From: Alteromonas sp. RKMC-009
GTDB taxonomy: Bacteria > Pseudomonadota > Gammaproteobacteria > Enterobacterales > Alteromonadaceae
Reading direction: 5' to 3'
Assembly: GCF_003584565.2 (NCBI RefSeq)
Contig: NZ_CP031010.1
Location: forward strand, 3,410,001 to 3,474,000
DNA length: 64,000 bases
Shown here: positions 1-64,000 of the stretch, piece by piece
How positions within the stretch are numbered: position 1 is the first letter of the stretch
How the letters are laid out: every line of letters starts with the position of its first letter
The notes under the pieces: model-generated
What the model was told of the DNA's origin: nothing
What the model saw: only the letters and a program-made list of their open reading frames with translations
Database searches by the model: none
Translations under genes and position numbers: made by a program

Positions 1-542
1 AAAAATCCACAGCGGGCTTTCAATTGCATTTGCTCATGATACGACCGCAACTTTGCCATATCGAAGGGGTACAGACTCAGAATATCTTTCACCGCTGCAA
101 TAGCATCTGCCGAAAGCATGGTTTGCCAGTCAGCCTGATAATTACTGTAATCTCTGTACAGGGAGTCAATAAGTGAACGCAGTGATTCTTCCTGCGAATC
201 TTTAGGGTATTGCAGCTTTACGTTGTCATTAAATTCGGTAAAAACGGTTTGCAGATACGCCTTTAAATGCCTGCGGATGATTTTATTCGCTGCCGCCTGT
301 AACGCCTCCACGTTTTCAGACTTAAGAAACCGGTAGCGGACTGTTGTCTTTGCACCTTCCAGTCGCAGTTCATCACCCAAAAACCGCTTCTTCACCTTAA
401 ATAAGGTGCGGACTGAGGCCAACGGAAGATATTTGTCTTTTCTGCCGCGATGAGTAAAAACCAGGTTTTCGTTAGTGAGGGTGAGTGTAAGTTTACCAAA
501 TAATTTGCCGGCAAAATTAGGCCGGACAGCTATGTCTGACAA
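1..542 (-). CDS. helD: DNA helicase IV (UvrD/Rep-like SF1), N-terminal part, cut by window edge
   Basis: An open frame runs off the left edge on the minus strand and encodes about 180 residues. It begins VRPNFAGKLFGKLTLTLT after a short leader and continues as a charged region matching the N-terminal, non-motor domain of helicase IV (the PH-like and coiled part before the Walker A motif, which would lie outside the window). Helicase IV unwinds DNA 3' to 5' and has a minor role in recombination and repair in E. coli. No ATG lies near the start. Three consecutive TTG codons (548-540) follow an AAAGGA ribosome site at 556-551; the TTG at 542 has the best spacing (8 nt). It is divergent from the YcbL-like gene. 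The assignment is by remembered family similarity only, since the helicase motifs are not visible here. Confidence 0.6.
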   Translation of the reverse strand, partial: MSDIAVRPNFAGKLFGKLTLTLTNENLVFTHRGRKDKYLPLASVRTLFKVKKRFLGDELRLEGAKTTVRYRFLKSENVEALQAAANKIIRRHLKAYLQTVFTEFNDNVKLQYPKDSQEESLRSLIDSLYRDYSNYQADWQTMLSADAIAAVKDILSLYPFDMAKLRSYHEQMQLKARCGF

Positions 543-661
543 CAACAACGTCCTTTCTTTTGTGCATCACTGTGCAGGAATGAAAACCGGTATTCTACAC
601 TATCTTCAGTTCTTGCTGTGCTGTTGCTAGAATGCGGGAAACACTTTTGCCGGGCCATCCT

Positions 662-1306
662 GTGAACATACGCGTTATTCCTGTTACTCCCTTTGCACAA
701 AATTGCTCCCTCATCTGGGATCCTGACACCATGAAAGGGGCACTTGTCGATCCCGGTGGCGACAGCAGCAAACTGTACGATGCGGTAACGCAAAATGGTG
801 TAACCATAGAAAAAGTTATCCTCACCCACGGACACCTTGACCACGTAGGCGCGACCACTGAAGTGGCATCCCATTACAATGTGCCCGTTATCGGCCCGCA
901 TACCGGCGATAAGTTCTGGCTCGACGGCCTGCCAATACAGAGTCAGATGTTTGGCTTTCCGCCTGCAACACCGTTTGCGCCGGACCAGTGGCTGAACGAC
1001 AACGACACAATAACCGTGGGCAACCTTACACTTGAGGTGCTGCACTGTCCCGGCCATACACCCGGTCATGTGGCGCTGGTTGAAAGAACCACCAATACGG
1101 TCATTGTGGGCGATATCCTGTTTGCCGGTTCCATTGGCCGTACGGATTTTCCGCAGGGAAATCATCAGCAACTCATCGACAGTATCCGCAGCAAGCTGTT
1201 TACCCTGCCTGATGAAATGAAAGTGTATCCCGGCCACGGCCCGACCAGCACCATCGGGCATGAGCGTAAAACCAATCCCTTTGTGGCAGACAGTAAGTTT
1301 GGTTGA
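662..1306 (+). CDS. ycbL: YcbL-like metallo-beta-lactamase fold hydrolase (glyoxalase II family)
   Basis: The product is 214 residues from a GTG start, the length of E. coli YcbL (about 215). The metal-binding HGHLDH motif lies at residues 56-61, and later ligands are visible in HCPGHTPGH, the VGDILF aspartate and the YPGHGP histidine, so both zinc sites look intact. YcbL-type enzymes are glyoxalase II-like thioesterases of uncertain physiological substrate and are cytoplasmic. An ATG 30 nt upstream (632) is in frame, but the family's usual N-terminus (NxRxIPVTxF) aligns with the GTG at 662, so I prefer it; neither start has a strong ribosome site. It is divergent from the helicase gene and followed by a DUF1439 lipoprotein gene after an 80-nt gap. 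Confidence 0.85.
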   Translation: MNIRVIPVTPFAQNCSLIWDPDTMKGALVDPGGDSSKLYDAVTQNGVTIEKVILTHGHLDHVGATTEVASHYNVPVIGPHTGDKFWLDGLPIQSQMFGFPPATPFAPDQWLNDNDTITVGNLTLEVLHCPGHTPGHVALVERTTNTVIVGDILFAGSIGRTDFPQGNHQQLIDSIRSKLFTLPDEMKVYPGHGPTSTIGHERKTNPFVADSKFG

Positions 1307-1386
1307 TGTGACCGTCCCGCCGGCAAAACACACTTAGCGCAAACTGCGCTGGTAAGCCGGCTTTCTGTATCTAATCCGGAGTTTTT

Positions 1387-1965
1387 ATGAATAAAATATC
1401 AGCCAGCCGGCTGTTAGTGGTTTTAGTTTGTACCATCATCGCCGGTTGCAGTACGCTGGCTTCTCTTGCGTCTTACAGCGTAACCAGCGCAGACCTGCAA
1501 CGGGAACTGGATAAACAGGTTACCAGCCTGCAGGAACAGGCTTCTATCGTCGGGATTCCCATTCTGCTGGAAGTCAACGACATGCAGGTAAATGTGGGGC
1601 CAGACAACCGTCAGACCATTCAGCTAATTGCTGATGCAACTGCCACGTTGTCGGTTCTGGGACTCACCTACCCCGCCAAAGTGAAGCTGGATGTTGAAGG
1701 TATGCCCTACTACGACTCAACCAAAAAAGCGGTATTCATCCGCTCACTGGTACTCAATGACACCACCGTGGATGCCATGGGCTATCGCGGCAACCTCGCG
1801 CCAGTGAGCAGTAAAGTAATGGGGCTGCTGAATCAGTTTTTAATGGATCAGCCGGTGTATGAAGTGAAGAACGTACCCTCGGGTTATGCGTGGCTGACAA
1901 ACATGCCACTGTCTATGACTGTTGAGTCCGGGAAGATTGTCTTCCGTCCGCAAAGAGCGGATTAA
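1387..1965 (+). CDS. DUF1439 lipoprotein, YceB-like
   Basis: This encodes 192 residues. The N-terminal signal peptide ends in IIAGC, a lipobox with Cys at about residue 21, so the protein should be lipid-anchored. The rest matches the YceB/DUF1439 pattern: a compact beta-rich domain of the lipid-binding TULIP-like type with alternating hydrophobic residues. Its molecular role is not known; YceB has been linked to the cell envelope. An ATG preceded by AATCCGGAG gives a convincing start. The next gene begins 5 nt after the stop, so the two are probably co-transcribed. Confidence 0.75.
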   Translation: MNKISASRLLVVLVCTIIAGCSTLASLASYSVTSADLQRELDKQVTSLQEQASIVGIPILLEVNDMQVNVGPDNRQTIQLIADATATLSVLGLTYPAKVKLDVEGMPYYDSTKKAVFIRSLVLNDTTVDAMGYRGNLAPVSSKVMGLLNQFLMDQPVYEVKNVPSGYAWLTNMPLSMTVESGKIVFRPQRAD

Positions 1966-1970
1966 CACAG

Positions 1971-2837
1971 GTGGCAGAATACTATCTGGTTGTATCCGCT
2001 TTACTCATTGCCAGCGCATTTAGTGCTTCTCAATGGGTAAAGTTTGGCCTGCCTTTTCTGCTGCTGTCAGCGCTCTGCTTCGTTACCCTGTCTCCCGTAT
2101 TTCTGATTTTTGTTGCTTTGTATATTTATGTTACGTGGAGCCTGAGTGCGCATCAGAGTAAACCGGTTAACCCGTGGATAACCAGACTCTTTCAATTGAT
2201 GTGGTTCGTGCTGAGTGCAGGACTCATCATCCATAAACTGCCCGGTTACCAGGGGCTTTTAATAGCAGAAGACATTGCCCTGAAAGCCGGCAGTTTACCC
2301 GCTAGCTTTTATTTGAATGTGGACAAAGCCTTATTCAGCTGGTCAGCACTATGCTTTGTTCCCCTTATTAAACGTAGCTTCCCCTCAAACACCCGGGTTA
2401 GATGGTGGATGCCAGTTCTGTTGGTGCCATGTGGTATCGGTGCCGTTGTACTAATTGCAGTAAGTACAGGCATCGTCACCAGGCAAGTGGCTGTACCGGC
2501 ATGGTTTCCGCTGCTCGCACTTTCCAACCTCATCAACACCTGTGTAGCAGAAGAGTTGTTATTCCGCGGCCTGTTGTTTAAGTTTGTAACCAATAAACTG
2601 CCCGCCAAGCTTTCATCAACCGCCCGCACTTTGTTGATACTGACTATAACCAGCGCAGGCTTTGGTCTTGCCCATTTTGCAGGCGGCACCAGTTACATGA
2701 TTGTCGCTACAGTAGCGGGGTTACTTTACGGTGCCGTATATATGCTAACCGGTCGCATTGTTTTTGCCGTACTGACACACTGGCTACTGAATATCACCCA
2801 TATGCTGGTGCTGACTTATCCTATGACGGATGTATGA
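1971..2837 (+). CDS. CPBP-family intramembrane metalloprotease (CaaX protease/bacteriocin-processing type)
   Basis: The product is 288 residues with about eight hydrophobic segments. The family's catalytic signature is present: EELLFRG at residues 194-200 (motif EExxxR), FGLAHFAGG around 232-239, and a final H-x3-N in THWLLN. These are the glutamates and histidines of the Abi/CPBP intramembrane protease fold. Substrates of bacterial members are mostly unknown; some confer bacteriocin self-immunity. Translation starts at a GTG 5 nt after the DUF1439 lipoprotein gene. It is the last clearly native gene before base composition drops at the island. Confidence 0.8.
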   Translation: MAEYYLVVSALLIASAFSASQWVKFGLPFLLLSALCFVTLSPVFLIFVALYIYVTWSLSAHQSKPVNPWITRLFQLMWFVLSAGLIIHKLPGYQGLLIAEDIALKAGSLPASFYLNVDKALFSWSALCFVPLIKRSFPSNTRVRWWMPVLLVPCGIGAVVLIAVSTGIVTRQVAVPAWFPLLALSNLINTCVAEELLFRGLLFKFVTNKLPAKLSSTARTLLILTITSAGFGLAHFAGGTSYMIVATVAGLLYGAVYMLTGRIVFAVLTHWLLNITHMLVLTYPMTDV

Positions 2838-2853
2838 ATTGAAGAACAGAAAG

Positions 2854-3000
2854 ATGAGAACAGCTGTCCGCCTTATCATGTGCCTTGTCATCGCTATTTC
2901 ACTAAGCGGATGCAGAGACTGGTATGTACGACTATTCGACGTTCAAGATGAAAAGTATAAAACATTTAAGTTACTGAGAATAAACCACTATATTGGTTAA
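2854..3000 (+). CDS. Small lipoprotein, 48 residues, probably truncated at the island edge
   Basis: An ATG 16 nt after the CPBP gene, with an AAGA-rich leader, opens a 48-residue frame. Residues 1-20 form a basic, hydrophobic signal peptide ending in SLSGC, a clear lipobox. After the Cys there are only 28 residues ending at TAA (2998-3000), and composition becomes AT-rich from about 2940. The same frame stays open after this TAA down to 3345. It may be a genuine small lipoprotein, or the 5' end of a longer gene whose 3' part was replaced when the island inserted. No family recognised. Confidence 0.5.
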   Translation: MRTAVRLIMCLVIAISLSGCRDWYVRLFDVQDEKYKTFKLLRINHYIG

Positions 3001-3345
3001 TCGAGAATTAAGCTGTCTAAGCCCATCAATGACTTAGATTGGCTTGAAACTGTAACGCTCACTCTCGGTGCTCATCCTAAGCATCCTAACCCTAAAGGCC
3101 TTAATAAAGACCTTGGATTACTAGACAAACCTGTGTTTAACTTAAAAGTTTCAAAGGCCCTTGAAAGTTTTGAATTGGCAGAATTAGCTGTAGATTCTTT
3201 GCCAGAAGGCACATTAAACCCGGAGTATTTTCAATATCGTTTATTGAATTTACATGAGCATACAGAAGTTAAGTCAATGAAAATTGCGCCAGGATTCACA
3301 AACTCTGAAAACGAAAAAAAAGGAAATAAATTATGGAACAATTAG
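3001..3345 (+). pseudogene. Open frame without a good start, possible gene remnant at the island left edge
   Basis: This frame is open from just after the TAA at 2998 to a TAG at 3345 (114 codons) and is the same frame as the upstream lipoprotein. There is no ATG; the first usual start is a GTG at 3133, which would give a 70-residue product. Its end overlaps the start of the next gene by 13 nt, as in a translated operon. The sequence is charged and soluble-looking, with no family recognised. Either it is a short gene starting at 3133, or the 3' part of a longer gene that lost its 5' end. Confidence 0.35.
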
Positions 3346-3620
3346 TGAATTTTTTAGCTCAGAACCACACTTTAACAATAATAACTGCCGTTGTTGCACT
3401 GCTCGTTTTAATATTTAGTTTCAAACGCACATCAACAAAAATATTTGCTTCAAATCGAGGTGTTAGTGCGGGCAGAGATATTAATGCTCCAATAATGACT
3501 GGTGATATAAAGACAAATGAAACCTGTGTGTTAGCTCTATTGGCCAATATTGCCACGATTATTGGTGTTTTGGTTAGTATTGCTACTTTATATGTTTCTT
3601 ACTTAGCTTTAGTTAAATAG
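3333..3620 (+). CDS. Small two-helix membrane protein with AGRDINAPI motif, partner of the STAND NTPase
   Basis: The product is 95 residues. Two hydrophobic segments (about residues 14-30 and 66-92) flank a short soluble stretch. That stretch (residues 41-58) reads N-R-G-V-S-A-G-R-D-I-N-A-P-I-M-T-G-D, almost identical to residues 15-33 of the very next protein. A good ribosome site (AAAAGGAAATAAATT) precedes the ATG, and the NTPase gene begins 9 nt after its stop, so the two are surely one operon. The repeated glycine/isoleucine motif resembles short segments often seen beside effector-associated domains in bacterial STAND/NACHT conflict proteins; this resemblance is from memory. I infer a membrane effector or anchor recruited through the shared motif. 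No named family recognised. Confidence 0.65.
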   Translation: MEQLVNFLAQNHTLTIITAVVALLVLIFSFKRTSTKIFASNRGVSAGRDINAPIMTGDIKTNETCVLALLANIATIIGVLVSIATLYVSYLALVK

Positions 3621-3629
3621 GGCCAAGTA

Positions 3630-6600
3630 ATGTTTAAGCAAATTCAAAGCTTAACTAGTAAAGTAGTCGCTAATGATCGTGCTGTCGCAGCGGGGAGAGA
3701 CATTAACGCACCCATACTTACTGGCGATATAAAAGACTCAGAAATTAACATTGATCAAAAGTCATTCGCACAAGCAACATTTTTAGCGCAAGCTAGTGCC
3801 TTTGATAGCTATAACAATAAAATCCCATTACTTTGGGCAACACACGAATGCTTAAAGTTACTATCGCCTTCTAAACGACCTCAAGAAAGTTTAAAAATAA
3901 AGTTTATTCAAAATAAGAGTGGCGTTAACGTAATTGTATTAAATGATGCAGCTAAAAATATAAGCTTACTTCACTTTAAAACAACTAGTGGCGATATTGA
4001 TAAAAACGACCTAAAAGGCATTGTTTCTATATTGGAAAAAGAGTCGAAACCAGATTTATCTTTCCAAATTATAACTAATAGGGTGCTCTCAAAGCCGGTT
4101 AATGACTTTTACTCAAAGGCTGTTTCTGGCGAATTCAAAACAAAGTTATTTAGTAAAGAAAAAGACTCATTTACTAATTTTAAAGTGGCTACTCTCAGCA
4201 ATATTTTTCTTAGCTCGACTGTAGAAACGTTAATCAACCAAAGCTATGCAACACAGTACATTACTCCCGATAATATAGAATATGTAAGTGAGCTAACTAA
4301 GGCTTTAGCCGTATACCTAATATCACATGGGTCATTAAGTGAATACGCAACGATAAAGATCCATGATTTAGAAGTGAGATTTGGTGCAGAGCACTATAAT
4401 GATATATTCCCATCACCTCCAAAATTTGAAGCCTCCATACCACGTAAGCTGAGAAACCACCAAGAGTCAATTTTACAATCAATACTAACCGAAAACAAAA
4501 ACTCGGTAATTCATGCGCGTGGCGGAGTTGGTAAAACAGTAATGGCTAGGCTAGCCAATACAATAATCCCCTCTCATTCTCACTCAATTGTTTACGATTG
4601 CTTCGGTGATGGCCTTTACCGTTCAATTAACAGCCCAAGACACTCTTTTGATAAAGTATTAGTTCAAATCGCTAATGAATTAGCAATTAATGGTTTATGC
4701 GAACCTCTAATTGCAAACGAAAAAAAAGAGCGATTAATGCAAGAGTTTATTTCTTGCATAGAATCCGCAGTGAAATGCTTAAAAAGAGCAAATACACAGG
4801 CACATCTATATATTTTTATAGATGCCGCAGATAATGCGGTCATGGCTGCTAAGGAAAAAGCTGAAAATTCAATTGTTACTCAGTTACTGAATGATTTAAT
4901 GATCGATGGCTGTACTGTGATTGCATTGTGCAGAACCGAGCGAATTGAATTGCTAGAGCCCAGAAATGAAATTGTTCAATTTGAATTGAGAGAGTTTTCT
5001 GAAAGTGAATCACTCGCTCATTTAAAACATTATTATTCGGATGCAACAGAAGAGCATGCCAAAGAATTTCACCGTTTATCAGGAGGTAATCCTCGTGTTC
5101 AAGCATACGCTATTGAAGACTTTCCTGCATCTTTGAATGATATGCTGCAAAACTTAGGACCAACCCTAACTACTGTAGACGCTCAAATAGAGGTTCAGCT
5201 AAATAATGCAATTGAAAGACTAAAAAATAGAAATACCGCCACAGAAGGCTTAAAAATCGATCTGATTTGTACAGCTTTAGCTAGTTTACCTCCATTTATT
5301 CCAATAGACGTTATATCAAAACTCTCTAATCGTTCTGAAGACGAAATTGCAAGCTTCATAAGTGATTTTGGTCGTGGTTTAATTTTAATCGATAAGTGTA
5401 TTCAGTTTAGAGACGAACCAACTGAAACATGGTTTAGGAAACAGTTTGCTTCTACAGCTGAACAAGCTAAAAAGTTTGTAGAAAATATTCAAGAACTAGC
5501 AAATTCGAACAGCTACGTATCTGAATGTTTACCCTTCCTAATGTTGGCAGGGGGAAATCACGAGGACTTAATAGAGCTAGCACTTTCAGAAGAATTCTTG
5601 CCCAAAGGCAATCCAGTGGACGCTAGAAGCATCAGTACATCACGACTAAATGCTGCATTGAAATCAGCCATACAACTGGAAGATTATTTTTCATTTATTA
5701 AGTTAGCATTGAGAACTGGAGAAGAGTTCGCTGGTGACCAAAGGCAAATAGAATTATTAAATCAAAATGTAACCTTAATTGGTATGGTTCAATCGCCTAC
5801 CGAAATTCAAAAATTAGCGTTTCAAGGGCGATTATCTGGCGGATGGAAGGGATCTGAAAATCTTTACAAATCTGCACTGCTATCGTTGCATGGGGAGTTT
5901 AAAGGCGAAGCACTAAGTTATCTAAGAGCAGCAGAAAACTGGTTAAATACCTACTTAAAATCAACAGCAAAAGATAAACGAAAAAGGCATGAGGAAAATC
6001 TTTCTGCTGAAGATGTTGCCTTGCTTTTTACTGTCTACTTAAACCTCCTTGGTCCTGAGAAAGCAATTAATCGAATATTAAGTTTTGCTCCTACACAAGG
6101 GGTTCAAAACGCCATAAGTATCTTTGCAGAGAGCTTACTTGACACATCTAGATTTGAAGATTTAAAACAACTCGCCCTCTACTCTAAACAACATAGCTAT
6201 GTATGCGTTAACTTTATAAATTCACTATTCTTAGTACAACATTCTGTAGATGAGGAAATTTCAAAGGTTTGTTTAAAAAACATTGAGTTCCCTTTCAATG
6301 AACGAAATGAAGACGCTAATAACTCCATTTCAAATCAAAATTTACTTATATTTATAGAACACTGTTCTTCTTATGGAGCCGAAGGTGAAAGGTTGAAATG
6401 TTTACTATATAAACTTTGTAAATTTGAGCCCAGGGCCTGGTTCGCAAACCCTTCATCTTATCACAACGATGATCTGATAGAATTCATTGAATCTGTAGCT
6501 TTACTGGAAGAATTAACTGGTGAGACACTACCAGAAATTGAAACCTTTCCTAAAGAGTTCTTATCTGAAAACTTAAACTACACACAACAACAGGACAAGG

Positions 6601-8681
6601 ATAAATATGAAAAAACTTTATCAGCGATGGTGCCGGCACAGCGTTTTCTAATTCGCACCAGAACTAATAAAATTAATGATTTCGAGTCGGAGTTCAGAAG
6701 CACGTTTAATGAAGTGCAAAAGCACCTTCCCGCTTCTTATGAACGCCAAAATTTCATTCCTGAGTATGTTAGAAAACTAAAACAAAAAAGCATATTCTGC
6801 TCTAAAAGTTTAAATCAGGAACAACAAAAATTATTACTTTCAAACATAGTCAATAACGCACCTTATCAATTGCTACTCCAAGGCCTATATTTTAGTTGCC
6901 GTGTACCAAGCTTATTTCATCTATCAGATACATATGAAAACGCGTTAGCTGCGACTATGTTGAGTCACAATAAAGAAGGTCCTGAAAGCAAAGCTAGTTC
7001 ATATGTTGATATTGCTACAGCCTTATGTTCATTAACACCAGCGTTATCAGCAAAATATTTCAACAAAGCAATTGAAGCTGCCTCAAAATTTGGTAATGAA
7101 GTCCTACATAGACATTTTGCTATTTTAAGTTTGGCTGAGAAAAGCGCTGAAAGTGGTTGCTCTGCTGAATTGACATATCGCTTTTCTCGTAGCACCGAAA
7201 TCTTTTATGAGTATATGTCTGACCATTTCCCGTTGGAGCGAACAATTAGAGCCATCCATGATATGAACGCACCATCGTCATTTGCAATAATGGCCAGGTG
7301 GATAGACAGAGAAGTTACATACTGGGGCCCTTTCGAAGATACGGTGATAGCGTACTCAATCCCCTGTAATACATTGAAACCTCAAGAAGCATGGGCTAGC
7401 CAAGGATTGATTGACAAGAATAGATATGCAGAATTTAGCAGCCAATGCTTAAAATATGCAGAAACCCAAGAGCTTCGCGCTGCTATTTTTAGGGATGCTG
7501 CTCAACAAGCGTTGATTAAAGGGTTACCTAAATCAGCCTTGTTACTAATTAAAAATGCTGGTGACGAGTTTGAATTATCATCTCAACCTCTTAATGACGC
7601 AATTCTATATTTTGACAAACAACACACTCCAGCACGGCCGACTCAAAGGCAGTACCAATCAGAAGAGGAATTTGACCCAGTAGATTGGAACACAGTATTT
7701 AAGTCAAACAACTTTATAAGCTCAAAGGAGATTGAAGCCTCACTTCAAAACTTTAAAGCTTTGATGAATAAAAGTTATGACGAATGTTTCTGGAGTCAAC
7801 TATATGCAAGAGCACCAATCCTAGCAGCAGTCGATGTTTTAGAAGCAATTTTGCAATGTAACTTTTCTTCGAATTACGAATTATTAAATGCTTTGGAAAA
7901 TACACCGAAAGAGTGGTTTGAACGAGAGGAAGTAAAAGAAGTATGGATAAAAGGCTTTAATCTTTATGTACAATTAAACGCAAGTACCGTCTCAAACCCC
8001 TGGTGGCCTGAGCACTGGACTTCACGATTTAAACTAGAAACAGATTTTTCAAAACTAAGGCTCCCAGGTGTAATAAAAGCATTAGAAAATAAAAGCGACT
8101 TTGATGATGCTGAATTTATTTTCTCTGTTATTACAGTACTATCACAACAACTGACTCCTTACGAAGCAAAAGAAGCTCTAACTTACGCTTTAGACAGGGT
8201 AGAACTCCACGTTGATGAAAATGATGCTGATGGAGATTGGTCGGAAGATCTGATTCCCACTGAAAATAATACCGAAGCTTATGCATCTTTTATTTGGTCA
8301 ATATTAGCTAACCCCACATCAAAAATTAGATGGGAGGCAGTCCACATCATCTACCGCCTTGTAGAACTTAACTGCGATGAGATCATTGATTCAATGTTCG
8401 CTTTATTCGATAAAGATGAGATAGGAGCCTTTGGCTCAACACGTTACCCATTTTATAAGTTTCATGCTCAATTATATTTTATGATTGCTATCTACAGAGG
8501 TGCCCAATCAAATGTTCAGCCTTTGTTTAAACATAGTGCATTCCTTCTAAACCAAGCGCTAAGTGCAGACCATATTTTATTAGAGCATTATGCAGCGAAG
8601 ATATCTCAATGCTTATTAAAACAAAGGAAAGATATTTATCTCGCCCCGAATTCAGATAATAAGTGCACCACTCATGGTTAA
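3630..8681 (+). CDS. Giant STAND-type P-loop NTPase, N-terminal and central parts; truncated by IS30
   Basis: The frame gives 1683 residues, of which the last six come from the IS30 left end. Residues 15-34 carry the AGRDINAPILTGDI segment shared with the upstream membrane protein. Residues about 45-270 form an alpha/beta domain with LHFKTT and FQIITN strands that may be a worn PD-(D/E)XK nuclease of the Cap4/DUF4297 kind; this is a weak guess. The NTPase core follows: Walker A GGVGKT (298-303), Walker B IFIDAAD (395-401), a CRTER strand with Arg435, and GNP at 486-488. From about 540 to the end it is a long helical, repeat-like region such as STAND sensors have. It is plausibly an antiviral sensor. 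Its natural C-terminus appears to continue at 9719-11008. Confidence 0.75.
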   Translation: MFKQIQSLTSKVVANDRAVAAGRDINAPILTGDIKDSEINIDQKSFAQATFLAQASAFDSYNNKIPLLWATHECLKLLSPSKRPQESLKIKFIQNKSGVNVIVLNDAAKNISLLHFKTTSGDIDKNDLKGIVSILEKESKPDLSFQIITNRVLSKPVNDFYSKAVSGEFKTKLFSKEKDSFTNFKVATLSNIFLSSTVETLINQSYATQYITPDNIEYVSELTKALAVYLISHGSLSEYATIKIHDLEVRFGAEHYNDIFPSPPKFEASIPRKLRNHQESILQSILTENKNSVIHARGGVGKTVMARLANTIIPSHSHSIVYDCFGDGLYRSINSPRHSFDKVLVQIANELAINGLCEPLIANEKKERLMQEFISCIESAVKCLKRANTQAHLYIFIDAADNAVMAAKEKAENSIVTQLLNDLMIDGCTVIALCRTERIELLEPRNEIVQFELREFSESESLAHLKHYYSDATEEHAKEFHRLSGGNPRVQAYAIEDFPASLNDMLQNLGPTLTTVDAQIEVQLNNAIERLKNRNTATEGLKIDLICTALASLPPFIPIDVISKLSNRSEDEIASFISDFGRGLILIDKCIQFRDEPTETWFRKQFASTAEQAKKFVENIQELANSNSYVSECLPFLMLAGGNHEDLIELALSEEFLPKGNPVDARSISTSRLNAALKSAIQLEDYFSFIKLALRTGEEFAGDQRQIELLNQNVTLIGMVQSPTEIQKLAFQGRLSGGWKGSENLYKSALLSLHGEFKGEALSYLRAAENWLNTYLKSTAKDKRKRHEENLSAEDVALLFTVYLNLLGPEKAINRILSFAPTQGVQNAISIFAESLLDTSRFEDLKQLALYSKQHSYVCVNFINSLFLVQHSVDEEISKVCLKNIEFPFNERNEDANNSISNQNLLIFIEHCSSYGAEGERLKCLLYKLCKFEPRAWFANPSSYHNDDLIEFIESVALLEELTGETLPEIETFPKEFLSENLNYTQQQDKDKYEKTLSAMVPAQRFLIRTRTNKINDFESEFRSTFNEVQKHLPASYERQNFIPEYVRKLKQKSIFCSKSLNQEQQKLLLSNIVNNAPYQLLLQGLYFSCRVPSLFHLSDTYENALAATMLSHNKEGPESKASSYVDIATALCSLTPALSAKYFNKAIEAASKFGNEVLHRHFAILSLAEKSAESGCSAELTYRFSRSTEIFYEYMSDHFPLERTIRAIHDMNAPSSFAIMARWIDREVTYWGPFEDTVIAYSIPCNTLKPQEAWASQGLIDKNRYAEFSSQCLKYAETQELRAAIFRDAAQQALIKGLPKSALLLIKNAGDEFELSSQPLNDAILYFDKQHTPARPTQRQYQSEEEFDPVDWNTVFKSNNFISSKEIEASLQNFKALMNKSYDECFWSQLYARAPILAAVDVLEAILQCNFSSNYELLNALENTPKEWFEREEVKEVWIKGFNLYVQLNASTVSNPWWPEHWTSRFKLETDFSKLRLPGVIKALENKSDFDDAEFIFSVITVLSQQLTPYEAKEALTYALDRVELHVDENDADGDWSEDLIPTENNTEAYASFIWSILANPTSKIRWEAVHIIYRLVELNCDEIIDSMFALFDKDEIGAFGSTRYPFYKFHAQLYFMIAIYRGAQSNVQPLFKHSAFLLNQALSADHILLEHYAAKISQCLLKQRKDIYLAPNSDNKCTTHG

Positions 8682-9717
8682 CGGGTGATAGATGATCAAC
8701 TGCCTGTTGGTGGTATTCTAAAGTCGCCAAACAATTAGAGTATTACCATGAGTTACAAGCAGTTGATCGAGGGACAACGATACCAGATTGAGGCCTACTT
8801 ACGCGAGGGTTTCAGTTACAGGGAGATCGGAAAACGTCTGAGCGTGAGTCACAGCACAATCAGTCGGGAAGTAAATCGCAATAGAATTCGGGATAACCAC
8901 TATTTGCCGGAAGTGGCTCAGGCGAAGGCATTGAAGCGACGTAGCCAAGCCGCAAAGTTCAGGATGTCTGAACTGACGATTACCTTTGTTGAGTTCGGGC
9001 TGAACGAAAAATGGAGCCCTGAGCAAATTGCTGGTGTAGGTAAAATCATCGGTCATCATGTCAGTCACGAATGGATTTATCGCTACGTCCAGCGTGATAA
9101 ATTGAGTGGCGGTAGGTTGTACAAACAGCTGCGCCAGAGTCACAGAAGGTATCGTAAAGGTGACCGTGCGAAGCGGATAATTATTCCGAATCGCGTTGGC
9201 ATTGAGCATCGTCCCGCTATTGTGAACAAGAAAAAACGGTTCGGTGACTGGGAAGCTGACACGGTTCTGGGCAAGCAAGGAACGGGCGCGATTGTTAGTC
9301 TAGTCGAGCGCAAAAGTAAGCTATACCTGATACGCAAAGTGCCAGCGAAAAGCGCAGCAGACGTGGCCCGAGCCATAGTTGGCATGCTGTGGAAATATCG
9401 AGGTCATGTCCGAACAATCACAGCGGACAACGGCAGCGAATTCTGTGACCACGAGCTGGTCGCTGAGAAGCTCAAAACCAATATCTACTTCGCGAATCCG
9501 TACTCATCCTGGGAACGCGGACTGAATGAGAACTTCAACGGTTTACTGCGCCAGTACATCAGGAAAGGCACCGATTTACGGACGGTATCGGATAGGCAAA
9601 TTAGTGAAATAGAGCGGGCATTAAATGCCAGACCGAGAAAGAGCCTCGGCTTCAGGCAACCTGTTGCGGTATTCAATGAATTACGCAAGGCTGCCTAATT
9701 TAGCGAGTGGTGCACTT
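8661..9717. mobile_element. IS30-family insertion sequence splitting the STAND gene
   Basis: The element is about 1057 bp and encodes one transposase. The ends are 13-bp perfect inverted repeats, AAGTGCACCACTC at 8661-8673 and its complement at 9705-9717, with only patchy similarity further inside. The left repeat supplies the last six codons and stop of the upstream NTPase frame; the right repeat supplies the first GTG of the downstream frame. No 2-4 bp target duplication is visible (left flank GATAAT, right flank CGGAGT). Confidence 0.85.
8748..9698 (+). CDS. IS30-family transposase
   Basis: The product is 316 residues. The N-terminal helix-turn-helix, GFSYREIGKRLSVSHSTIS (about residues 20-38), is the typical IS30 DNA-binding segment. 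The DDE catalytic core is complete: first Asp in FGDWEADTVLG, second in TITADNGSEF, and the Glu in NENFNGLLRQYIRKGTDL, the hallmark IS30 C-terminal motif. It ends with the usual RPRKSLGFRQP segment. Nothing suggests inactivation, so the element may be mobile. It is the only gene of the element and its stop lies 19 nt from the right end. It is far richer in G and C than the island genes it interrupts, which points to separate, later acquisition. Confidence 0.95.
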   Translation: MSYKQLIEGQRYQIEAYLREGFSYREIGKRLSVSHSTISREVNRNRIRDNHYLPEVAQAKALKRRSQAAKFRMSELTITFVEFGLNEKWSPEQIAGVGKIIGHHVSHEWIYRYVQRDKLSGGRLYKQLRQSHRRYRKGDRAKRIIIPNRVGIEHRPAIVNKKKRFGDWEADTVLGKQGTGAIVSLVERKSKLYLIRKVPAKSAADVARAIVGMLWKYRGHVRTITADNGSEFCDHELVAEKLKTNIYFANPYSSWERGLNENFNGLLRQYIRKGTDLRTVSDRQISEIERALNARPRKSLGFRQPVAVFNELRKAA

Positions 9718-11008
9718 CGGAGTTGAATTCGCGGCTAATGAAAAAGACAAATTAGATACGGTAGGTGTTAGTACATTTAATAAGAATATACATAAAGAAA
9801 CCAATAAATTTGAAAAAGCTAACATTTCTAATATTGATAAAGAGTTACCCGACCTATCATTTTTTCTAGACTTCCAAGAATACTGGATAAAGCCACTAGC
9901 AAATGTGTTTAATATATCTGTTAAAGAATTAAAACAGACAGCGATAAACATAGTAGTTAATGAATGGGGAGTTACTTTAAGCGAAAGGTTTATTAAAGAT
10001 CCACGACCTCATGGTCATAAAGAAACACATGCAAGTCACAGCTCTATACCGTCGACTCAGCCTTATGATTTTTACTTGGGGTATCACGTCATTTTCACAA
10101 TGGCATCAAGGTTACTCAAAAGCCACCCTGTAGTTGAAGGTAAATATGACTGGGAAGATGATCTTTGGGCTGACTGGATTTCTGACCACCTTTTATCGAT
10201 GGATAATGGCTATCTTTTGGCAGACCTCAGAGATCCAGCACCTTTAGTAAGAAGGGAGTGGCTTAGCAAAAAAATTACTGACTCATGGAGATGGGAAATT
10301 GAATATAGTGACTTTCTCGAAGGACTACTATTAAGTAAAGGTGGCAGAACATTTTTATGTGTGACAGGTTCTTGGTCTGACAATGATGGTAGAGGCAACA
10401 ACGAAACTTACAGCGTCTCCAGCGCACTAGTATCCGTTAACAATTCAGCCTCCTTGTTAAAAGCTCTAGTTTCATGCAGAAATCCTCACGATTACAAATT
10501 ACCTTCCTATAACGAGGAACGCTTCGAATTAGATGATTCCGCTTTCAAATTGAAAGGCTGGTTGCTTGAACCTGACGAGTATAAAAAACTGGATGAAATA
10601 GATCCTTACGCTGCTGAGCTAAAGTTTCCAATTCGAAGAATTAGTAAAGAACATGAAGAGTTACTCGATTTGCATTATTCCTTACTTTCTAGAACATACT
10701 TGGATGATAAGGGAAATTCTCAGGGGTTCTCTGAAACATGGACCGATACACGCAGTAATGACCGTTATAGTGACAACATAATTCGCGACGGTAGTAGGCT
10801 TTATCTGTCTTTAGATATATTAAAGCATTTATGCGTTAAAACTAAATTATCACTAATTTTGGAAGTATCAATTAGCCGCCAAAGCTCAACTCACGATAAG
10901 GATGTGCCAGACGATGTCAAATACCCGGGACCATATTGTAACTTGTATACTCTCTCAAAAGATGGAGTCATCAGAGATTACCAATCAAGAAGTTATCAAC
11001 TTAGGTAA
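9707..11008 (+). CDS. C-terminal part of the STAND NTPase, separated by IS30 (gene fragment)
   Basis: This is an open frame of 433 residues whose first codons (GTG GTG CAC TT) lie in the IS30 right end, so its present start is not native. From about 9719 it reads as island DNA and encodes a soluble mixed alpha/beta region. Striking stretches are YDFYLGYHVIFTMASRLL, WADWISDHLL and LADLRDPAPLVRREW. I recall closely similar runs (a YxSYHAM-like helix, then LADRRDPxPL) at the C-terminus of very large bacterial STAND ATPases, and the upstream gene lacks such an end. The intact protein would have been about 2,100 residues. The two parts are in different frames, so simple IS removal would not rejoin them exactly. 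It is unlikely to be functional alone. Confidence 0.7.
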   Translation: MVHFGVEFAANEKDKLDTVGVSTFNKNIHKETNKFEKANISNIDKELPDLSFFLDFQEYWIKPLANVFNISVKELKQTAINIVVNEWGVTLSERFIKDPRPHGHKETHASHSSIPSTQPYDFYLGYHVIFTMASRLLKSHPVVEGKYDWEDDLWADWISDHLLSMDNGYLLADLRDPAPLVRREWLSKKITDSWRWEIEYSDFLEGLLLSKGGRTFLCVTGSWSDNDGRGNNETYSVSSALVSVNNSASLLKALVSCRNPHDYKLPSYNEERFELDDSAFKLKGWLLEPDEYKKLDEIDPYAAELKFPIRRISKEHEELLDLHYSLLSRTYLDDKGNSQGFSETWTDTRSNDRYSDNIIRDGSRLYLSLDILKHLCVKTKLSLILEVSISRQSSTHDKDVPDDVKYPGPYCNLYTLSKDGVIRDYQSRSYQLR

Positions 11009-11633
11009 AGCTATCATCACTGAGCTAGGCATGATAATTGATTGTAATACTCCAGCCCGCTGGTTAGTACATTATATTGCTGAAAATATTTACAATTCAG
11101 AAAACTGTCAAGGTGAAGAAAAGGAGGAAGCTGAAAGGAAATGTGTAGATGCAATTTTTAAGCTTTGGCATCATCGCTCTGAGCTCCCTAGAGGTATTAA
11201 CCCATTTAGCGAATTTGACTCTGTTTTCAGAGGCCTTTCAAGGTTAGATAACTCGTCTCAAAAACCATACTTCAATGAATTTTCACAATTTGATCATCAG
11301 ATAGCTCCTGAAGAAACAGCTGAAAGCAAACAATGGGTTGATATAGCCATTTCTATCGATAAAGCAGCAAAAGAGTTAGTTTCAGAAAGCTTTAACTCGG
11401 CTGCTGCCTTAGCTATTACAGAGAAGTCCAGGAAGATATTAAAGCTAGCACCTGAAGGTTCAGGTGAAGATATCAGGATAATGCTCAGTTTTATTTCTGA
11501 TGAAGAAGCTAATTCAAAAGAAAATGAAATAAAAGCGATTCAATCAAAAATAGAAAAAGTTAAAGCACTAAAATCTATTTGCGATGTGTTTATAGAAAAA
11601 TACCAAAACCATATTGCCCAAATAGATAATTAA
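10962..11633 (+). CDS. Conserved companion protein of the STAND NTPase, unknown function
   Basis: I place the start at the ATG at 10962, giving 223 residues and a 47-nt overlap with the preceding frame in another phase; an earlier in-frame start at 10902 would overlap by 107 nt. The N-terminal half has the run PARWLVHYIAE, then an acidic helix, then IFKLWHHRSELPRGINPF. The C-terminal quarter (from about residue 170) is a probable coiled coil rich in Lys and Glu. I recall similar ARWxAHYxAE and LWxHRxxLP runs in small genes that follow giant STAND ATPase genes, but cannot name a family. Tight overlap implies translational coupling with the NTPase C-terminal part, so it probably belongs to the same system. 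Confidence 0.6.
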   Translation: MESSEITNQEVINLGKAIITELGMIIDCNTPARWLVHYIAENIYNSENCQGEEKEEAERKCVDAIFKLWHHRSELPRGINPFSEFDSVFRGLSRLDNSSQKPYFNEFSQFDHQIAPEETAESKQWVDIAISIDKAAKELVSESFNSAAALAITEKSRKILKLAPEGSGEDIRIMLSFISDEEANSKENEIKAIQSKIEKVKALKSICDVFIEKYQNHIAQIDN

Positions 11634-11664
11634 AAAAAGCGAACCATCGATGGTTCGCTTTTTT
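11633..11664 (+). terminator. Rho-independent terminator closing the island operon
   Basis: A perfect palindrome, AGCGAACCATC / GATGGTTCGCT, is flanked by an A-run at its left and six T at its right. It starts at the stop codon of the companion protein gene. The flanking A and T runs let it work in both directions, so it may also end gcvP transcription arriving on the minus strand. Confidence 0.85.
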
Positions 11665-11675
11665 CTTCTTTATGA

Positions 11676-11731
11676 GTTCACAATCTTAATTGCATTCACA
11701 TTTTCAATTGTAGCGTTCACAAACTTAATTG
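11676..11731. repeat. Three imperfect 17-bp direct repeats at the island right edge
   Basis: Copies are GTTCACAATCTTAATTG (11676-11692), ATTCACATTTTCAATTG (11694-11710) and GTTCACAAACTTAATTG (11715-11731). The outer two differ at one position. Start-to-start spacings are 18 and 21 bp, about two helical turns, like the multiple transposase-binding sites inside ends of IS21- or Tn7/Tn5053-type elements. The array lies between the terminator and the gcvP stop codon. I did not find a clear inverted counterpart at the left edge. Confidence 0.6.
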
Positions 11732-11747
11732 TTGATCGCCAGAAACC

Positions 11748-14645
11748 TCACTCCTCAATATAGCTCTCAATACTTGGGCAAGAGCATATCAAGTTGCGGT
11801 CGCCGTATACGTCGTCGATACGGTTTACGCTTGGCCAGAACTTGTTGCGGGCAACAGACTCAACAGGGTAAGCGGCGATCTGACGGTCGTAGCTGCGGGT
11901 CCAGTCGCTGTCGCAGATGTCGGCCAGCGTGTGGGGTGCGTTGTGCAGCGGGTTGTCTGTGGCATCCCACTCGCCGCTTTCCACTTTGGCGATTTCGTTG
12001 CGAATGCTGACCATTGCTTCAATGAAGCGGTCCAGCTCGTACTTGGCTTCAGATTCCGTTGGCTCGATCATCAGCGTGCCGGCAACCGGGAAGCTCATAG
12101 TCGGTGCGTGGAAACCGTAGTCGTTAAGACGCTTGGCGATGTCCATTTCAGTCACACCAGACGCTTCTTTAAGCTGACGCAAGTCGATAATACATTCGTG
12201 GGCAACACGACCGTTACGGCCTTTGTACAGTACCGGGTAATGGCCTTCCAGCGCCTTCGCCACGTAGTTAGCATTTAAGATGGCCACTTCCGTCGCTTTA
12301 CGTAAACCTTCCGAGCCCATCATTTTGATGTACATGTAGCTGATTGGCAGAATAGATGCACTGCCCCATGGCGCGGCTGATACTGCTCCACAATCTTTAC
12401 CTGTACCTTCAATGTTTACCACTGCGTGGTTTGGCAGGAAAGGCGCAAGGTGTGATTTCACACCAATTGGTCCCATACCCGGGCCGCCGCCACCGTGAGG
12501 AATACAGAAGGTTTTATGAAGGTTCAGGTGCGATACATCTGAGCCGATGAAGCCCGGTGACGTAACGCCTACCTGTGCGTTCATGTTGGCACCGTCCATG
12601 TAAACCTGACCGCCGTACTGGTGCACGATGTCGCAGATTTCACGGATAGTTTCTTCGTAAACACCGTGGGTAGACGGATAGGTGATCATGGCACAAGAAA
12701 GGTTATCACCCACTTCTTCTGCTTTCTTACGCAAGTCAGCTAAATCAACGTTACCGTTCTTATCACACGCCACAACAACCACGTTCAGGCTGACCATTTG
12801 TGCAGACGCCGGGTTTGTACCGTGCGCTGAACTTGGGATCAGGCACACATTACGGTGACCTTCGCCACGGCTTTCGTGGTAGCGCTGAATCGCCAGCAAT
12901 CCGGCATATTCACCCTGTGCACCGGAGTTAGGCTGCATAGATAATGCGTCGTAACCGGTGATGTTGATCAGCCACTCGCTCAGCTCACCAATCATTTCCT
13001 GATAACCGGAAGCCTGGTCCACAGGCGCGAACGGGTGAAGCTGACCGAACTCAGGCCAGGTGACCGGAATCATTTCGGCTGTCGCGTTCAGTTTCATGGT
13101 GCATGAACCCAATGAAATCATTGAGTGGTTCAGTGCTAAATCTTTGTTTTCCAGTGACTTGATGTAACGCAGCATCTCAGTTTCTGAGTGATACGAGTTA
13201 AATACTTCATGAGTCAGGAAATCAGACGTACGTACCAGATCAGCAGGAATAGACTGGCTGCCCTGTGTGGTAACTTCAGCGTCCAGACCATCCACAGTTA
13301 AACCGTGATCGCCACCCAGCAGTACATCGAACAGGCCGGCAATATCCGCACGGGTGGTGGTTTCATCTAACGACACACCTACAGCGCCTTCAAGGTCGGC
13401 ACGCAGGTTCAGTCCGCGGGCGTAAGCCGCTTCAAGCACTTCAGCTTTGTTATCCACCATTACTGTCAGCGTATCGAAGAAAGTGCTGTGCTTCAGCGCA
13501 ACGCCTTTTTGCGTTAAGCCGGTTGCCAGAATATCGGCGAATCGGTGAATGCGGTTAGCGATGGTTTTCAGGCCTTCAGGACCATGATAAACGGCGTAGA
13601 AAGACGCCATGTTGGCCAGCAGCACCTGTGCAGTACAGATGTTAGAGTTTGCCTTTTCACGACGGATATGCTGTTCGCGGGTTTGCAGCGCCATGCGCAG
13701 TGCAGGACGGCCACGAGTGTCTTTACTTACACCAATGATACGGCCGGGTAATGAACGTTTGTAGGCATCACGGGTAGCGAAGAAGGCAGCGTGAGGACCA
13801 CCGTACCCCATCGGTACACCGAAGCGCTGTGCACTGCCCAGTGCCACATCAGCACCCAGCTCGCCCGGCGATTTCAGCATTACCAGGCTCATCAGGTCGG
13901 CAGCTACCGCTACGATACCTTTTTTCGCCTGAACAGCAGCGATGATGTCGCTGATGTCTTTTACTTCACCGGTGGTCGTCGGGTATTGCAACAGCGCACC
14001 GAACACATCGTGCTCTGCGGCTTCTTCTGCAGGACCGGTAACGATACCGAAACCAAACATTTCAGCGCGGGTTTCTACCACGTCTTTGGTTTGCGGGTGC
14101 ACATCATCAGCGATAAAGAACAGGTTCGCCTTTTTGTTTTTCGAAACACGCTTGGCCAGTGCCATAGCTTCTGCGGCCGCTGTGCCTTCGTCCAGCAATG
14201 AGGCTGAGGCCAGTTCCAGACCGGTCAAATCGATTGTGACCTGCTGGAAGTTCAGAATGGCTTCAAGACGACCCTGGGCGATTTCAGGTTGATACGGCGT
14301 GTATGCCGTGTACCAGCCCGGATTTTCCAGCACGTTACGCAGAATAACGTTCGGTACGTGGGTGTCGTAATAACCCATACCGATGAAAGAGCGGTTGATT
14401 TTGTTTTTAGAAGCCACGGCTTTCAGTGCAGCCAGTGCATCAACTTCTGTCTCGCCACCACCTACTTCAATGGGTTTATCCAGTTGAATAGCTGCCGGTA
14501 CAGTTTGTGCCATCAGATCATCCAGTGAGTCAGCGCCCACAGATGCCAGCATGGCTTGAATTTCTTCTTCACCCGGGCCGACGTGGCGGCGGATAAAGGC
14601 ATTTTTTTGCTCTAACTGAGCCAAAGTAAGGGATGAATTCGACAT
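11748..14645 (-). CDS. gcvP: Glycine dehydrogenase (aminomethyl-transferring), glycine cleavage P protein
   Basis: The product is 965 residues from the ATG at 14645, as expected for the single-chain P protein (E. coli 957). It decarboxylates glycine using pyridoxal phosphate and passes the aminomethyl group to the lipoyl arm of GcvH. The PLP lysine is in [18 protein letters not shown], followed by the glycine-rich loop typical of the C-terminal half, and the N-terminal half has the parallel homologous fold ([11 protein letters not shown] region). A longer frame to a TTG at 14666 has no support. It is the last gene of gcvT-gcvH-gcvP. The C-terminus ends [11 protein letters not shown] right beside the accessory island, so the final residues may have been affected by that insertion. 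Confidence 0.95.
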
Positions 14646-14680
14646 AGTTTTGTTAAGCACTTGCAATGGGTTATAAAAAC

Positions 14681-14705
14681 AAAAGGGGCCTAAATTGCCC
14701 CTTTA
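14681..14705 (-). terminator. Hairpin with T-rich tail between gcvH and gcvP
   Basis: Read on the minus strand the sequence is AAAGGGGC, a 7-nt loop, GCCCCTTT, then TTGTTTTT. This is a good intrinsic terminator placed after gcvH and before gcvP. It probably acts as a partial terminator or RNA end point that lowers gcvP relative to gcvT and gcvH. Confidence 0.55.
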
Positions 14706-14734
14706 AGCCTTTCGGATGTTGGCTCTGTAACGAA

Positions 14735-15124
14735 TTAGTCTTCGTCGATGCTGTTTTCGTAGCCTTCTGCGTCCAGCAGACCTTCAGCTTCAGCAGGATC
14801 ATCCGCTTTAATCTTGAATAACCAGCCGTCTCCGTACGGGTCGCTGTTTACCAGCTCAGGAGAGTCTTCCAGCGCATCGTTAATCGCAACGATTTCGCCG
14901 CTGATTGGCGCATATACATCAGATGCAGCTTTAACAGACTCAGCGACACATACGTCGTCGCCGGTACTTACCGCGTCGCCCACATCAGGCAAATCAACAA
15001 ATACCATGTCACCCAGTAAGTCCTGAGCGTGCTCAGAAATACCTACAGTGAAAACACCATCGCCTTCAGGACGAACCCACTCGTGAGTTGATGCATAACG
15101 TAAATCGGTTGGGATATTGCTCAT
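14735..15124 (-). CDS. gcvH: Glycine cleavage system H protein
   Basis: The product is 129 residues, the family's usual length. It is the lipoyl carrier that shuttles the aminomethyl group and electrons between the P, T and L proteins. The lipoylation site is Lys65 in [14 protein letters not shown], with the canonical ES(V/T)K context, and the N-terminal THEWVR segment is intact. It lies between gcvT and gcvP on the minus strand. The dihydrolipoyl dehydrogenase partner is probably LpdA, encoded at 42151-43569 in this window. Confidence 0.97.
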
Positions 15125-15156
15125 AATAAGTTCCTGATTATTCCTTGATGTTGGGA

Positions 15157-16236
15157 TTACAATACACTTTTACCATTGCGTACAAAGCTGGGCTTAACCA
15201 CATTTACTGTAACCCACTTTTTACGCATTTCCACCTCTACAGTTTCACCTGTATTGGCAGGTACCCGGGCCAGTGCAACGGAATGCCCTAATGTTGGTGA
15301 GAAGGTGCCTGAAGTGATCACACCCTCTCCTGATTCTGAACGCACTTTTAAACCGTGACGTAACACGCCTTTCTCGGTCATTACCAGGCCGACAAGTTTG
15401 TCAGTACCGGCTTCTTTTTGTGCCTCTAGTGCTTTGCGGCCGACGAAATCACGGTCTGCCGGTTCCCATGTAATGGTCCAGCCCATGTTGGCAGCCAGCG
15501 GAGAAACGGTTTCATCCATATCCTGACCGTACAGGTTCATACCGGCTTCTAAACGCAGCGTGTCACGTGCACCTAAGCCACACGGTTTAACACCTGCATC
15601 CAGTAAGTCCTGCCAGAACTGCCCTGCCTGCGCGGCGGGAACCATAATTTCGTAGCCTGCTTCACCGGTGTAGCCCGTGGTAGCTATGAATAAATCTTCC
15701 GCCTGTACGCCGAAGAACGTCTTCATGCCGGCAACTGCTTCTTTCTGAGCAGCGCTGAACAGCGTAGCGGCTTTTTCTTTCGCATTCGGGCCCTGAACGG
15801 CAATCATCGCGAAATCCGGCTTTTCAGTGATGGTGACATCAAAACCGCTGGCTTTGTCTTTCAGCCAGTTCATGTCTTTTTCGCGGGTGGCAGAGTTCAC
15901 CACCAGGCGATAGTTAGTTTCGTCAAAGAAGTACACGATAAGATCATCAACCACACCGCCTTCTTCGTTCAGCATGCCGCTGTAAAGCGCCTTACCTTTA
16001 ACCTGTAACTTGGCTACGTCGTTGGCTAGCAGGTAGCGCAGATAATCTTTCGCCTGCGCGCCTGTTACATCAACAATGGTCATGTGAGACACATCGAACA
16101 TACCGGCGTCTTTACGCACCGCGTGATGCTCTTCGATTTGTGAACCGTAATTAATTGGCATATCCCAGCCGAAGAAATCGACCATTTTTGCGCCAGCTTC
16201 AAGGTGCTTAGCGTGTAATGCGGTGGTATTCGTCAT
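15157..16236 (-). CDS. gcvT: Aminomethyltransferase, glycine cleavage T protein
   Basis: The product is 359 residues from the ATG at 16236 (E. coli 364). It transfers the methylene group from the lipoyl arm to tetrahydrofolate, releasing ammonia. Family landmarks are visible: [21 protein letters not shown] at the start, [22 protein letters not shown], and [20 protein letters not shown], which forms the folate site. An upstream extension of 12 codons exists but lacks homology and has no better ribosome site. First gene of the operon, with a probable promoter about 40 nt upstream and a divergent LysR gene beyond it. Confidence 0.96.
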
Positions 16237-16274
16237 GCGACTTTGTCCGTTTCGATGTGATAAAAACACCACAA

Positions 16275-16304
16275 AGTATAGGGTTACGACAAAAGACCAA
16301 TCAA
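16275..16304 (-). promoter_or_regulatory. Probable sigma-70 promoter of gcvT-gcvH-gcvP
   Basis: On the minus strand there is TTGATT (16304-16299), an 18-nt spacer, and TATACT (16280-16275), about 40 nt before the gcvT start codon. Both boxes are close to consensus. No glycine riboswitch aptamer is apparent in this short leader. Confidence 0.45.
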
Positions 16305-16311
16305 ATTGGAA

Positions 16312-16348
16312 TTTCTTATCCTTACATTTGCAAATATAATATAAGAAA
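16312..16348. promoter_or_regulatory. Inverted repeat between gcvT and the LysR gene, candidate LysR operator
   Basis: TTTCTTAT (16312-16319) and ATAAGAAA (16341-16348) are perfect inverted arms 21 bp apart, just upstream of the LysR gene. A TATAAT lies at 16335-16340 and could be that gene's -10 box. The layout suits an autoregulated LysR site that also faces the gcv promoter. Confidence 0.35.
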
Positions 16349-16375
16349 CTTATATCATCAGCATTTCAAATCATT

Positions 16376-17224
16376 ATGAAGCAGTTGTCGTTAGATAACT
16401 TACGTACTTTCGTGAGTGTAATTGAGCAAGGTGGATATGCTAAAGCAGGCGAATGGCTGGGCCGTTCCCAGCCTGCCATCAGCTTACAAATCAAAAAACT
16501 GGAAGAACAGTTAGACCGGAAATTGTTTACCAAAGTGGGTCAGCGGCACATGCCCAGTAACGATGGCAACTGGCTTTACCCTAAAGCAAAAGAACTGCTT
16601 GAGATGAACGATGCCATTTTCCGCTCGTTAACCCCGGCCCCGTTAAGTGGCCGCCTGCGTCTTGGTATTCCGAATGAATTCGCATCAACACTGTTACCGG
16701 GTTTAATTGGTGAGTTTTCCAAGCGCTACCCGGATGTTTCACTGGAAGTGACCTCATCGCTAAGCCGCGATCTGCTCCATGCTTCAAGGCGCAGTCAGTT
16801 CGATTTAATTCTGGCCCTGGTGAATCCTGATACGGAAGCCGGTGGTGAACTGGTGCTGGAAGACGATATGGTGTGGGTAGGTGATGCCGCCAGACCGCTG
16901 GTAAGCGACCATATTTCCTTAGTGCTTGCTCCGGACGGTTGTATGTACCGCAGCCGGGTTATTGATGAATTAAAGCAGCAAACACGGGTATGGAAAATTA
17001 CCTATACCAATGCTGATTTAGGCGGTCTGGTTGCGGCTATTCAGCAGGGTTTGGGGATCACCGCCCTCGCCCGTTCCAGTATGCCGGAGAATTTAACTAT
17101 CTTAAAAGACAGCCGCCTGCCCCGCCTGGGTAAAGTCAATATTTGCCTGTTCAATCAGGATACCCAGCATCCGGTGGTCAGCCGCACGCTGGCGGAGTTT
17201 ATAAAAAGCAGGCTACAGCGTTAA
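16376..17224 (+). CDS. LysR-family transcriptional regulator, divergent from gcvT
   Basis: The product is 282 residues. The N-terminal winged helix-turn-helix is clear (LDNLRTFVSVIEQGGYAKAG, then SQPAISLQIKKLEEQL), followed by a type 2 periplasmic-binding-like effector domain beginning LRLGIPNEFAS. It is a little shorter than the usual 300 residues. Overall it is more like the LrhA/HexA branch than like GcvA, so it should not be called GcvA on position alone. Being divergent from gcvT-gcvH-gcvP with 139 bp between the start codons, it may regulate that operon, itself, or the small membrane peptide and porin downstream. Confidence 0.8.
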   Translation: MKQLSLDNLRTFVSVIEQGGYAKAGEWLGRSQPAISLQIKKLEEQLDRKLFTKVGQRHMPSNDGNWLYPKAKELLEMNDAIFRSLTPAPLSGRLRLGIPNEFASTLLPGLIGEFSKRYPDVSLEVTSSLSRDLLHASRRSQFDLILALVNPDTEAGGELVLEDDMVWVGDAARPLVSDHISLVLAPDGCMYRSRVIDELKQQTRVWKITYTNADLGGLVAAIQQGLGITALARSSMPENLTILKDSRLPRLGKVNICLFNQDTQHPVVSRTLAEFIKSRLQR

Positions 17225-17332
17225 TCTGTTTCAGATCCGTTCATGAGTTCAGTGGTTCCGGGCTGGCAGTATGCTTAGTATGAAGTGGTTAAAACTTAAC
17301 ATTATTAATCAACCATAGATAAGGATGCCACT

Positions 17333-17461
17333 GTGAACCACGAACATACGCCGCCAGTATCAACTACAAGGTTTCCGGCAGAAAATCTGCTTGCCGGTGT
17401 ACTGCTTTTTACTCTGGGCATGGGAGCGGGTGCGGCTATTGGTATGTCATGGGTCGTTTAA
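17333..17461 (+). CDS. Small single-helix membrane peptide, 42 residues
   Basis: A GTG with a good ribosome site (ATAAGGATGCCACT) opens a 42-residue frame. Residues 1-16 are polar. From about residue 18 a glycine/alanine-rich hydrophobic segment (LLAGVLLFTLGMGAGAAIGM) forms one probable transmembrane helix with GxxxG-like spacing, which favours helix packing. It lies between the LysR gene and the porin gene on the same strand. No family recognised. The ribosome site and composition make it credible despite its size. Confidence 0.45.
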   Translation: MNHEHTPPVSTTRFPAENLLAGVLLFTLGMGAGAAIGMSWVV

Positions 17462-17463
17462 TA

Positions 17464-17479
17464 TGTCAGTTTTGTGACA
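17464..17479. promoter_or_regulatory. Short inverted repeat TGTCA-N6-TGACA upstream of the porin
   Basis: Two perfect 5-bp arms with a 6-bp spacer lie about 70 nt before the porin start. The layout is that of a small dimeric regulator site. It is only a poor match to a Pho box, even though the porin belongs to the OprO/P family. The regulator is unknown. Confidence 0.25.
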
Positions 17480-17547
17480 ATCACCTTTGAATATACGACT
17501 AAAGACTATACACTCCGCTGCCATTCTTACCGGCTGCAAGGTGAAAT

Positions 17548-18741
17548 GTGTCTTTTACTTGTTCTTCTCTACGCTTTCTTTTCATTACATTTAGTGTTCT
17601 TTCTGCATTTAACAGCAATGCCACGTCTTTATTCTCAGACTACGATGGTAACGGCCTGACTTATTCTACAGCAGACAATCAGTATTCCGTGCAAATCCGT
17701 GGCAGAGCACAGTTTCGCTTTGCCAGCCCGGGCGCCGGGCAACCCAACGACATTGGCGATTTCATTGCTGAAAGTGGCAATCAGTTCGATATTAACCGTG
17801 CCCGGCTAAAGGTTGGCGGCCACGCTGTTCGTGAGTGGGTAAAGTACTACTGGGAGTACGATGCAGCAGATTCCCGCACATTAAACGCCACCATCGCGCT
17901 GGAAAAATATGACGGACTGAAGGTGAAGTTTGGTCAGTGGAAAGTGGAATACTCACGCGAACGTAGCGTGAGCAGCGGCGGACAACAAATGATGGACCGC
18001 TCAATCATCAACCGTGTTTTTACTCTGGATCGCCAGCAGGGTGTGTCGGTTTATGGGCATATTGATGAAGGCGGCGCGGCAAACTTTAATTACTGGACGG
18101 CCCTGTTAACCGGTTCCGGTCGCGGTGAATATCACAATCACGATGGCAACCCCATGTATGCCGGACGCTTCCAGTGGAACTTTCTGGGTAAGGAAACCGG
18201 ATTTAAAAACAGTGATATCAAACGCTCGTCGGAACCTGCAGCCGCTGTTGCTGTAGCCGGCGCAAAATACCGCAGTATCTATACCCGCTTTTCCTCGTCG
18301 GGCCCGGGCGCACTGGATAATATCGATATTGGTGAAACCCCTGACCAATACGACGTAAAACAATATCTCGTCGACGGCGCATTCTTCTATCAGGGTTTTA
18401 ACGCTCAGGGCGAATATCACGAAAAAGAGGTCACCGACAGAATTAACGGGAGCCGGCAAACAACCCTGCGTGGCTATTACGTGCAGGCCGGATACTTCTT
18501 GAATGAACAGTTTGCCTGGTGGCCTGCGCCGCTTGAAGTGGCAGCCAGATATGCCACGTACGATCCGAAAACCGGTGACGACGGCGACAGGTTCTATGAG
18601 CGCACACTGGCATTTAACTGGTTTATCAACGGTCATAACAATAAACTAACCGCGGAAGTCAGTGATATCAGCATGGAACAACAGAGTGAAGAGGTGGGAG
18701 ACCGGATCACCTGGCGCTTACAATGGGATGTCAGTTTTTAA
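17548..18741 (+). CDS. Outer-membrane porin, OprO/OprP (phosphate-selective porin) family
   Basis: The product is 397 residues from a GTG. An N-terminal signal sequence runs to about residue 26 (ending FNSNATS). The mature part has the alternating beta-strand pattern of a 16-strand porin and family landmarks such as RGRAQF, FDINRARLKVGG, KYYWEYDAA and the C-terminal WRLQWDVSF with terminal Phe needed for BAM insertion. Family members carry phosphate, polyphosphate or other anions through the outer membrane; the substrate here cannot be told. It stands alone, with a small membrane peptide gene upstream. The start is uncertain by a few codons. Confidence 0.85.
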   Translation: MSFTCSSLRFLFITFSVLSAFNSNATSLFSDYDGNGLTYSTADNQYSVQIRGRAQFRFASPGAGQPNDIGDFIAESGNQFDINRARLKVGGHAVREWVKYYWEYDAADSRTLNATIALEKYDGLKVKFGQWKVEYSRERSVSSGGQQMMDRSIINRVFTLDRQQGVSVYGHIDEGGAANFNYWTALLTGSGRGEYHNHDGNPMYAGRFQWNFLGKETGFKNSDIKRSSEPAAAVAVAGAKYRSIYTRFSSSGPGALDNIDIGETPDQYDVKQYLVDGAFFYQGFNAQGEYHEKEVTDRINGSRQTTLRGYYVQAGYFLNEQFAWWPAPLEVAARYATYDPKTGDDGDRFYERTLAFNWFINGHNNKLTAEVSDISMEQQSEEVGDRITWRLQWDVSF

Positions 18742-18862
18742 CCGCTGCCGGTTTTAGCATTATTGCTTACTCATCTTACCAACAAAAATTACTACTTTTG
18801 TCTAAATTACCTGACTACACTGAAGAGTATACTAACAAAAACTATGATTCTAAAACTAGTTG

Positions 18863-18881
18863 CCGGATGGTCGCCATCCGG
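18863..18881. other. GC-rich hairpin in the leader of the gene at 18949
   Basis: CCGGATGG, loop TCG, CCATCCGG form a perfect 8-bp stem. It lies after the porin gene and 67 nt before the next start codon. No T-run follows, so it is not a typical intrinsic terminator. A TATACT at 18828-18833 just upstream could be a -10 box of the following gene, placing the hairpin in its 5' leader. Confidence 0.35.
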
Positions 18882-18948
18882 TATGTGTAAAAGCTTTCAT
18901 GTGGCAACTTTTCTTCCTGCCCCTTTACACAGTTAACCGGAAAATATT

Positions 18949-19245
18949 ATGAAAAACGACATCGGGGTCGATTTACGGCAAGTAAACTCTCTTTTGCTGA
19001 CAGCGTTGTCAAGTTATTGTCAACGCTGTCACTACAGAGTCAGAAGTATTGAAAATGCTAATGATTTGAAAATCGTTGCAGAGCTTTATAACGAAGATGT
19101 GCTGACGATGAAATTGCTGGCTGAAGGGGAAGTAGAAATAGAGACGCAGAACTTCCGGAATGGTGAATCCCGCTTTACACGGGAATCGTTGAATGCACTG
19201 CTGCGTGCTACCAACCCATCGCCTGAGCCAGCCACTGACGCTTGA
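18949..19245 (+). CDS. Unknown small protein, 98 residues
   Basis: I do not recognise this protein. It is soluble, with an N-terminal helix (LLLTALSSYCQRCHYRVRS) and then a compact region of alternating acidic and hydrophobic residues, consistent with a small alpha/beta fold. The ATG has an upstream ACCGGAAAA. Its last 38 nt overlap convergently with the 3' end of ubiI on the other strand. Composition matches neighbouring native genes. Confidence 0.55.
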   Translation: MKNDIGVDLRQVNSLLLTALSSYCQRCHYRVRSIENANDLKIVAELYNEDVLTMKLLAEGEVEIETQNFRNGESRFTRESLNALLRATNPSPEPATDA

Positions 19246-20380
19246 TAGCGGGAATGGCGTCAGTCATTACCAGCCCGGCCCCGCGCACAAATTTCTTCAG
19301 GGGATGGTTTCCGGCGAATAACGTTTTAAACCCGTCCATTGCAGCGACCACCGCCATTGCGTCAGCCTTTCTCGCCCTCTCGAACGCCCGTAAATTTTCA
19401 AGGGATGCAAAATCTTTATCATCCTGAACACAGATTTTAAGGGTTTCTGCCAGCGCAAAAGCGTCACGCATCCCTAAGTTCGCTCCCTGCCCCGCCAGCG
19501 GGTGAATGGTATGTGCCGCATCACCGATAATAACCATGCCATTCTTTGCCCACTGTCTGGCATAACGCATGGTAAGCGGGAAGCTGTGTCTTTCACTTTC
19601 TACCGTTAACACGCCCAGAACACCGTCACTGGTTGCACTGAGGGCATGATTAAAGGCTTCATCATTTAACCCGGTTAAAGACGATGCCACTTCATTGGTT
19701 TGAGACCAAACTATAGAAACCAGATCCGGCTCAGATAAAGGTAACAGCGCTAACGGTCCGTCCGGGGTAAACACCTGCCTGGCGCACTGTTCGTGAGGTA
19801 CGGAGGTTCTCACTGTAGCGACGATTGCCGTATGACCGTAATCTTTGAAGGTAAGAGGAAATTGGGCTTGCCGGCGCACAAAGGAATTCGCACCGTCGGC
19901 ACCGACCAGTAACCGGCAGGCCAGTACCTGGTCGTTCTCCTGCATCAGCATGGTTTCGCGCTGCCCACTGAGTACCTTCTGAATACGGGTTTCGATTAAT
20001 TTTACGTGAGACTGCTGCGCTACCGTGTCAGCCAGCGCATTGGTCAGCAACTGGTTTTCGATAATATGCCCCAGCTGCGGCGCGGGTAAATCTTCCTTCG
20101 AAAAATGAATTTTTCCGAAGCTGTCTTTATCCCAAACAGACATCGTGTGATAGGCACTTACCCGCTCTTGCGGCATGCGCTGCCATACGCCAAGGTCTGA
20201 CAACGTTGAATAATTAGCCCCGTTAATTGCACTGACCCGTAACGCAGGTTCTGGCGGCATCTCACGGGAAAATGGCTGGTCGCTGATCACGGCCACAGAT
20301 AAGCCGCTGTCATGCAAGGCTGCTGCGAGGCTTAATCCCACCATGCCGCCACCCGCAATAGCAATATCCACTGTATCCAT
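19208..20380 (-). CDS. ubiI: FAD-dependent ubiquinone biosynthesis hydroxylase, UbiI/VisC-like
   Basis: The product is 390 residues. It has the Rossmann FAD motif at the start (DIAIAGGGMVGLSLAAAL), the DG-type middle motif in LLVGADGANSFVRRQ, and the C-terminal FAD motif GDAAHTIHPLAGQGANLGMRD, all typical of the UbiH/UbiF/VisC monooxygenases. UbiI hydroxylates C5 of the ubiquinone ring in the aerobic pathway. The name rests mainly on order: it follows ubiH in the same arrangement as the E. coli ygfB-pepP-ubiH-ubiI operon. The gap to ubiH is 17 nt, so they are co-transcribed. Confidence 0.88.
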   Translation of the reverse strand: MDTVDIAIAGGGMVGLSLAAALHDSGLSVAVISDQPFSREMPPEPALRVSAINGANYSTLSDLGVWQRMPQERVSAYHTMSVWDKDSFGKIHFSKEDLPAPQLGHIIENQLLTNALADTVAQQSHVKLIETRIQKVLSGQRETMLMQENDQVLACRLLVGADGANSFVRRQAQFPLTFKDYGHTAIVATVRTSVPHEQCARQVFTPDGPLALLPLSEPDLVSIVWSQTNEVASSLTGLNDEAFNHALSATSDGVLGVLTVESERHSFPLTMRYARQWAKNGMVIIGDAAHTIHPLAGQGANLGMRDAFALAETLKICVQDDKDFASLENLRAFERARKADAMAVVAAMDGFKTLFAGNHPLKKFVRGAGLVMTDAIPAIKRQWLAQAMGW

Positions 20381-20397
20381 GCTCTTTCTCCTGAATA

Positions 20398-21594
20398 TTA
20401 TGCGCCCGGGGCAAATCCGGTGGTTTGTCTGACAAAAAACGATTTCAGCGACGGACAGTTATCCATCGCCATCAAACCGGCATTTCTGGCTGCCAGCAAC
20501 CCCCGGTTATCATTGGAAAACAACCTGACCAGGCCATCGGTCAACGTGATAGTTGCCTTTTTGTCCTGCTCACGGTTCAGCGCATACCGGCGCAACACAT
20601 GAAAAGCACCGGGATCATCAGCATCAGCCAGTTGAGCCACCAGCGCACAGGCATCACGTAAGCCAAGGTTAAAACCCTGCCCGGCAATGGGATGAAGTGT
20701 TTGCGAGGCATTGCCACACACGACTGCGCGATGCGTAGTGGTATTCACCGTACGCTGCAGTGTAAGAGGATACGCAGTGCGTTCACCGGCTTGCAGAATT
20801 GCACCCTGCCGCCAGCCGAAATCTTTTTGCAGCGCCTGAATAAAAGTTTTATCACCGGACTGCATCAGGGTTTCCGCCCGTTCAGGCGACACCGTCCAGA
20901 CAACGGAAAAGCCGCAGGCATTACGGTGTCCGGTGGCAAAGCCCGGATCGTAAGGTAAAAAAGCCACCGGCCCTTCCGGGGTAAAACGCTCATAAGCACG
21001 ATGTTCGTGAGGTTTTTGCGTGATGACATTCACCACAATGGCGGTTTGCCGGTAATCCTCTGCGGTACGCTCAAACCCAAGTTCTTCATGCAGTGGCGAA
21101 CGGCCACCATCTGCCAGAATAACCAGCCGGGCACTAAGAGTTTCGCCATTGCTTAAGGTAAGTTCCGTGGCATCCTGAGTGCGGCTGACTGAACTCACAT
21201 GCAACGGACAAAACAAACTGAATCCCGGGGTCTCCGGCGGAATTTGCAGGGCTTCACCCAGGTGCTTCAATGAAATTACCTGCCCGAAATGGCTGACGTG
21301 AAAGTCATCAGCATTGAGCTGGCAGAGCCCGGCTGCTCCTTTGTCTGAAACCTGAATATGCTTAATGGGTACAGCACCGGCAGAACCTGCGTCGATATCC
21401 AGCGCGGCCAGCTCATCCACGGTGCGTTTTGCCAGTGCAATCACTCTGGCATCAAACCCGGGATGAGAACCGTCTGAGGTATAAGCGTTAGCTTCGACCA
21501 GCGCGACAGAAAAGCCGGTGTGTTTCAGCAATCCGCGGGCAATAACGTTACCTGTAGCTCCGCCTCCGATAATCACGACATCAAATTCAGACAC
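20398..21594 (-). CDS. ubiH: 2-octaprenyl-6-methoxyphenyl hydroxylase
   Basis: The product is 398 residues of the same flavin monooxygenase family as its neighbour. The N-terminal FAD motif is VVIIGGGATGNVIARGLL and the distal one is CGNASQTLHPIAGQGFNLGLRD; the GN-A-x-QTLHP form is characteristic of UbiH as opposed to the GDAAHTIHP of UbiI. UbiH hydroxylates C1 of the ring during ubiquinone synthesis. It starts 3 nt after the pepP stop, so it is translationally linked to pepP in the ygfB-pepP-ubiH-ubiI operon. Confidence 0.92.
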   Translation of the reverse strand: MSEFDVVIIGGGATGNVIARGLLKHTGFSVALVEANAYTSDGSHPGFDARVIALAKRTVDELAALDIDAGSAGAVPIKHIQVSDKGAAGLCQLNADDFHVSHFGQVISLKHLGEALQIPPETPGFSLFCPLHVSSVSRTQDATELTLSNGETLSARLVILADGGRSPLHEELGFERTAEDYRQTAIVVNVITQKPHEHRAYERFTPEGPVAFLPYDPGFATGHRNACGFSVVWTVSPERAETLMQSGDKTFIQALQKDFGWRQGAILQAGERTAYPLTLQRTVNTTTHRAVVCGNASQTLHPIAGQGFNLGLRDACALVAQLADADDPGAFHVLRRYALNREQDKKATITLTDGLVRLFSNDNRGLLAARNAGLMAMDNCPSLKSFFVRQTTGFAPGA

Positions 21595-21597
21595 CGG

Positions 21598-22905
21598 TTA
21601 TGACTTCCTCATTAACGCTTCAATTTCACTGATTTCTTTTGGTACATCTGCAGTTATTACGTCAGCACCGGTTGCCGTGATCACCAGGTTATCTTCAATA
21701 CGCACGCCAATACCGCGATATGCTTCCGGCACATCTGCATCCGGCGCAATATAAAGTCCGGGTTCGATAGTGATCACCATACCCGGTTGCAGCGGGCGAT
21801 CTTCACCGTCCTGACGGTAGTCACCCACATCATGTACATCTAACCCTAAATAATGCCCTATGCCGTGCATAAAGAACTGCCGGTAATGCAATCCTTCAAG
21901 GTTTTCTGCCACAGTACCTTTCAGCAGGCCCAGTTCAACCAGACCGGCGGTAAGCACTTCAGCAGCAATTAAACCGGCTTCGTTCAGCGTCATACCGGGC
22001 CCGATCCTGTCGAGTACGGCAAGCTGGGCGTCCAGCACCAATTGATAAATCCTGCGCTGTGGCGCACTGAATTTTCCATTTACCGGAAAGGTCCTGGTGA
22101 TGTCACCAGCATAACCCGCATATTCTGCGCCGGCATCGATCAGGATCAAATCACCGTCACAAACCTGTGCGTTGTTTTCGGTGTAATGCAAAATACAGGC
22201 ATTATCACCGCTGCCCACAATGGTGCCGTAGGCAGGATGTCTGGCACCGGACATAGCAAATTCGTGATGTAGCTCTGCTTCCAGTTGATATTCGTAACAG
22301 CCGGGATGAGCAAACTTCATGGCACGGATATGTCCCTGCGCAGAGATTTTTCCGGCAGCCTGCATCAGCGCAATTTCACAGGAAGATTTGAATAACCGCA
22401 TTTCATGAATTAGCGGTGTAACATCACAGAGTGCCGCCGGAGAAATATTTTCCTTCGGTGCTGCCGCCAGCTTATTGTGCAAAGCAAACAGGGTTTCCCG
22501 CAACGGACTTTGAAACGGGAAATACACATGGTCGTGTCCGCCAAGCCATTCTGACAGCACATCCTCCAGTTCGCTCAGCTCAAACGCTTCATCCAGAGCA
22601 AACTCTGATAAACCGGCATCAGCGCCTAAACGCCTGCCCTGCCAGATTTCGGCTGTTTTGTCCTTCGGACGAAACGCCATAGCACGGTAAGGATCGGAAA
22701 ACTGGCTGTGGTTCGACAGCAACAATACGGTATCCGGCTCGTCAAAACCGGTGAGATACCAGAAGTCACTGTTCTGGCGGAAAGGATATTCTGTATCGCG
22801 GCTGCGTGTTATCAGCGAAGCAGCAGGGATCACTACCACGCTTTCCGGTTCACACAAGGCCAGCAAGCGGTGCTGGCGCGCAATAAATTCCTGTTTGCTT
22901 ATCAT
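21598..22905 (-). CDS. pepP: Xaa-Pro aminopeptidase (aminopeptidase P)
   Basis: The product is 435 residues (E. coli PepP 441). It removes N-terminal residues preceding proline. The two-manganese site residues are visible in order: Asp in LILIDAGAEYAGYAGD(I)TRTFP (two Asp), His in GIGHYLGLDVHDVG, Glu in ITIEPGLY and Glu in VRIEDNLV. The N-terminal domain (IPAASLITRSRDTEYPFRQ) is also typical. It is separated from ygfB by only 2 nt and from ubiH by 3 nt. Confidence 0.96.
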   Translation of the reverse strand: MISKQEFIARQHRLLALCEPESVVVIPAASLITRSRDTEYPFRQNSDFWYLTGFDEPDTVLLLSNHSQFSDPYRAMAFRPKDKTAEIWQGRRLGADAGLSEFALDEAFELSELEDVLSEWLGGHDHVYFPFQSPLRETLFALHNKLAAAPKENISPAALCDVTPLIHEMRLFKSSCEIALMQAAGKISAQGHIRAMKFAHPGCYEYQLEAELHHEFAMSGARHPAYGTIVGSGDNACILHYTENNAQVCDGDLILIDAGAEYAGYAGDITRTFPVNGKFSAPQRRIYQLVLDAQLAVLDRIGPGMTLNEAGLIAAEVLTAGLVELGLLKGTVAENLEGLHYRQFFMHGIGHYLGLDVHDVGDYRQDGEDRPLQPGMVITIEPGLYIAPDADVPEAYRGIGVRIEDNLVITATGADVITADVPKEISEIEALMRKS

Positions 22906-22907
22906 GA

Positions 22908-23474
22908 TCAGTGTACGGAAGGTTTATCTTTTTGATCGTCGAGCAGCGACTCGCCCAGTTCGTTGAAGCAAAGCAGTGCAGAAATTTTGACGTACTCCAC
23001 CACTTCAAACAGCGCCCGCTCAGATTCTTCATCTTCGGTCATAGGCTCTTCCATGCGGGAGATATCGGCGAAATCCTGCAACGCTTCTTTGACGTCTTCA
23101 GAACATTGCATCAGGTTTTGCTGATACAATCCAAAGCCGAGCATAAAGCCCTGCACCCAGTTAATCAGACCCAGACCACGGTCATTGATCGGTGCTTTGT
23201 CATCCGGCAACATCAGATTGAGGGAAAATTCCGCTTCAATCAGTTGCTGACATAATTCATTGAATACATCGGTAAGCACCACGGTCAGTTCCGGGGCAAA
23301 CGCTGCGCCCTCATTCATGGTGTCTTTCAGTACATCCATCCACTTCCGTTCTGATACCGCCATACCGCCACACAACATACCGCACAATGTGCCCTGAATC
23401 TCAGCACCGTCTGCGATGACATCGTATTGTGACAACACATTAGTGACACGGTCGTAATCGAGTTGTTTATCCAC
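22908..23474 (-). CDS. ygfB: UPF0149 family protein YgfB
   Basis: The product is 188 residues, all-helical and acidic, with the family's GxxCGMLCGG segment near residue 29 and the SLNLMLPDD and WVQGFMLGFGL segments. In Pseudomonas a homologue dampens ampDh3 expression; in most bacteria its role is unclear. It is the first gene of ygfB-pepP-ubiH-ubiI, as in E. coli. In E. coli zapA would lie divergently next to it; here that space (23475-23807) holds no recognisable ZapA. Confidence 0.92.
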   Translation of the reverse strand: MDKQLDYDRVTNVLSQYDVIADGAEIQGTLCGMLCGGMAVSERKWMDVLKDTMNEGAAFAPELTVVLTDVFNELCQQLIEAEFSLNLMLPDDKAPINDRGLGLINWVQGFMLGFGLYQQNLMQCSEDVKEALQDFADISRMEEPMTEDEESERALFEVVEYVKISALLCFNELGESLLDDQKDKPSVH

Positions 23475-23807
23475 GTATTCTTTCCATCAGTTAATTGCGG
23501 TCATGCTACCAAAAAGGCTGCTTAAAACCCAGTTTAAACCAATTTCATGGACAGTGTTTGAGCAGTCAGTCTTTCTCCCCTTTTCACGTTCCTCATAATG
23601 CTTTAGGATCAACACTTTTATCGATAAAACCTGCTCAATAAAGCAACAAGCTTAACCAAATGGTCAGGCATGCAATACGTTGCTACAGCAGGCTTAGAGC
23701 CAATAAAACAGCCTTTTTTGAAAAGTTCTCAAAACTTTAAGGGTGATCTGCTTCACGAACCGTGTCGTTTGATATACTCTGTTGCGCTGTTTTTTAATTA
23801 CACTGTC
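23475..23807. other. Non-coding gap between ygfB and 6S RNA
   Basis: No convincing reading frame is present in this 333-bp gap. It must hold the promoter of the ygfB operon on the minus strand and that of 6S RNA on the plus strand. ZapA, which occupies this position in E. coli, is not recognisable in any frame. Confidence 0.6.
23751..23778 (+). promoter_or_regulatory. Probable promoter of 6S RNA
   Basis: CTTCAC (23751-23756), a 16-nt spacer and TATACT (23773-23778) precede the mature 6S 5' end by about 30 nt, which fits a short precursor trimmed after transcription. The -10 box is strong and the -35 box weak. Confidence 0.35.
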
Positions 23808-23984
23808 TTCTGGAATGTTTGCCAGTTCATTCATGTCCCTGGCCGATGCTTTAAACCAAGGAAGATGACCGCGTAGCTATTGTGCAAGCCCGGCGCGTAC
23901 CGGGAAGCCTACGGCTATGAAGATTCTTCCGCCCTGAACATTTCGGTTCACGGGCGAACGATGAACAGCGGCATTTCGGAAGGC
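23808..23984 (+). ncRNA. ssrS: 6S RNA
   Basis: The length is about 177 nt and the structure fits 6S RNA. The 5' TCTGGAATGTTTGCC can pair with 3' GGCATTTCGGA to make the closing stem. A central bubble lies around CCAAGGAAGATGACCGC opposite the 3' half. The conserved 3' hairpin CCCTGAACATTTCGGTTCACGGG mirrors the TTGAACC-GGTTCAA arm of the E. coli RNA. Position supports it: between ygfB and fau as in E. coli. 6S RNA binds sigma-70 RNA polymerase holoenzyme and lowers transcription in stationary phase. Ends are approximate. Confidence 0.85.
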
Positions 23985-24008
23985 GCCCTCTTTCGACGGA
24001 AAGTAGAA

Positions 24009-24905
24009 ATGGCAGTCATTAATTTTGGTTCGATAAATATCGATCACGTCTACCACGTAGATCATTTCGTAAAGCCGGGTGAAACACTGGCATCAACAAA
24101 ATACACTCAGTTGCTTGGTGGCAAAGGCGCAAACCAGTCTATTGCACTGGCACAGGCCGGTGCTGATGTTAAGCACGTGGGCGCAATTCATCAGTCTGAT
24201 GCGGCATTCAAACAAACATTAATTCGCCATGGCGTTGATTGTCAGTATGTTGCCTGTACCGAAACGGCCTCAGGGCATGCCATTATTCAGGTAACCCCTG
24301 ACGGTGAGAACGCCATAGTGCTGTTCGGCGGTGCTAATCAGACAATCAATGAAGCGACAGTCAGAAAAGCCCTCAGTGACACCAGTTCAGCTGACTGGGT
24401 ACTTACCCAGAATGAGACTAGCAGCATTGCTGATATGCTGAAGCAGGCAAAAGAGAAGCAACTGAAAGTTGCCTTTAACCCTGCGCCGATGAGCGAATCA
24501 GTTAAGTCTTTACCGCTCGAATGTGTTGATCTGCTCATTGTAAATGAAACCGAAGCTGCGGCGATTACCGGGCAGGACAATGTTGAAGATATCGTCACCT
24601 GGTTTAAAGCTAACTGGCAACATGGCGAAGTGATTCTTACACTGGGTAAAGACGGCGTGATGATGCTGCGTAAAAGTGGCGATGTGATCAAAGTAGACGC
24701 ATTTACGGTGGATGCTGTTGATACCACCGCCGCCGGTGACTGTTTTATCGGTTATTTTTTATCGGCCTACAGCAATCACACAGACGCCAGACAAGCACTT
24801 ATCCGTGGCTGTGCCGCCTCTGCCATCGCCGTTACCCGTGAAGGTGCCGCACAATCTATACCGCAGCAGAAGGAAGTAGACCGCTTCCTCGCGAAACATG
24901 TCTGA
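24009..24905 (+). CDS. rbsK: Ribokinase, PfkB family
   Basis: The product is 298 residues from the ATG at 24009, which has a GGAAAG ribosome site. The frame is open upstream to 23880, but that stretch is 6S RNA and should not be annotated as coding. PfkB signatures are present: GGKGANQSIALAQAGADV near residue 37 and DTTAAGDCFIGYFL near 238, with the catalytic Asp in AAGD. It phosphorylates ribose to ribose 5-phosphate. With the nucleoside hydrolase gene 18 nt downstream it forms a nucleoside salvage pair, and RpiA further on can take up the product. Another sugar or nucleoside substrate cannot be excluded. Confidence 0.85.
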   Translation: MAVINFGSINIDHVYHVDHFVKPGETLASTKYTQLLGGKGANQSIALAQAGADVKHVGAIHQSDAAFKQTLIRHGVDCQYVACTETASGHAIIQVTPDGENAIVLFGGANQTINEATVRKALSDTSSADWVLTQNETSSIADMLKQAKEKQLKVAFNPAPMSESVKSLPLECVDLLIVNETEAAAITGQDNVEDIVTWFKANWQHGEVILTLGKDGVMMLRKSGDVIKVDAFTVDAVDTTAAGDCFIGYFLSAYSNHTDARQALIRGCAASAIAVTREGAAQSIPQQKEVDRFLAKHV

Positions 24906-24923
24906 TAGTTCAAAAGGACAACT

Positions 24924-25865
24924 ATGACACACAAAATTATTCTTGATACTGATCCGGGCATCGATGATGCAATGGCGATCTTCTTTGCTTTTCAACATCC
25001 TGAAATTGAAGTGCTGGGCCTGACTACCGTTTTCGGTAATGTACCGGTAACCATGTCTGCCAGAAACGCGCTGACCCTGTGTGAATACGCCGGTCAGGAC
25101 ATTCCTGTCACGCAAGGTGTGGGCATGCCATGGGTTGGCCCTGAGTCAGGTTATGCCCATTTCGTGCATGGTGATGACGGCTTCGGTAATACGTTTCCGG
25201 AAGCCTCTGAGCGGGAGCTCGATCCCCGCAGTTCAGCACAGTACATCGTAGATATGGCCCGCAAATATCCCGGTGAAATCACCCTGGTTGCGATTGGCCC
25301 GCTAGGAAACCTGGCGCTGGCATTACGTCTTGAGCCGGAATTACCGAAGTTGATTAAAGGTGTCGCAATTATGGGCGGCGCGGCATTTGTACCCGGTAAC
25401 GTAACGCCGGTGGCTGAAGCCAATATCTGGAACGACGCCCACGCCGCAGCCATTGTATTCGCTGCCGACTGGCCTGTTACCATGTTTGGCCTTGATGTTA
25501 CGCTGAAAGCGCCTTTCGCACCGTCTTTCCTGGATACTCTGGAAACGGGTAATGAAAAACTGGGTGGCTTCGTTAAGCGTGCATCACAATTTTATATCGA
25601 CTTTTACTCGCAAAACCGTGAAGAGCGTGTGTGTTTCTTCCACGACGCGTATCCGCTGGCCTGGCTGGTCAACCCTGAACTGTTTACCATTACCCGTGGC
25701 CACGCCCGTGTAGGTACCGGTGAACTGGACAGAGGACAAACAGTCGTTGCTCCGGCAGGCTCAACACCAAGCCCGTTATGGACTGAAGCGCAAATGATTG
25801 ATGTCGCAACCGATGTTAATCACGAAAAACTGGAACAATTGTTCATCGACACCTACGCTTTATAA
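24924..25865 (+). CDS. Inosine-uridine preferring nucleoside hydrolase
   Basis: The product is 313 residues. The N-terminal DTDPGIDDAMAI motif binds calcium and ribose and is diagnostic of the family; the central IMGGAAFVPGNVTPVAEANIWND and the later histidine region (FHDAYPLAW) complete the active site. It splits ribonucleosides into base and ribose. Base preference cannot be deduced, so rihA, rihB or rihC is not assigned. It follows the ribokinase gene by 18 nt, and a strong terminator follows it. Confidence 0.92.
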   Translation: MTHKIILDTDPGIDDAMAIFFAFQHPEIEVLGLTTVFGNVPVTMSARNALTLCEYAGQDIPVTQGVGMPWVGPESGYAHFVHGDDGFGNTFPEASERELDPRSSAQYIVDMARKYPGEITLVAIGPLGNLALALRLEPELPKLIKGVAIMGGAAFVPGNVTPVAEANIWNDAHAAAIVFAADWPVTMFGLDVTLKAPFAPSFLDTLETGNEKLGGFVKRASQFYIDFYSQNREERVCFFHDAYPLAWLVNPELFTITRGHARVGTGELDRGQTVVAPAGSTPSPLWTEAQMIDVATDVNHEKLEQLFIDTYAL

Positions 25866-25889
25866 AGTCCGGAGGAGTATTTCCCTGCT

Positions 25890-25914
25890 AAAAGCGCCTC
25901 CGGGCGCTTTTTTT
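25890..25914 (+). terminator. Rho-independent terminator after the nucleoside hydrolase gene
   Basis: AAAGCGCC, loop TCCG, GGCGCTTT is followed by a run of T. It ends the ribokinase-nucleoside hydrolase operon and separates it from the fau gene group. Confidence 0.85.
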
Positions 25915-25941
25915 ATGACTTAAGGACAGCCCGGGGAAATC

Positions 25942-26157
25942 ATGATTCAACCGCCATTACCGGAAAATGAAGAAATCACTCAGTTCAGACAACAGGACCC
26001 CTGTTTAGCTATAGTGGCTTTAACAGAAGACTTATTCACTGAAGACAAACAATTGCGGCAAACCGGCATTGATGCCGCCCTCACACTGCCTGTGAATAAT
26101 GATACACTTTGCGACACCTTAAGTTTCTTCTTATTACCCGATGGAAAAAATCAGTAG
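25942..26157 (+). CDS. Short receiver-like protein fragment upstream of fau
   Basis: This encodes 71 residues. The stretch LAIVALTEDLFTEDKQLRQTGIDAALTLPVNNDTLCDTLSFFL, read in segments, resembles the second half of a response-regulator receiver domain: strand 4 with ALT, helix 4, the GxDAxLTxP turn, then helix 5. The conserved Lys before Pro is Leu here and the phosphorylated Asp half is absent, so it cannot work as a normal receiver. Its end overlaps the fau start by 17 nt, suggesting coupled translation. It could be a decayed receiver or an independent small protein. The ATG follows a weak GGGGAAAT ribosome site. Confidence 0.5.
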   Translation: MIQPPLPENEEITQFRQQDPCLAIVALTEDLFTEDKQLRQTGIDAALTLPVNNDTLCDTLSFFLLPDGKNQ

Positions 26158-26761
26158 CGCAGGATTAACACGTCAGGAATTACGCAAAGTACTGCGGTTA
26201 CGCCGCAACAACCTGTCTGAAGAGACGCAGGCTCAGGCAGCGGTGCGCCTGAGCCGACAGCTGACGGCACTGCCGGAATGGCAACAAGCCACGCATGTAG
26301 CTGCATACCTGGCAAACGACGGAGAAGTCAGCCTTTCGGACACCATTACCACCGCGGCAGCCCAGAATAAAATCGTCAGCCTGCCGGTACTGCATCCGTT
26401 TAACCGTCAGCATCTGCTATTTTTGCACTATCATGACAACACCATACTGGTGAATAACCGCTTCAATATTGCTGAGCCTCAGTTACGCTGCCCTGATGTG
26501 ATACCTTTTTCCCGTCATGATTTAATTCTGATGCCGCTCACCGGTTTCGACGAAAAAGGAAACCGGCTGGGCATGGGTGGCGGATTTTACGATCGTACGC
26601 TGGCGCCCTATCGCAACGCAGCTTCCCGCCCCCTGCTTGCCGGTATCGCACATGATTGCCAGCAGGTTGACGCGCTGCCGGTTGAACCCTGGGATTTCCC
26701 CCTGGATCTCATCATCACGCCTTCCGGCGTAATACGGCCGGATAAGACTAATTGCCCTTAA
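26141..26761 (+). CDS. fau: 5-formyltetrahydrofolate cyclo-ligase
   Basis: The product is 206 residues. It converts 5-formyl-THF to 5,10-methenyl-THF with ATP, recycling a folate storage form. The family signature GFDEKGNRLGMGGGFYDRTL is complete, and the N-terminal KVLRLRRNNLS basic helix is typical. It is also known as ygfA and sits close to 6S RNA, as in E. coli. It connects in function with the glycine cleavage operon and serA in this window through one-carbon metabolism. Starts within the end of the small receiver-like gene. Confidence 0.94.
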   Translation: MEKISSAGLTRQELRKVLRLRRNNLSEETQAQAAVRLSRQLTALPEWQQATHVAAYLANDGEVSLSDTITTAAAQNKIVSLPVLHPFNRQHLLFLHYHDNTILVNNRFNIAEPQLRCPDVIPFSRHDLILMPLTGFDEKGNRLGMGGGFYDRTLAPYRNAASRPLLAGIAHDCQQVDALPVEPWDFPLDLIITPSGVIRPDKTNCP

Positions 26762-26820
26762 TTTCGTCTCCCATTCCTGCAGTTTTCAGTTAAACTTCTG
26801 CAAAACTTTGGAGAACCCCT

Positions 26821-27480
26821 ATGGATCAGAACGCGAAGAAGAAAGCTGTAGCTGAAGCAGCCATAAAATATGTAGAGCCGGACACCATTGTTGGTGTGGG
26901 CACAGGCTCAACGGTCAATTTTTTTATTGATGCGCTGGCAGACATTAAACACAAGATTATTGGCGCAGTATCCAGCTCAGACGCATCAACAGAAAAACTT
27001 AAAGCCCACGGCATTGAAGTGTTTTCGCTGAATGAAGTAGACAGCCTTTCTGTTTATGTTGACGGCGCTGATGAAGTGACAGAACACAAACACATGATCA
27101 AAGGCGGCGGCGCAGCCCTGACGCGTGAAAAAATCGTCGCAGCGGTAGCGAAAACTTTCGTGTGCATTGTAGACGACACCAAACAGGTACCGGTACTGGG
27201 CAAATTTCCGCTCCCTGTTGAAGTCATTCCCATGGCGCGCTCTTACGTAGCCAGAGAGCTGGTAAAACTGGGTGGCGATCCGGTTTACCGTGAAGGCGTG
27301 GTGACTGACAACGGCAACGTGATACTGGATGTTCACAACCTGAACATCATTAATCCCCGTGAAATGGAAGATGCTATTAACAGTCTGGCCGGCGTAGTCA
27401 CTAACGGTATTTTTGCCAACCGTGGCGCAGATATTGTACTGGTAGCAACCGGTTCGGGCGTAATTACGGTCAGCGACTAA
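26821..27480 (+). CDS. rpiA: Ribose-5-phosphate isomerase A
   Basis: The product is 219 residues, identical in length to E. coli RpiA. It interconverts ribose 5-phosphate and ribulose 5-phosphate. Signatures are [16 protein letters not shown] near residue 22, [24 protein letters not shown] near 81-104 with the catalytic acids and lysine, and the [17 protein letters not shown] end. ATG with GGAGAACCCCT ribosome site. It lies 60 nt after fau and before serA, preserving the usual neighbourhood. Confidence 0.97.
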
Positions 27481-27495
27481 ACTTAATCACCCTGT

Positions 27496-27519
27496 CAGCA
27501 AGCCGGATATAAGGCTTGC
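27496..27519 (+). other. Hairpin downstream of rpiA
   Basis: AGCAAGCC and GGCTTGCT form a perfect 8-bp stem with an 8-nt loop directly after the rpiA stop codon. No T-run follows, so it may protect the rpiA 3' end or terminate with help from Rho. Confidence 0.4.
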
Positions 27520-27571
27520 TGAATGAAATAGCGCTTTTAACCAACAACGATATCTGTTATTTTGCCCATAT

Positions 27572-27587
27572 AGACGTCCAGATGTCT
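27572..27587. promoter_or_regulatory. Candidate MetJ operator (two tandem met boxes) upstream of serA
   Basis: AGACGTCC and AGATGTCT lie directly end to end, each matching the met box AGACGTCT at 7 of 8 positions. Tandem 8-bp boxes are exactly how the MetJ repressor binds. The site ends 31 nt before the serA start codon, where it could block transcription. A serA link to methionine and one-carbon supply is plausible but unproven. Confidence 0.5.
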
Positions 27588-27618
27588 TTTTGCAACCAAC
27601 TATTCGAGATGTGAGGCA

Positions 27619-28848
27619 ATGAGTAAAGTATCCCTACCCAAGGACAAGATCCGTATATTGCTACTGGAAGGCGTTCACCAAAGTGCCGTTGAAACCTTAA
27701 ACAGTAACGGTTACACCAATGTTGAGTATCTGAAGACCTCCCTGTCAGAAGAAGATCTCATCGAAAAAGTGAAGGATGTTCACTTTATCGGAATCCGTTC
27801 ACGTACTCAGATCACTGAGGCCGTGGTTCAGGCCGCTGAAAAGCTGGTTGCTGTAGGTTGCTTCTGTATCGGTACCAATCAGGTAGATTTGAAAGCCACT
27901 CAGTTTAAAGGCATTCCTGTATTCAACGCGCCATTTTCTAACACCCGTTCTGTTGCAGAACTGGTGCTGGGCCAGTTAATTCTTCTTCTTCGCGGCGTAC
28001 CGTCCAAGAATGCCAAAGCCCATCGTGGTGAGTGGGAAAAGAGTGCTGTAGGCTCATACGAAGCCCGTGGTAAAACGCTGGGTATCATTGGCTACGGCCA
28101 CATTGGAACACAGCTGAGCATTCTTGCTGAGCACCTGGGCATGCGCGTTCAGTTCTACGATATTGAAGACAAGCTGGTACTGGGTAACTCTGTGCAGGTG
28201 AAATCGCTGGATACCCTTCTGGCGACATCTGACGTCGTTTCTCTGCATGTTCCTGAAACCCTGTCTACTAAAGACATGATTGGTAAAGCAGAACTGTCGA
28301 AAATGAAAAAAGGCGCCATTCTTATCAATGCGTCCCGTGGTACTGTTGTTGATATCGATGCACTGGTTGAAGCTATGGAAAGCGAACACCTTGCCGGTGC
28401 CGCTATCGATGTATTCCCGGTTGAGCCGAAATCGAATACTGAAGAATTCGAATCACCGCTGCGTCAGTTTGATAATGTGATCCTTACCCCCCACGTGGGC
28501 GGCAGCACACAGGAAGCGCAGGAAAATATCGGTATTGAAGTAGCCGGTAAACTGGCGAAATACTCAGACAACGGTTCAACGCTGTCTGCAGTGAACTTCC
28601 CTGAAGTATCCTTACCGGATCACCCCGGCCGTTCACGCTTACTGCACATCCACGAAAACCGTCCGGGTGTACTGAACCAGATTAACCAGACATTCGCAGA
28701 AAAAGGTATCAACATTGAAGCTCAGTATCTGCAAACCGTTGCAGATATCGGTTACGTAGTTGTTGATGTGGAAGCAAACAAAGCCGATGAAGGTCTGGCC
28801 CAGCTTCAAAACATCAAAGGCACAATTAAAACCCGCCTTCTGCACTGA
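27619..28848 (+). CDS. serA: D-3-phosphoglycerate dehydrogenase
   Basis: The product is 409 residues (E. coli SerA 410). It oxidises 3-phosphoglycerate with NAD, the first step of serine synthesis. The NAD-binding motif is GIIGYGHIGTQLSILAEHLG, the catalytic Arg, Glu and His lie in NASRGTVVDIDAL, DVFPVEP and LTPHVGGST, and a C-terminal ACT domain (about 335-409, HENRPGVLNQINQTF) provides serine feedback inhibition. ATG with GTGAGGCA ribosome site. Possible MetJ site upstream; strong terminator downstream. Confidence 0.97.
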   Translation: MSKVSLPKDKIRILLLEGVHQSAVETLNSNGYTNVEYLKTSLSEEDLIEKVKDVHFIGIRSRTQITEAVVQAAEKLVAVGCFCIGTNQVDLKATQFKGIPVFNAPFSNTRSVAELVLGQLILLLRGVPSKNAKAHRGEWEKSAVGSYEARGKTLGIIGYGHIGTQLSILAEHLGMRVQFYDIEDKLVLGNSVQVKSLDTLLATSDVVSLHVPETLSTKDMIGKAELSKMKKGAILINASRGTVVDIDALVEAMESEHLAGAAIDVFPVEPKSNTEEFESPLRQFDNVILTPHVGGSTQEAQENIGIEVAGKLAKYSDNGSTLSAVNFPEVSLPDHPGRSRLLHIHENRPGVLNQINQTFAEKGINIEAQYLQTVADIGYVVVDVEANKADEGLAQLQNIKGTIKTRLLH

Positions 28849-28877
28849 TCCCTTCGAAAGGATTATGTTCAAAATCA

Positions 28878-28908
28878 AATCCGGTGTCTCTGTACACCGG
28901 ATTTTTTT
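28878..28908 (+). terminator. Rho-independent terminator of serA
   Basis: AAATCCGGTGT and ACACCGGATTT form an 11-bp stem with a short loop and are followed by seven T. It ends serA transcription. Confidence 0.9.
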
Positions 28909-29057
28909 ATCTCTTCTGATCACGCCTTCCGCAGTTAAATCCTGCTCTGTTTGATCTCAGCTTTGTGCTGCCGTGTATCTTTTCTGTGACACATAAATTT
29001 AACACCTGCTACGTTGGGCCATGACGGCGCACGTATTTAACCTCAGGGCTTTTAAGC

Positions 29058-30173
29058 ATGATGAGAAGAAACGCACTGTGCATGACGTTAGGGATAACCG
29101 CTTTGTGTGGTCCCGTCACTGCAGAAGAAGATAACTTTAACCTTGGCGGTCATGTGAGAGTCAATTACGGTCACCGTGACTGGCAGGCGCCGGCAATACG
29201 GGACGGACTGGAATTTGAGTCAATCAAGCTCACCGTCGATGGCAAATTCGATGACTTTTCCTACAAAGCTGACTACCGGTGGTATGAAAATACTGATTTC
29301 GATACGGTCCGCTATGCAGATCTGACCTGGCATTACGACGAATACCTGGATGTCACCGGCGGTATCACTAAAGTCCCCTTCGGATTGTTACCTTTCGCTT
29401 CAAACAGCTTCTGGTTCTCCGCCAATTACTATATTGGTTTTGAAGATGATTATGATGCAGGGGTTGTTGCCCGTTATGAACGGGGTCCGTTTACGGTTCA
29501 CGCCGGCTATTTTCTGAATGATGAATACAATAATGCCGCCCGCTTTGGCCGCTACTCCTTTGACGTCGCTGATGACGGCGAATACCGTAATCAGGAAGAT
29601 GGCCAGTACAACTTGCGGGTAAATTACGAAGCCAGACTACTTCCCCGCTCCACCACCGACATCGGCGTATCATTTCAGCAGGGTGACATATTTAATTTTG
29701 ATACACAGGATAGCGGAGACATGACCGCTTATGCTGTACACCTGCGCCATAACCAGAAACCCTGGAAAGTAGAGCTGCAGTATCTGGATTACCGCTACGA
29801 TCTGGCTGCCCCGGAAGGACAACTTCAGGACCGGCTGGCCCTGTCTTCCTTTGAAGCGCCATTCCTTATGGCCAGTGAAGGTCAGTCGTATATGGCTAAC
29901 CTGGCTTACAGCTTCCCTTTCACTGTCGCTTCTTTAGAGGATATTACCTGCTACAGTGAATATTCCCGCGTGGAAGGAGACTCTGAAGCCGGCAGCGACA
30001 GTACCCAGTGGGTAAACGGATGCAGCTTCGGCTGGTCTAAATTATTCGTATATGTCGACAGTATTCAGGGCAAAAACATGTGGTTTTCCGGCGGGTCCGG
30101 CATGGGGTTAAACTTCAACGATGATCCGCAATCCACACACCGCCTGAACATCAGCCTGGGAGTATATTTCTGA
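29058..30173 (+). CDS. Outer-membrane beta-barrel porin
   Basis: The product is 371 residues with a signal peptide ending near residue 22 (CGPVTAEE). The mature protein is acidic and aromatic with alternating strands and ends LNISLGVYF, with the terminal Phe typical of outer-membrane barrels. It resembles OprO/P-type or related monomeric porins only loosely (GLEFESIKLTVDGKF, YRWYENTDFDTVRYADL), so the substrate is open. Two ATG codons in a row allow a start at 29058 or 29061. The next gene, for a periplasmic solute-binding protein, begins 2 nt after its stop, which suggests one uptake or sensing unit. Confidence 0.75.
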   Translation: MMRRNALCMTLGITALCGPVTAEEDNFNLGGHVRVNYGHRDWQAPAIRDGLEFESIKLTVDGKFDDFSYKADYRWYENTDFDTVRYADLTWHYDEYLDVTGGITKVPFGLLPFASNSFWFSANYYIGFEDDYDAGVVARYERGPFTVHAGYFLNDEYNNAARFGRYSFDVADDGEYRNQEDGQYNLRVNYEARLLPRSTTDIGVSFQQGDIFNFDTQDSGDMTAYAVHLRHNQKPWKVELQYLDYRYDLAAPEGQLQDRLALSSFEAPFLMASEGQSYMANLAYSFPFTVASLEDITCYSEYSRVEGDSEAGSDSTQWVNGCSFGWSKLFVYVDSIQGKNMWFSGGSGMGLNFNDDPQSTHRLNISLGVYF

Positions 30174-30174
30174 T

Positions 30175-30978
30175 ATGTTATTACTACGACTCATTAAAAC
30201 AGCGCTGCTGACCGCCGCGTTGTTACCCGCCGCAGCCATGGCTCACACCTGGATGACGGTGAAAATTGCCACCACAGAATACGCACCGTATACCTCTGAA
30301 GAGATGGAACACAACGGCTACATGAATCACATCATCAGCGAAGTGTTTCTGGAAACCGGTGTACGGGCTGAGTTTATTTACGTTCCCTGGGAAGACGCAC
30401 TGGAAGGAGCAGAGAATGGCGAATATGACGCCATTTCATACGGCAACTATGTGCGGGATCGGGAAAAGACCTTCTGGCACAGCGAGCCGGTCACATCAGA
30501 AAACCTGGTTTTCTACGTCAACAATGAATCCGGTCCCGACATGTGGTCAGGTCTGAATGATTTGACTGACTACACCATGGGTGTCACGAAAGACTATCTT
30601 TATAACAATGAGCTGTCCCGATACATCAAAGAAGGTAAGAACATCAGTACGGCAGACACTGACGATGAGAATTTCGACCATCTTATCGACGGCGACACAG
30701 ATATTTTCCCTATCGATGAATTAACCGGCTGGTATCTTCTGCAACGTGATTTCAGCGAGGCAGAACGGGATGAAATTCACCAGATAAGTCCGCTGGTTTC
30801 TACTGTCACCACTCACCTGCTGGTACCTAAAAACAAAGAAAAGCGACTGGTGCTGGAGCTGTTTAACAGAGGCCTGAATAACCTGAAAGAAAAAGGTGAA
30901 CTGGACCGTTTTAAACGCCTGCTCAGAGAAGGGTATTATCAGACACCGGAGAAACCGGTGAACTTTGACAGAAGATAG
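30175..30978 (+). CDS. Periplasmic solute-binding protein, family 3 (SBP_bac_3)
   Basis: The product is 267 residues with a signal peptide to about residue 23 (LLPAAAMAH). It begins the mature fold with VKIATTEYAPYTSEEM and GYMNHIISEVFLETG, the pattern of family 3 amino acid-binding proteins, and has the YDAISYGNYVRDREKTFWHSEPV segment of the ligand cleft. No ABC permease or ATPase gene is next to it, so it may serve another partner or a sensor rather than a transporter. Start codon overlaps tightly with the porin operon (2-nt gap). Its terminator has been split by an IS3-family element. Confidence 0.8.
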   Translation: MLLLRLIKTALLTAALLPAAAMAHTWMTVKIATTEYAPYTSEEMEHNGYMNHIISEVFLETGVRAEFIYVPWEDALEGAENGEYDAISYGNYVRDREKTFWHSEPVTSENLVFYVNNESGPDMWSGLNDLTDYTMGVTKDYLYNNELSRYIKEGKNISTADTDDENFDHLIDGDTDIFPIDELTGWYLLQRDFSEAERDEIHQISPLVSTVTTHLLVPKNKEKRLVLELFNRGLNNLKEKGELDRFKRLLREGYYQTPEKPVNFDRR

Positions 30979-31002
30979 CCTGAAGGAAGCAAGTGACTCC
31001 CA

Positions 31003-31020
31003 TAAAAAAAGCCCTGTAAA
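31003..31020 (+). terminator. Left arm of a terminator split by IS3; right arm at 32445-32456
   Basis: The left side reads AAAAAAAGCCCTGTAAA up to the IS end; after the IS comes AAATCAGGGCTTTTT. With one AAA removed as target duplication, the sequence becomes A7-GCCCTG-TAAAT-CAGGGC-T5, a bidirectional intrinsic terminator. It would have served the solute-binding protein gene and, on the other strand, the DUF481 gene at 32481-33230. Confidence 0.8.
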
Positions 31021-31068
31021 TGAAGTGACCCCCAATAGTTGGACATTCCAATTACTGGGGGTCTTTTT

Positions 31069-31569
31069 ATGTCCAAACATCCTCGAGCCTTCAAGCTCAA
31101 AGTAGCTGAGTGTGCTTTATCTGAAAGTTCTTCGGCGATAGGTGGCAGATTTAATGTCACAGAAAGGCAGGTCCGATATTGGACTGCTGTTTATCGAATT
31201 CATGGCGCTGAAAGCTTCAGGTCTACTCACAGGCCATATTCTCAAGCATTTAAAACAGATGTGTTGAAAACAATGGCAGCTAACAACTGGTCACTTAGTT
31301 ACACCAGCGCCTTCTTCGATTTATCGTCCCCTGGGATTCTTTTCCAATGGCAAAAGCTTTATGCTCACGATGGTATCTCCGGTCTAAAACCAAAGAAAAA
31401 AGGTAAACCTCGCGTGAAAAAAGAACCTTCTGCACCTAAACCATCAACTGAAATGACGGAGAAGGAACTCAGAGAAGAGTTGGACTATTTACGTGCGGAG
31501 AATGCTGTTCTAAAAAAGTTAGAAGCCTTGGCTCAAGCCAGAAAGAAAAAAGCAAAGACAAAACGATAG
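31069..31569 (+). CDS. IS3-family transposase OrfA
   Basis: The product is 166 residues from the ATG at 31069; a longer frame begins inside the inverted repeat at 31039. It has two helix-turn-helix-like segments (IGGRFNVTERQVRYWTAVY and a second near NNWSLSYTSAFF), a proline/lysine linker and a C-terminal leucine-zipper region (REELDYLRAENAVLKKLEAL), as in IS150-type OrfA. It binds the IS ends and regulates transposition. The A6G run at 31546-31552 near its 3' end is the probable -1 frameshift site that joins it to OrfB. Confidence 0.92.
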   Translation: MSKHPRAFKLKVAECALSESSSAIGGRFNVTERQVRYWTAVYRIHGAESFRSTHRPYSQAFKTDVLKTMAANNWSLSYTSAFFDLSSPGILFQWQKLYAHDGISGLKPKKKGKPRVKKEPSAPKPSTEMTEKELREELDYLRAENAVLKKLEALAQARKKKAKTKR

Positions 31570-32411
31570 TTGTCGAAGAGCTCAAGGCTAGTTACAGCTT
31601 ACAAAATCTATTAAAAATCACAGGACTCCCGAAAAGCGTTTATTACTATCATCGTAATACGCTAGAACGGTCGTGTCCCGATATTGGCTTAAGCGAAAAA
31701 ATACGTACTATCTTTCATAAACATAGAGGGCGGTACGGCTATCGCAGAGTTACTTCTGCGCTGAGAACAGTAGGCTTGATAGTTAATCACAAGCGCGTAC
31801 AACGCCTGATGAATGAGCTGGGGTTAAAATCCAAGGTAAGACCTAAACGTTACAAGTCCTATAAAGGTGAAGTCGGCAGAATCGCAGGCAATGAACTTAA
31901 TCGAGAATTTACGGCAGTGAAGCCAAATCAAAAATGGGTGACCGATGTGACTGAGTTTAAAGTCAAAGACCAGAAAGTCTATCTGTCACCGATAATTGAC
32001 CTGTTTAACCAAGAGGTTGTCAGCTATGAAGTACGCACATCGGTTGCACTGCCACTAGTCACAGACATGCTCAAAACCGCGACGAGTAAGCTACAGCGAC
32101 ATGAGAAGCCGCTTATTCACTCGGATCAGGGCTGGCAATACCAACATAAAGAGTACCAAAATCACATCAAAGCAAACGGGCTAGTTCAAAGCATGTCCAG
32201 GAAAGGAAATTGTTTAGACAATGCCGTCGCAGAGAACTTCTTCGGCATATTAAAAACGGAAATGTATCACAACGAGAAGTTCAACGATGCCGACGAACTG
32301 ATTGAAAGCATCAAAGAATATATCGACTATTACAACAACGAGCGTATTAAGCTGAAACTAAAAGGCCTGAGTCCGATACAATATCGAAATCAGGCCTTGG
32401 CAGCCGCTTAG
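31545..32411 (+). CDS. IS3-family transposase OrfB (integrase domain), made by -1 frameshift
   Basis: In the -1 frame relative to orfA, the frame stays open from the frameshift site to 32411. It has no ATG or GTG before the catalytic core; the first TTG is at 31776, in the middle of the protein. It therefore needs fusion to OrfA. It has HRGRYGYRRV near its start and the DDE triad: Asp in KWVTDVTEF, Asp in IHSDQGWQY and Glu in NAVAENFFGILKTE. It ends at the usual LSPIQYRNQ motif. It appears intact, so the element may be active. Confidence 0.9.
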   Translation, partial: EKSKDKTIVVEELKASYSLQNLLKITGLPKSVYYYHRNTLERSCPDIGLSEKIRTIFHKHRGRYGYRRVTSALRTVGLIVNHKRVQRLMNELGLKSKVRPKRYKSYKGEVGRIAGNELNREFTAVKPNQKWVTDVTEFKVKDQKVYLSPIIDLFNQEVVSYEVRTSVALPLVTDMLKTATSKLQRHEKPLIHSDQGWQYQHKEYQNHIKANGLVQSMSRKGNCLDNAVAENFFGILKTEMYHNEKFNDADELIESIKEYIDYYNNERIKLKLKGLSPIQYRNQALAAA

Positions 32412-32480
32412 AAATGAGTCCAACTTTATGGGGTCACTTCAAAATCAGGGCTTTTTATGTTCATTCACAACTGATAAGGC

Positions 32481-33230
32481 TTAGAAGAAGCTGTATACCA
32501 GTGTTACCGCTGTGGCAGTATCAAGCTTTTCAACGCCTTCGTTTACACGGGAGTTGTGGTCCAGTTTAACTGAAAGTTTCATCGACAGGTTACCGCTGAT
32601 AGTGGCAGTCAGTGCAGACTCTGCACGTGACTTGGTGTTTTCATCACCCACTTCCGTACTCACTGTCTGAGAAAATTTCGCTGTATCAGAAATCAGCCAT
32701 TCGAATGCACCGGAAGCACGAACGATGAAACTGTTTTGCTCAACATCTTCCTGTGTTTCTGCCCAGGAATAACCAGGACCGATCGAATACTCTAAAGACG
32801 TTGTATCGTTCTGCCAAACCTTCTGGTTCCAACCGGCAGCGACAGTAGACTGGTAGTTATAGCTGCTGAAACGGTCATCTTCGTACGAGGCGAAGCCGAA
32901 TAAGCGGTAATCAGGATTTTCCAGCTTGTAGTTACCCTGACCTGAAGCAAAGAATTTCTGTGCAGAAGTACGTTCTACGTCTTCGCCAGTGTCGTCGTCA
33001 GTTACCGTTTCTTTCTTGTACAGACCTTCAACTGTGTAGTCGTTACTCCACTTTTCCAGTTCCTGATGGCCTTCTAAAGACGCGTTAATAGACGTGGTTT
33101 CCGTGTTACCGGAGGTAAAGATGAAACCTAATCCACCTTCCAGAGTAAACGGTTTAGCATCATCTTGTGCCAGTGCAGAAGTTGTACCCATTGCGCTGAG
33201 CACAGCGACAGCTAAAAGTTGCTTTTTCAT
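32481..33230 (-). CDS. DUF481 outer-membrane protein, YdiY-like
   Basis: The product is 249 residues from the ATG at 33230, chosen because AGGAA lies 7 nt before it; a longer frame is less likely. A signal peptide ends near ALAQ (residue 22). The DUF481 pattern follows: LEGGLGFIFTSGNTETTS, then paired beta strands such as YRLFGFASYEDDRFSSYNYQ and SLEYSIGPGYSW, ending LVYSFF with a terminal Phe. The fold is a predicted beta barrel of unknown role, induced by acid in some enterics. A paralogue lies just upstream at 33403. Its 3' terminator has been split by the IS3 element. Confidence 0.85.
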   Translation of the reverse strand: MKKQLLAVAVLSAMGTTSALAQDDAKPFTLEGGLGFIFTSGNTETTSINASLEGHQELEKWSNDYTVEGLYKKETVTDDDTGEDVERTSAQKFFASGQGNYKLENPDYRLFGFASYEDDRFSSYNYQSTVAAGWNQKVWQNDTTSLEYSIGPGYSWAETQEDVEQNSFIVRASGAFEWLISDTAKFSQTVSTEVGDENTKSRAESALTATISGNLSMKLSVKLDHNSRVNEGVEKLDTATAVTLVYSFF

Positions 33231-33402
33231 TTGCATTCCTAAAATATGTGTTTCCATGATACCGGTATTGAACAGACTCCGTTCAGGCCGGCAAAGCGTA
33301 TATCATCCATGATAGTGATTGTTCCCCATCCAAAAGCCCGGTAGCCATCCTGATGGCCCGGCCAGATGCGCGCTGTCTTCAGCGTCGTCGCTTTATTATT
33401 CT

Positions 33403-34224
33403 TCAGAAAAAACGGTAAACCACAGAGACTGTGGTTTCCGTATTTACACTTTTCACATCTTCAAGAGGTTCGGTTTCATAAGCCAGGTTGAAAGCAAGTT
33501 TCATAGCCAGTGAGTCGAACAGATTTGCTGATAAGGCTGTGACCGACCGGGTTTTGATATTATCAGCCCCGATCTCAGCACTCATAAACTGACGAAGCTG
33601 CGCGCCGGTATTCCACTGGTACTGATATTCACCTGATGCTCTGGCAATCAGGCCGTTATTCACGTTAGATTCAGTACCCTCTTCCACGGCCACGAAGGCA
33701 TAACCGGGACCGACGCTGTAGCGAAATGAACTTTCATCTTCATTCCATAACCGCTGAGACCAACCTGCAGCCAGCGAAGCACGGTATTCATAACCGTTAA
33801 ACCGGTCGTTCTCGTAATCAGCGTACATGAAAGTACGTTGCCCGGGCGTCATAAGTTTATAATCAAATTGCGCATAACCAAAAAAACGCTGAGCGGTAAC
33901 TTCACTGGTCGTTTCACCGTCATCGTTTTCTGTTTTACTTTGCTTGTACAGCATTTCTGCGAAGTAGTTATTATTCCATTTCGCAGTTTCATGTTCAGAA
34001 TGTAAGGCCGCTTTCAGGGAATTAGCATTGGTATTCCCTGACGCAGACAACAGACCAACTTCTCCGTCCAGGGTAAAGCGGGGCTGCCCGCCATCACCCA
34101 CTTCGTCGAAGTCGGAATGATATAAAGTTTGTATAAGATTCCGGTCGGCGGCCATGGCGCCGGTGATGCTGCCGGAAAATAAGACAACAACGACCAGTAA
34201 TCTCGCAGTAAACGGATTTAACAT
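33403..34224 (-). CDS. DUF481 outer-membrane protein, second copy
   Basis: The product is 273 residues with a signal peptide ending near GAMAAD (residue 26). It has the same architecture as the neighbouring DUF481 protein: LDGEVGLLSASGNTNANS, then RTFMYADYENDRFNGYEYR, FRYSVGPGYAF and final VVYRFF. The two are clearly diverged tandem paralogues. The mature N-terminus has an extra segment of about 20 residues. About 170 nt separate the genes, so each may have its own promoter. Confidence 0.83.
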   Translation of the reverse strand: MLNPFTARLLVVVVLFSGSITGAMAADRNLIQTLYHSDFDEVGDGGQPRFTLDGEVGLLSASGNTNANSLKAALHSEHETAKWNNNYFAEMLYKQSKTENDDGETTSEVTAQRFFGYAQFDYKLMTPGQRTFMYADYENDRFNGYEYRASLAAGWSQRLWNEDESSFRYSVGPGYAFVAVEEGTESNVNNGLIARASGEYQYQWNTGAQLRQFMSAEIGADNIKTRSVTALSANLFDSLAMKLAFNLAYETEPLEDVKSVNTETTVSVVYRFF

Positions 34225-34283
34225 GGGTTTTAATATTTTTATTTAGCGCACTGTTATGAACCGTCCGTGGCGACCTTGTTTTT

Positions 34284-35108
34284 CTACAGGATTAGCGCAG
34301 ATACCTTTTCAGCCTCAGCATTTGTCCAGGCTATCGCGTTATCCATCGTTTCTCCTTCAACCAACAACGTATTGGCCATTTCCGGCGTGAAAAGTTCAAT
34401 ATCGCCGTACTCCGGTTTCATGATTTCCCGAATTGTAACCCGCATTGAACACGCCAACAAACCTATATCCGCCTCTTCAGCGTGTTTCCTGGTATTGTGA
34501 ACATATTTTACCGGGAAAAACAGAGGAAGGGGCAAGCGCCATTGCTCCATAATTTCCCCGGAACAGGCTGCAAAAGTAAACCCGAAGTGCTTCTCCTGCT
34601 TTTCCCATGGTAAGTCACCGGACTTATCTTCAAGATACGCCAGATAAAGTTCAGGGTCTTCTTTGGCCACCACCAGTTCACTGAAATGGCAGAGAATACC
34701 CATCACGAAGAAGCGTTCACTGCCGCGGATATTTGACTGTTTGGCCAGCGTTTTGGCCAGTAGCCCGTTGTAGACTGACTTATACCAGTGCTTGTCCAGC
34801 CGGATATGAGCACTGTTGAAGTGCTTGAACGCTGTATTCGCTGTTTCTGCTACCACAAGGTTGTACAGCGCCTCGCCTCCGATAACACTGACCGCTTTGG
34901 CGATGGAATCAATCTGGGAAGGAAAGCGGAATAAAGCGCTGTTAGCCAGACGGAGAATTTTTACCGTCAGCGACGGATCAACGGCAATGAGCTTCGCCAC
35001 ATCATCCATGTCGCTGCGGTGATCATCCAGTACATCCCGGATTTTCAGACAAATATTCGGGAACGTAAAAGACTGTGTGGCGTAACTGACGTACTTTTCC
35101 ATCGACAT
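34284..35108 (-). CDS. HDOD domain protein
   Basis: The product is 274 residues from the ATG at 35108 (AAGG 7 nt upstream); a longer frame to 35147 lacks a ribosome site. The HDOD domain spans most of the protein: FPNICLKIRDVLDDHRSDMDDVAKLIAVDPSLTVKILRLANSA, in the family's usual order, then DSIAKAVSVIGGEALYNLV. The HD-type metal residues are degenerate, as is normal for HDOD, so it is likely a signalling or scaffold protein rather than a phosphodiesterase. No GGDEF, EAL or kinase domain is attached. Confidence 0.85.
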   Translation of the reverse strand: MSMEKYVSYATQSFTFPNICLKIRDVLDDHRSDMDDVAKLIAVDPSLTVKILRLANSALFRFPSQIDSIAKAVSVIGGEALYNLVVAETANTAFKHFNSAHIRLDKHWYKSVYNGLLAKTLAKQSNIRGSERFFVMGILCHFSELVVAKEDPELYLAYLEDKSGDLPWEKQEKHFGFTFAACSGEIMEQWRLPLPLFFPVKYVHNTRKHAEEADIGLLACSMRVTIREIMKPEYGDIELFTPEMANTLLVEGETMDNAIAWTNAEAEKVSALIL

Positions 35109-35206
35109 GAGTAAACCTTGTTTATTTCTTGATTTTGAGTATAGCAACTTATTGTAAATACGGGAGAAAACGCGATACTGACAACAGCCTGATTGCTGTG
35201 GCCATG

Positions 35207-35497
35207 TTACTGCTTCCCGTTGTCGGAAAATAAAGATTGTTGCTGAGGTTCTTCAACCGTTGCCTGCCCGCCATCGTCGGGCTGTTGTTGCCGCAATGCC
35301 ATGGCTTTACGTTTCTGGCAGGCTTTAATCACGGTACGTCTGGCGGCATCGTTTATCTGCAGCCAGTGAAAACGCTCGTCACGGGTACGGTAACACCCCA
35401 GACAGTAGCCTTTCGGGCCGGCCTGACAAACACCAATACAGGGACTGGGTACAGCAAAAATTTCCATCTGATCAGGATGGTTTACTTTTACTGCCAT
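35207..35497 (-). CDS. DUF1289 family protein
   Basis: The product is 96 residues from the ATG at 35497, where family similarity begins; a longer frame to 35542 is possible. The defining motif SPCIGVC, then YCLGCYRTRDE, gives four cysteines in C-x3-C-x8-C-x2-C spacing, suited to bind a metal or iron-sulfur cluster. The C-terminal third is glutamine-rich and probably disordered. Function unknown. It stands alone on the minus strand between the HDOD and SIMPL genes. Confidence 0.8.
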   Translation of the reverse strand: MAVKVNHPDQMEIFAVPSPCIGVCQAGPKGYCLGCYRTRDERFHWLQINDAARRTVIKACQKRKAMALRQQQPDDGGQATVEEPQQQSLFSDNGKQ

Positions 35498-35603
35498 GAA
35501 GCCCCCGTTTGCCAGCTGTGCAACCCCATACGGCCGCACCATTATTCCAGGCAGTTAGTGTAGACGCTATGCCGTGTGCACCGCAATCTGAACATCGTAT
35601 CAG

Positions 35604-36314
35604 TTAGTCGGTTAAGGTATATTCTATGGTTGAAACAACCCTGACTTTTTTGATGTGCGGTTGATGCGCGTCCCGTGGCGTTATGGTGAACTGCCCCTGA
35701 TTAGCCCGCTTAATTTTACCTATCCGGCTTTGAGAGTCCCGGGCGAACTTCTCAGCCACTTCCCTGGCATTCACTGTTGCCTCTTCAATCATGTCAGGCT
35801 TCACCTCATTCAACCGGCTGAATACAAATTGAGGCTGAGCATCCCACTGCTGATTAGAAAACACGATACCTTGTTTAACGAGATCAGAAATATCGGGCAT
35901 GGCTTTTCTTACCACTTCTACATCGGTTGAGTACACGGTTACGGTCTGGCTGGCACTGTACCTGAATTCCACCCTGTTATCGCCGCCGTACTGTTGCGCA
36001 AGCTTATCGGTGATCACCGGCTGATTAAAGCTGATATCGTCAGCGCTAATGCCGCTGGCTGTAAGGAAAGCGGTAATTTTTTCTGAATGACTTTCCAGTG
36101 TGTCATAGAGTGCTGAGAGATCATTGCCGGCTTCAGTAAACTGTATCGGCCAGATCACCTGGTCTGCCGGATATTCCCGTTCTGACAGCCCCTTCACGGT
36201 AACCACTCTGTCCCAGGTTTTAAAATCCACCAGCGCCGATGCCAGCTGGCCTCCCAGCACGGCAAACGCGATAACCAGTCCTGTACCAATAATAGCGGCG
36301 GCTGCTTTACTCAT
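35604..36314 (-). CDS. SIMPL domain (DUF541) periplasmic protein
   Basis: The product is 236 residues from the ATG at 36314 with AAGGAAAACT before it. A single N-terminal hydrophobic segment (AAAAIIGTGLVIAFAVLGGQLA) anchors or exports it. The SIMPL fold follows: VVTVKGLSEREYPADQVIWPI, the ESHSEKITAFLTASGI helix and VVSTIEYTLTD at the end. Bacterial members are periplasmic or outer-membrane-associated oligomers of unclear role, some linked to oxidative stress. It lies downstream of the RND pump operon but beyond its terminator. Confidence 0.85.
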   Translation of the reverse strand: MSKAAAAIIGTGLVIAFAVLGGQLASALVDFKTWDRVVTVKGLSEREYPADQVIWPIQFTEAGNDLSALYDTLESHSEKITAFLTASGISADDISFNQPVITDKLAQQYGGDNRVEFRYSASQTVTVYSTDVEVVRKAMPDISDLVKQGIVFSNQQWDAQPQFVFSRLNEVKPDMIEEATVNAREVAEKFARDSQSRIGKIKRANQGQFTITPRDAHQPHIKKVRVVSTIEYTLTD

Positions 36315-36416
36315 AGTTTTCCTTTTTCTTGTCTGGCGTTGAAATATCAATACGCTGAGGATACGTAATGAAAAAGGCATTACTACGATCAAATTGTGAT
36401 GAATTGTGTCTTTGAC

Positions 36417-36447
36417 ATAAAAAAGCCGCCCGGGGAGGGCGGCAAAA
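36417..36447 (-). terminator. Rho-independent terminator of the RND efflux operon
   Basis: On the minus strand GCCGCCC, a short loop and GGGCGGC form a strong stem followed by six T. It lies 18 nt past the stop of the RND permease gene. Confidence 0.85.
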
Positions 36448-36464
36448 GGAGTCCCACGTCGGGT

Positions 36465-39400
36465 CTAAGCTGTGTGGGACTGCGCCTGAGACGTTAAGGC
36501 GGATGCCGGTTTGCGGTTCCGGCGTAGCAGGTAATAAAACACGGGGGTCAGCACCAATCCGAAGAAGGTAACACCAATCATGCCTGAGAATACCGCGACG
36601 CCCATAGCCTGACGCATTTCTGCACCGGCTCCGGTTGAAATTACCATTGGCAGCACACCCATAATAAAGGCAATGGATGTCATCAGAATGGGACGCAAAC
36701 GCAGACGACATGCCTCTTTCACCGCCTCTAGCGCAGTGCGCCCTTCCTCTTCCAGTTCTTTAGCAAATTCAACAATCAGAATGGCATTCTTCGTGGCCAG
36801 ACCAAACAACACAATGAGCCCGATTTGGGTGAAGATGTTGTTGTCTCCGCCGTAAATGCCCACACCGATTAACGCGCTGAGCAAAGTCATAGGCATGATA
36901 AGGATTATGGCCAGTGGTAATGACAAACTTTCATATTGTGCAGCCAGTACCAGAAACACCAGCAACACCACCAGCGGGAATACATACATAGATGCATCAC
37001 CGGCCAGAATTTGCTGATAGGTTAATTCTGTCCACTCGTAGGTCATGCCAATTGGCAGGGTTTCATCGAGTATTTTCTCGATAGCAACCTTCGCCTCATC
37101 ACTGCTGAAACCGGGCACAGGAGCACCGTTGATTTCAGCGGTAACGTAGCCGTTGTAGTGCATGACCCGGTCCGGTCCCGCGGTATGATTGATGTCTAAA
37201 AACGCGCCCAACGGAATCATTTCGCCCTGCGCATTGCGCACTTTGAACTGACGGATCTGTTCTGCATCCTGACGGAACTGAGAGTCAGCCTGCACATTTA
37301 CCTGATAGGTGCGTCCGAACAGGTTGAAATCATTCACATACACCGATCCTAAATAGGCTTGTAAGGTGTCAAACAACGTATCAATGTTCACGCCCATACC
37401 TATGGCTTTGGTGCGGTCCACGTCCACATCCAGTTGCGGCACGCTCACGCGGTAACTGCTGAATGTGTCGGTGAGTACCGGGTTTGCCCAGGCTTTCTGC
37501 ACCACCTGCTGCGTGACTTCATTTAAGGTTTCAAAACCCAGATTCCCGCGATCCTGCAATTGCAGACGGAAACCGCCGATTGTGCCTAATCCCAGCACAG
37601 GCGGAGGCGGAAACACGGCGACATACGCTTCTTTAATTGCTGCAAACTTCTGGTTTAACTGCCCGGCAATTGCACCGGCAGTGAGCCCCTTCCCTTCCCG
37701 GTCAGCGAAAGGCTTTAACGGGAAGAACACTACACCGGAACTGGGGCTGTTGGTAAACCCGTTAATATTCAACCCCGGGAATGCCACGACATCAGACACG
37801 CCATCCTGCTGCAACGCAATCGCGGACATCTGACGAACTACGTCTTCCGTTCTGTCCAGTGAAGAGGCATCAGGCAACTGGGCAAACGCAACCAGATACA
37901 TTTTGTCCTGCGCCGGCACATAACCGGTAGGCGTACTGCTGAACTGCTGCCATGTGAGTGCCAGTAATCCTGCATACAGCAACATGATGATGCCGGATTT
38001 ACGAATGAGGGAACCCACACCGGCGGTGTACGCTTTCGCGCCACGATCAAAGAACCGGTTAAACGGATTAAACAACCACCCGCCCAGCGCCTTATCCATG
38101 CCTCTGGTCAGCCAGTCTTTGGGTGCATCATGAGACTTTAACAACAAGGCTGATAATGCCGGACTCAGCGTCAGCGAGTTGATGGCTGAAATCACCGTTG
38201 AAATGGTAATTGTCAGGGCGAACTGACGGTAAAACTGGCCGGTGAGTCCGGACATAAATGCCGTAGGAATGAACACCGCCGCCAGTACCATGGTGGTGGC
38301 AATAATAGGCCCTGTCACTTCTTTCATGGCGATGGTTGTGGCTTCAACCGGCGAATGCCCGGCAGCGATATTACGCTCCACGTTTTCAACCACAACGATG
38401 GCATCATCCACCACGATACCGATAGCTAATACCAGTCCGAACAGGGACAACGCATTTAATGAAAAGCCCATGAGCTGCATGAATGCGAACGTGCCGACCA
38501 GAGACACAGGCACAGCAACCAGCGGGATAATGGATGCGCGCCAGGTTTGCAGGAACAGCACAACAACTAATACAACCAGTAATACCGCTTCGAACAGGGT
38601 ATTCACTACGGCTTTAATGGAACCGCGCACAAAGACTGTGGGGTCATACACAATGTCGTAATCGAGACCTTCTGGAAAGGCTTTCGACAATTCAGCCATG
38701 GTAGCGCGCACATCATCACTGATTTGAATCGCATTGGAACCGGGCGCCTGGAAAATTGGCAATGCCGCGGCCGGACGATTGTTCAGTAACGAACGTAAGG
38801 TATAGTAATCCGCCCCCAGTTCAATACGGGCGACATCTTTTAACCGTGAAATCTCACCGGCGTCGCCGGTTTTAATGATGATGTCACCAAATTCACGTTC
38901 ATCCAGTAAACGACCGCGAACGTTGATAAGTAACTGAAACTCGCTGCCACCGGCAGGCTGGGCACCAAGACTACCTGCTGCTGCCTGCTGATTTTGTGCC
39001 TGAATAGCGGAAATCACATCACCGGCATTCATGCCAAGGGCGGCCACTTTATTCGGATCCAGCCAGACTCTCATGGAGTATTCGCCGGCACCGAATAAGC
39101 GCACCTCGCCCACACCATTAATACGGTTCAGTTCATCTCTGACATTTTGCTCGGCATAGTTCGACAGATACAGCATGTCATAACGGCTGTCCGGCGATGT
39201 TAAATGCACAACCATGGTCAGGTTCGGCGAAGACTTCTCAGTCACCACACCCAGTCTCTGCACTTCCTGCGGCAGACGTGGCAAGGCACGGTTAACCCGG
39301 TTCTGCACCAGCGTTGTTGCAGCGTCGGGATCGGTACCGATTGCAAAAGTAATGGTCAGTGTCATTCTGCCATCAGAGTTAGCCTGAGAAGACATATACA

Positions 39401-39632
39401 ACATATCCTCTACCCCGTTGATTTCCTGTTCTAACGGACTGGCTACGGTTTCGGCAATGATTTTAGGGTTGGCACCCGGATAATTAGCAGTGACCACCAC
39501 GGTAGGCGGCACCACTTCGGGATATTCCGTTATGGGCAATTGCCACACGGCAATGGCACCGCCGATAAAGATCAGCAGTGACAACACCCCGGCAAATATA
39601 GGCCTGTGTATAAAAAACGTAGACAGATTCAT
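36465..39632 (-). CDS. RND efflux pump inner-membrane permease, HAE1 family, MexF-like
   Basis: The product is 1055 residues, the normal length. It has twelve expected membrane helices in two halves, each followed by a large periplasmic domain. Signatures include FIHRPIFAGVLSLLI at the start, the VVDDAIVVVENVERN segment of helix 4 with its paired proton-relay aspartates, and GLATKNAILIVEFAKELEEEG in helix 10. It uses proton motive force to export amphiphilic drugs with a periplasmic adaptor and a TolC-type channel. The adaptor gene ends on the same base where this start codon lies. No outer-membrane channel gene is present here. Closest in flavour to MexF rather than AcrB. Confidence 0.93.
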   Translation of the reverse strand: MNLSTFFIHRPIFAGVLSLLIFIGGAIAVWQLPITEYPEVVPPTVVVTANYPGANPKIIAETVASPLEQEINGVEDMLYMSSQANSDGRMTLTITFAIGTDPDAATTLVQNRVNRALPRLPQEVQRLGVVTEKSSPNLTMVVHLTSPDSRYDMLYLSNYAEQNVRDELNRINGVGEVRLFGAGEYSMRVWLDPNKVAALGMNAGDVISAIQAQNQQAAAGSLGAQPAGGSEFQLLINVRGRLLDEREFGDIIIKTGDAGEISRLKDVARIELGADYYTLRSLLNNRPAAALPIFQAPGSNAIQISDDVRATMAELSKAFPEGLDYDIVYDPTVFVRGSIKAVVNTLFEAVLLVVLVVVLFLQTWRASIIPLVAVPVSLVGTFAFMQLMGFSLNALSLFGLVLAIGIVVDDAIVVVENVERNIAAGHSPVEATTIAMKEVTGPIIATTMVLAAVFIPTAFMSGLTGQFYRQFALTITISTVISAINSLTLSPALSALLLKSHDAPKDWLTRGMDKALGGWLFNPFNRFFDRGAKAYTAGVGSLIRKSGIIMLLYAGLLALTWQQFSSTPTGYVPAQDKMYLVAFAQLPDASSLDRTEDVVRQMSAIALQQDGVSDVVAFPGLNINGFTNSPSSGVVFFPLKPFADREGKGLTAGAIAGQLNQKFAAIKEAYVAVFPPPPVLGLGTIGGFRLQLQDRGNLGFETLNEVTQQVVQKAWANPVLTDTFSSYRVSVPQLDVDVDRTKAIGMGVNIDTLFDTLQAYLGSVYVNDFNLFGRTYQVNVQADSQFRQDAEQIRQFKVRNAQGEMIPLGAFLDINHTAGPDRVMHYNGYVTAEINGAPVPGFSSDEAKVAIEKILDETLPIGMTYEWTELTYQQILAGDASMYVFPLVVLLVFLVLAAQYESLSLPLAIILIMPMTLLSALIGVGIYGGDNNIFTQIGLIVLFGLATKNAILIVEFAKELEEEGRTALEAVKEACRLRLRPILMTSIAFIMGVLPMVISTGAGAEMRQAMGVAVFSGMIGVTFFGLVLTPVFYYLLRRNRKPASALTSQAQSHTA

Positions 39633-40876
39633 TAACGACTTCCTTCAGGCGCATTCGCAGGTGATGCATTTGCGGCCAGGTCACTGTTCTGATTTATATT
39701 TTGCTGCCATACCTGCAACTGCTCGAAGGCTTCGCTGCTGTGCATAGATACTTCCGTAGGAGCAATAGTGGCACCCGGGCGGACGCGCTGCAGACCATTC
39801 ACTACAATTTTGTCTGAAGGGAATAACCCGTCATCGATAAAACGAAGCGCACCCACTTTGTCGCCAAGCTTCACAGCGCGGTAAGCCAGAACATTGTTTT
39901 CATCGACAACCAGAACAAACTTGTTGTTGAGATCAGTACCGATAGCCGTTTCATCAATTAAAATACGATCGCGGGATTCACCGCTGGCAAGACGCAGGTG
40001 AGCAAATAATCCCGGCACCAGACGGCCGTCAGTATTATCAAACACCGCCCGCACTTTGATTGTGCCGGTATTCGGGTTGACCTGGTTATCAACAAAGTCC
40101 AGTTGACCCCAGTGCTCAAATTTCTCAGAGTTACTCAGTTGCATAGCCACAGTCAGTTGATCAAGTGGCTGAGACACTTCAGAAGGCGCAGAGGTATATG
40201 CAAGGTAAGTACTTTCATCAACATCAAAGTAGGCGTAAAGGCGGTCGACTGAAACAATGCTGGTCAGTACGCTTTGACCGGCGGTGACATAGTTACCGGC
40301 AGTAATATTTGCGCGGGAAACACGACCTGAAATAGGCGCTTCAACACGGGCAAAGCCCCGGTTTAACTGCGCTAAATCTAACGCAGCACGGGTTGAAGAC
40401 ACGCTGGCTTCAGCTTGTTCAACTGCCGCCTGACGGGCATCAGCAATTTCTTTCGAAATTGCATTGGTGCGGCGCAATGACGCAGCCCGCTCTGAATCCT
40501 GCTTAGCTAAACGTAAGCGGCTTTGCGCATCTTCAAGCTGGGCAGATAAGCGGTCGACTTCAGCTTTGAACGCGCGGTTATCAATAAGAAACAGGGTTTG
40601 ACCCTGCTCAACCCATTCACCTTCTTCAAAGGCAACAAAGTCAATGTAGCCTGACACCCGCGGGCGCAGAGAAACTGTTTGCGGCGATTCAAGGCGACCG
40701 GTAAAAGTATCCCATTGAGCGATTTCCTGATGAATAACAGGCGCAATATCAACAGGAATGGCAGGCGCTGCTGTGCTGGCAGCAGCCTGATTAGCCGGGT
40801 TGGTATCTTCTCCGCCGCAGGCGGTTAACAGAATGGTGACCCATAATGCTAAAGAGAATTTTATTAATGCAGACAT
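39632..40876 (-). CDS. RND efflux periplasmic adaptor (membrane fusion protein), MexE-like lipoprotein
   Basis: The product is 414 residues from the ATG at 40876. The signal peptide ends in ILLTAC, a lipobox, so the protein is probably lipid-anchored to the inner membrane. It shows the adaptor order: lipoyl-like half (VSLRPRVSGYIDFVAFEEGEWVEQGQ, in parts), a helical hairpin (DRLSAQLEDAQSRLRLAKQDSERA, in parts), second lipoyl half (APISGRVSRANITAGNYV), beta-barrel and membrane-proximal domains. It links the permease to the outer-membrane channel. It shares its last base with the first of the permease gene. Divergent LysR gene upstream. Confidence 0.92.
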   Translation of the reverse strand: MSALIKFSLALWVTILLTACGGEDTNPANQAAASTAAPAIPVDIAPVIHQEIAQWDTFTGRLESPQTVSLRPRVSGYIDFVAFEEGEWVEQGQTLFLIDNRAFKAEVDRLSAQLEDAQSRLRLAKQDSERAASLRRTNAISKEIADARQAAVEQAEASVSSTRAALDLAQLNRGFARVEAPISGRVSRANITAGNYVTAGQSVLTSIVSVDRLYAYFDVDESTYLAYTSAPSEVSQPLDQLTVAMQLSNSEKFEHWGQLDFVDNQVNPNTGTIKVRAVFDNTDGRLVPGLFAHLRLASGESRDRILIDETAIGTDLNNKFVLVVDENNVLAYRAVKLGDKVGALRFIDDGLFPSDKIVVNGLQRVRPGATIAPTEVSMHSSEAFEQLQVWQQNINQNSDLAANASPANAPEGSR

Positions 40877-41006
40877 GGTTGGCGATCTCGTTGAGTGTGG
40901 ATGCTGCGCATTATGCACACCGCCAATCAATAAAAATAATTATCTTTTTATATACAACACATCATTCCATGTAATATATTTATCGCAGGTTCACCGGAGT
41001 GCTGCT

Positions 41007-42074
41007 ATGCGAACACAAGACTTAAATTTACTGATGATTTTCGATGCCATCATGACTGAAGGTGCTATCACCCGCGCCGCTGACAGACTGGCAATGACAC
41101 AGCCCGCTGTCTCCAATGCCCTGTCCCGTATGCGTTCTGCCTGGGGTGATGAGTTATTTGTTAAAGACGGCAGAGGTATACAACCGACTTCTTTTGCCCG
41201 CAACTTATGGACACAGATACAGGGGCCGCTGAGCCAGCTTGAAACCGCCGTGAACCCTACCGTGTTTGATCCGGCCACATCGCAACGGACGTTTCGTATT
41301 GCTGCCACTGATACATTGGTAAAAATGATATGGGGCCCGCTTCGCCAAATCATCGAGCGGGAAGCGCCGGGTATTAATATCTTCGCGATTCCGAACCCGA
41401 ACAGTGACAGTGAGAAAATATTAACTGACGCAGAAGCTGAGCTCTCCGTGTGTAAGTACACAGCGCCGAATTCAGTTATCCGTTCAGAGTTTCTGTTTGA
41501 GCCTAAGTATGTGGTTGTTATGCGCCCCGGTCACCCGCTGGCAAAAGAACGGTTAACGCTGGAAGAATTTGTGAATGCACAACACTTGTTAGTGTCTATT
41601 ACCGGCGATACCACCGGTCCCACAGACCAGGTACTGAATAATTTAGGGTTGAGCCGCAGGATCGCCATGACGGTGAACGATTTTCACAATGTGCCGCCGT
41701 TACTGGAGCAGTCCGATCTTATCTGTGTGGCGCCGTCGTTAGTGGTAGAGCACGATATTTTTGCCGGCCGCCTGGCCGTATTTGAAACACCGGTGGAGAT
41801 TATGCCAACGCCTGTGTCCTTGTTATGGCATAAACGTCAGGACGTGGACCAGGGTCTGCAATGGTTGCGTCGTCATGTTGTCCGTATTATCCACGAACGC
41901 TGTGCACAACATGAAGCCAGATTGTCCCAGTGTTGCCGGAAAGGTTATTGTCCGGAGACAGTAAAATCGATGAAAGCCCGTCAGTCAGACAAGCAGTGTG
42001 AAGGCGGATTAACAGTGACACCTAAACCGGTAAAATCCGTGGGCTCACCTTCCAAAGCCACCATGAGCAAATAG
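41007..42074 (+). CDS. LysR-family regulator, divergent from RND pump, with cysteine-rich tail
   Basis: The product is 355 residues from the ATG at 41007 (CCGGAGTG ribosome site). The helix-turn-helix is typical (DLNLLMIFDAIMTEGAITRAA; TQPAVSNALSRMR), and the effector domain resembles the NodD/MexT branch. Being divergent from the mexEF-like pair, with 130 bp between start codons, it probably controls them. The protein is about 50 residues longer than usual; the extra C-terminus contains six cysteines (HERC, QCCRKGYC and KQC) and many basic residues. In MexT-like regulators redox state affects activity, so this tail may sense it. That is inference. Confidence 0.85.
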   Translation: MRTQDLNLLMIFDAIMTEGAITRAADRLAMTQPAVSNALSRMRSAWGDELFVKDGRGIQPTSFARNLWTQIQGPLSQLETAVNPTVFDPATSQRTFRIAATDTLVKMIWGPLRQIIEREAPGINIFAIPNPNSDSEKILTDAEAELSVCKYTAPNSVIRSEFLFEPKYVVVMRPGHPLAKERLTLEEFVNAQHLLVSITGDTTGPTDQVLNNLGLSRRIAMTVNDFHNVPPLLEQSDLICVAPSLVVEHDIFAGRLAVFETPVEIMPTPVSLLWHKRQDVDQGLQWLRRHVVRIIHERCAQHEARLSQCCRKGYCPETVKSMKARQSDKQCEGGLTVTPKPVKSVGSPSKATMSK

Positions 42075-42104
42075 TTCGGGACTTAAAACGTCAGTCGTAA
42101 AAAC

Positions 42105-42132
42105 AAAAAACGAGGCAGTTGCCTCGTTTTTT
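42105..42132. terminator. Bidirectional terminator between the LysR gene and lpdA
   Basis: AAAAAACGAGGCA, loop GT, TGCCTCGTTTTTT is a near-perfect symmetrical stem with A and T flanks. It serves the LysR gene from the left and lpdA from the right. Confidence 0.9.
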
Positions 42133-42150
42133 ATTCAGCTGTTAAACAAC

Positions 42151-43569
42151 TTACTTTTTCTTCGCCTTAGGGTTAGGCAGGTCAGTGATGCTACCTTCGA
42201 AGATTTCACACGCCAGACCGATTGACTCGTTCAGCGTCGGGTGAGCGTGGATAGTCAGACCTACGTCTTCTGCATCAGCACCCATTTCGATAGCCAGACC
42301 GATTTCGCCCAGCATTTCACCGGCGTTGGTACCAACCATTGCACCACCGATAACACGTGCAGTGTCTTTATCGAAGATCATCTTGGTCATACCGTTAGTT
42401 GCGTCAGACGCGATTGCACGACCAGAAGCTGCCCACGGGAAAGTTGCAGTTTCGTAGTTGATGCCCTGCTCTTTCGCTTCTTTCTCAGTCAGACCAACCC
42501 AGGCAACTTCTGGCTCAGTGTAAGCAACTGAAGGAATGCAGCGTGGGTCGAAGTAATGCTTCTTACCGGCAATAACTTCAGCAGCAACGTGACCTTCATG
42601 AACCGCTTTGTGCGCCAGCATAGGCTGACCAACCAGGTCACCGATTGCGTAGATATGGTCAACGTTAGTTTTCATTTGCTTGTCTACGTTGATGAAACCA
42701 CGCTCATCAACAGTAACGCCAGCCGCATCAGCACCGATCAGTTTACCGTTAGGACGACGGCCAACCGCTACCAGTACTTTGTCGTAGCGAACTGCTTCTG
42801 AAGGTGCATTCTTACCTTCAAACGTTACATACAAGCCGTCATCTTTTGCTTCAACCGCGGTCACTTTGGTTTCCAGCATGATGTTGAACTTGTCTTTATA
42901 GTCTTTCATGAAGACTTTCATGATGTCTTTGTCAGCAGCAGGGATTAACTGGTCAAGGAATTCAACCACGTCAATTTTCGCACCCAGTGCTTCATAAACA
43001 GTACCCATTTCCAGACCGATGATACCACCGCCCAGTACCAGCATTTTTTCCGGAACATCTTTCATTTCCAGTGCGCCGGTTGAGTCGATTACGCGATCGT
43101 CTTCAGGGATGAAAGGCAGAGATACCGGCTCTGAACCGGCAGCGATAATCGCTTTCTCAAAAGAGATGGTTGTTTTGCCATCTTTACCTTCTACTTCCAG
43201 GGTATTTGCACCGGTAAATTTACCGTAACCCTGAACGTGTTTAACTTTACGCATTTTAGACATACCAGCCAGACCTTTTGTCAGCTGGCCAACAACACCG
43301 TCTTTGTACTCACGGATTTTGTCTAAATCGATTTTTGGCTCACCAAAGGTTACGCCGTGCGCAGACAAATGCTTGGCTTCTTTGATCACTTTAGCGACGT
43401 GCAGCAGGGCTTTTGAAGGGATACAGCCTACGTTCAAACATACCCCACCCAGTGTTTCACGGGCGTCTACGATGACGGTTTCGATACCTAAATCGGCTGC
43501 GCGGAAAGCGGCTGAGTAACCGCCGGGGCCTGCACCCAATACGACTAATTGCGTTTTAATTTCGCTCAT
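42151..43569 (-). CDS. lpdA: Dihydrolipoyl dehydrogenase (E3)
   Basis: The product is 472 residues from the ATG at 43569 with a GAGGTCACA ribosome site. The flavoprotein reoxidises the dihydrolipoyl groups of pyruvate dehydrogenase, and also serves 2-oxoglutarate dehydrogenase and glycine cleavage. Landmarks are the FAD motif VVLGAGPGGYSAAFRAAD, the redox disulfide GGVCLNVGCIPSK, the NAD motif LGGGIIGLEMGTVYEALG and the His-Glu pair in AHPTLNESIG. It lies 143 nt after aceF with several hairpins between, so its level may be set independently. Confidence 0.97.
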   Translation of the reverse strand: MSEIKTQLVVLGAGPGGYSAAFRAADLGIETVIVDARETLGGVCLNVGCIPSKALLHVAKVIKEAKHLSAHGVTFGEPKIDLDKIREYKDGVVGQLTKGLAGMSKMRKVKHVQGYGKFTGANTLEVEGKDGKTTISFEKAIIAAGSEPVSLPFIPEDDRVIDSTGALEMKDVPEKMLVLGGGIIGLEMGTVYEALGAKIDVVEFLDQLIPAADKDIMKVFMKDYKDKFNIMLETKVTAVEAKDDGLYVTFEGKNAPSEAVRYDKVLVAVGRRPNGKLIGADAAGVTVDERGFINVDKQMKTNVDHIYAIGDLVGQPMLAHKAVHEGHVAAEVIAGKKHYFDPRCIPSVAYTEPEVAWVGLTEKEAKEQGINYETATFPWAASGRAIASDATNGMTKMIFDKDTARVIGGAMVGTNAGEMLGEIGLAIEMGADAEDVGLTIHAHPTLNESIGLACEIFEGSITDLPNPKAKKK

Positions 43570-43623
43570 TGTGACCTCAAATCTGTCCAAATATTTGATA
43601 AATATGCGTTACGGATTGTAACT

Positions 43624-43703
43624 AGGGCTTGCGAGCCCTGTAAAGCCAACTTGGCTTTATGATCATAAAAATCACAAAGGGGAGGTAATCAACCCTCCCC
43701 TTC
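43624..43703 (-). other. Cluster of three hairpins between aceF and lpdA
   Basis: Reading along transcription there is GGGGAGG/CCTCCCC at 43677-43702 (followed by TTTGTG then T-rich bases, terminator-like), TAAAGCC/GGCTTTA at 43641-43659, and AGGGCT/AGCCCT at 43624-43639. Three stems packed in 80 nt suggest a processing, stabilising or attenuation element that separates lpdA from aceE-aceF. Confidence 0.5.
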
Positions 43704-43712
43704 ACTCATTTT

Positions 43713-45701
43713 CTAAAGCAACATCTGGCGCATGTCTTCCAGAACTGCTTTTAAGTGTACAGCAAAGCGTGCTGCCACCGCGCCGTCAATAACACGATGG
43801 TCGTATGACAATGACAGCGGCACCATCAGACGAGGCTCAAACTCTTTACCATTCCACTTCGGTTTAATATCACTCTTCGATACGCCAAGGATGGCTACGT
43901 CAGGTGCATTAACGATTGGCGTGAATGCTGTACCACCAATGCCACCAAGGCTTGAAATGGTGAAGCAGCTACCCTGCATGTCAGCAGCTTTCAGCTTACC
44001 GTCACGGGCTTTCACACTGATTTCCATTAACTCTTTGGAAATCTCCATGATGCCTTTCTTGTCAACATCACGGACAACCGGCACGACCAGGCCTCCCGGC
44101 GTGTCTACTGCTATACCGATATGGTAGTATTTTTTCTGAATTAAAGACTCACCGTCCGCAGAAAGTGAAGTATTAAATACAGGATACGCTTTCAGTGCGT
44201 CGGCTACCGCTTTCATCATGAACACAAGCGGCGTAATTTTCACACCCAGCTTGCGCTTGTCAGCGATAACGTTCTGCTGCTTACGGAAATCTTCCAGATC
44301 AGTAATATCCGCTTCTTCGAACTGCGTAACGTGAGGGATGGTTACCCAGTTACGGTGCAGGTTCGGACCGGAGATTTTCTGAATACGGGTTAACGGCTTC
44401 TCTTCAATTTCACCGAACTTGGAGAAATCAACTTTAGGCTGCGCGATAACCTGTAAGCCACCACCTGTGTTGCCAGACGCTACGGCACCGGCTGTCGCTT
44501 TCGGACGGGCCAGTTCATGCTTCACGTAAGACTGGATGTCTTCTTTCAGAATACGGCCTTTACGACCTGTTGCGTCAACCTGAGTCAGATCAACACCAAA
44601 TTCACGGGCCAGACGACGTACAGACGGAGACGCGTGCACTTTACCTGTCTTAGGCTTGTTGCCTGCAGACGGGTGGTGCGGAACCGGCGGCGCTTTCTGC
44701 TGAGGCGCTTGCGCGGCAGGAGCCGGCGCTGCTGCAGCAGGCTTGCTTTCCGCTTTAGGTGCAGCAGGTTTCGCCGCGCCCTTCACTTTCAGCATAATAA
44801 CCGGTGTACCCTGAGACGCTTTGTCACCTTGCTTGATAAGCAGTTTGGTAACTGTACCGGCTTTAGGTGCAGGCACATCCATGGTCGCTTTGTCAGTTTC
44901 AAGGGTGATCAGGCCATCTTCCGCTTCCACGGTATCGCCTTCAGCAACCAGAATTTCGATAACGTCTACGTCAGTATCGCCACCGATATCAGGTACCTGA
45001 ACTTCAATTTCTTCTTCCGCAGGCGCTTCTTCAGCGGCCGGCGCAGATTCTGCTGCTGGTGCCGGCGCTTCCGCCGGAGCTGATTCCTGTGCAGGCGCAG
45101 AAGCTTCGCCACCACCGACTTCCAGAGTCAGAACCAGAGAACCTTCAGACACCTTGTCACCTTCTTTTACTTTCAAGCTAACCACTTTACCCGCCTGCGG
45201 CGAAGGAACGTCCATGGTTGCTTTGTCAGTTTCTAAGGTGATCAGGCCGTCTTCCGCTTCCACGGTATCGCCTTCAGCTACCAGAATTTCGATTACGTCT
45301 ACGTCAGCAGCGTCACCGATATCCGGTACCGTTACTTCAATCACAGACGTGCTGCCAGAAGCAGCCGGCGCTGCTTCCTGCTTAGGCGCTTCTTCTTTTA
45401 GCGCTTCCGCTTTCGGCGCTTCAGCAGCCTTTTCTTCAGCTGCAGGCGCACTGTCAGCAGCACCCGCTACTTCCAGTTTCGCCAGTAAATCGCCTTCAGA
45501 AATTTTATCGCCAACTTTTACAGTCAGCTCAGATACCTTGCCGGCAAACGGCACAGGGATATCCATGCTGGCTTTGTCGCTTTCTACCGTAACCAGTGCA
45601 TCTTCCGCTTCTACGGAATCACCCACTGCTACGCAAATTTCGATTACTTCTACCGAATCTTCACCCAGATCCGGTACGAGAACGTCTTTAATATCTGCCA
45701 T
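43713..45701 (-). CDS. aceF: Pyruvate dehydrogenase E2, dihydrolipoyl acetyltransferase with three lipoyl domains
   Basis: The product is 662 residues. Three lipoyl domains carry modified lysines at about 43 (ESDKASM), 160 (ETDKATM) and 271 (ETDKATM), joined by long Ala/Pro/Glu linkers. The peripheral subunit-binding domain is near 355-390 ([16 protein letters not shown]), and the catalytic domain ends in SYDHRVIDG with His635 and Asp639. It forms the 24-mer core and transfers acetyl groups to CoA. Lipoyl domains 2 and 3 are nearly identical even in DNA. It follows aceE by 20 nt. Confidence 0.97.
44879..44973. repeat. Internal 95-bp repeat of aceF lipoyl domains, copy 1 (copy 2 at 45212-45306)
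   Basis: These 95 bp encode the core of lipoyl domain 3 and match 45212-45306 (domain 2) at 89 of 95 positions by my hand alignment. Domain 1 is clearly more diverged. The level of DNA identity suggests recent gene conversion or duplication within aceF. Confidence 0.8.
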
Positions 45702-45721
45702 GTTCGTTAGTCTCCCTTAGC

Positions 45722-48388
45722 TTATGCGTAAAGTGGGTTAACTTTCTCGGCATCAATACCCAGATCCGTCATTGCTTTTGACAGTGTCTTGGCATCAACA
45801 GAACCCGCCTTGTAAAGTTCGTACAGCGCAGCGTAAGTCACGTATGCAGCGTCAACTTCGAAGTGACGACGCAGATTCGCGCGGCTGTCAGAACGACCGA
45901 AACCATCAGTACCCAGTACACGGTATGCGCCCGGTACGAAATCACGTACCTGCTCGCCGTAGTTCTTGATGTAGTCAGTTGCAGTGATAGTCGGACCGTC
46001 GTTACCTTCGCTGAGTACTTCAGTGATGTAAGGTACTTTCGCTGTCGCTTCAGGGTGCAGCATGTTGTGACGGTCACAATCCTGACCATCGCGTGCCAGT
46101 TCGTTGAACGACGTTACGCTGTAAACTTCTGCTTCTACGCCGTAGTCAGACGCCAGTTTCGCAGCCGCTTCACGTACCTGCTCAAGGATGGTACCAGAGC
46201 TCAGCAGTTTCACTTTCTTATCGCTGCTGCCTACTGTATCCAGCTTGTAGATACCTTTAACGATACCTTCTTCAACACCCTTAGGCATTTCAGGCTGCTT
46301 GTAGTTTTCGTTCATGACTGTCAGGTAGTAGAACACGTCTTCCTGATCTTCCAGCATGCGACGTAAACCGTCTTGTACGATAACAGCCACTTCATAACCG
46401 TAAGTCGGGTCGTAGCTCACACAGTTCGGGATTAATGCCGCCTGAGTATGAGAGTGACCGTCCTGGTGCTGCAAACCTTCGCCGTTCAGCGTTGTACGAC
46501 CAGCAGTACCACCAACCAGGAAACCACGGGTACGTGAATCACCGGCTGCCCATGCCAGGTCGCCAACACGCTGGAAACCAAACATTGAGTAGTAGATGTA
46601 GAACGGCACCATTGGCAGGTCGTTGGTGCTGTAAGACGTACCTGCTGCTAACCACGATGCCATCGCACCCAGTTCGTTGATACCTTCCTGCAGTACCTGA
46701 CCTTTCTTGTCTTCACGGTAGTAAGCAACCTGATCAGAATCCTGTGGCTCGTATTTCTGACCTTGTGAAGAGTAGATACCTACCTGACGGAACAAACCTT
46801 CCATACCGAAAGTACGGGCTTCATCAGGGATGATAGGTACGATGCGCTTACCGATTTGCTTGTCTTTAAGCAGTGCAGTCAGTACACGTACGAACGCCAT
46901 AGTGGTAGAGATTTCACGGTCGCCGGAACCTTTAGTGATGGCCTCGAACGCTTTCAGAGCAGGCGCTGGCAAGTCTTCAGTTGCTTTAGCGCGACGAACC
47001 GGCATATAGCCATGCAGGGCTTCACGACGTGCGCGCAGATATTTCATCTCTTCGCTGTCTTCGTCGAACTTGTAGTAAGGCAAATCAGCTAATGCTTCGT
47101 CAGATACAGGGATGTTGAAACGATCGCGATACTGCTTAACCGCTTCTTTGTCCATTTTCTTAACCTGGTGGGCAATGTTCTTACCTTCACCGGATGCCCC
47201 CATGCCGTAACCTTTAACGGTTTTAGCAAGGATTACCTGTGGACGACCTTTAGTCTTGGTTGCGCGATCGTATGCCGCATAAACTTTAACCGGATCGTGA
47301 CCACCACGGTTCAGACGCCAGATGTCTTCATCTGACATGTTAGAAACCATTTCTTTCAGTTCAGGGTACTTACCGAAGAACTTCTCACGGGTGTACGCGC
47401 CGCCTTTGGCTTTACAGTTCTGGTATTCACCGTCGATAGTTTCGTTCATCAGGTCAAGCAGCTTGCCTGAAGTATCGCGGGCTAACAGTGGATCCCAGTA
47501 GCGACCCCAGATAACTTTGATCACTTCCCAGCCTGCGCCGCGGAATGTACCTTCCAGTTCCTGAATGATTTTGCCGTTACCACGTACAGGGCCGTCAAGA
47601 CGCTGCAGGTTACAGTTGATAACGAATGTCAGGTTGTCCAGGCCTTCGCGGGCAGCCAGACCGATAGCACCCAAGCTTTCCGGCTCATCACACTCACCGT
47701 CACCCATGTAGCACCATACGCGCTGTTCTGAGCAGTCTTTGATACCACGGTCAGTCAGGTACTTAAGGAAACGGGCAAGATAAATCGCCTGCATTGGACC
47801 TAAGCCCATAGATACAGTCGGGAACTGCCAGAAATCAGGCATTAATTTAGGGTGCGGGTAAGAAGACAGACCTTTGCCGTCTACTTCCTGACGGAAACCA
47901 TCCAGTTGTTCTTCGGTCAGACGACCTTCAATGTATGCACGGCTGTAGATACCGGGTGCCACGTGGCCCTGATAGAATACGAAGTCGCCGCCATCTTTTT
48001 CATTTGGTGCACGGTAGAAGTGGTTGAAGCCCACATCGTACAGCATTGCAGAAGATGCAAAGCTTGAAATGTGACCGCCCAGCTCTAAGTCTTTCTTAGA
48101 ACCACGCAGAACCATCATCAGGGCATTCCAACGCAGGGCGTTACGGATTTTGCCTTCAATAGTCTGGTCACCAGGCATGGTAGGTTCTTGCCCAGGTGGA
48201 ATCGTGTTGATGTAAGCCGTGGTTGCGTCGTACGGCAAGTGGGCACCATTTCTGCGTGCTTTCTCAATCAGTGATTCTAATAAAAAGTGCGCTCTTTCAA
48301 CGCCTTCTTCTTCTAATACTGACTCTAACGACTCCAGCCATTCTTGTGTTTCTTGTGGATCCACATCTTGGTGCATCATTTCAGTCAT
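45722..48388 (-). CDS. aceE: Pyruvate dehydrogenase E1 component, homodimeric type
   Basis: The product is 888 residues (E. coli 887). It decarboxylates pyruvate with thiamine diphosphate and acetylates the lipoyl arms of E2. The ThDP/Mg motif GDGECDEPESLGAIGLAAREGLDNL-type region (with the following NCNLQRLDGPVRGN) is intact, as is the N-terminal GGHISSFASSA with the active-site histidine. It opens the aceE-aceF-lpdA group, 160 nt after pdhR, and the PdhR repressor is encoded just upstream. Confidence 0.97.
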   Translation of the reverse strand: MTEMMHQDVDPQETQEWLESLESVLEEEGVERAHFLLESLIEKARRNGAHLPYDATTAYINTIPPGQEPTMPGDQTIEGKIRNALRWNALMMVLRGSKKDLELGGHISSFASSAMLYDVGFNHFYRAPNEKDGGDFVFYQGHVAPGIYSRAYIEGRLTEEQLDGFRQEVDGKGLSSYPHPKLMPDFWQFPTVSMGLGPMQAIYLARFLKYLTDRGIKDCSEQRVWCYMGDGECDEPESLGAIGLAAREGLDNLTFVINCNLQRLDGPVRGNGKIIQELEGTFRGAGWEVIKVIWGRYWDPLLARDTSGKLLDLMNETIDGEYQNCKAKGGAYTREKFFGKYPELKEMVSNMSDEDIWRLNRGGHDPVKVYAAYDRATKTKGRPQVILAKTVKGYGMGASGEGKNIAHQVKKMDKEAVKQYRDRFNIPVSDEALADLPYYKFDEDSEEMKYLRARREALHGYMPVRRAKATEDLPAPALKAFEAITKGSGDREISTTMAFVRVLTALLKDKQIGKRIVPIIPDEARTFGMEGLFRQVGIYSSQGQKYEPQDSDQVAYYREDKKGQVLQEGINELGAMASWLAAGTSYSTNDLPMVPFYIYYSMFGFQRVGDLAWAAGDSRTRGFLVGGTAGRTTLNGEGLQHQDGHSHTQAALIPNCVSYDPTYGYEVAVIVQDGLRRMLEDQEDVFYYLTVMNENYKQPEMPKGVEEGIVKGIYKLDTVGSSDKKVKLLSSGTILEQVREAAAKLASDYGVEAEVYSVTSFNELARDGQDCDRHNMLHPEATAKVPYITEVLSEGNDGPTITATDYIKNYGEQVRDFVPGAYRVLGTDGFGRSDSRANLRRHFEVDAAYVTYAALYELYKAGSVDAKTLSKAMTDLGIDAEKVNPLYA

Positions 48389-48548
48389 GGTGCCATCCTA
48401 TTGTTGCTGATATTGAAAACCATCCTTGCCGGCAAAACCGGAGGATGGAAAGACTAAAACCAGGTTGTACGTTACGTAGGCCTTACCGGCTTACTGTTTT
48501 TCTTTTCTTACCTGTTACAAACCGGCAAGGAATTACTAAGGCAGAGCC

Positions 48549-49307
48549 TTAAATCTCCAGGCGTCTTAACGCGCGTTGCACTCGGCTGTCACGCTGGTTA
48601 ATCGCCAGAAGCGTTTTCTCAATTAACGCAAGGTGGGCGTTACACGCCTGTCTTGCTGCTTCCGGGTCGCGGGATGCGATAGCAGCCAGAATTTCCTTAC
48701 GCTGACGTCTGACTTCGGCGTTAATGTCTATTTCATCATTCTGATGTAAGGCAAACATTTCGAAGTTACGTTCAATATTCTCGACCAGCATGGTCTGCAT
48801 GGTGCTCATTACATGTAACAACACCATGTTATGGGAGGCGCGCGCCATCACCATATAAAATTCACCGACCGCTTCTGCCAGAGCACGTTTACTTTCCCCG
48901 GGAGCGGGTACCGGCAAGTTATCCAGCGCGGCCTGCAGTGCCTGATAATCTTCAGGCTGGCCCCGCAGCGCTGCGTAATAGGCAGCCATACCTTCCAGCG
49001 CATGACGAAATTCAAGTAGATCGAACTGCGTTTCCGGACGACGACTGATAAGCGCCATTAACGGGTCGGTCATTGCCGCATTAAGGTTACGGCTGACAAA
49101 GGTGCCGCCTCCCTGCTTGCGCTCAACCAGACCACGGGCCTGCAGGTTGCCAATTGCTTCACGGAGCGAAGGACGGGAAACATCAAACTGGGTTGCCAGT
49201 TCGCGTTCAGGAGGTAGTTGTTGTCCGGCCAGCAGTGTGCCATCAAGAATCATTGATTCGAGCTGTTCAGTGATGACATCTGATAATTTTTTCCGACCGT
49301 GGCGCAT
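48549..49307 (-). CDS. pdhR: Pyruvate dehydrogenase complex repressor, GntR/FadR family
   Basis: The product is 252 residues. The N-terminal winged helix (KLSDVITEQLESMILDGTL, then QQLPPERELATQFDVSRPSL) and QGGGTFVSR match PdhR closely, and the C-terminal FCD domain (DLLEFRHALEGMAAYYAALRG) is typical. PdhR represses aceE-aceF-lpdA and its own gene in the absence of pyruvate. A near-consensus PdhR box lies 68 nt upstream at 49376-49390. The order pdhR-aceE-aceF-lpdA is as in E. coli. Confidence 0.94.
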   Translation of the reverse strand: MRHGRKKLSDVITEQLESMILDGTLLAGQQLPPERELATQFDVSRPSLREAIGNLQARGLVERKQGGGTFVSRNLNAAMTDPLMALISRRPETQFDLLEFRHALEGMAAYYAALRGQPEDYQALQAALDNLPVPAPGESKRALAEAVGEFYMVMARASHNMVLLHVMSTMQTMLVENIERNFEMFALHQNDEIDINAEVRRQRKEILAAIASRDPEAARQACNAHLALIEKTLLAINQRDSRVQRALRRLEI

Positions 49308-49713
49308 ACCTGTGCGGTTCCTCGCTTATGAAAAGAGGCGGCCATAATGTAAACAAAGTTACTTGCCACCCACTCATTGGTCATACCATTTTACCTATCT
49401 AGTTTAGGGCAGATCGAAATGGAGGTAAATAGTCACCCATCGAAAGTAAGTTACATTTAACCTTTTAGACGAGCTAAATATTGAAATTGTTGAAATTTTT
49501 TTACAACATCATCTGGTCTGATGAGCGAAATGTGTTGTTTTTCTGTTCAAATCCGGTTGATTTAACGTGCTTTAGGGTTCATGGATGATGTGCAGAAATG
49601 AAGAGGTAAAGTATTGGCGGGGCACTCTTTGTATTAACAAATTGCCCCTGTATTGTTCTGTTATTGCAGGTCTCGTTATCATTTTACTGTGTAGTAAGAC
49701 CCCGCGGGCTGTT
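49308..49713. other. Intergenic region between pdhR and ampE
   Basis: These 406 bases hold no gene I can support. They contain the pdhR leader and PdhR box. Around 49619-49649 a two-part stem, GGGGCA/TGCCCC outside and TTTGT/ACAAA inside, lies about 65 nt beyond the ampE stop codon and may end or stabilise ampD-ampE mRNA. E. coli has aroP in this place; it is absent. Confidence 0.55.
49376..49390. promoter_or_regulatory. PdhR operator upstream of pdhR
   Basis: ATTGGTCATACCATT matches the E. coli PdhR consensus ATTGGT-N3-ACCAAT at 11 of the 12 defined bases. It lies about 70 bp upstream of the pdhR start codon, consistent with self-repression and control of the aceE-aceF readthrough transcript by pyruvate. 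Confidence 0.65.
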
Positions 49714-50580
49714 TCAGGCAACCCAACCGGTAATGGTGAGAACAGATGTGATCACCAGGATAAAAATGATATTCCTTTTTGCCAGCTTTACACCTGCCTG
49801 AACGTGTGCACACGCAGTCATTCTGCTGCAGGTAGCGCTGTCTCCGGCTTCAATAATTTCAGCCTGACGGGCTACAGACCAGAGTACAGCCGGCGTGCCT
49901 TCAGACACATTTGTCAGTTTCTCAAGCCAGACGGATGTGGCGCGGGAGAAATGCCCCACCACCAAAAATCCCAATGTCACCGCACGGGCTGGTAACCATT
50001 CCAGTGCGAAGAGCAACTGCCCTGTGGTCAGCGCTGCCTCCATGTGTTTGCCACGGTAATAATGGTGAGCTTCACGGACAAACATATAGAACAACGCGCC
50101 CGGTGCGCCGAAGAAAATGAAGAACAACATTACCGCGCCGTAATAACGAAAGTTTGCCAGCAAAAGTAATTGCTGCATGCGTGTGCCGTCGTCCGGCTCC
50201 GGTTCATTGTCTTCTTTACCCAGCAACCCGAGATGTAGTTCTTTTTCATACAAATCACAGGCTTCTCTGTCTTCCCGCTGGGCAGCCTGAAGCCAGGACT
50301 TATAAATCCGGCGAAAATTCGTACACCCTAATGCAAGGAACAGCACCGCCGTCTGAACGACAAATGTCAGAAAGCCACCGAAAATGTAAGTTTCTGTCAG
50401 CCCTAACAGCACCGCCGGTATAAGAAGGTACAGCCAGATTTTGCGGGATGCCTGTGTATCGTCGCCGCTTATGCCCATTTTTCGCAAACAGAAGTTAACA
50501 AAAACCGGTGACTGCCAGTAGCGGTTCCGCAAGAACATTCTGTCAAACGCCAGCGCCAGTAAAAGACTAATCAGAATCAC
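49714..50580 (-). CDS. ampE: AmpE family membrane protein
   Basis: The product is 288 residues from a GTG preceded by AAGGAATAATGAC. Several membrane segments are visible (start, about 50-85, 145-165, 200-220 and the C-terminal IIFILVITSVLTITGWVA). Family landmarks include LLALAFDRMFLRNRYWQ near the start and ALEWLPARAVTLGFLVVGHF. It was first described as a signalling protein for beta-lactamase induction; its real activity is uncertain. It follows ampD by 62 nt on the same strand, as in E. coli. Confidence 0.92.
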   Translation of the reverse strand: MILISLLLALAFDRMFLRNRYWQSPVFVNFCLRKMGISGDDTQASRKIWLYLLIPAVLLGLTETYIFGGFLTFVVQTAVLFLALGCTNFRRIYKSWLQAAQREDREACDLYEKELHLGLLGKEDNEPEPDDGTRMQQLLLLANFRYYGAVMLFFIFFGAPGALFYMFVREAHHYYRGKHMEAALTTGQLLFALEWLPARAVTLGFLVVGHFSRATSVWLEKLTNVSEGTPAVLWSVARQAEIIEAGDSATCSRMTACAHVQAGVKLAKRNIIFILVITSVLTITGWVA

Positions 50581-50642
50581 GTCATTATTCCTTTATTCCC
50601 GGGTCCGGTGACCCGTTATCACTTAAACAATATTAACTAACG

Positions 50643-51194
50643 TTACTGCTGCTTTGTCGCTTCAAACGACAAGCCTGTGCGCAACCGGCACCAGTCAAAA
50701 TACTCTCCCGGATCGGTTTTACGGCCGGGTGCAATATCACTGTGTCCGGTAATTCTGCCGATGGTGATGGCCGGATGGGTGTCGATAATAAACTGTGTCA
50801 CCCGTTGTAATGCCTGATATTGCTCAGCAGTGAACGGTTCGTTATCACAACCTTCCATTTCAATACCAATGGCGTAGTCGTTACATTTATTACGCCCCTG
50901 AAAAACAGAAAGCCCGGCATGCCAGGCTCTTGCCGATAGCGGCACAAACTGTTCAACCTGCCCGTCACGGTAAATCACACAATGAGCAGATACTTTTACG
51001 TTTTTAAGATCGCTATAGGAAGGATGTGCATTGATATCAATGGTACCGGTGAACAACCGGCGGATATCACCTGTACCGTACTGTCCGGCAGGTAATGAAA
51101 TATTATGGATGACAAGCAATGAAATGCAGGCATCTTCCGGCCGCTCATCATAGAACGGTGACGGTGTGTACTGACTGTCGGGGATAAAATCCAT
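50643..51194 (-). CDS. ampD: 1,6-anhydro-N-acetylmuramyl-L-alanine amidase AmpD
   Basis: The product is 183 residues (E. coli AmpD 183). This cytoplasmic zinc amidase cleaves the peptide from anhydromuropeptides during cell-wall recycling and so keeps AmpR-controlled beta-lactamase off. Zinc ligands are visible: His in LLVIHNISLP, His and Asp in GHSDIAPGRKTDPG. The catalytic Glu lies in YAIGIEMEGCDNEPF. It pairs with ampE and is divergent from the aspartic protease and nadC genes. Confidence 0.95.
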   Translation of the reverse strand: MDFIPDSQYTPSPFYDERPEDACISLLVIHNISLPAGQYGTGDIRRLFTGTIDINAHPSYSDLKNVKVSAHCVIYRDGQVEQFVPLSARAWHAGLSVFQGRNKCNDYAIGIEMEGCDNEPFTAEQYQALQRVTQFIIDTHPAITIGRITGHSDIAPGRKTDPGEYFDWCRLRTGLSFEATKQQ

Positions 51195-51309
51195 GGTCGC
51201 ACAGAAAATCTCAGGTCATGCCTAAGTTTGACATCTGCTATTGCCATACTCAAGAATAACCCTACATATAACTTTCAAAGTTAGACACTTATATATAGCC
51301 GGGGGAACG

Positions 51310-51816
51310 GTGAGCAGTGAACATAATGCCGGAAAGTGGATGTACATACTGGCCTGGATTTGCGGGCTGGGCTTGCTGACATTTGTTTTTGGTGACTTGC
51401 TTGACCGGCAGGAAAACCCGAATCGTGAACCGGAATCTGTGCGCATTGAAAATCAAACGGAAGTGCGGCTGAAACAAAACCGCGCCGGTCATTACGTCAC
51501 GGCGGGCACGATAAACGGCGTACCGGTTGAGTTTATGATCGATACCGGCGCAACAGATGTTGCCATTCCCGCACATCTGCAGGAAAGACTTGGTTTAATC
51601 CCTACGGGCAGTGTACTGGCACAAACCGCCAACGGTGTGGTTCGTGTTGCAAGAACTGAGTTAAACAGTGTGTCTATTGGCGATATAACTGTTCATAACG
51701 TACGTGCGAATCTCAACCCCGGTATGAATGGTGAACAAATTTTACTCGGAATGAGCGTTTTAAAGCAGCTTGAGTTTACTCAGCGCGGAGAATGGTTAAT
51801 ATTGCGTACACTTTAA
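51310..51816 (+). CDS. Membrane-anchored retropepsin-like aspartic protease (clan AA, TIGR02281 type)
   Basis: The product is 168 residues from the GTG at 51310, chosen because GGGGGAAC precedes it; a frame starting at 51241 lacks such a site. One N-terminal membrane helix (MYILAWICGLGLLTFVFGD) is followed by a single retropepsin domain with the active-site FMIDTGATDVAIP and the flap-side LLGMSVLKQLEF. Such enzymes act as homodimers; their bacterial substrates are unknown. The gene lies 18 nt before nadC and is probably co-transcribed with it. Confidence 0.85.
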   Translation: MSSEHNAGKWMYILAWICGLGLLTFVFGDLLDRQENPNREPESVRIENQTEVRLKQNRAGHYVTAGTINGVPVEFMIDTGATDVAIPAHLQERLGLIPTGSVLAQTANGVVRVARTELNSVSIGDITVHNVRANLNPGMNGEQILLGMSVLKQLEFTQRGEWLILRTL

Positions 51817-52692
<876 letters not shown>

Positions 52693-52801
52693 AATTCACT
52701 TACAAATCAAAAGAGTGGATACATTCCTGTTATCCCCTAAAGGTATTCACTCTCATCCCCTCACTGCTGTAGAACCTATTCATATGTATATTTCTGAATA
52801 C

Positions 52802-52829
52802 TTGTCAGTTGACTTGCTCCGCCTATACT
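52802..52829 (+). promoter_or_regulatory. Probable sigma-70 promoter of pilA
   Basis: TTGTCA (52802-52807), a 16-nt spacer and TATACT (52824-52829) lie about 105 nt upstream of the pilA start, leaving a long leader that ends in CGGAGATATACC. No sigma-54 type TGGCAC-N5-TTGC site was noticed, unlike pilA of Pseudomonas. Confidence 0.4.
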
Positions 52830-52934
52830 GAGCATCAAGTACCGGGGACGTTGAAAAGGACGACTCGGGTATAAATCGTAACTTTGAATGAAAGATTTAA
52901 TTTAGCGCATTATACGCAAACCCGGAGATATACC

Positions 52935-53369
52935 ATGAAAAATGTTAACGCTCAAAACCAAAAAGGTTTCACTCTTATCGAACTGATGATCGTTGTTGCT
53001 ATCATCGGTATCCTGGCAGCAGTTGCTTTGCCAGCGTATCAAAACTACACGAAGAAAGCACGATACTCTGAAGTTATTATGGCTACACAGGCGGTGAAAA
53101 CTGCTGTTGAAGTTTGTGCTCAGACTGAAGCTGATTTGACTTCTTGTAGCGCTGGTGAAAACGGCGTACCAACTAACCTTAGCGGCGGTGTTTCCGATTA
53201 CGTAACATCTGTAACATGGACTGATGCAAATGCTACCACAGGAGCAATCGTAGTGGTACCTGCTGCGAGTGGTGGTTTGGCTGCTACAGATACTTACACT
53301 CTGACAGCAACCTATGCTTCAGGTGTAGTAACTTGGGCAGAGACTTGTGCCAACACTGACCTTTGCTAA
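52935..53369 (+). CDS. pilA: Type IV pilus major pilin PilA
   Basis: The product is 144 residues from the ATG at 52935. The prepilin leader [11 protein letters not shown] is cut after Gly11, and the mature N-terminus [20 protein letters not shown] is the classical N-methylated helix with Glu5. The globular part has a C-terminal disulfide pair (ETCANTDLC) and another Cys pair near residues 55-66. It polymerises into pili for twitching, adhesion or DNA uptake. A terminator directly downstream allows strong expression separate from pilC. The usual pilB gene does not follow. Confidence 0.96.
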
Positions 53370-53384
53370 TAACCTCATGAATTG

Positions 53385-53414
53385 TAAAGCCTGACTGCTG
53401 TTGGGCTTTTTCTT
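53385..53414 (+). terminator. Terminator after pilA
   Basis: AAAGCCTGAC, loop TGCT, GTTGGGCTTT (two G-U pairs) is followed by TTCTTTT. It sits in the 70-nt gap between pilA and pilC, and should keep pilC well below pilA. Confidence 0.65.
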
Positions 53415-53439
53415 TTCATAGATTCAAGGACAGTTTTCC

Positions 53440-54648
53440 ATGAGTAAGGTAGCCGTAACATTTGTCTGGCAAGGGGTTGATAAACACGGAAGCTCGAGAA
53501 AAGGAGAAATATCTGCCCTAACGTTGTCTGAAGCTAAAAACCTATTGCGAAAGCAGGGCATATCTGCAAGAAAAGTTAAGAAGCAGGCTAAACCACTCTT
53601 TGGTGGCGGACAAAAAATTACTGCGCAGGATATATGTATAATATCGCGGCAAATAGCTACCATGCTGGGTGCCGGCGTCACCCTTATTCAATCACTGGAT
53701 ATGATCGCATCCGGCCATGACAAAGCCTCCATGCGCAAGTTACTTGGCGAAATTTCAACAGAAGTTAAAGCCGGTAATCCCCTGTCATCCGCATTACGGA
53801 AACATCCTCTTTATTTTGATGATTTGTACTGTGATCTGGTGAAAACCGGTGAACAATCAGGTGCCCTGGAAACCATCTACGATCGGATCGCTACTTATAA
53901 AGAGAAAGCGGAAGCACTTAAGGCTAAAATCAAAAAGGCGATGTTTTACCCCATCGCTGTTCTTGTTGTTGCGTTTATCGTAACAACAATCCTTTTGGTA
54001 TTCGTGGTACCCCAGTTCGAAGAAATTTTCAGTAGTTTCGGGGCTGAGTTGCCGGCGTTTACCCAGTTTGTTCTGGCAATATCGCGGTTTGTTCAGGATT
54101 ACGGCATTTTTATCGGGATGGGCATTGCCGGTGCAGTCTTCTTATTTATCCGGGCCTTGAGAAAGTCTAAACGTATGCAGGATAAAATGGATGCACTGAC
54201 ACTGAAAATTCCGGTAGTGGGCGAAATCCTGAAAAAAGCGGCGGTTGCCCGTTTCACCCGCACCCTGTCAACGACCTTTTCTGCCGGTGTTCCGTTAATT
54301 GGCGCTCTTGATTCTGCTGCCGGTGCATCGGGCAATGCCGTGTACCGGGAAGCTATATTGTTCATTAAGAAAGAAGTCGCGGGCGGCTTACAAATGAACA
54401 CCGCCATGCGGGCTACTAACGTATTTCCCGACATGGTGTCGCAAATGGTGGCCATTGGTGAAGAATCCGGTTCCGTAGACGAAATGCTGGCAAAAATTGC
54501 TACGATTTATGAAGCGGAAGTAGATAATATGGTCGATGGTCTCACCAGCTTGCTGGAGCCACTGATTATGGCTGTACTCGGGGTGATTATCGGCGGCCTG
54601 ATTATAGCCATGTACCTGCCTATCTTCCAGATGGGTAACGTGGTGTAA
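53440..54648 (+). CDS. pilC: Type IV pilus inner-membrane platform protein PilC
   Basis: The product is 402 residues. It has two homologous GspF-type halves and three membrane helices (about 172-195, 223-243 and 375-398). Family landmarks include FVWQGVDKHGSSRKGEI at the start, DICIISRQIATMLGAGVTL, and MVAIGEESGSVDEML. It anchors the assembly machinery in the inner membrane and works with PilB and PilT motors. It lies directly between pilA and pilD; pilB is not in this cluster and must be encoded elsewhere. Confidence 0.96.
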   Translation: MSKVAVTFVWQGVDKHGSSRKGEISALTLSEAKNLLRKQGISARKVKKQAKPLFGGGQKITAQDICIISRQIATMLGAGVTLIQSLDMIASGHDKASMRKLLGEISTEVKAGNPLSSALRKHPLYFDDLYCDLVKTGEQSGALETIYDRIATYKEKAEALKAKIKKAMFYPIAVLVVAFIVTTILLVFVVPQFEEIFSSFGAELPAFTQFVLAISRFVQDYGIFIGMGIAGAVFLFIRALRKSKRMQDKMDALTLKIPVVGEILKKAAVARFTRTLSTTFSAGVPLIGALDSAAGASGNAVYREAILFIKKEVAGGLQMNTAMRATNVFPDMVSQMVAIGEESGSVDEMLAKIATIYEAEVDNMVDGLTSLLEPLIMAVLGVIIGGLIIAMYLPIFQMGNVV

Positions 54649-54761
54649 CAAATTTGAGCAGCCGCCTGTGGTTACGCACCCAAAACTAATTATTCATTGA
54701 GACAGGACTGCTTTTCGGGCAGTCTTGTTGTATCAGAACACGATAAAAATAAAGCGCTTGT

Positions 54762-55640
54762 ATGGACGCCATCATTTCATTAATGCAGCAGAGTCTGCCG
54801 GTGTTTCTCACCACCATCTTCATTTTCAGTTTGCTGGTTGGCAGTTTTTTAAACGTTGTCATCTACCGTCTACCCATCATGATGGAGCGAAGCTGGAAAG
54901 CGGAATACCAAAGTTACTTTCACGAAAATGAACAGCCCGCAGAGCAGGAACCTTTCAATCTGGTAAAACCGGACAGCACCTGCCCTCACTGTCATCACAA
55001 AATCCGGGCATGGGAAAACATCCCTGTGATCAGCTATCTGATGCTGGGCGGTAAATGTGCAGGGTGTAAGGCTGGTATTTCAATCCGTTATCCGCTGGTA
55101 GAACTGTTTACCGCACTGGTGTGTACATTTACAGCCTGGCATTTCGGTGCCACAGCGCAGGGTATCTGGGCGGTATTGGTAGTCTTTATTCTTATTGCGC
55201 TGCTCTTTATCGACCTTGATAAAATGCTGCTGCCGGATCAATTAACATTGCCATTGCTATGGCTGGGACTGATCTTAAGTACTCAATCTGTCTTTACAGG
55301 TCCGGTGGACGCCATTATTGGTGCTGCTGCGGGCTACTTGAGTTTGTGGTCGGTCTACTGGTTGTTTAAATTGCTCACCGGCAAGGAAGGAATGGGGTAC
55401 GGCGATTTTAAATTGCTCGCCGCATTAGGCGCCTTTACCGGATGGCAGGGCCTGCCCATTATTATTCTGCTTTCCTCCGTGGTAGGAGCCGTGGCAGGTA
55501 TCACACTGATGATTGTTCAGCGCTCCGGTAAATCTCTTGCGATCCCCTTTGGTCCGTATCTCGCCGTCGCCGGTTATCTCACATTATTGTATAAGGCAGA
55601 GATCATAGATGGTTATCTTGCTTGGGTGACGGGTGCATGA
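54762..55640 (+). CDS. pilD: Prepilin peptidase PilD
   Basis: The product is 292 residues with about seven to eight membrane helices. It removes prepilin leaders and methylates the new N-terminus. The cytoplasmic four-cysteine zinc motif is present (CPHC, then KCAGC), as are the two catalytic aspartates in FIDLDKMLLPD and GYGDFKLLAALGAF. It serves PilA and probably type II secretion pseudopilins. Its last bases overlap the coaE start (ATGA). Confidence 0.96.
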   Translation: MDAIISLMQQSLPVFLTTIFIFSLLVGSFLNVVIYRLPIMMERSWKAEYQSYFHENEQPAEQEPFNLVKPDSTCPHCHHKIRAWENIPVISYLMLGGKCAGCKAGISIRYPLVELFTALVCTFTAWHFGATAQGIWAVLVVFILIALLFIDLDKMLLPDQLTLPLLWLGLILSTQSVFTGPVDAIIGAAAGYLSLWSVYWLFKLLTGKEGMGYGDFKLLAALGAFTGWQGLPIIILLSSVVGAVAGITLMIVQRSGKSLAIPFGPYLAVAGYLTLLYKAEIIDGYLAWVTGA

Positions 55641-56254
55641 GCCATCCTTACGTTGCAGGATTAACCGGTGGGATCGGCAGCGGCAAGTCTGCTGTCAGTG
55701 ATTTATTTGCGCAGCTCGGCATAACCATTGTCGATGCTGACGTAGTTGCCCGTCAGGTGGTTGAACCCGGTACGCCGGCGCTTGCGAAAATCGCCGGTCA
55801 TTTTGGCCGTGACATTTTACAGGAAGACGGCACACTGGACCGCGCCGCTTTGCGTAAACAGGTCTTCGCTGATGAGACGGCAAAACAGTGGCTTAACGCC
55901 CTGCTCCACCCGGCGATCAGGGAAGAAATGCGAAAGCAGCTGGAAGCAGCCACCAGCCCCTACGTGATTTTTTCGGTGCCTCTGCTCATAGAAAACGGAC
56001 TTGATGCAATGGCAGATACTGTGATTGTGGTTGACTGTGAGGAAGACACTCAACTTACGCGGGCACTTAAGCGGGATGGCAGTGACGAGACAACTATCCG
56101 TGGGATCATGGCATCTCAGGCCAGCCGTCATGACCGGCTGGCTAAGGCCAGTCATATAATAGATAACAACGGTGCCCTTGAACTTTTACCCGCTCAGGTT
56201 GAACAATTACATCAAATATTACTGAAAGCAGCAGAAAAATCCCCCGGTAGCTGA
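55637..56254 (+). CDS. coaE: Dephospho-CoA kinase
   Basis: The product is 205 residues from the ATG overlapping the pilD stop by 4 nt; an earlier in-frame start at 55622 is unlikely. It catalyses the last step of coenzyme A synthesis. The P-loop is GLTGGIGSGKSAVSDLFAQLG in parts (residues 8-18), with the DADVVARQVVEPG substrate segment and the RLAKASHIIDNNG end. Its place after pilD and before zapD is conserved in gammaproteobacteria. Confidence 0.96.
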   Translation: MSHPYVAGLTGGIGSGKSAVSDLFAQLGITIVDADVVARQVVEPGTPALAKIAGHFGRDILQEDGTLDRAALRKQVFADETAKQWLNALLHPAIREEMRKQLEAATSPYVIFSVPLLIENGLDAMADTVIVVDCEEDTQLTRALKRDGSDETTIRGIMASQASRHDRLAKASHIIDNNGALELLPAQVEQLHQILLKAAEKSPGS

Positions 56255-56331
56255 ACGGCTGTTTTTTCCTTAGGGCTTGATATTTTGGCACTTTTGCGCT
56301 GTAGTGCTAACAGTTTATCAGAGAGGCCCAC

Positions 56332-57084
56332 ATGACCAGCACCACATACGAATTTCCGCTTAAAGAAAAAGTGAGGAATTACCTGCGCATCGAGCACCTG
56401 CTTGCGCAGTTGAAGACCGGTGCCTCAGTGCAGAATAAAGCCCTGCATGTGTACTTCTTCGAGCAATTATTCACCCTAATGGACCTGCTGGACCGGATTG
56501 ATCTGCGTACGGATCTGATTAAAGATCTTGATGTCCATGAACGCAACCTGGTGCACTGGTCCCAGTATCCGAATATTGATACAGACGCGCTTGAACAGTC
56601 CTTAAAAGTGATTGTACGCCTGAAAGGCAAACTAAAAGCGGAACGCAAATTCGGCACAGCGTTGAAAGAAGATAAATTTCTCAACGGGATCCGGCAGCGT
56701 TTTTCCATACCCGGCGGCACCTGTAGCTTTGACTTGCCCAATTTGCACTACTGGCTTAACCGTTCCAAAGAAGACATTCAGGAATCGATGAAAGAATGGC
56801 TCTTATCCCTGGCATTGCTGGAAGAAACAGTATCGGTACTGTTGTCGTTCCTGCGGGAAAGAGGTCCGTTTAAACCCATGGAAGCCACAAACGGCTTTTA
56901 TCAGGGCGTAGCCGATGACAAGTGCGGATTGATCCGCGTTCGCTGTGATGCTAATCAGGGGTATTACCCCACTCTCAGCGGCAATAAATACCGCTTCGCC
57001 ATTCGCTTTATGCTGTTTGAAAATGAAGCCGGACAGTCTCCCTCTGTGGAGAATACAGTGTCTTTTGCTATGGCAGCCTGCTAG
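56332..57084 (+). CDS. zapD: Cell division protein ZapD
   Basis: The product is 250 residues (E. coli ZapD 247). It cross-links FtsZ filaments at the division ring. Family landmarks include YEFPLKEKVRNYLRIEHL at the start, GTCSFDLPNLHYWLN, and FKPMEATNGFYQ. ATG with GAGAGGCCCAC. It lies 77 nt after coaE and before yacG, the standard order. Confidence 0.94.
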   Translation: MTSTTYEFPLKEKVRNYLRIEHLLAQLKTGASVQNKALHVYFFEQLFTLMDLLDRIDLRTDLIKDLDVHERNLVHWSQYPNIDTDALEQSLKVIVRLKGKLKAERKFGTALKEDKFLNGIRQRFSIPGGTCSFDLPNLHYWLNRSKEDIQESMKEWLLSLALLEETVSVLLSFLRERGPFKPMEATNGFYQGVADDKCGLIRVRCDANQGYYPTLSGNKYRFAIRFMLFENEAGQSPSVENTVSFAMAAC

Positions 57085-57123
57085 ACTGCCGCCATACTTT
57101 TTACCTGAAAGAGAGTGAATTCA

Positions 57124-57354
57124 GTGAAGGTTAACTGTCCTGTATGCAGCACATCTGTCGAGTGGTCTGCAGAAAATAAACATCGTCCTTTTTGTTCCAA
57201 GAAATGCCAGCTAATCGATCTGGGTGAATGGGCAGGTGAAGAGCGCGCGATTCCCGGGCCAAAGCAGCATTCTGATACACCGCCCGGAATGCCTGATATC
57301 GAAGACATTGAAGCAATGCTCAGTCAGCAGCAGGACGATTTTTTTAAACACTAA
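57124..57354 (+). CDS. yacG: DNA gyrase inhibitor YacG
   Basis: The product is 76 residues from the GTG at 57124, where family similarity starts and which is 8 nt after GAGAG; another GTG at 57115 is in frame. The zinc finger is intact: CPVC, then FCSKKC, giving C-x2-C-x(n)-C-x3-C, followed by the diagnostic [13 protein letters not shown]. YacG binds GyrB and inhibits gyrase. The acidic tail is longer than in E. coli. Confidence 0.92.
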
Positions 57355-57427
57355 ACCCTTCCCCGTTGAGCGTTTTGTGTGAATGTATCCGGGCATTCAG
57401 CCCGAATTCAGATAAGGCTTTTCTCTT

Positions 57428-58300
57428 ATGTTAAATTCAATTGCACTTATTGGCGGTACTCACGGCAACGAGACCAGTGGTATTCAACTTATCCGCAACT
57501 GGCAGAAGTCCGGTTTGCCTGAGCGCTTCTCGTCTCTGAATGTCACCTGTGATTTTGCCAACCCGGCGGCTATGGACGCCAATGTCCGTTTTCTGGATGA
57601 AGATTTAAACCGGCAGTTTACTGCTGAACGTCTTGCAGCAGACAACCCGGCCAGAGAGGCTGTTCTGGCAAAATCACTGAATGAACGCTTTGGCCCGAAG
57701 GGAAATGCGGCAACAGATTTTTTCATCGACATCCACAACACCACCAGCCACATGGGGGCTACCCTGATTGTGCTGGAAGCCGACGAATTTAATACTAAAC
57801 TTGCCCGGTTTGTTAAAGACGTTATGCCGGAAGCCAATATTCTGGTGGAAGATGAAAAAGATTACGCATCTCACGGCTATTTGTGCACAGTGGGCAAAAA
57901 GGGTGTGATGATTGAAGTCGGCGCTCAGCCACAGGGCGTATTACGGGAAGATGTTTATCAGTTAACGCAAACGATGGCGGAAGCGATTCTGGATTTTTGT
58001 GTCGCCTGGAATACAGATAGCAACTCAATGGATTCGCTGCCTGCCTGCGAGGCTTTCAGATTGGGTTATGAGGTAAAATTCCCGCTGGATGAGAACGGCG
58101 TACGTAAAGCCATGATCCACCACAGCATTCAGGATCAGGATTTTACACCACTGCTTCCCGGTGCGCCGGTATTCCGGGGGTTTGACGGTTCAGATTATGT
58201 CTGGGAAGATGACAAAGAAACCTACCCCCACTTTATAAATGAAGCAGCATATTTCAAATTAGACGTGGCCTTCGCCACTGCCGACCGGATTGAGTTCTGA
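57428..58300 (+). CDS. Aspartoacylase, AspA/AstE family zinc hydrolase
   Basis: The product is 290 residues. Zinc ligands are in GGTHGNETSG (His12 and Glu15) and in FIDIHNTTSHMG; substrate-binding RFLDEDLNRQF is typical of aspartoacylase. The likely reaction is N-acetylaspartate to acetate and aspartate; a related acyl amino acid is possible. Similarity is to aspartoacylase more than to succinylglutamate desuccinylase (AstE). It stands alone after yacG, with a terminator downstream. Confidence 0.88.
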   Translation: MLNSIALIGGTHGNETSGIQLIRNWQKSGLPERFSSLNVTCDFANPAAMDANVRFLDEDLNRQFTAERLAADNPAREAVLAKSLNERFGPKGNAATDFFIDIHNTTSHMGATLIVLEADEFNTKLARFVKDVMPEANILVEDEKDYASHGYLCTVGKKGVMIEVGAQPQGVLREDVYQLTQTMAEAILDFCVAWNTDSNSMDSLPACEAFRLGYEVKFPLDENGVRKAMIHHSIQDQDFTPLLPGAPVFRGFDGSDYVWEDDKETYPHFINEAAYFKLDVAFATADRIEF

Positions 58301-58347
58301 TCCTGAAGGTTTTGCTGCCGGCAAGTACCGGTTAGTGTGCGACGATA

Positions 58348-58384
58348 AAAAACAGGCCGCTCTTATTGCAGAGCGGCCTGTTTC
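58348..58384. terminator. Terminator between the aspartoacylase and MCP genes
   Basis: AAACAGGCCGCTC, loop TTATTGCA, GAGCGGCCTGTTT is a perfect 13-bp stem lying between two convergent genes. The T-run is short, but A-rich bases to the left favour termination on both strands. Confidence 0.75.
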
Positions 58385-58403
58385 ATTTCTGAAACTGTGC
58401 AGA

Positions 58404-59690
58404 TCAGAACAACTCGATTTTCGGTTCCCGGGTTTCTTCCGGCGCTACCCGCTTTTCGCCAGTAGAGGTGGTCAGGTCGAAGTGAATACGGCGCTGATCT
58501 TCCATGACATACTTCTCAAACATTTCCGCCGTACTTAAATTGAATGAGTCGTCGAAAGCCTTACGTCCGTCAATGTAGTCGGAGAACTGGCCGAACAGGC
58601 TCACCAGGGCTTCATGTTCCAGCTTTACGTTCTCGGCGCGCTGGCGGATAATATCCTGAAACTGGATCTTACCGATAGCCCCGCTGACTTTGCCGGCGAT
58701 GTCTTTTGCTACGCCGCTGAAGCAATTGAGCATCCGCGGGCTGAATTCCTCGAGCCGGCGGTAATGGGCCGTCATACTGGCCAGAGAGCCAGAGAACGAC
58801 GTCAGTAATTCACAGGTTTCATCACTCTGATTCGTAGAAAGCAGTTTTTCACCATGGACTTTTGCTGTTTCCATTGCAGAGCGGATCCCGGATTCAATTT
58901 TCTCTGCGGCCTCTGACGACTGGGAAGATAAGGTCCTTACCTGTTCTGCCACCACGGCAAATCCACGTCCGTATTCTCCGGCCCGCGCAGCTTCAATCGC
59001 TGCATTCAGTGCCAGCAAGTTAGTTTGAAACGCGATGTTTTTTACCAGCTCAGTAAGCTCTTTGAGCTTATCAATTTCCTGCAGGACTTCCTGAATCGCC
59101 GCAGTATGGGCTTTGTCGTGTTCCTGCTGGGTATTTATTAGCTGGGTAATTTCTTCCAGACGGTGATTTGCCTGGTCAATTTCCGCTGCACTTTCTTCCT
59201 TGAATTCAGCAGTATTACGCTGGGAAAGCTCAATACTGTCGATACCGTTTTGAATGACTTCTTCAATCTGATATAAGGCACTCATCAAGTCGACGGAAGC
59301 TTCTTCGGTAATGTTAGAAATACCGTCAATCTGTCCGTTCAGAATACTTGCATACTCATCTACCTGCTGGTGAGTGGTATGCAACTGTTCTGAAGTTTTG
59401 TCCAGATAAGCATTTGCTTCCGCCAGTGCTGTTTCAAGTTCATCAATGTACCGGGTTTCAGCCACGGTCTGACGTACAACCCAAAGGGCGCTGGTTACGA
59501 GACTACAAATAATTGCTCCCCACCATGACAACTGCGTTCCGGCAAACTGGTTTATAAGCAGCACGCTTACCAGCGCGATACTTGTTCCGGTTATACACAG
59601 TGCCGCCGCCTGTACAGACGGACTGGCGTACCACTGAGTCTGCTTCAGGCGTGCAACAGCAGTCAGAAATATTTCTCGTAAATTCACCAT
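58404..59690 (-). CDS. Methyl-accepting chemotaxis protein without periplasmic sensor domain
   Basis: The product is 428 residues. Two membrane helices (about 27-48 and 55-72) are joined by a loop of only a few residues, so there is no periplasmic ligand domain. A coiled coil follows, then the signalling hairpin with the conserved tip ([20 protein letters not shown], then [14 protein letters not shown]). The C-terminal 100 residues beyond the hairpin are unusual. It probably senses a membrane or cytoplasmic signal. Last gene of a cluster with CheY, ParA-like, STAS-like and CheA genes. Confidence 0.88.
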
Positions 59691-59698
59691 AAAGCCTC

Positions 59699-60061
59699 CT
59701 ACGGCACCAATTGTTTTACTACTGCGATCAATTGATCAGGTTCGACAGGTTTTACCAGCCATCCTGTGGCACCAGCACGCTTTGCTTCTTCCCGCTTGGT
59801 TTGTTGTGATTCAGTGGTCAGCATCAAAATAGGTGTGAATCTGAATTTCGTATTTTTCTTTATTTCTTTAATCAGCTCTATGCCGTTCATTCCCGGCATG
59901 TTCAAATCGGTGATGATGAGTTTTGGAGACGCGCTTTGCAGTGTTGTCAGCGCAGCTTCAGCATTTTCTGATTTAATAATGTCGTAGCCTGCACGTTTTA
60001 ACAGCATTTCCATACTCATCAGCATGGTCGCCGAATCGTCAACTAAATGGATGGTCTTCAT
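59699..60061 (-). CDS. CheY-like single-domain response regulator
   Basis: The product is 120 residues, a complete receiver domain and nothing else. The acidic pair is Asp8-Asp9, the phosphorylation site Asp52 ([12 protein letters not shown]), Thr in LMLTTES and the Lys in [11 protein letters not shown]. It is probably phosphorylated by the CheA encoded nearby, but whether it acts on a flagellar motor or another target is unknown. It lies 8 nt before the MCP gene. Confidence 0.93.
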
Positions 60062-60075
60062 TGATCACCTCGTTT

Positions 60076-60819
60076 CTATGAGAAAAGACAGTCGCATAAA
60101 GAGCGATAGTCTTTCGCTCCTGCGGAAAGTGGCGCATATTCGCTGACTGGCTGATGTACTGCGAATGCTTCCGCCAGTTTTACGTTGCGACGAATAGCAG
60201 GCAAGATTCTGCCCGCTCCGAATTTCTCTTGCCAGAGACCCAATGTCTGACGATGTATGCGTAATTTGCCATCCACCATCACGGGCAGAATATCAATGCC
60301 ACTGGCACGGAAATGCTTATTCCTGATCGCTTTCATACACGCATTCAGCAGCTTGTTTACGCCGTCAGAAGCCAGTGGCGTCGGCTCGGCCGGAATGACG
60401 ATACGATGCGCACCGGCTAGTGCTGATAACAACCGGGGCCCCAGTGTAGGCGGCGTATCGACGAGAATTATGTCGTAGTGCCCGGCGTCGCCTGCGTTAT
60501 CAAACAGCTGACTGAACCGGTCCAGGGTATAAGCTGATTCATCAAATGCGCTGTCGGTATGGGCCAGTGCCAGATGGATCCTGTCGCTGTATGCCAGCAC
60601 GCCTTTGAACTCTTCGAATTCACTCATCCACGCCGGTTGAGAAAGTGCAGAGAGTAAATCCGGCTGTGCAGTGAAACCCTGTTCAATATGCCCCTGATTA
60701 TCAAGGTCAATCACCAGCACTTTCGCCCCTTTCTCGCTCAGAGCGTAAGCCAGATTCACTACCGTCGTTGTTTTGGCCGTACCACCTTTGCGGTTAGCAA
60801 CCACAAGCACCTTTGTCAT
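60076..60819 (-). CDS. ParA/Soj-like ATPase of a chemosensory cluster
   Basis: The product is 247 residues. The deviant Walker A is KGGTAKTT (residues 11-18) with the signature first lysine; VLVIDLDNQGH and IILVDTPPTLGPRL provide switch motifs. Such ParA homologues inside chemotaxis clusters (ParC in Vibrio, PpfA in Rhodobacter) place chemoreceptor arrays at poles or mid-cell. There is no ParB gene here, which fits this role rather than DNA partitioning. It overlaps the STAS-like gene by 4 nt. Confidence 0.88.
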   Translation of the reverse strand: MTKVLVVANRKGGTAKTTTVVNLAYALSEKGAKVLVIDLDNQGHIEQGFTAQPDLLSALSQPAWMSEFEEFKGVLAYSDRIHLALAHTDSAFDESAYTLDRFSQLFDNAGDAGHYDIILVDTPPTLGPRLLSALAGAHRIVIPAEPTPLASDGVNKLLNACMKAIRNKHFRASGIDILPVMVDGKLRIHRQTLGLWQEKFGAGRILPAIRRNVKLAEAFAVHQPVSEYAPLSAGAKDYRSLCDCLFS

Positions 60820-61076
60820 GCCTGAGACTCCGCGTTATATAAACCGGCATCAATGGCACGTTTAAGCCAGCCCCACTCTCCCGCCTCAGGCCATACAGAA
60901 ATGCCGGTCTGATGTTTAATTAATACCTGATACAGGGCGGTATGGGCATGGGTGAGCTTTTTCAGATTAACCTGCCGTTTCGGATTCTCTGCCAGCCAGA
61001 GATCCAGTTCTTCCGCTAAATCGATTTCACAGTTGCCGTCGAGTGCTGCAACTTTTTGCTTGAAAATTATCGGCAT
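60816..61076 (-). CDS. Small STAS-like protein in the chemosensory cluster
   Basis: The product is 86 residues. The pattern of a strand, helix, RQVNLKKLTHAHTALYQVLI, then a short strand and final helix with AIDAGLY resembles a STAS domain (hydrophobic strand, T-x-A-x-QxLL helix, final GL). The typical phosphorylatable serine is not obvious. Its start overlaps the end of cheA by 10 nt and its end overlaps the parA-like gene by 4 nt, so all three are translated together. The STAS assignment is tentative. Confidence 0.6.
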   Translation of the reverse strand: MPIIFKQKVAALDGNCEIDLAEELDLWLAENPKRQVNLKKLTHAHTALYQVLIKHQTGISVWPEAGEWGWLKRAIDAGLYNAESQA

Positions 61077-63769
61077 GACAGTAACTCCGGAATGTTGATA
61101 ATAAGCAGAACCCGTCCGTCACCCAGTAAGGCTGTACCGCTGAAGTGGGCGTAGCCCGCCATCACACCTTCAAGAGGCTTCTGGATAACATCAATACCCT
61201 CATGGAATTTATCGATAACCAAACCGATATCCCCGTTGCCTGTGTTTACTACAAGAATAGACTGTTCTTCTGTATTTTGCGTTTCCGGTGCAAAACCCAG
61301 ATAGTCCCGCAGGCAATGAAGGGGCACCAGCTTGTCGCGGATAACCAGCACCTGATGATTCTTGATTTGCTGGATTTCCTCAGGGCGCACTTTCACGGTT
61401 TCCACCACGCTGTCCATACTGACGCCAAACATCTGGTCGCTGACTTCAAACATCATCACACGGTTAACCGACATAGTTTGCGGCAATACAAGACGGAACC
61501 GTGTGCCGGTACCCACTTCAGACTGCATTTCAATATGACCGCCAGCCTGAGTAACCATGGTTTTCACGGCGTCCATTCCCACACCGCGACCGGATAAATC
61601 AGACACCTGCTCGGAAGTGGAAAAGCCGGGTGCAAATATCAGTTGCAGTGCTTCGTCATCGTTTATCGATTCCAGCTGCGCTTCGGTGATTACGCCTTTC
61701 TGGTATGCCAGCATTTTGATCTTCGCCGGATCAATGCCCTTACCGTCATCGCGGATTTCTATCACCACGTTGTCATCCTGCGGTGTGGCAATGAGCTCAA
61801 TTTTTCCTGATTCATTTTTACCTGCACTGAGGCGGTCAGCCGGAGACTCGATACCGTGATCGATGCTGTTTCTCAGTAAGTGAATTAAAGGCTCAGACAA
61901 AGACTCAATCAGATTTTTATCAAATTCCGTATCTTCCCCCTGCATTTCAAGCTCAATCTTCTTATCAAGCTTGCGGGCCAGATCCCGAACCAGACGGGGA
62001 TAACGCTGAAACACGTGAGATACCGGAACCATTCGAATTTGCAGAACAGCACTTTGCAGCTCTTCGGTAAGACGGTTCACAATCGTGAAGTGTGACTTAA
62101 TCTGTTTGCTGAGTTTTCTGCTGCCGCCTTCTTCTTCTGCCTGCCGGGCAAGATAAGGCAGAGAATTTTTCGCTACTGTCAGCTCGCCCACCAGGTCCAT
62201 CAGGTAATCAATTTTCTCCTGATTAACTTTTAACGTACGTGGTACCTGACGCTCTGCCGCTTTTGCCGGAGCTGTACTCTGCGCCACCTCTTCCGCAGCA
62301 GGCTCCGGAGCGACAGGAACGTTTTGTTCAGTTTCCTGAGCAGCAGTTGCCTCAGGCACTACAGCGTCAGCCTCTTCTTCGCCTGTGTCGGCCTGAGGTA
62401 CTTCAACCTGTCCACCGGCAATGAGGGCCAGCAAGTCTTCAACAGACCGTTCAATCACATCAACACCCAGTACACGGCTGACAACCAGATTCACCGACGC
62501 AAGCGATGCAGGATTGCCTTCGCCTGCCGCCAGACGTTCCAGTAAGGCTTGTTGCTGCTCAAGCATGGTAAGGGCACTTGGGGATAATCTGTCGCCATTT
62601 CCGCAACCGGAGACATCTGTCGCTGAGCTTGATGTCTCAGCGTTATCTTCAACAGTGACAGACTCAGAGCCTGAAGCGTCACCGGATTCAGCCTGCGCCT
62701 GATCTTCGAAAGGAGCAGCATCTCCGGCTGAAGTGGCAATATCACAAAAGCGTGACAGAGCCTCACCTGCAGCGAGTTTTTCAAGCCCTGCACTGATTTG
62801 CCATTGTACAGAGTCCGGATTCAGCGAAGCACACAGGAAGCTGCATATACGGGCCACCTGCTCGTTGTCTGCCAGCGCTGCCGCTTCGGCGATACCATCA
62901 GCATCATCACTTTGTAAAAAGCTGGTCAGCAGCGGCTCACTTAATGAGTAAAAGCTGGCCGCGGAAATAGCATCATGTTCATACTGGCCTTCGTAATACG
63001 CAAAGTGCTCAGCCAGAGAAGCAGAACTGGCCACACAGAGGATCGTAATGTCCAGGTGGCAGAGGAAAACGTCTTCAGGACCTTCTACATGGTTTTTACG
63101 GGACAGATTGTGAAAGATAAGCCCGGGGGTTGCCAGACTGACGTTAAACGGATCTTCACCACGAAAGAAACAGTCTGCATCCGGTGTATAGCGGATAACA
63201 TGAACCATTTCATCGCTTTCCAGTGCACTGAAAAATGCGCTGATACGGTGCTTCTCGTCCAGCTCATTCAGCCATGCAGCCGCTTTGTCAGGTAGAGGAG
63301 CAACAGTAGCCGGAGAATCAGATGCTCCGCTATCAACCGTATGACTCTCCCCTTGCTCATTGTCTGAGCTGGCCCCGCCGGATGCCGGTTCCATAAAGCT
63401 ACGTAATCTGGCGGCAAGCCCGGTGGACGCTTCTTCCCACTGAGATAATTGATGGGTTCCCGACTCAAGCTCATCAAAAAATGTGCTGATTTGATCGAAT
63501 GCTTCTAACAGCACATCACCAAGTTCATCGGTAAAAGACACTTCGCCGGCACGCATGCAATCCAGTAAATCTTCAGAGGCATGAGCAAGGCGGGTCAGCG
63601 GCTTGATATCGAACAGATCCGACGAACCTTTGATAGTGTGAATATCACGGAAAATCGTATCGACCGCTTTGGCGTCATAGCCACTGTTTTGCAGGGTCAG
63701 CAGCTCCTGGCTGGCAGATTCCAGATTTTCTCTGGATTCACCGATGAATGTATCTAACAGCTCACTCAT
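61067..63769 (-). CDS. cheA: Chemotaxis histidine kinase CheA, large variant
   Basis: The product is 900 residues, longer than E. coli CheA (654). The N-terminal HPt domain has phospho-acceptor His44 (FRDIHTIKGSSDLF). A long acidic, Ser/Glu/Ala-rich region (about 130-520) follows, including a possible second folded section. Then come the dimerisation helices (VNQEKIDYLMDLVGELTVA), the ATPase domain with N-box LLRNSIDHGIESP, G1 IEIRDDGKGID and G2 SGRGVGMDAV, and a C-terminal CheW-like domain. It is probably the kinase for the flanking receivers. Confidence 0.93.
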   Translation of the reverse strand: MSELLDTFIGESRENLESASQELLTLQNSGYDAKAVDTIFRDIHTIKGSSDLFDIKPLTRLAHASEDLLDCMRAGEVSFTDELGDVLLEAFDQISTFFDELESGTHQLSQWEEASTGLAARLRSFMEPASGGASSDNEQGESHTVDSGASDSPATVAPLPDKAAAWLNELDEKHRISAFFSALESDEMVHVIRYTPDADCFFRGEDPFNVSLATPGLIFHNLSRKNHVEGPEDVFLCHLDITILCVASSASLAEHFAYYEGQYEHDAISAASFYSLSEPLLTSFLQSDDADGIAEAAALADNEQVARICSFLCASLNPDSVQWQISAGLEKLAAGEALSRFCDIATSAGDAAPFEDQAQAESGDASGSESVTVEDNAETSSSATDVSGCGNGDRLSPSALTMLEQQQALLERLAAGEGNPASLASVNLVVSRVLGVDVIERSVEDLLALIAGGQVEVPQADTGEEEADAVVPEATAAQETEQNVPVAPEPAAEEVAQSTAPAKAAERQVPRTLKVNQEKIDYLMDLVGELTVAKNSLPYLARQAEEEGGSRKLSKQIKSHFTIVNRLTEELQSAVLQIRMVPVSHVFQRYPRLVRDLARKLDKKIELEMQGEDTEFDKNLIESLSEPLIHLLRNSIDHGIESPADRLSAGKNESGKIELIATPQDDNVVIEIRDDGKGIDPAKIKMLAYQKGVITEAQLESINDDEALQLIFAPGFSTSEQVSDLSGRGVGMDAVKTMVTQAGGHIEMQSEVGTGTRFRLVLPQTMSVNRVMMFEVSDQMFGVSMDSVVETVKVRPEEIQQIKNHQVLVIRDKLVPLHCLRDYLGFAPETQNTEEQSILVVNTGNGDIGLVIDKFHEGIDVIQKPLEGVMAGYAHFSGTALLGDGRVLLIINIPELLSCR

Positions 63770-63774
63770 AATGA

Positions 63775-64000
63775 TTATTCTCCCAGCATCAGTGACACCA
63801 TGTCATTTAACGTGGTGCCGTCCACGGGTTTGGTCATATAGAAGTTTGCACCACAGTCGAATGCCCGGGTCGCGTCTGCAGCCTGAGATTCCGTGCTTAT
63901 CATAATAATAGGCACCTGATTCAATCCTGCATCCCGGCGAATTTCCTGACACAAACGGTAGCCATCCATTTTCGGCATATTGACATCAACCATGAACAGG
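63775..64000 (-). CDS. CheY-like receiver, C-terminal part, cut by window edge
   Basis: The frame continues past the right edge. The visible 74 residues cover the second half of a receiver domain: LFMVDVNMPKMDGYRLCQEI holds the phosphorylated Asp, followed by IIMIST and the MTKPVDG lysine turn. It ends 5 nt before the cheA start, so it belongs to the same operon. A preceding output domain cannot be excluded because the N-terminus is missing. Confidence 0.88.
   Translation of the reverse strand, partial: LFMVDVNMPKMDGYRLCQEIRRDAGLNQVPIIMISTESQAADATRAFDCGANFYMTKPVDGTTLNDMVSLMLGE

Follow-up and report, generated by a model that had tools for sequence, protein, structure and literature searches.

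The DNA analysed, referred to below as the window, is a stretch of 64,000 nt from Alteromonas sp. RKMC-009 (NZ_CP031010.1, positions 3,410,001 to 3,474,000, forward strand). An island near its start carries a gene for a small membrane protein, a long NTPase gene interrupted by an insertion sequence, and a companion gene. Its features are listed here by window coordinates, all on the plus strand, with the evidence for each in brackets.

3333..3620, +, 95-aa two-helix membrane protein, the proposed separate effector (ORF, two hydrophobic segments, AF2 model, 71 homologues)
3432..3521, +, copy of the shared motif in the membrane protein, within its loop, residues 34-63 (BLASTP, invariant columns)
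3630..8644, +, 5' piece of avs3a, its open frame running on to 8681, into the IS element (PADLOC, NCBIfam, SeAvs3 8dgc)
3654..3743, +, shared motif at the N-terminus of Avs3a, residues 9-38 (BLASTP)
3756..4319, +, segment at the position of the Cap4 nuclease, lacking its signature, roughly residues 43-230, both limits approximate (sequence, alignment, Foldseek)
4521..4538, +, Walker A, GGVGKT (within avs3a)
4812..4832, +, Walker B, IFIDAAD (within avs3a)
5076..5096, +, GNP motif, LSGGNPR (within avs3a)
8645..9734, +, IS30-type element inside avs3a, 1,090 bp (transposase ORF, genome copies, shared ends)
9735..11008, +, 3' piece of avs3a, its open frame listed from 9707 (PADLOC)
10902..11633, +, avs3b, the companion (PADLOC, NCBIfam)

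An earlier note on this DNA had described three genes here, and the open reading frames at 3333-3620, 3630-8681 with 9707-11008, and 10902-11633 bear it out, as do the Walker A, Walker B and GNP motifs that it had placed in the NTPase, found at 4521-4538, 4812-4832 and 5076-5096. It had also joined the NTPase across 8660 and 9719. That this is one gene in two pieces was correct; the limits were slightly off, since the intervening DNA is an IS30-type element from 8645 to 9734. The transposase ORF of the element (8748-9698) contains HTH_38 and rve domains (Pfam). Five further copies at 99-100% identity are present in the genome, including one on the second contig; another genomic match, the sixth, is partial, at 67%. 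The exact ends of the element are common to two of the five further copies, the two for which the comparison of ends was resolved; three other-strand copies were left out of it. Because avs3a is cut by the element, the sensor copy in this strain is probably inactive. Intact copies of the gene are present in other bacteria. The two pieces correspond to positions 218-1669 and 1672-2088 of the PADLOC Avs3a profile, that is, to consecutive parts of it, so no other large lesion is seen. A search of the genome for a second Avs3a match found none.

The G+C content is 36% in both parts of the island compared to 49% in the window from 12000 on; the remaining ORFs of at least 230 aa, read by eye, resemble ordinary chromosomal genes. 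The island was therefore probably acquired. In an empty-site comparison on the side of the CAAX protease, that gene was matched in only 4 of 26 relatives, and no empty site came to light. An ORF at 3133-3345 has no Pfam match.

The earlier note considered the locus undescribed and matched it to no named system. This part of it did not survive profile searches, and an "unknown STAND system" was rejected when PADLOC and NCBIfam named Avs3a and Avs3b. PADLOC assigns both NTPase pieces to Avs3a (E = 6.8e-265 for the 5' piece and 2e-78 for the 3' piece) and the companion to Avs3b (E = 1.8e-39). The NCBIfam matches agree in family and lie under the cut-offs: Avs3a at E = 1.3e-292, below the equivalog cut-off of 2800 bits, with 974 and 263 bits for the two window pieces, 1217 for the homologue G215 and 1522 for the Cap4-type homologue G289; and Avs3b at E = 1.2e-41, with 143 bits under a cut-off of 200. 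The solved structure of SeAvs3 (PDB 8dgc) matches the 5' piece from query residue 141 on (E = 6e-165), and with a profile of relatives the match starts at residue 129. By homology, the NTPase and its companion are Avs3a and Avs3b of AVAST type 3, a named system, and standard tools would label the locus as such. The note's view of the NTPase as an antiviral sensor of the STAND type, belonging to a module of three genes, is upheld. Avs3 is a member of a sensor class with known phage triggers, as far as passages of PMC12931631 and the title of 8dgc indicate.

Homology to Avs3a extends across the NTPase and the sensor, over their length in SeAvs3, and the Avs3b gene is in place. In contrast to AVAST type 3, the protein has lost the signature of the active N-terminal Cap4-type nuclease, judged by sequence only, has gained an N-terminal motif, and is preceded by a separate membrane protein. 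With the Cap4 signature lost, the system is termed Avs3-derived, and not a canonical AVAST type 3 nuclease. Avs5, an Avs of the Sir2 type, belongs to the same sensor class and has the same tripartite plan in the portions of PMC12931631 that describe it, but its Sir2 effector resides within the same protein, whereas here the candidate effector is separate.

In canonical Avs3a the strings [IV]EG and QLK[HY] occur in 12 of 12 sequences, with an Asp between them that was read by eye. These sequences (L014, L016, L026-L029, L034-L036 and L038-L040) were chosen for a readable N-terminus, and two weak partial Avs3a matches, G154 and G431, were not used. A search with the first 270 residues of the window protein gave 32 relatives; QLK[HY] is present in none of them and [IV]EG in one (P0079), in a different context, and alignment A2 takes in 24 of the 32. 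When six canonical and 34 variant N-termini are aligned, the signature Gln is replaced by Tyr or His in all 34 variants, the Glu column is a gap in all 34, and the nuclease Lys is kept in all 34. The Asp column, with Asp in 20 of 34 and Asn in nine, is not trustworthy because the strands are not surely aligned.

Two results support descent of this N-terminal domain from Cap4: an hhalign match (E = 2.6e-5, probability 75) and the helix-helix-three strands-helix-strand-helix order in an AF2 model of the N-terminal 270 residues, a model of low confidence (pLDDT 46). Foldseek with that model supports it weakly: SeAvs3 ranks first (E = 6e-3), ahead of MspJI, EndoMS and Cap4, and none reaches E <= 0.001. 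The domain would appear to be a dead nuclease. Some residual activity may nevertheless persist, given the conserved Lys, the uncertain Asp column and the low quality of the domain model.

The protein encoded upstream of avs3a has two hydrophobic segments, as the earlier note had said of it, and so do 69 of 69 homologues tested; these are 69 of the 71 homologues that a profile search gave at E <= 0.001 from 7,990 candidates scored, P0049 and P0103 being left out. Across the 69 proteins, the loop between the helices contains on average 4.8 Lys plus Arg residues, compared to 0.2 at the N-terminal end and 0.8 at the C-terminal end. By the positive-inside rule the loop is probably cytoplasmic. An AF2 model of the 95-aa protein (pLDDT 71) has helices at residues 12-39 and 61-94, with residues 40-60 unstructured. 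Nine columns are invariant in an alignment of 45 partners (A1, from 49 homologues, with P0019, P0022, P0048 and P0049 left out), and five of these lie within the shared motif, the best-conserved stretch of the protein: R42, V44, T56, G57 and D58.

Neither Pfam nor PADLOC places the membrane protein in a known effector family above cut-off, and a PDB search with it gave no match. Phage_holin_2_3 was not significant, at E = 0.15-0.27 for three of five partner proteins and under its cut-off, nor was the PADLOC "2TM Effector" (E = 0.89). A scan of viral_contigs gave 44 pattern stretches with no relative among them, and neither the membrane protein nor the NTPase piece had a match among phage records.

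It was already noted from the sequence that the membrane protein and the NTPase carry a common motif, and BLASTP agrees: residues 34-63 of the partner and 9-38 of Avs3a are identical at 19 of 30 positions (E = 2e-11 for this single comparison). The likeness of the approximately 25-residue motif in the two predicted proteins is beyond chance. In the membrane protein the motif region is modelled as unstructured, with pLDDT values of 54-64. A profile of the motif found no match in the PDB at E <= 10.

The motif occurs in two subtypes, A (AGRDI, AGGNI and similar) and B ([IVL]GGNxN and similar). Sensor and partner agree in subtype in 21 of 21 pairs, 16 A/A and five B/B; seven of the pairs were read from one DNA locus and 14 were matched only by contigs of identical size. 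A tree of the sensor body, with 36 rows of which P0081, lacking a readable motif, is unlabelled, requires nine changes of receptor subtype, seven or more of them forced by supported branches, and five of partner subtype. Four of four independent subtype contrasts on supported branches agree (p = 0.125, a comparison that cannot reach significance). The mean motif identity over 15 positions is 11.0 in pairs and 9.9 when shuffled (p = 0.0001, with relatedness uncontrolled). The closest sensor, P0053, is 97% identical to that of the window from residue 101 on and 50% identical over residues 1-50; it is of subtype B, and the window sensor is of subtype A. This divergence indicates that the N-terminal block was exchanged as a module, presumably together with the partner gene. 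Such an exchange fits a specificity module; linkage alone would also keep the pairs matched, and the agreement in subtype may reflect mere linkage of two adjacent stretches.

The membrane gene directly precedes a motif-bearing Avs3a in seven of seven loci read, the window included, a count that is favoured by the fact that most loci were found via the membrane gene. This arrangement sustains the two-part design of sensor and membrane partner that the earlier note had proposed. The two genes are 5-9 nt apart in six loci, and in L006 they are listed as overlapping. At the Avs3b position, six of the seven loci have an ORF that overlaps the end of avs3a, and the contig of L003 ends earlier; the Avs3b profile search covered the window companion. 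Five loci are on genome contigs, from Shewanella sp. PS-2, Vibrio sp. Isolate34, Thalassotalea loyana LMG 22536 (L005), Pseudocolwellia sp. AS88 (L006) and Vibrio coralliilyticus, and one is on the conjugative plasmid pSBAL17502 of Shewanella baltica BA175. Four of 17 non-Shewanella plasmid matches were examined. The names attached to partner-like proteins include Alteromonas, Pseudoalteromonas, Vibrio, Shewanella, Pseudocolwellia, a Kangiellaceae and a Cocleimonas assembly.

The system is rare: within the genus, the genome of the window is the only one of 59 to have it, and in a sample of the order two of 394 do. A search from the sensor side found an Avs3a match in 11 of 395 genomes of a family sample; in two of the 11 the N-terminus lies outside the sequence examined. 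All three motif-type Avs3a genes found in this way have the partner gene, and these are the window and two genomes equal by coordinates to L005 and L006, both partner-side finds. The outcome that the earlier note had named as evidence against it, homologues that never occur with the membrane protein, did not arise, on the sensor side in these three genomes. The six readable Cap4-type Avs3a of the family sample have no motif ORF in the flank examined, and the Cap4-type genes G289 and G368 of the order sample have no partner match. Presence of the partner and loss of the nuclease signature, as read from sequence, go together in these few cases.

The arrangement resembles two kinds of signalling described in bacteria. 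BASS pairs were found in silico and in multicellular bacteria, and the available text of PMC7889193 and PMC7885112 puts a role in host defence as a possibility. As described in part of PMC7889193, an NLR-type NTPase starts with a short motif that recurs in an adjacent protein with a membrane helix, and here too the same short motif is on the NLR N-terminus and on the product of the neighbouring gene. Theirs is at the C-terminus of the BELL domain, whereas here it occupies residues 34-63 of 95, in the loop between the helices. Motifs of type B are similar to the RHIM core, which an excerpt of PMC7885112 gives as G-(I,V)-Q-(I,V)-G, except for the Gln, which is found in 0 of 69 partners and 0 of 26 sensors (0 of 95 motifs), the sensors counted being those with 18 residues before TGD/N. 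RHIM is not among the Pfam domains listed for five proteins with type-B motifs. Membership in RHIM/BASS3 was rejected on the absence of the core Gln, of a Pfam RHIM and of a PDB match. The shared motif may, by analogy, work like a BASS; for the same reasons membership is not claimed.

In the EAD principle, one copy of a domain is on the NTPase and one on the product of an adjacent gene, and neighbours are alike, according to the sections of PMC7159879 that treat it; these and parts of PMC8195603 place it in STAND and other conflict systems. Here too one copy is on the NTPase and another on the neighbouring product, which is also the copy most alike (subtype agreement in 21 of 21, for which linkage is an alternative cause). 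EADs are small folded domains, whereas the Avs3 sensor carries a motif of about 25 residues, and the 95-aa protein has no Pfam match above cut-off.

The reading that we favour, with a probability of about 0.68, is that of an anti-phage system derived from Avs3, with sensor and effector on two separate proteins. Through its C-terminal region Avs3a would still sense a phage protein (for SeAvs3, the large terminase subunit), and it would oligomerise through its NTPase. The clustered N-terminal motifs would then recruit and order, by homotypic contact, the copy of the motif that the membrane protein bears on its cytoplasmic loop. The helices of the membrane protein would in turn oligomerise, damage the inner membrane and halt the infected cell. 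Templating of the amyloid type, as in BASS/RHIM signalling, would be the likeliest form of the motif contact. We infer the relay, its amyloid nature and the membrane damage.

It is unlikely, though it deserves more weight than the other alternatives, that the coupling is real but is a stoichiometric contact between folded parts, like EADs or death domains in its logic and non-amyloid, a proposal that departs from the favoured one in the amyloid step alone. The EAD precedent in STAND and other conflict systems (PMC7159879 and PMC8195603) and the missing RHIM Gln speak for it; yet the two proteins have no more than about 25-30 residues in common, a stretch that is unstructured in the model (pLDDT 54-64), whereas EADs are, in the portion of PMC7159879 that defines them, small helical or alpha+beta domains. 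It seems rather improbable that the two-helix protein is an anchor that tethers Avs3 to the inner membrane via the motif, leaving residual nuclease or Avs3b to kill. Retention of the nuclease Lys in 34 of 34 variants, with a fold that seems retained, would suit an anchor, and partial text of PMC12931631 describes a Pseudomonas Avs5 that depends on an N-terminal localisation segment and accumulates at sites associated with the membrane. An active nuclease is, however, unlikely to tolerate loss of the signature Gln in 34 of 34 and of QLK[HY] in 32 of 32.

There is little to recommend a third proposal, in which the membrane protein is a brake that holds Avs3 in check, as inhibitor or antidote, until infection releases it: its gene comes first and adjoins the sensor, and the same motif could cap the sensor, but with a dead nuclease no effector would remain, unless it is Avs3b. 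We give equally small credence to hitchhiking, in which the motif is a duplicated stretch with no signalling role and the matched subtypes arise from recombination of neighbours. About 0.3 kb separates the two stretches, and they seem to travel together as a block; against this, R42, V44, T56, G57 and D58 are invariant in 45 of 45 partners, and the gene pair persists across several genera and on a plasmid.

A literature search found no Avs3 with a separate membrane partner; Gao et al. 2022 may still mention one. What is unusual here is the front end, with its degenerate nuclease, shared motif and membrane partner, an uncommon variant of a named system. The fuller proposal is tentative, and we hold it at somewhat less than even odds: in marine unicellular gammaproteobacteria, an Avs with a retired nuclease would signal by seeding an amyloid on a small membrane-killing protein, and the motif would have two specificities that can be exchanged. 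If true, it would join amyloid immune signalling to a sensor class with known phage ligands, and would show a defence NLR exchanging its built-in effector for a recruited one. The path from phage protein through motif assembly to membrane damage would then be testable in one system, with the natural subtypes as a control of specificity.

Five database sensor proteins (P0066, P0067, P0069, P0071 and P0072) begin within the motif, with MAIGG... or MAIGE..., and in these the true start has probably been missed, so that their motif would be longer than annotated. Avs3a relatives of the Cap4 type, with the canonical nuclease N-terminus, are found within the window's bacterial family (L034-L036 and L038-L040, in which several Avs3a frames are short or ended by contig edges), and one of them, at L035, comes from the window's own genus.

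Two other features belong to the window itself:

1971-2837: CAAX-protease-like (Rce1-like) gene, at the left side of the island
8645-9734: IS30-type element, with five further genomic copies at 99-100%

The CAAX-protease-like gene is patchy too, with a match in 4 of 26 relatives, the window's genome included in the count. With these near-identical copies in the same genome, one of them on the second contig (C2:44705-45794), the IS30-type element is one that has been active in the recent past.

In Thalassotalea loyana, three ORFs immediately 5′ of the membrane gene (L005:4712-9979) were read by eye as a type I restriction-modification-like set. On plasmid pSBAL17502 of Shewanella baltica BA175, a different neighbor lies a short distance before the membrane gene:

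L011:10115-11035: annotated AbiH-family abortive infection gene

Given this annotation, the membrane gene on pSBAL17502 is in a defence-island context.
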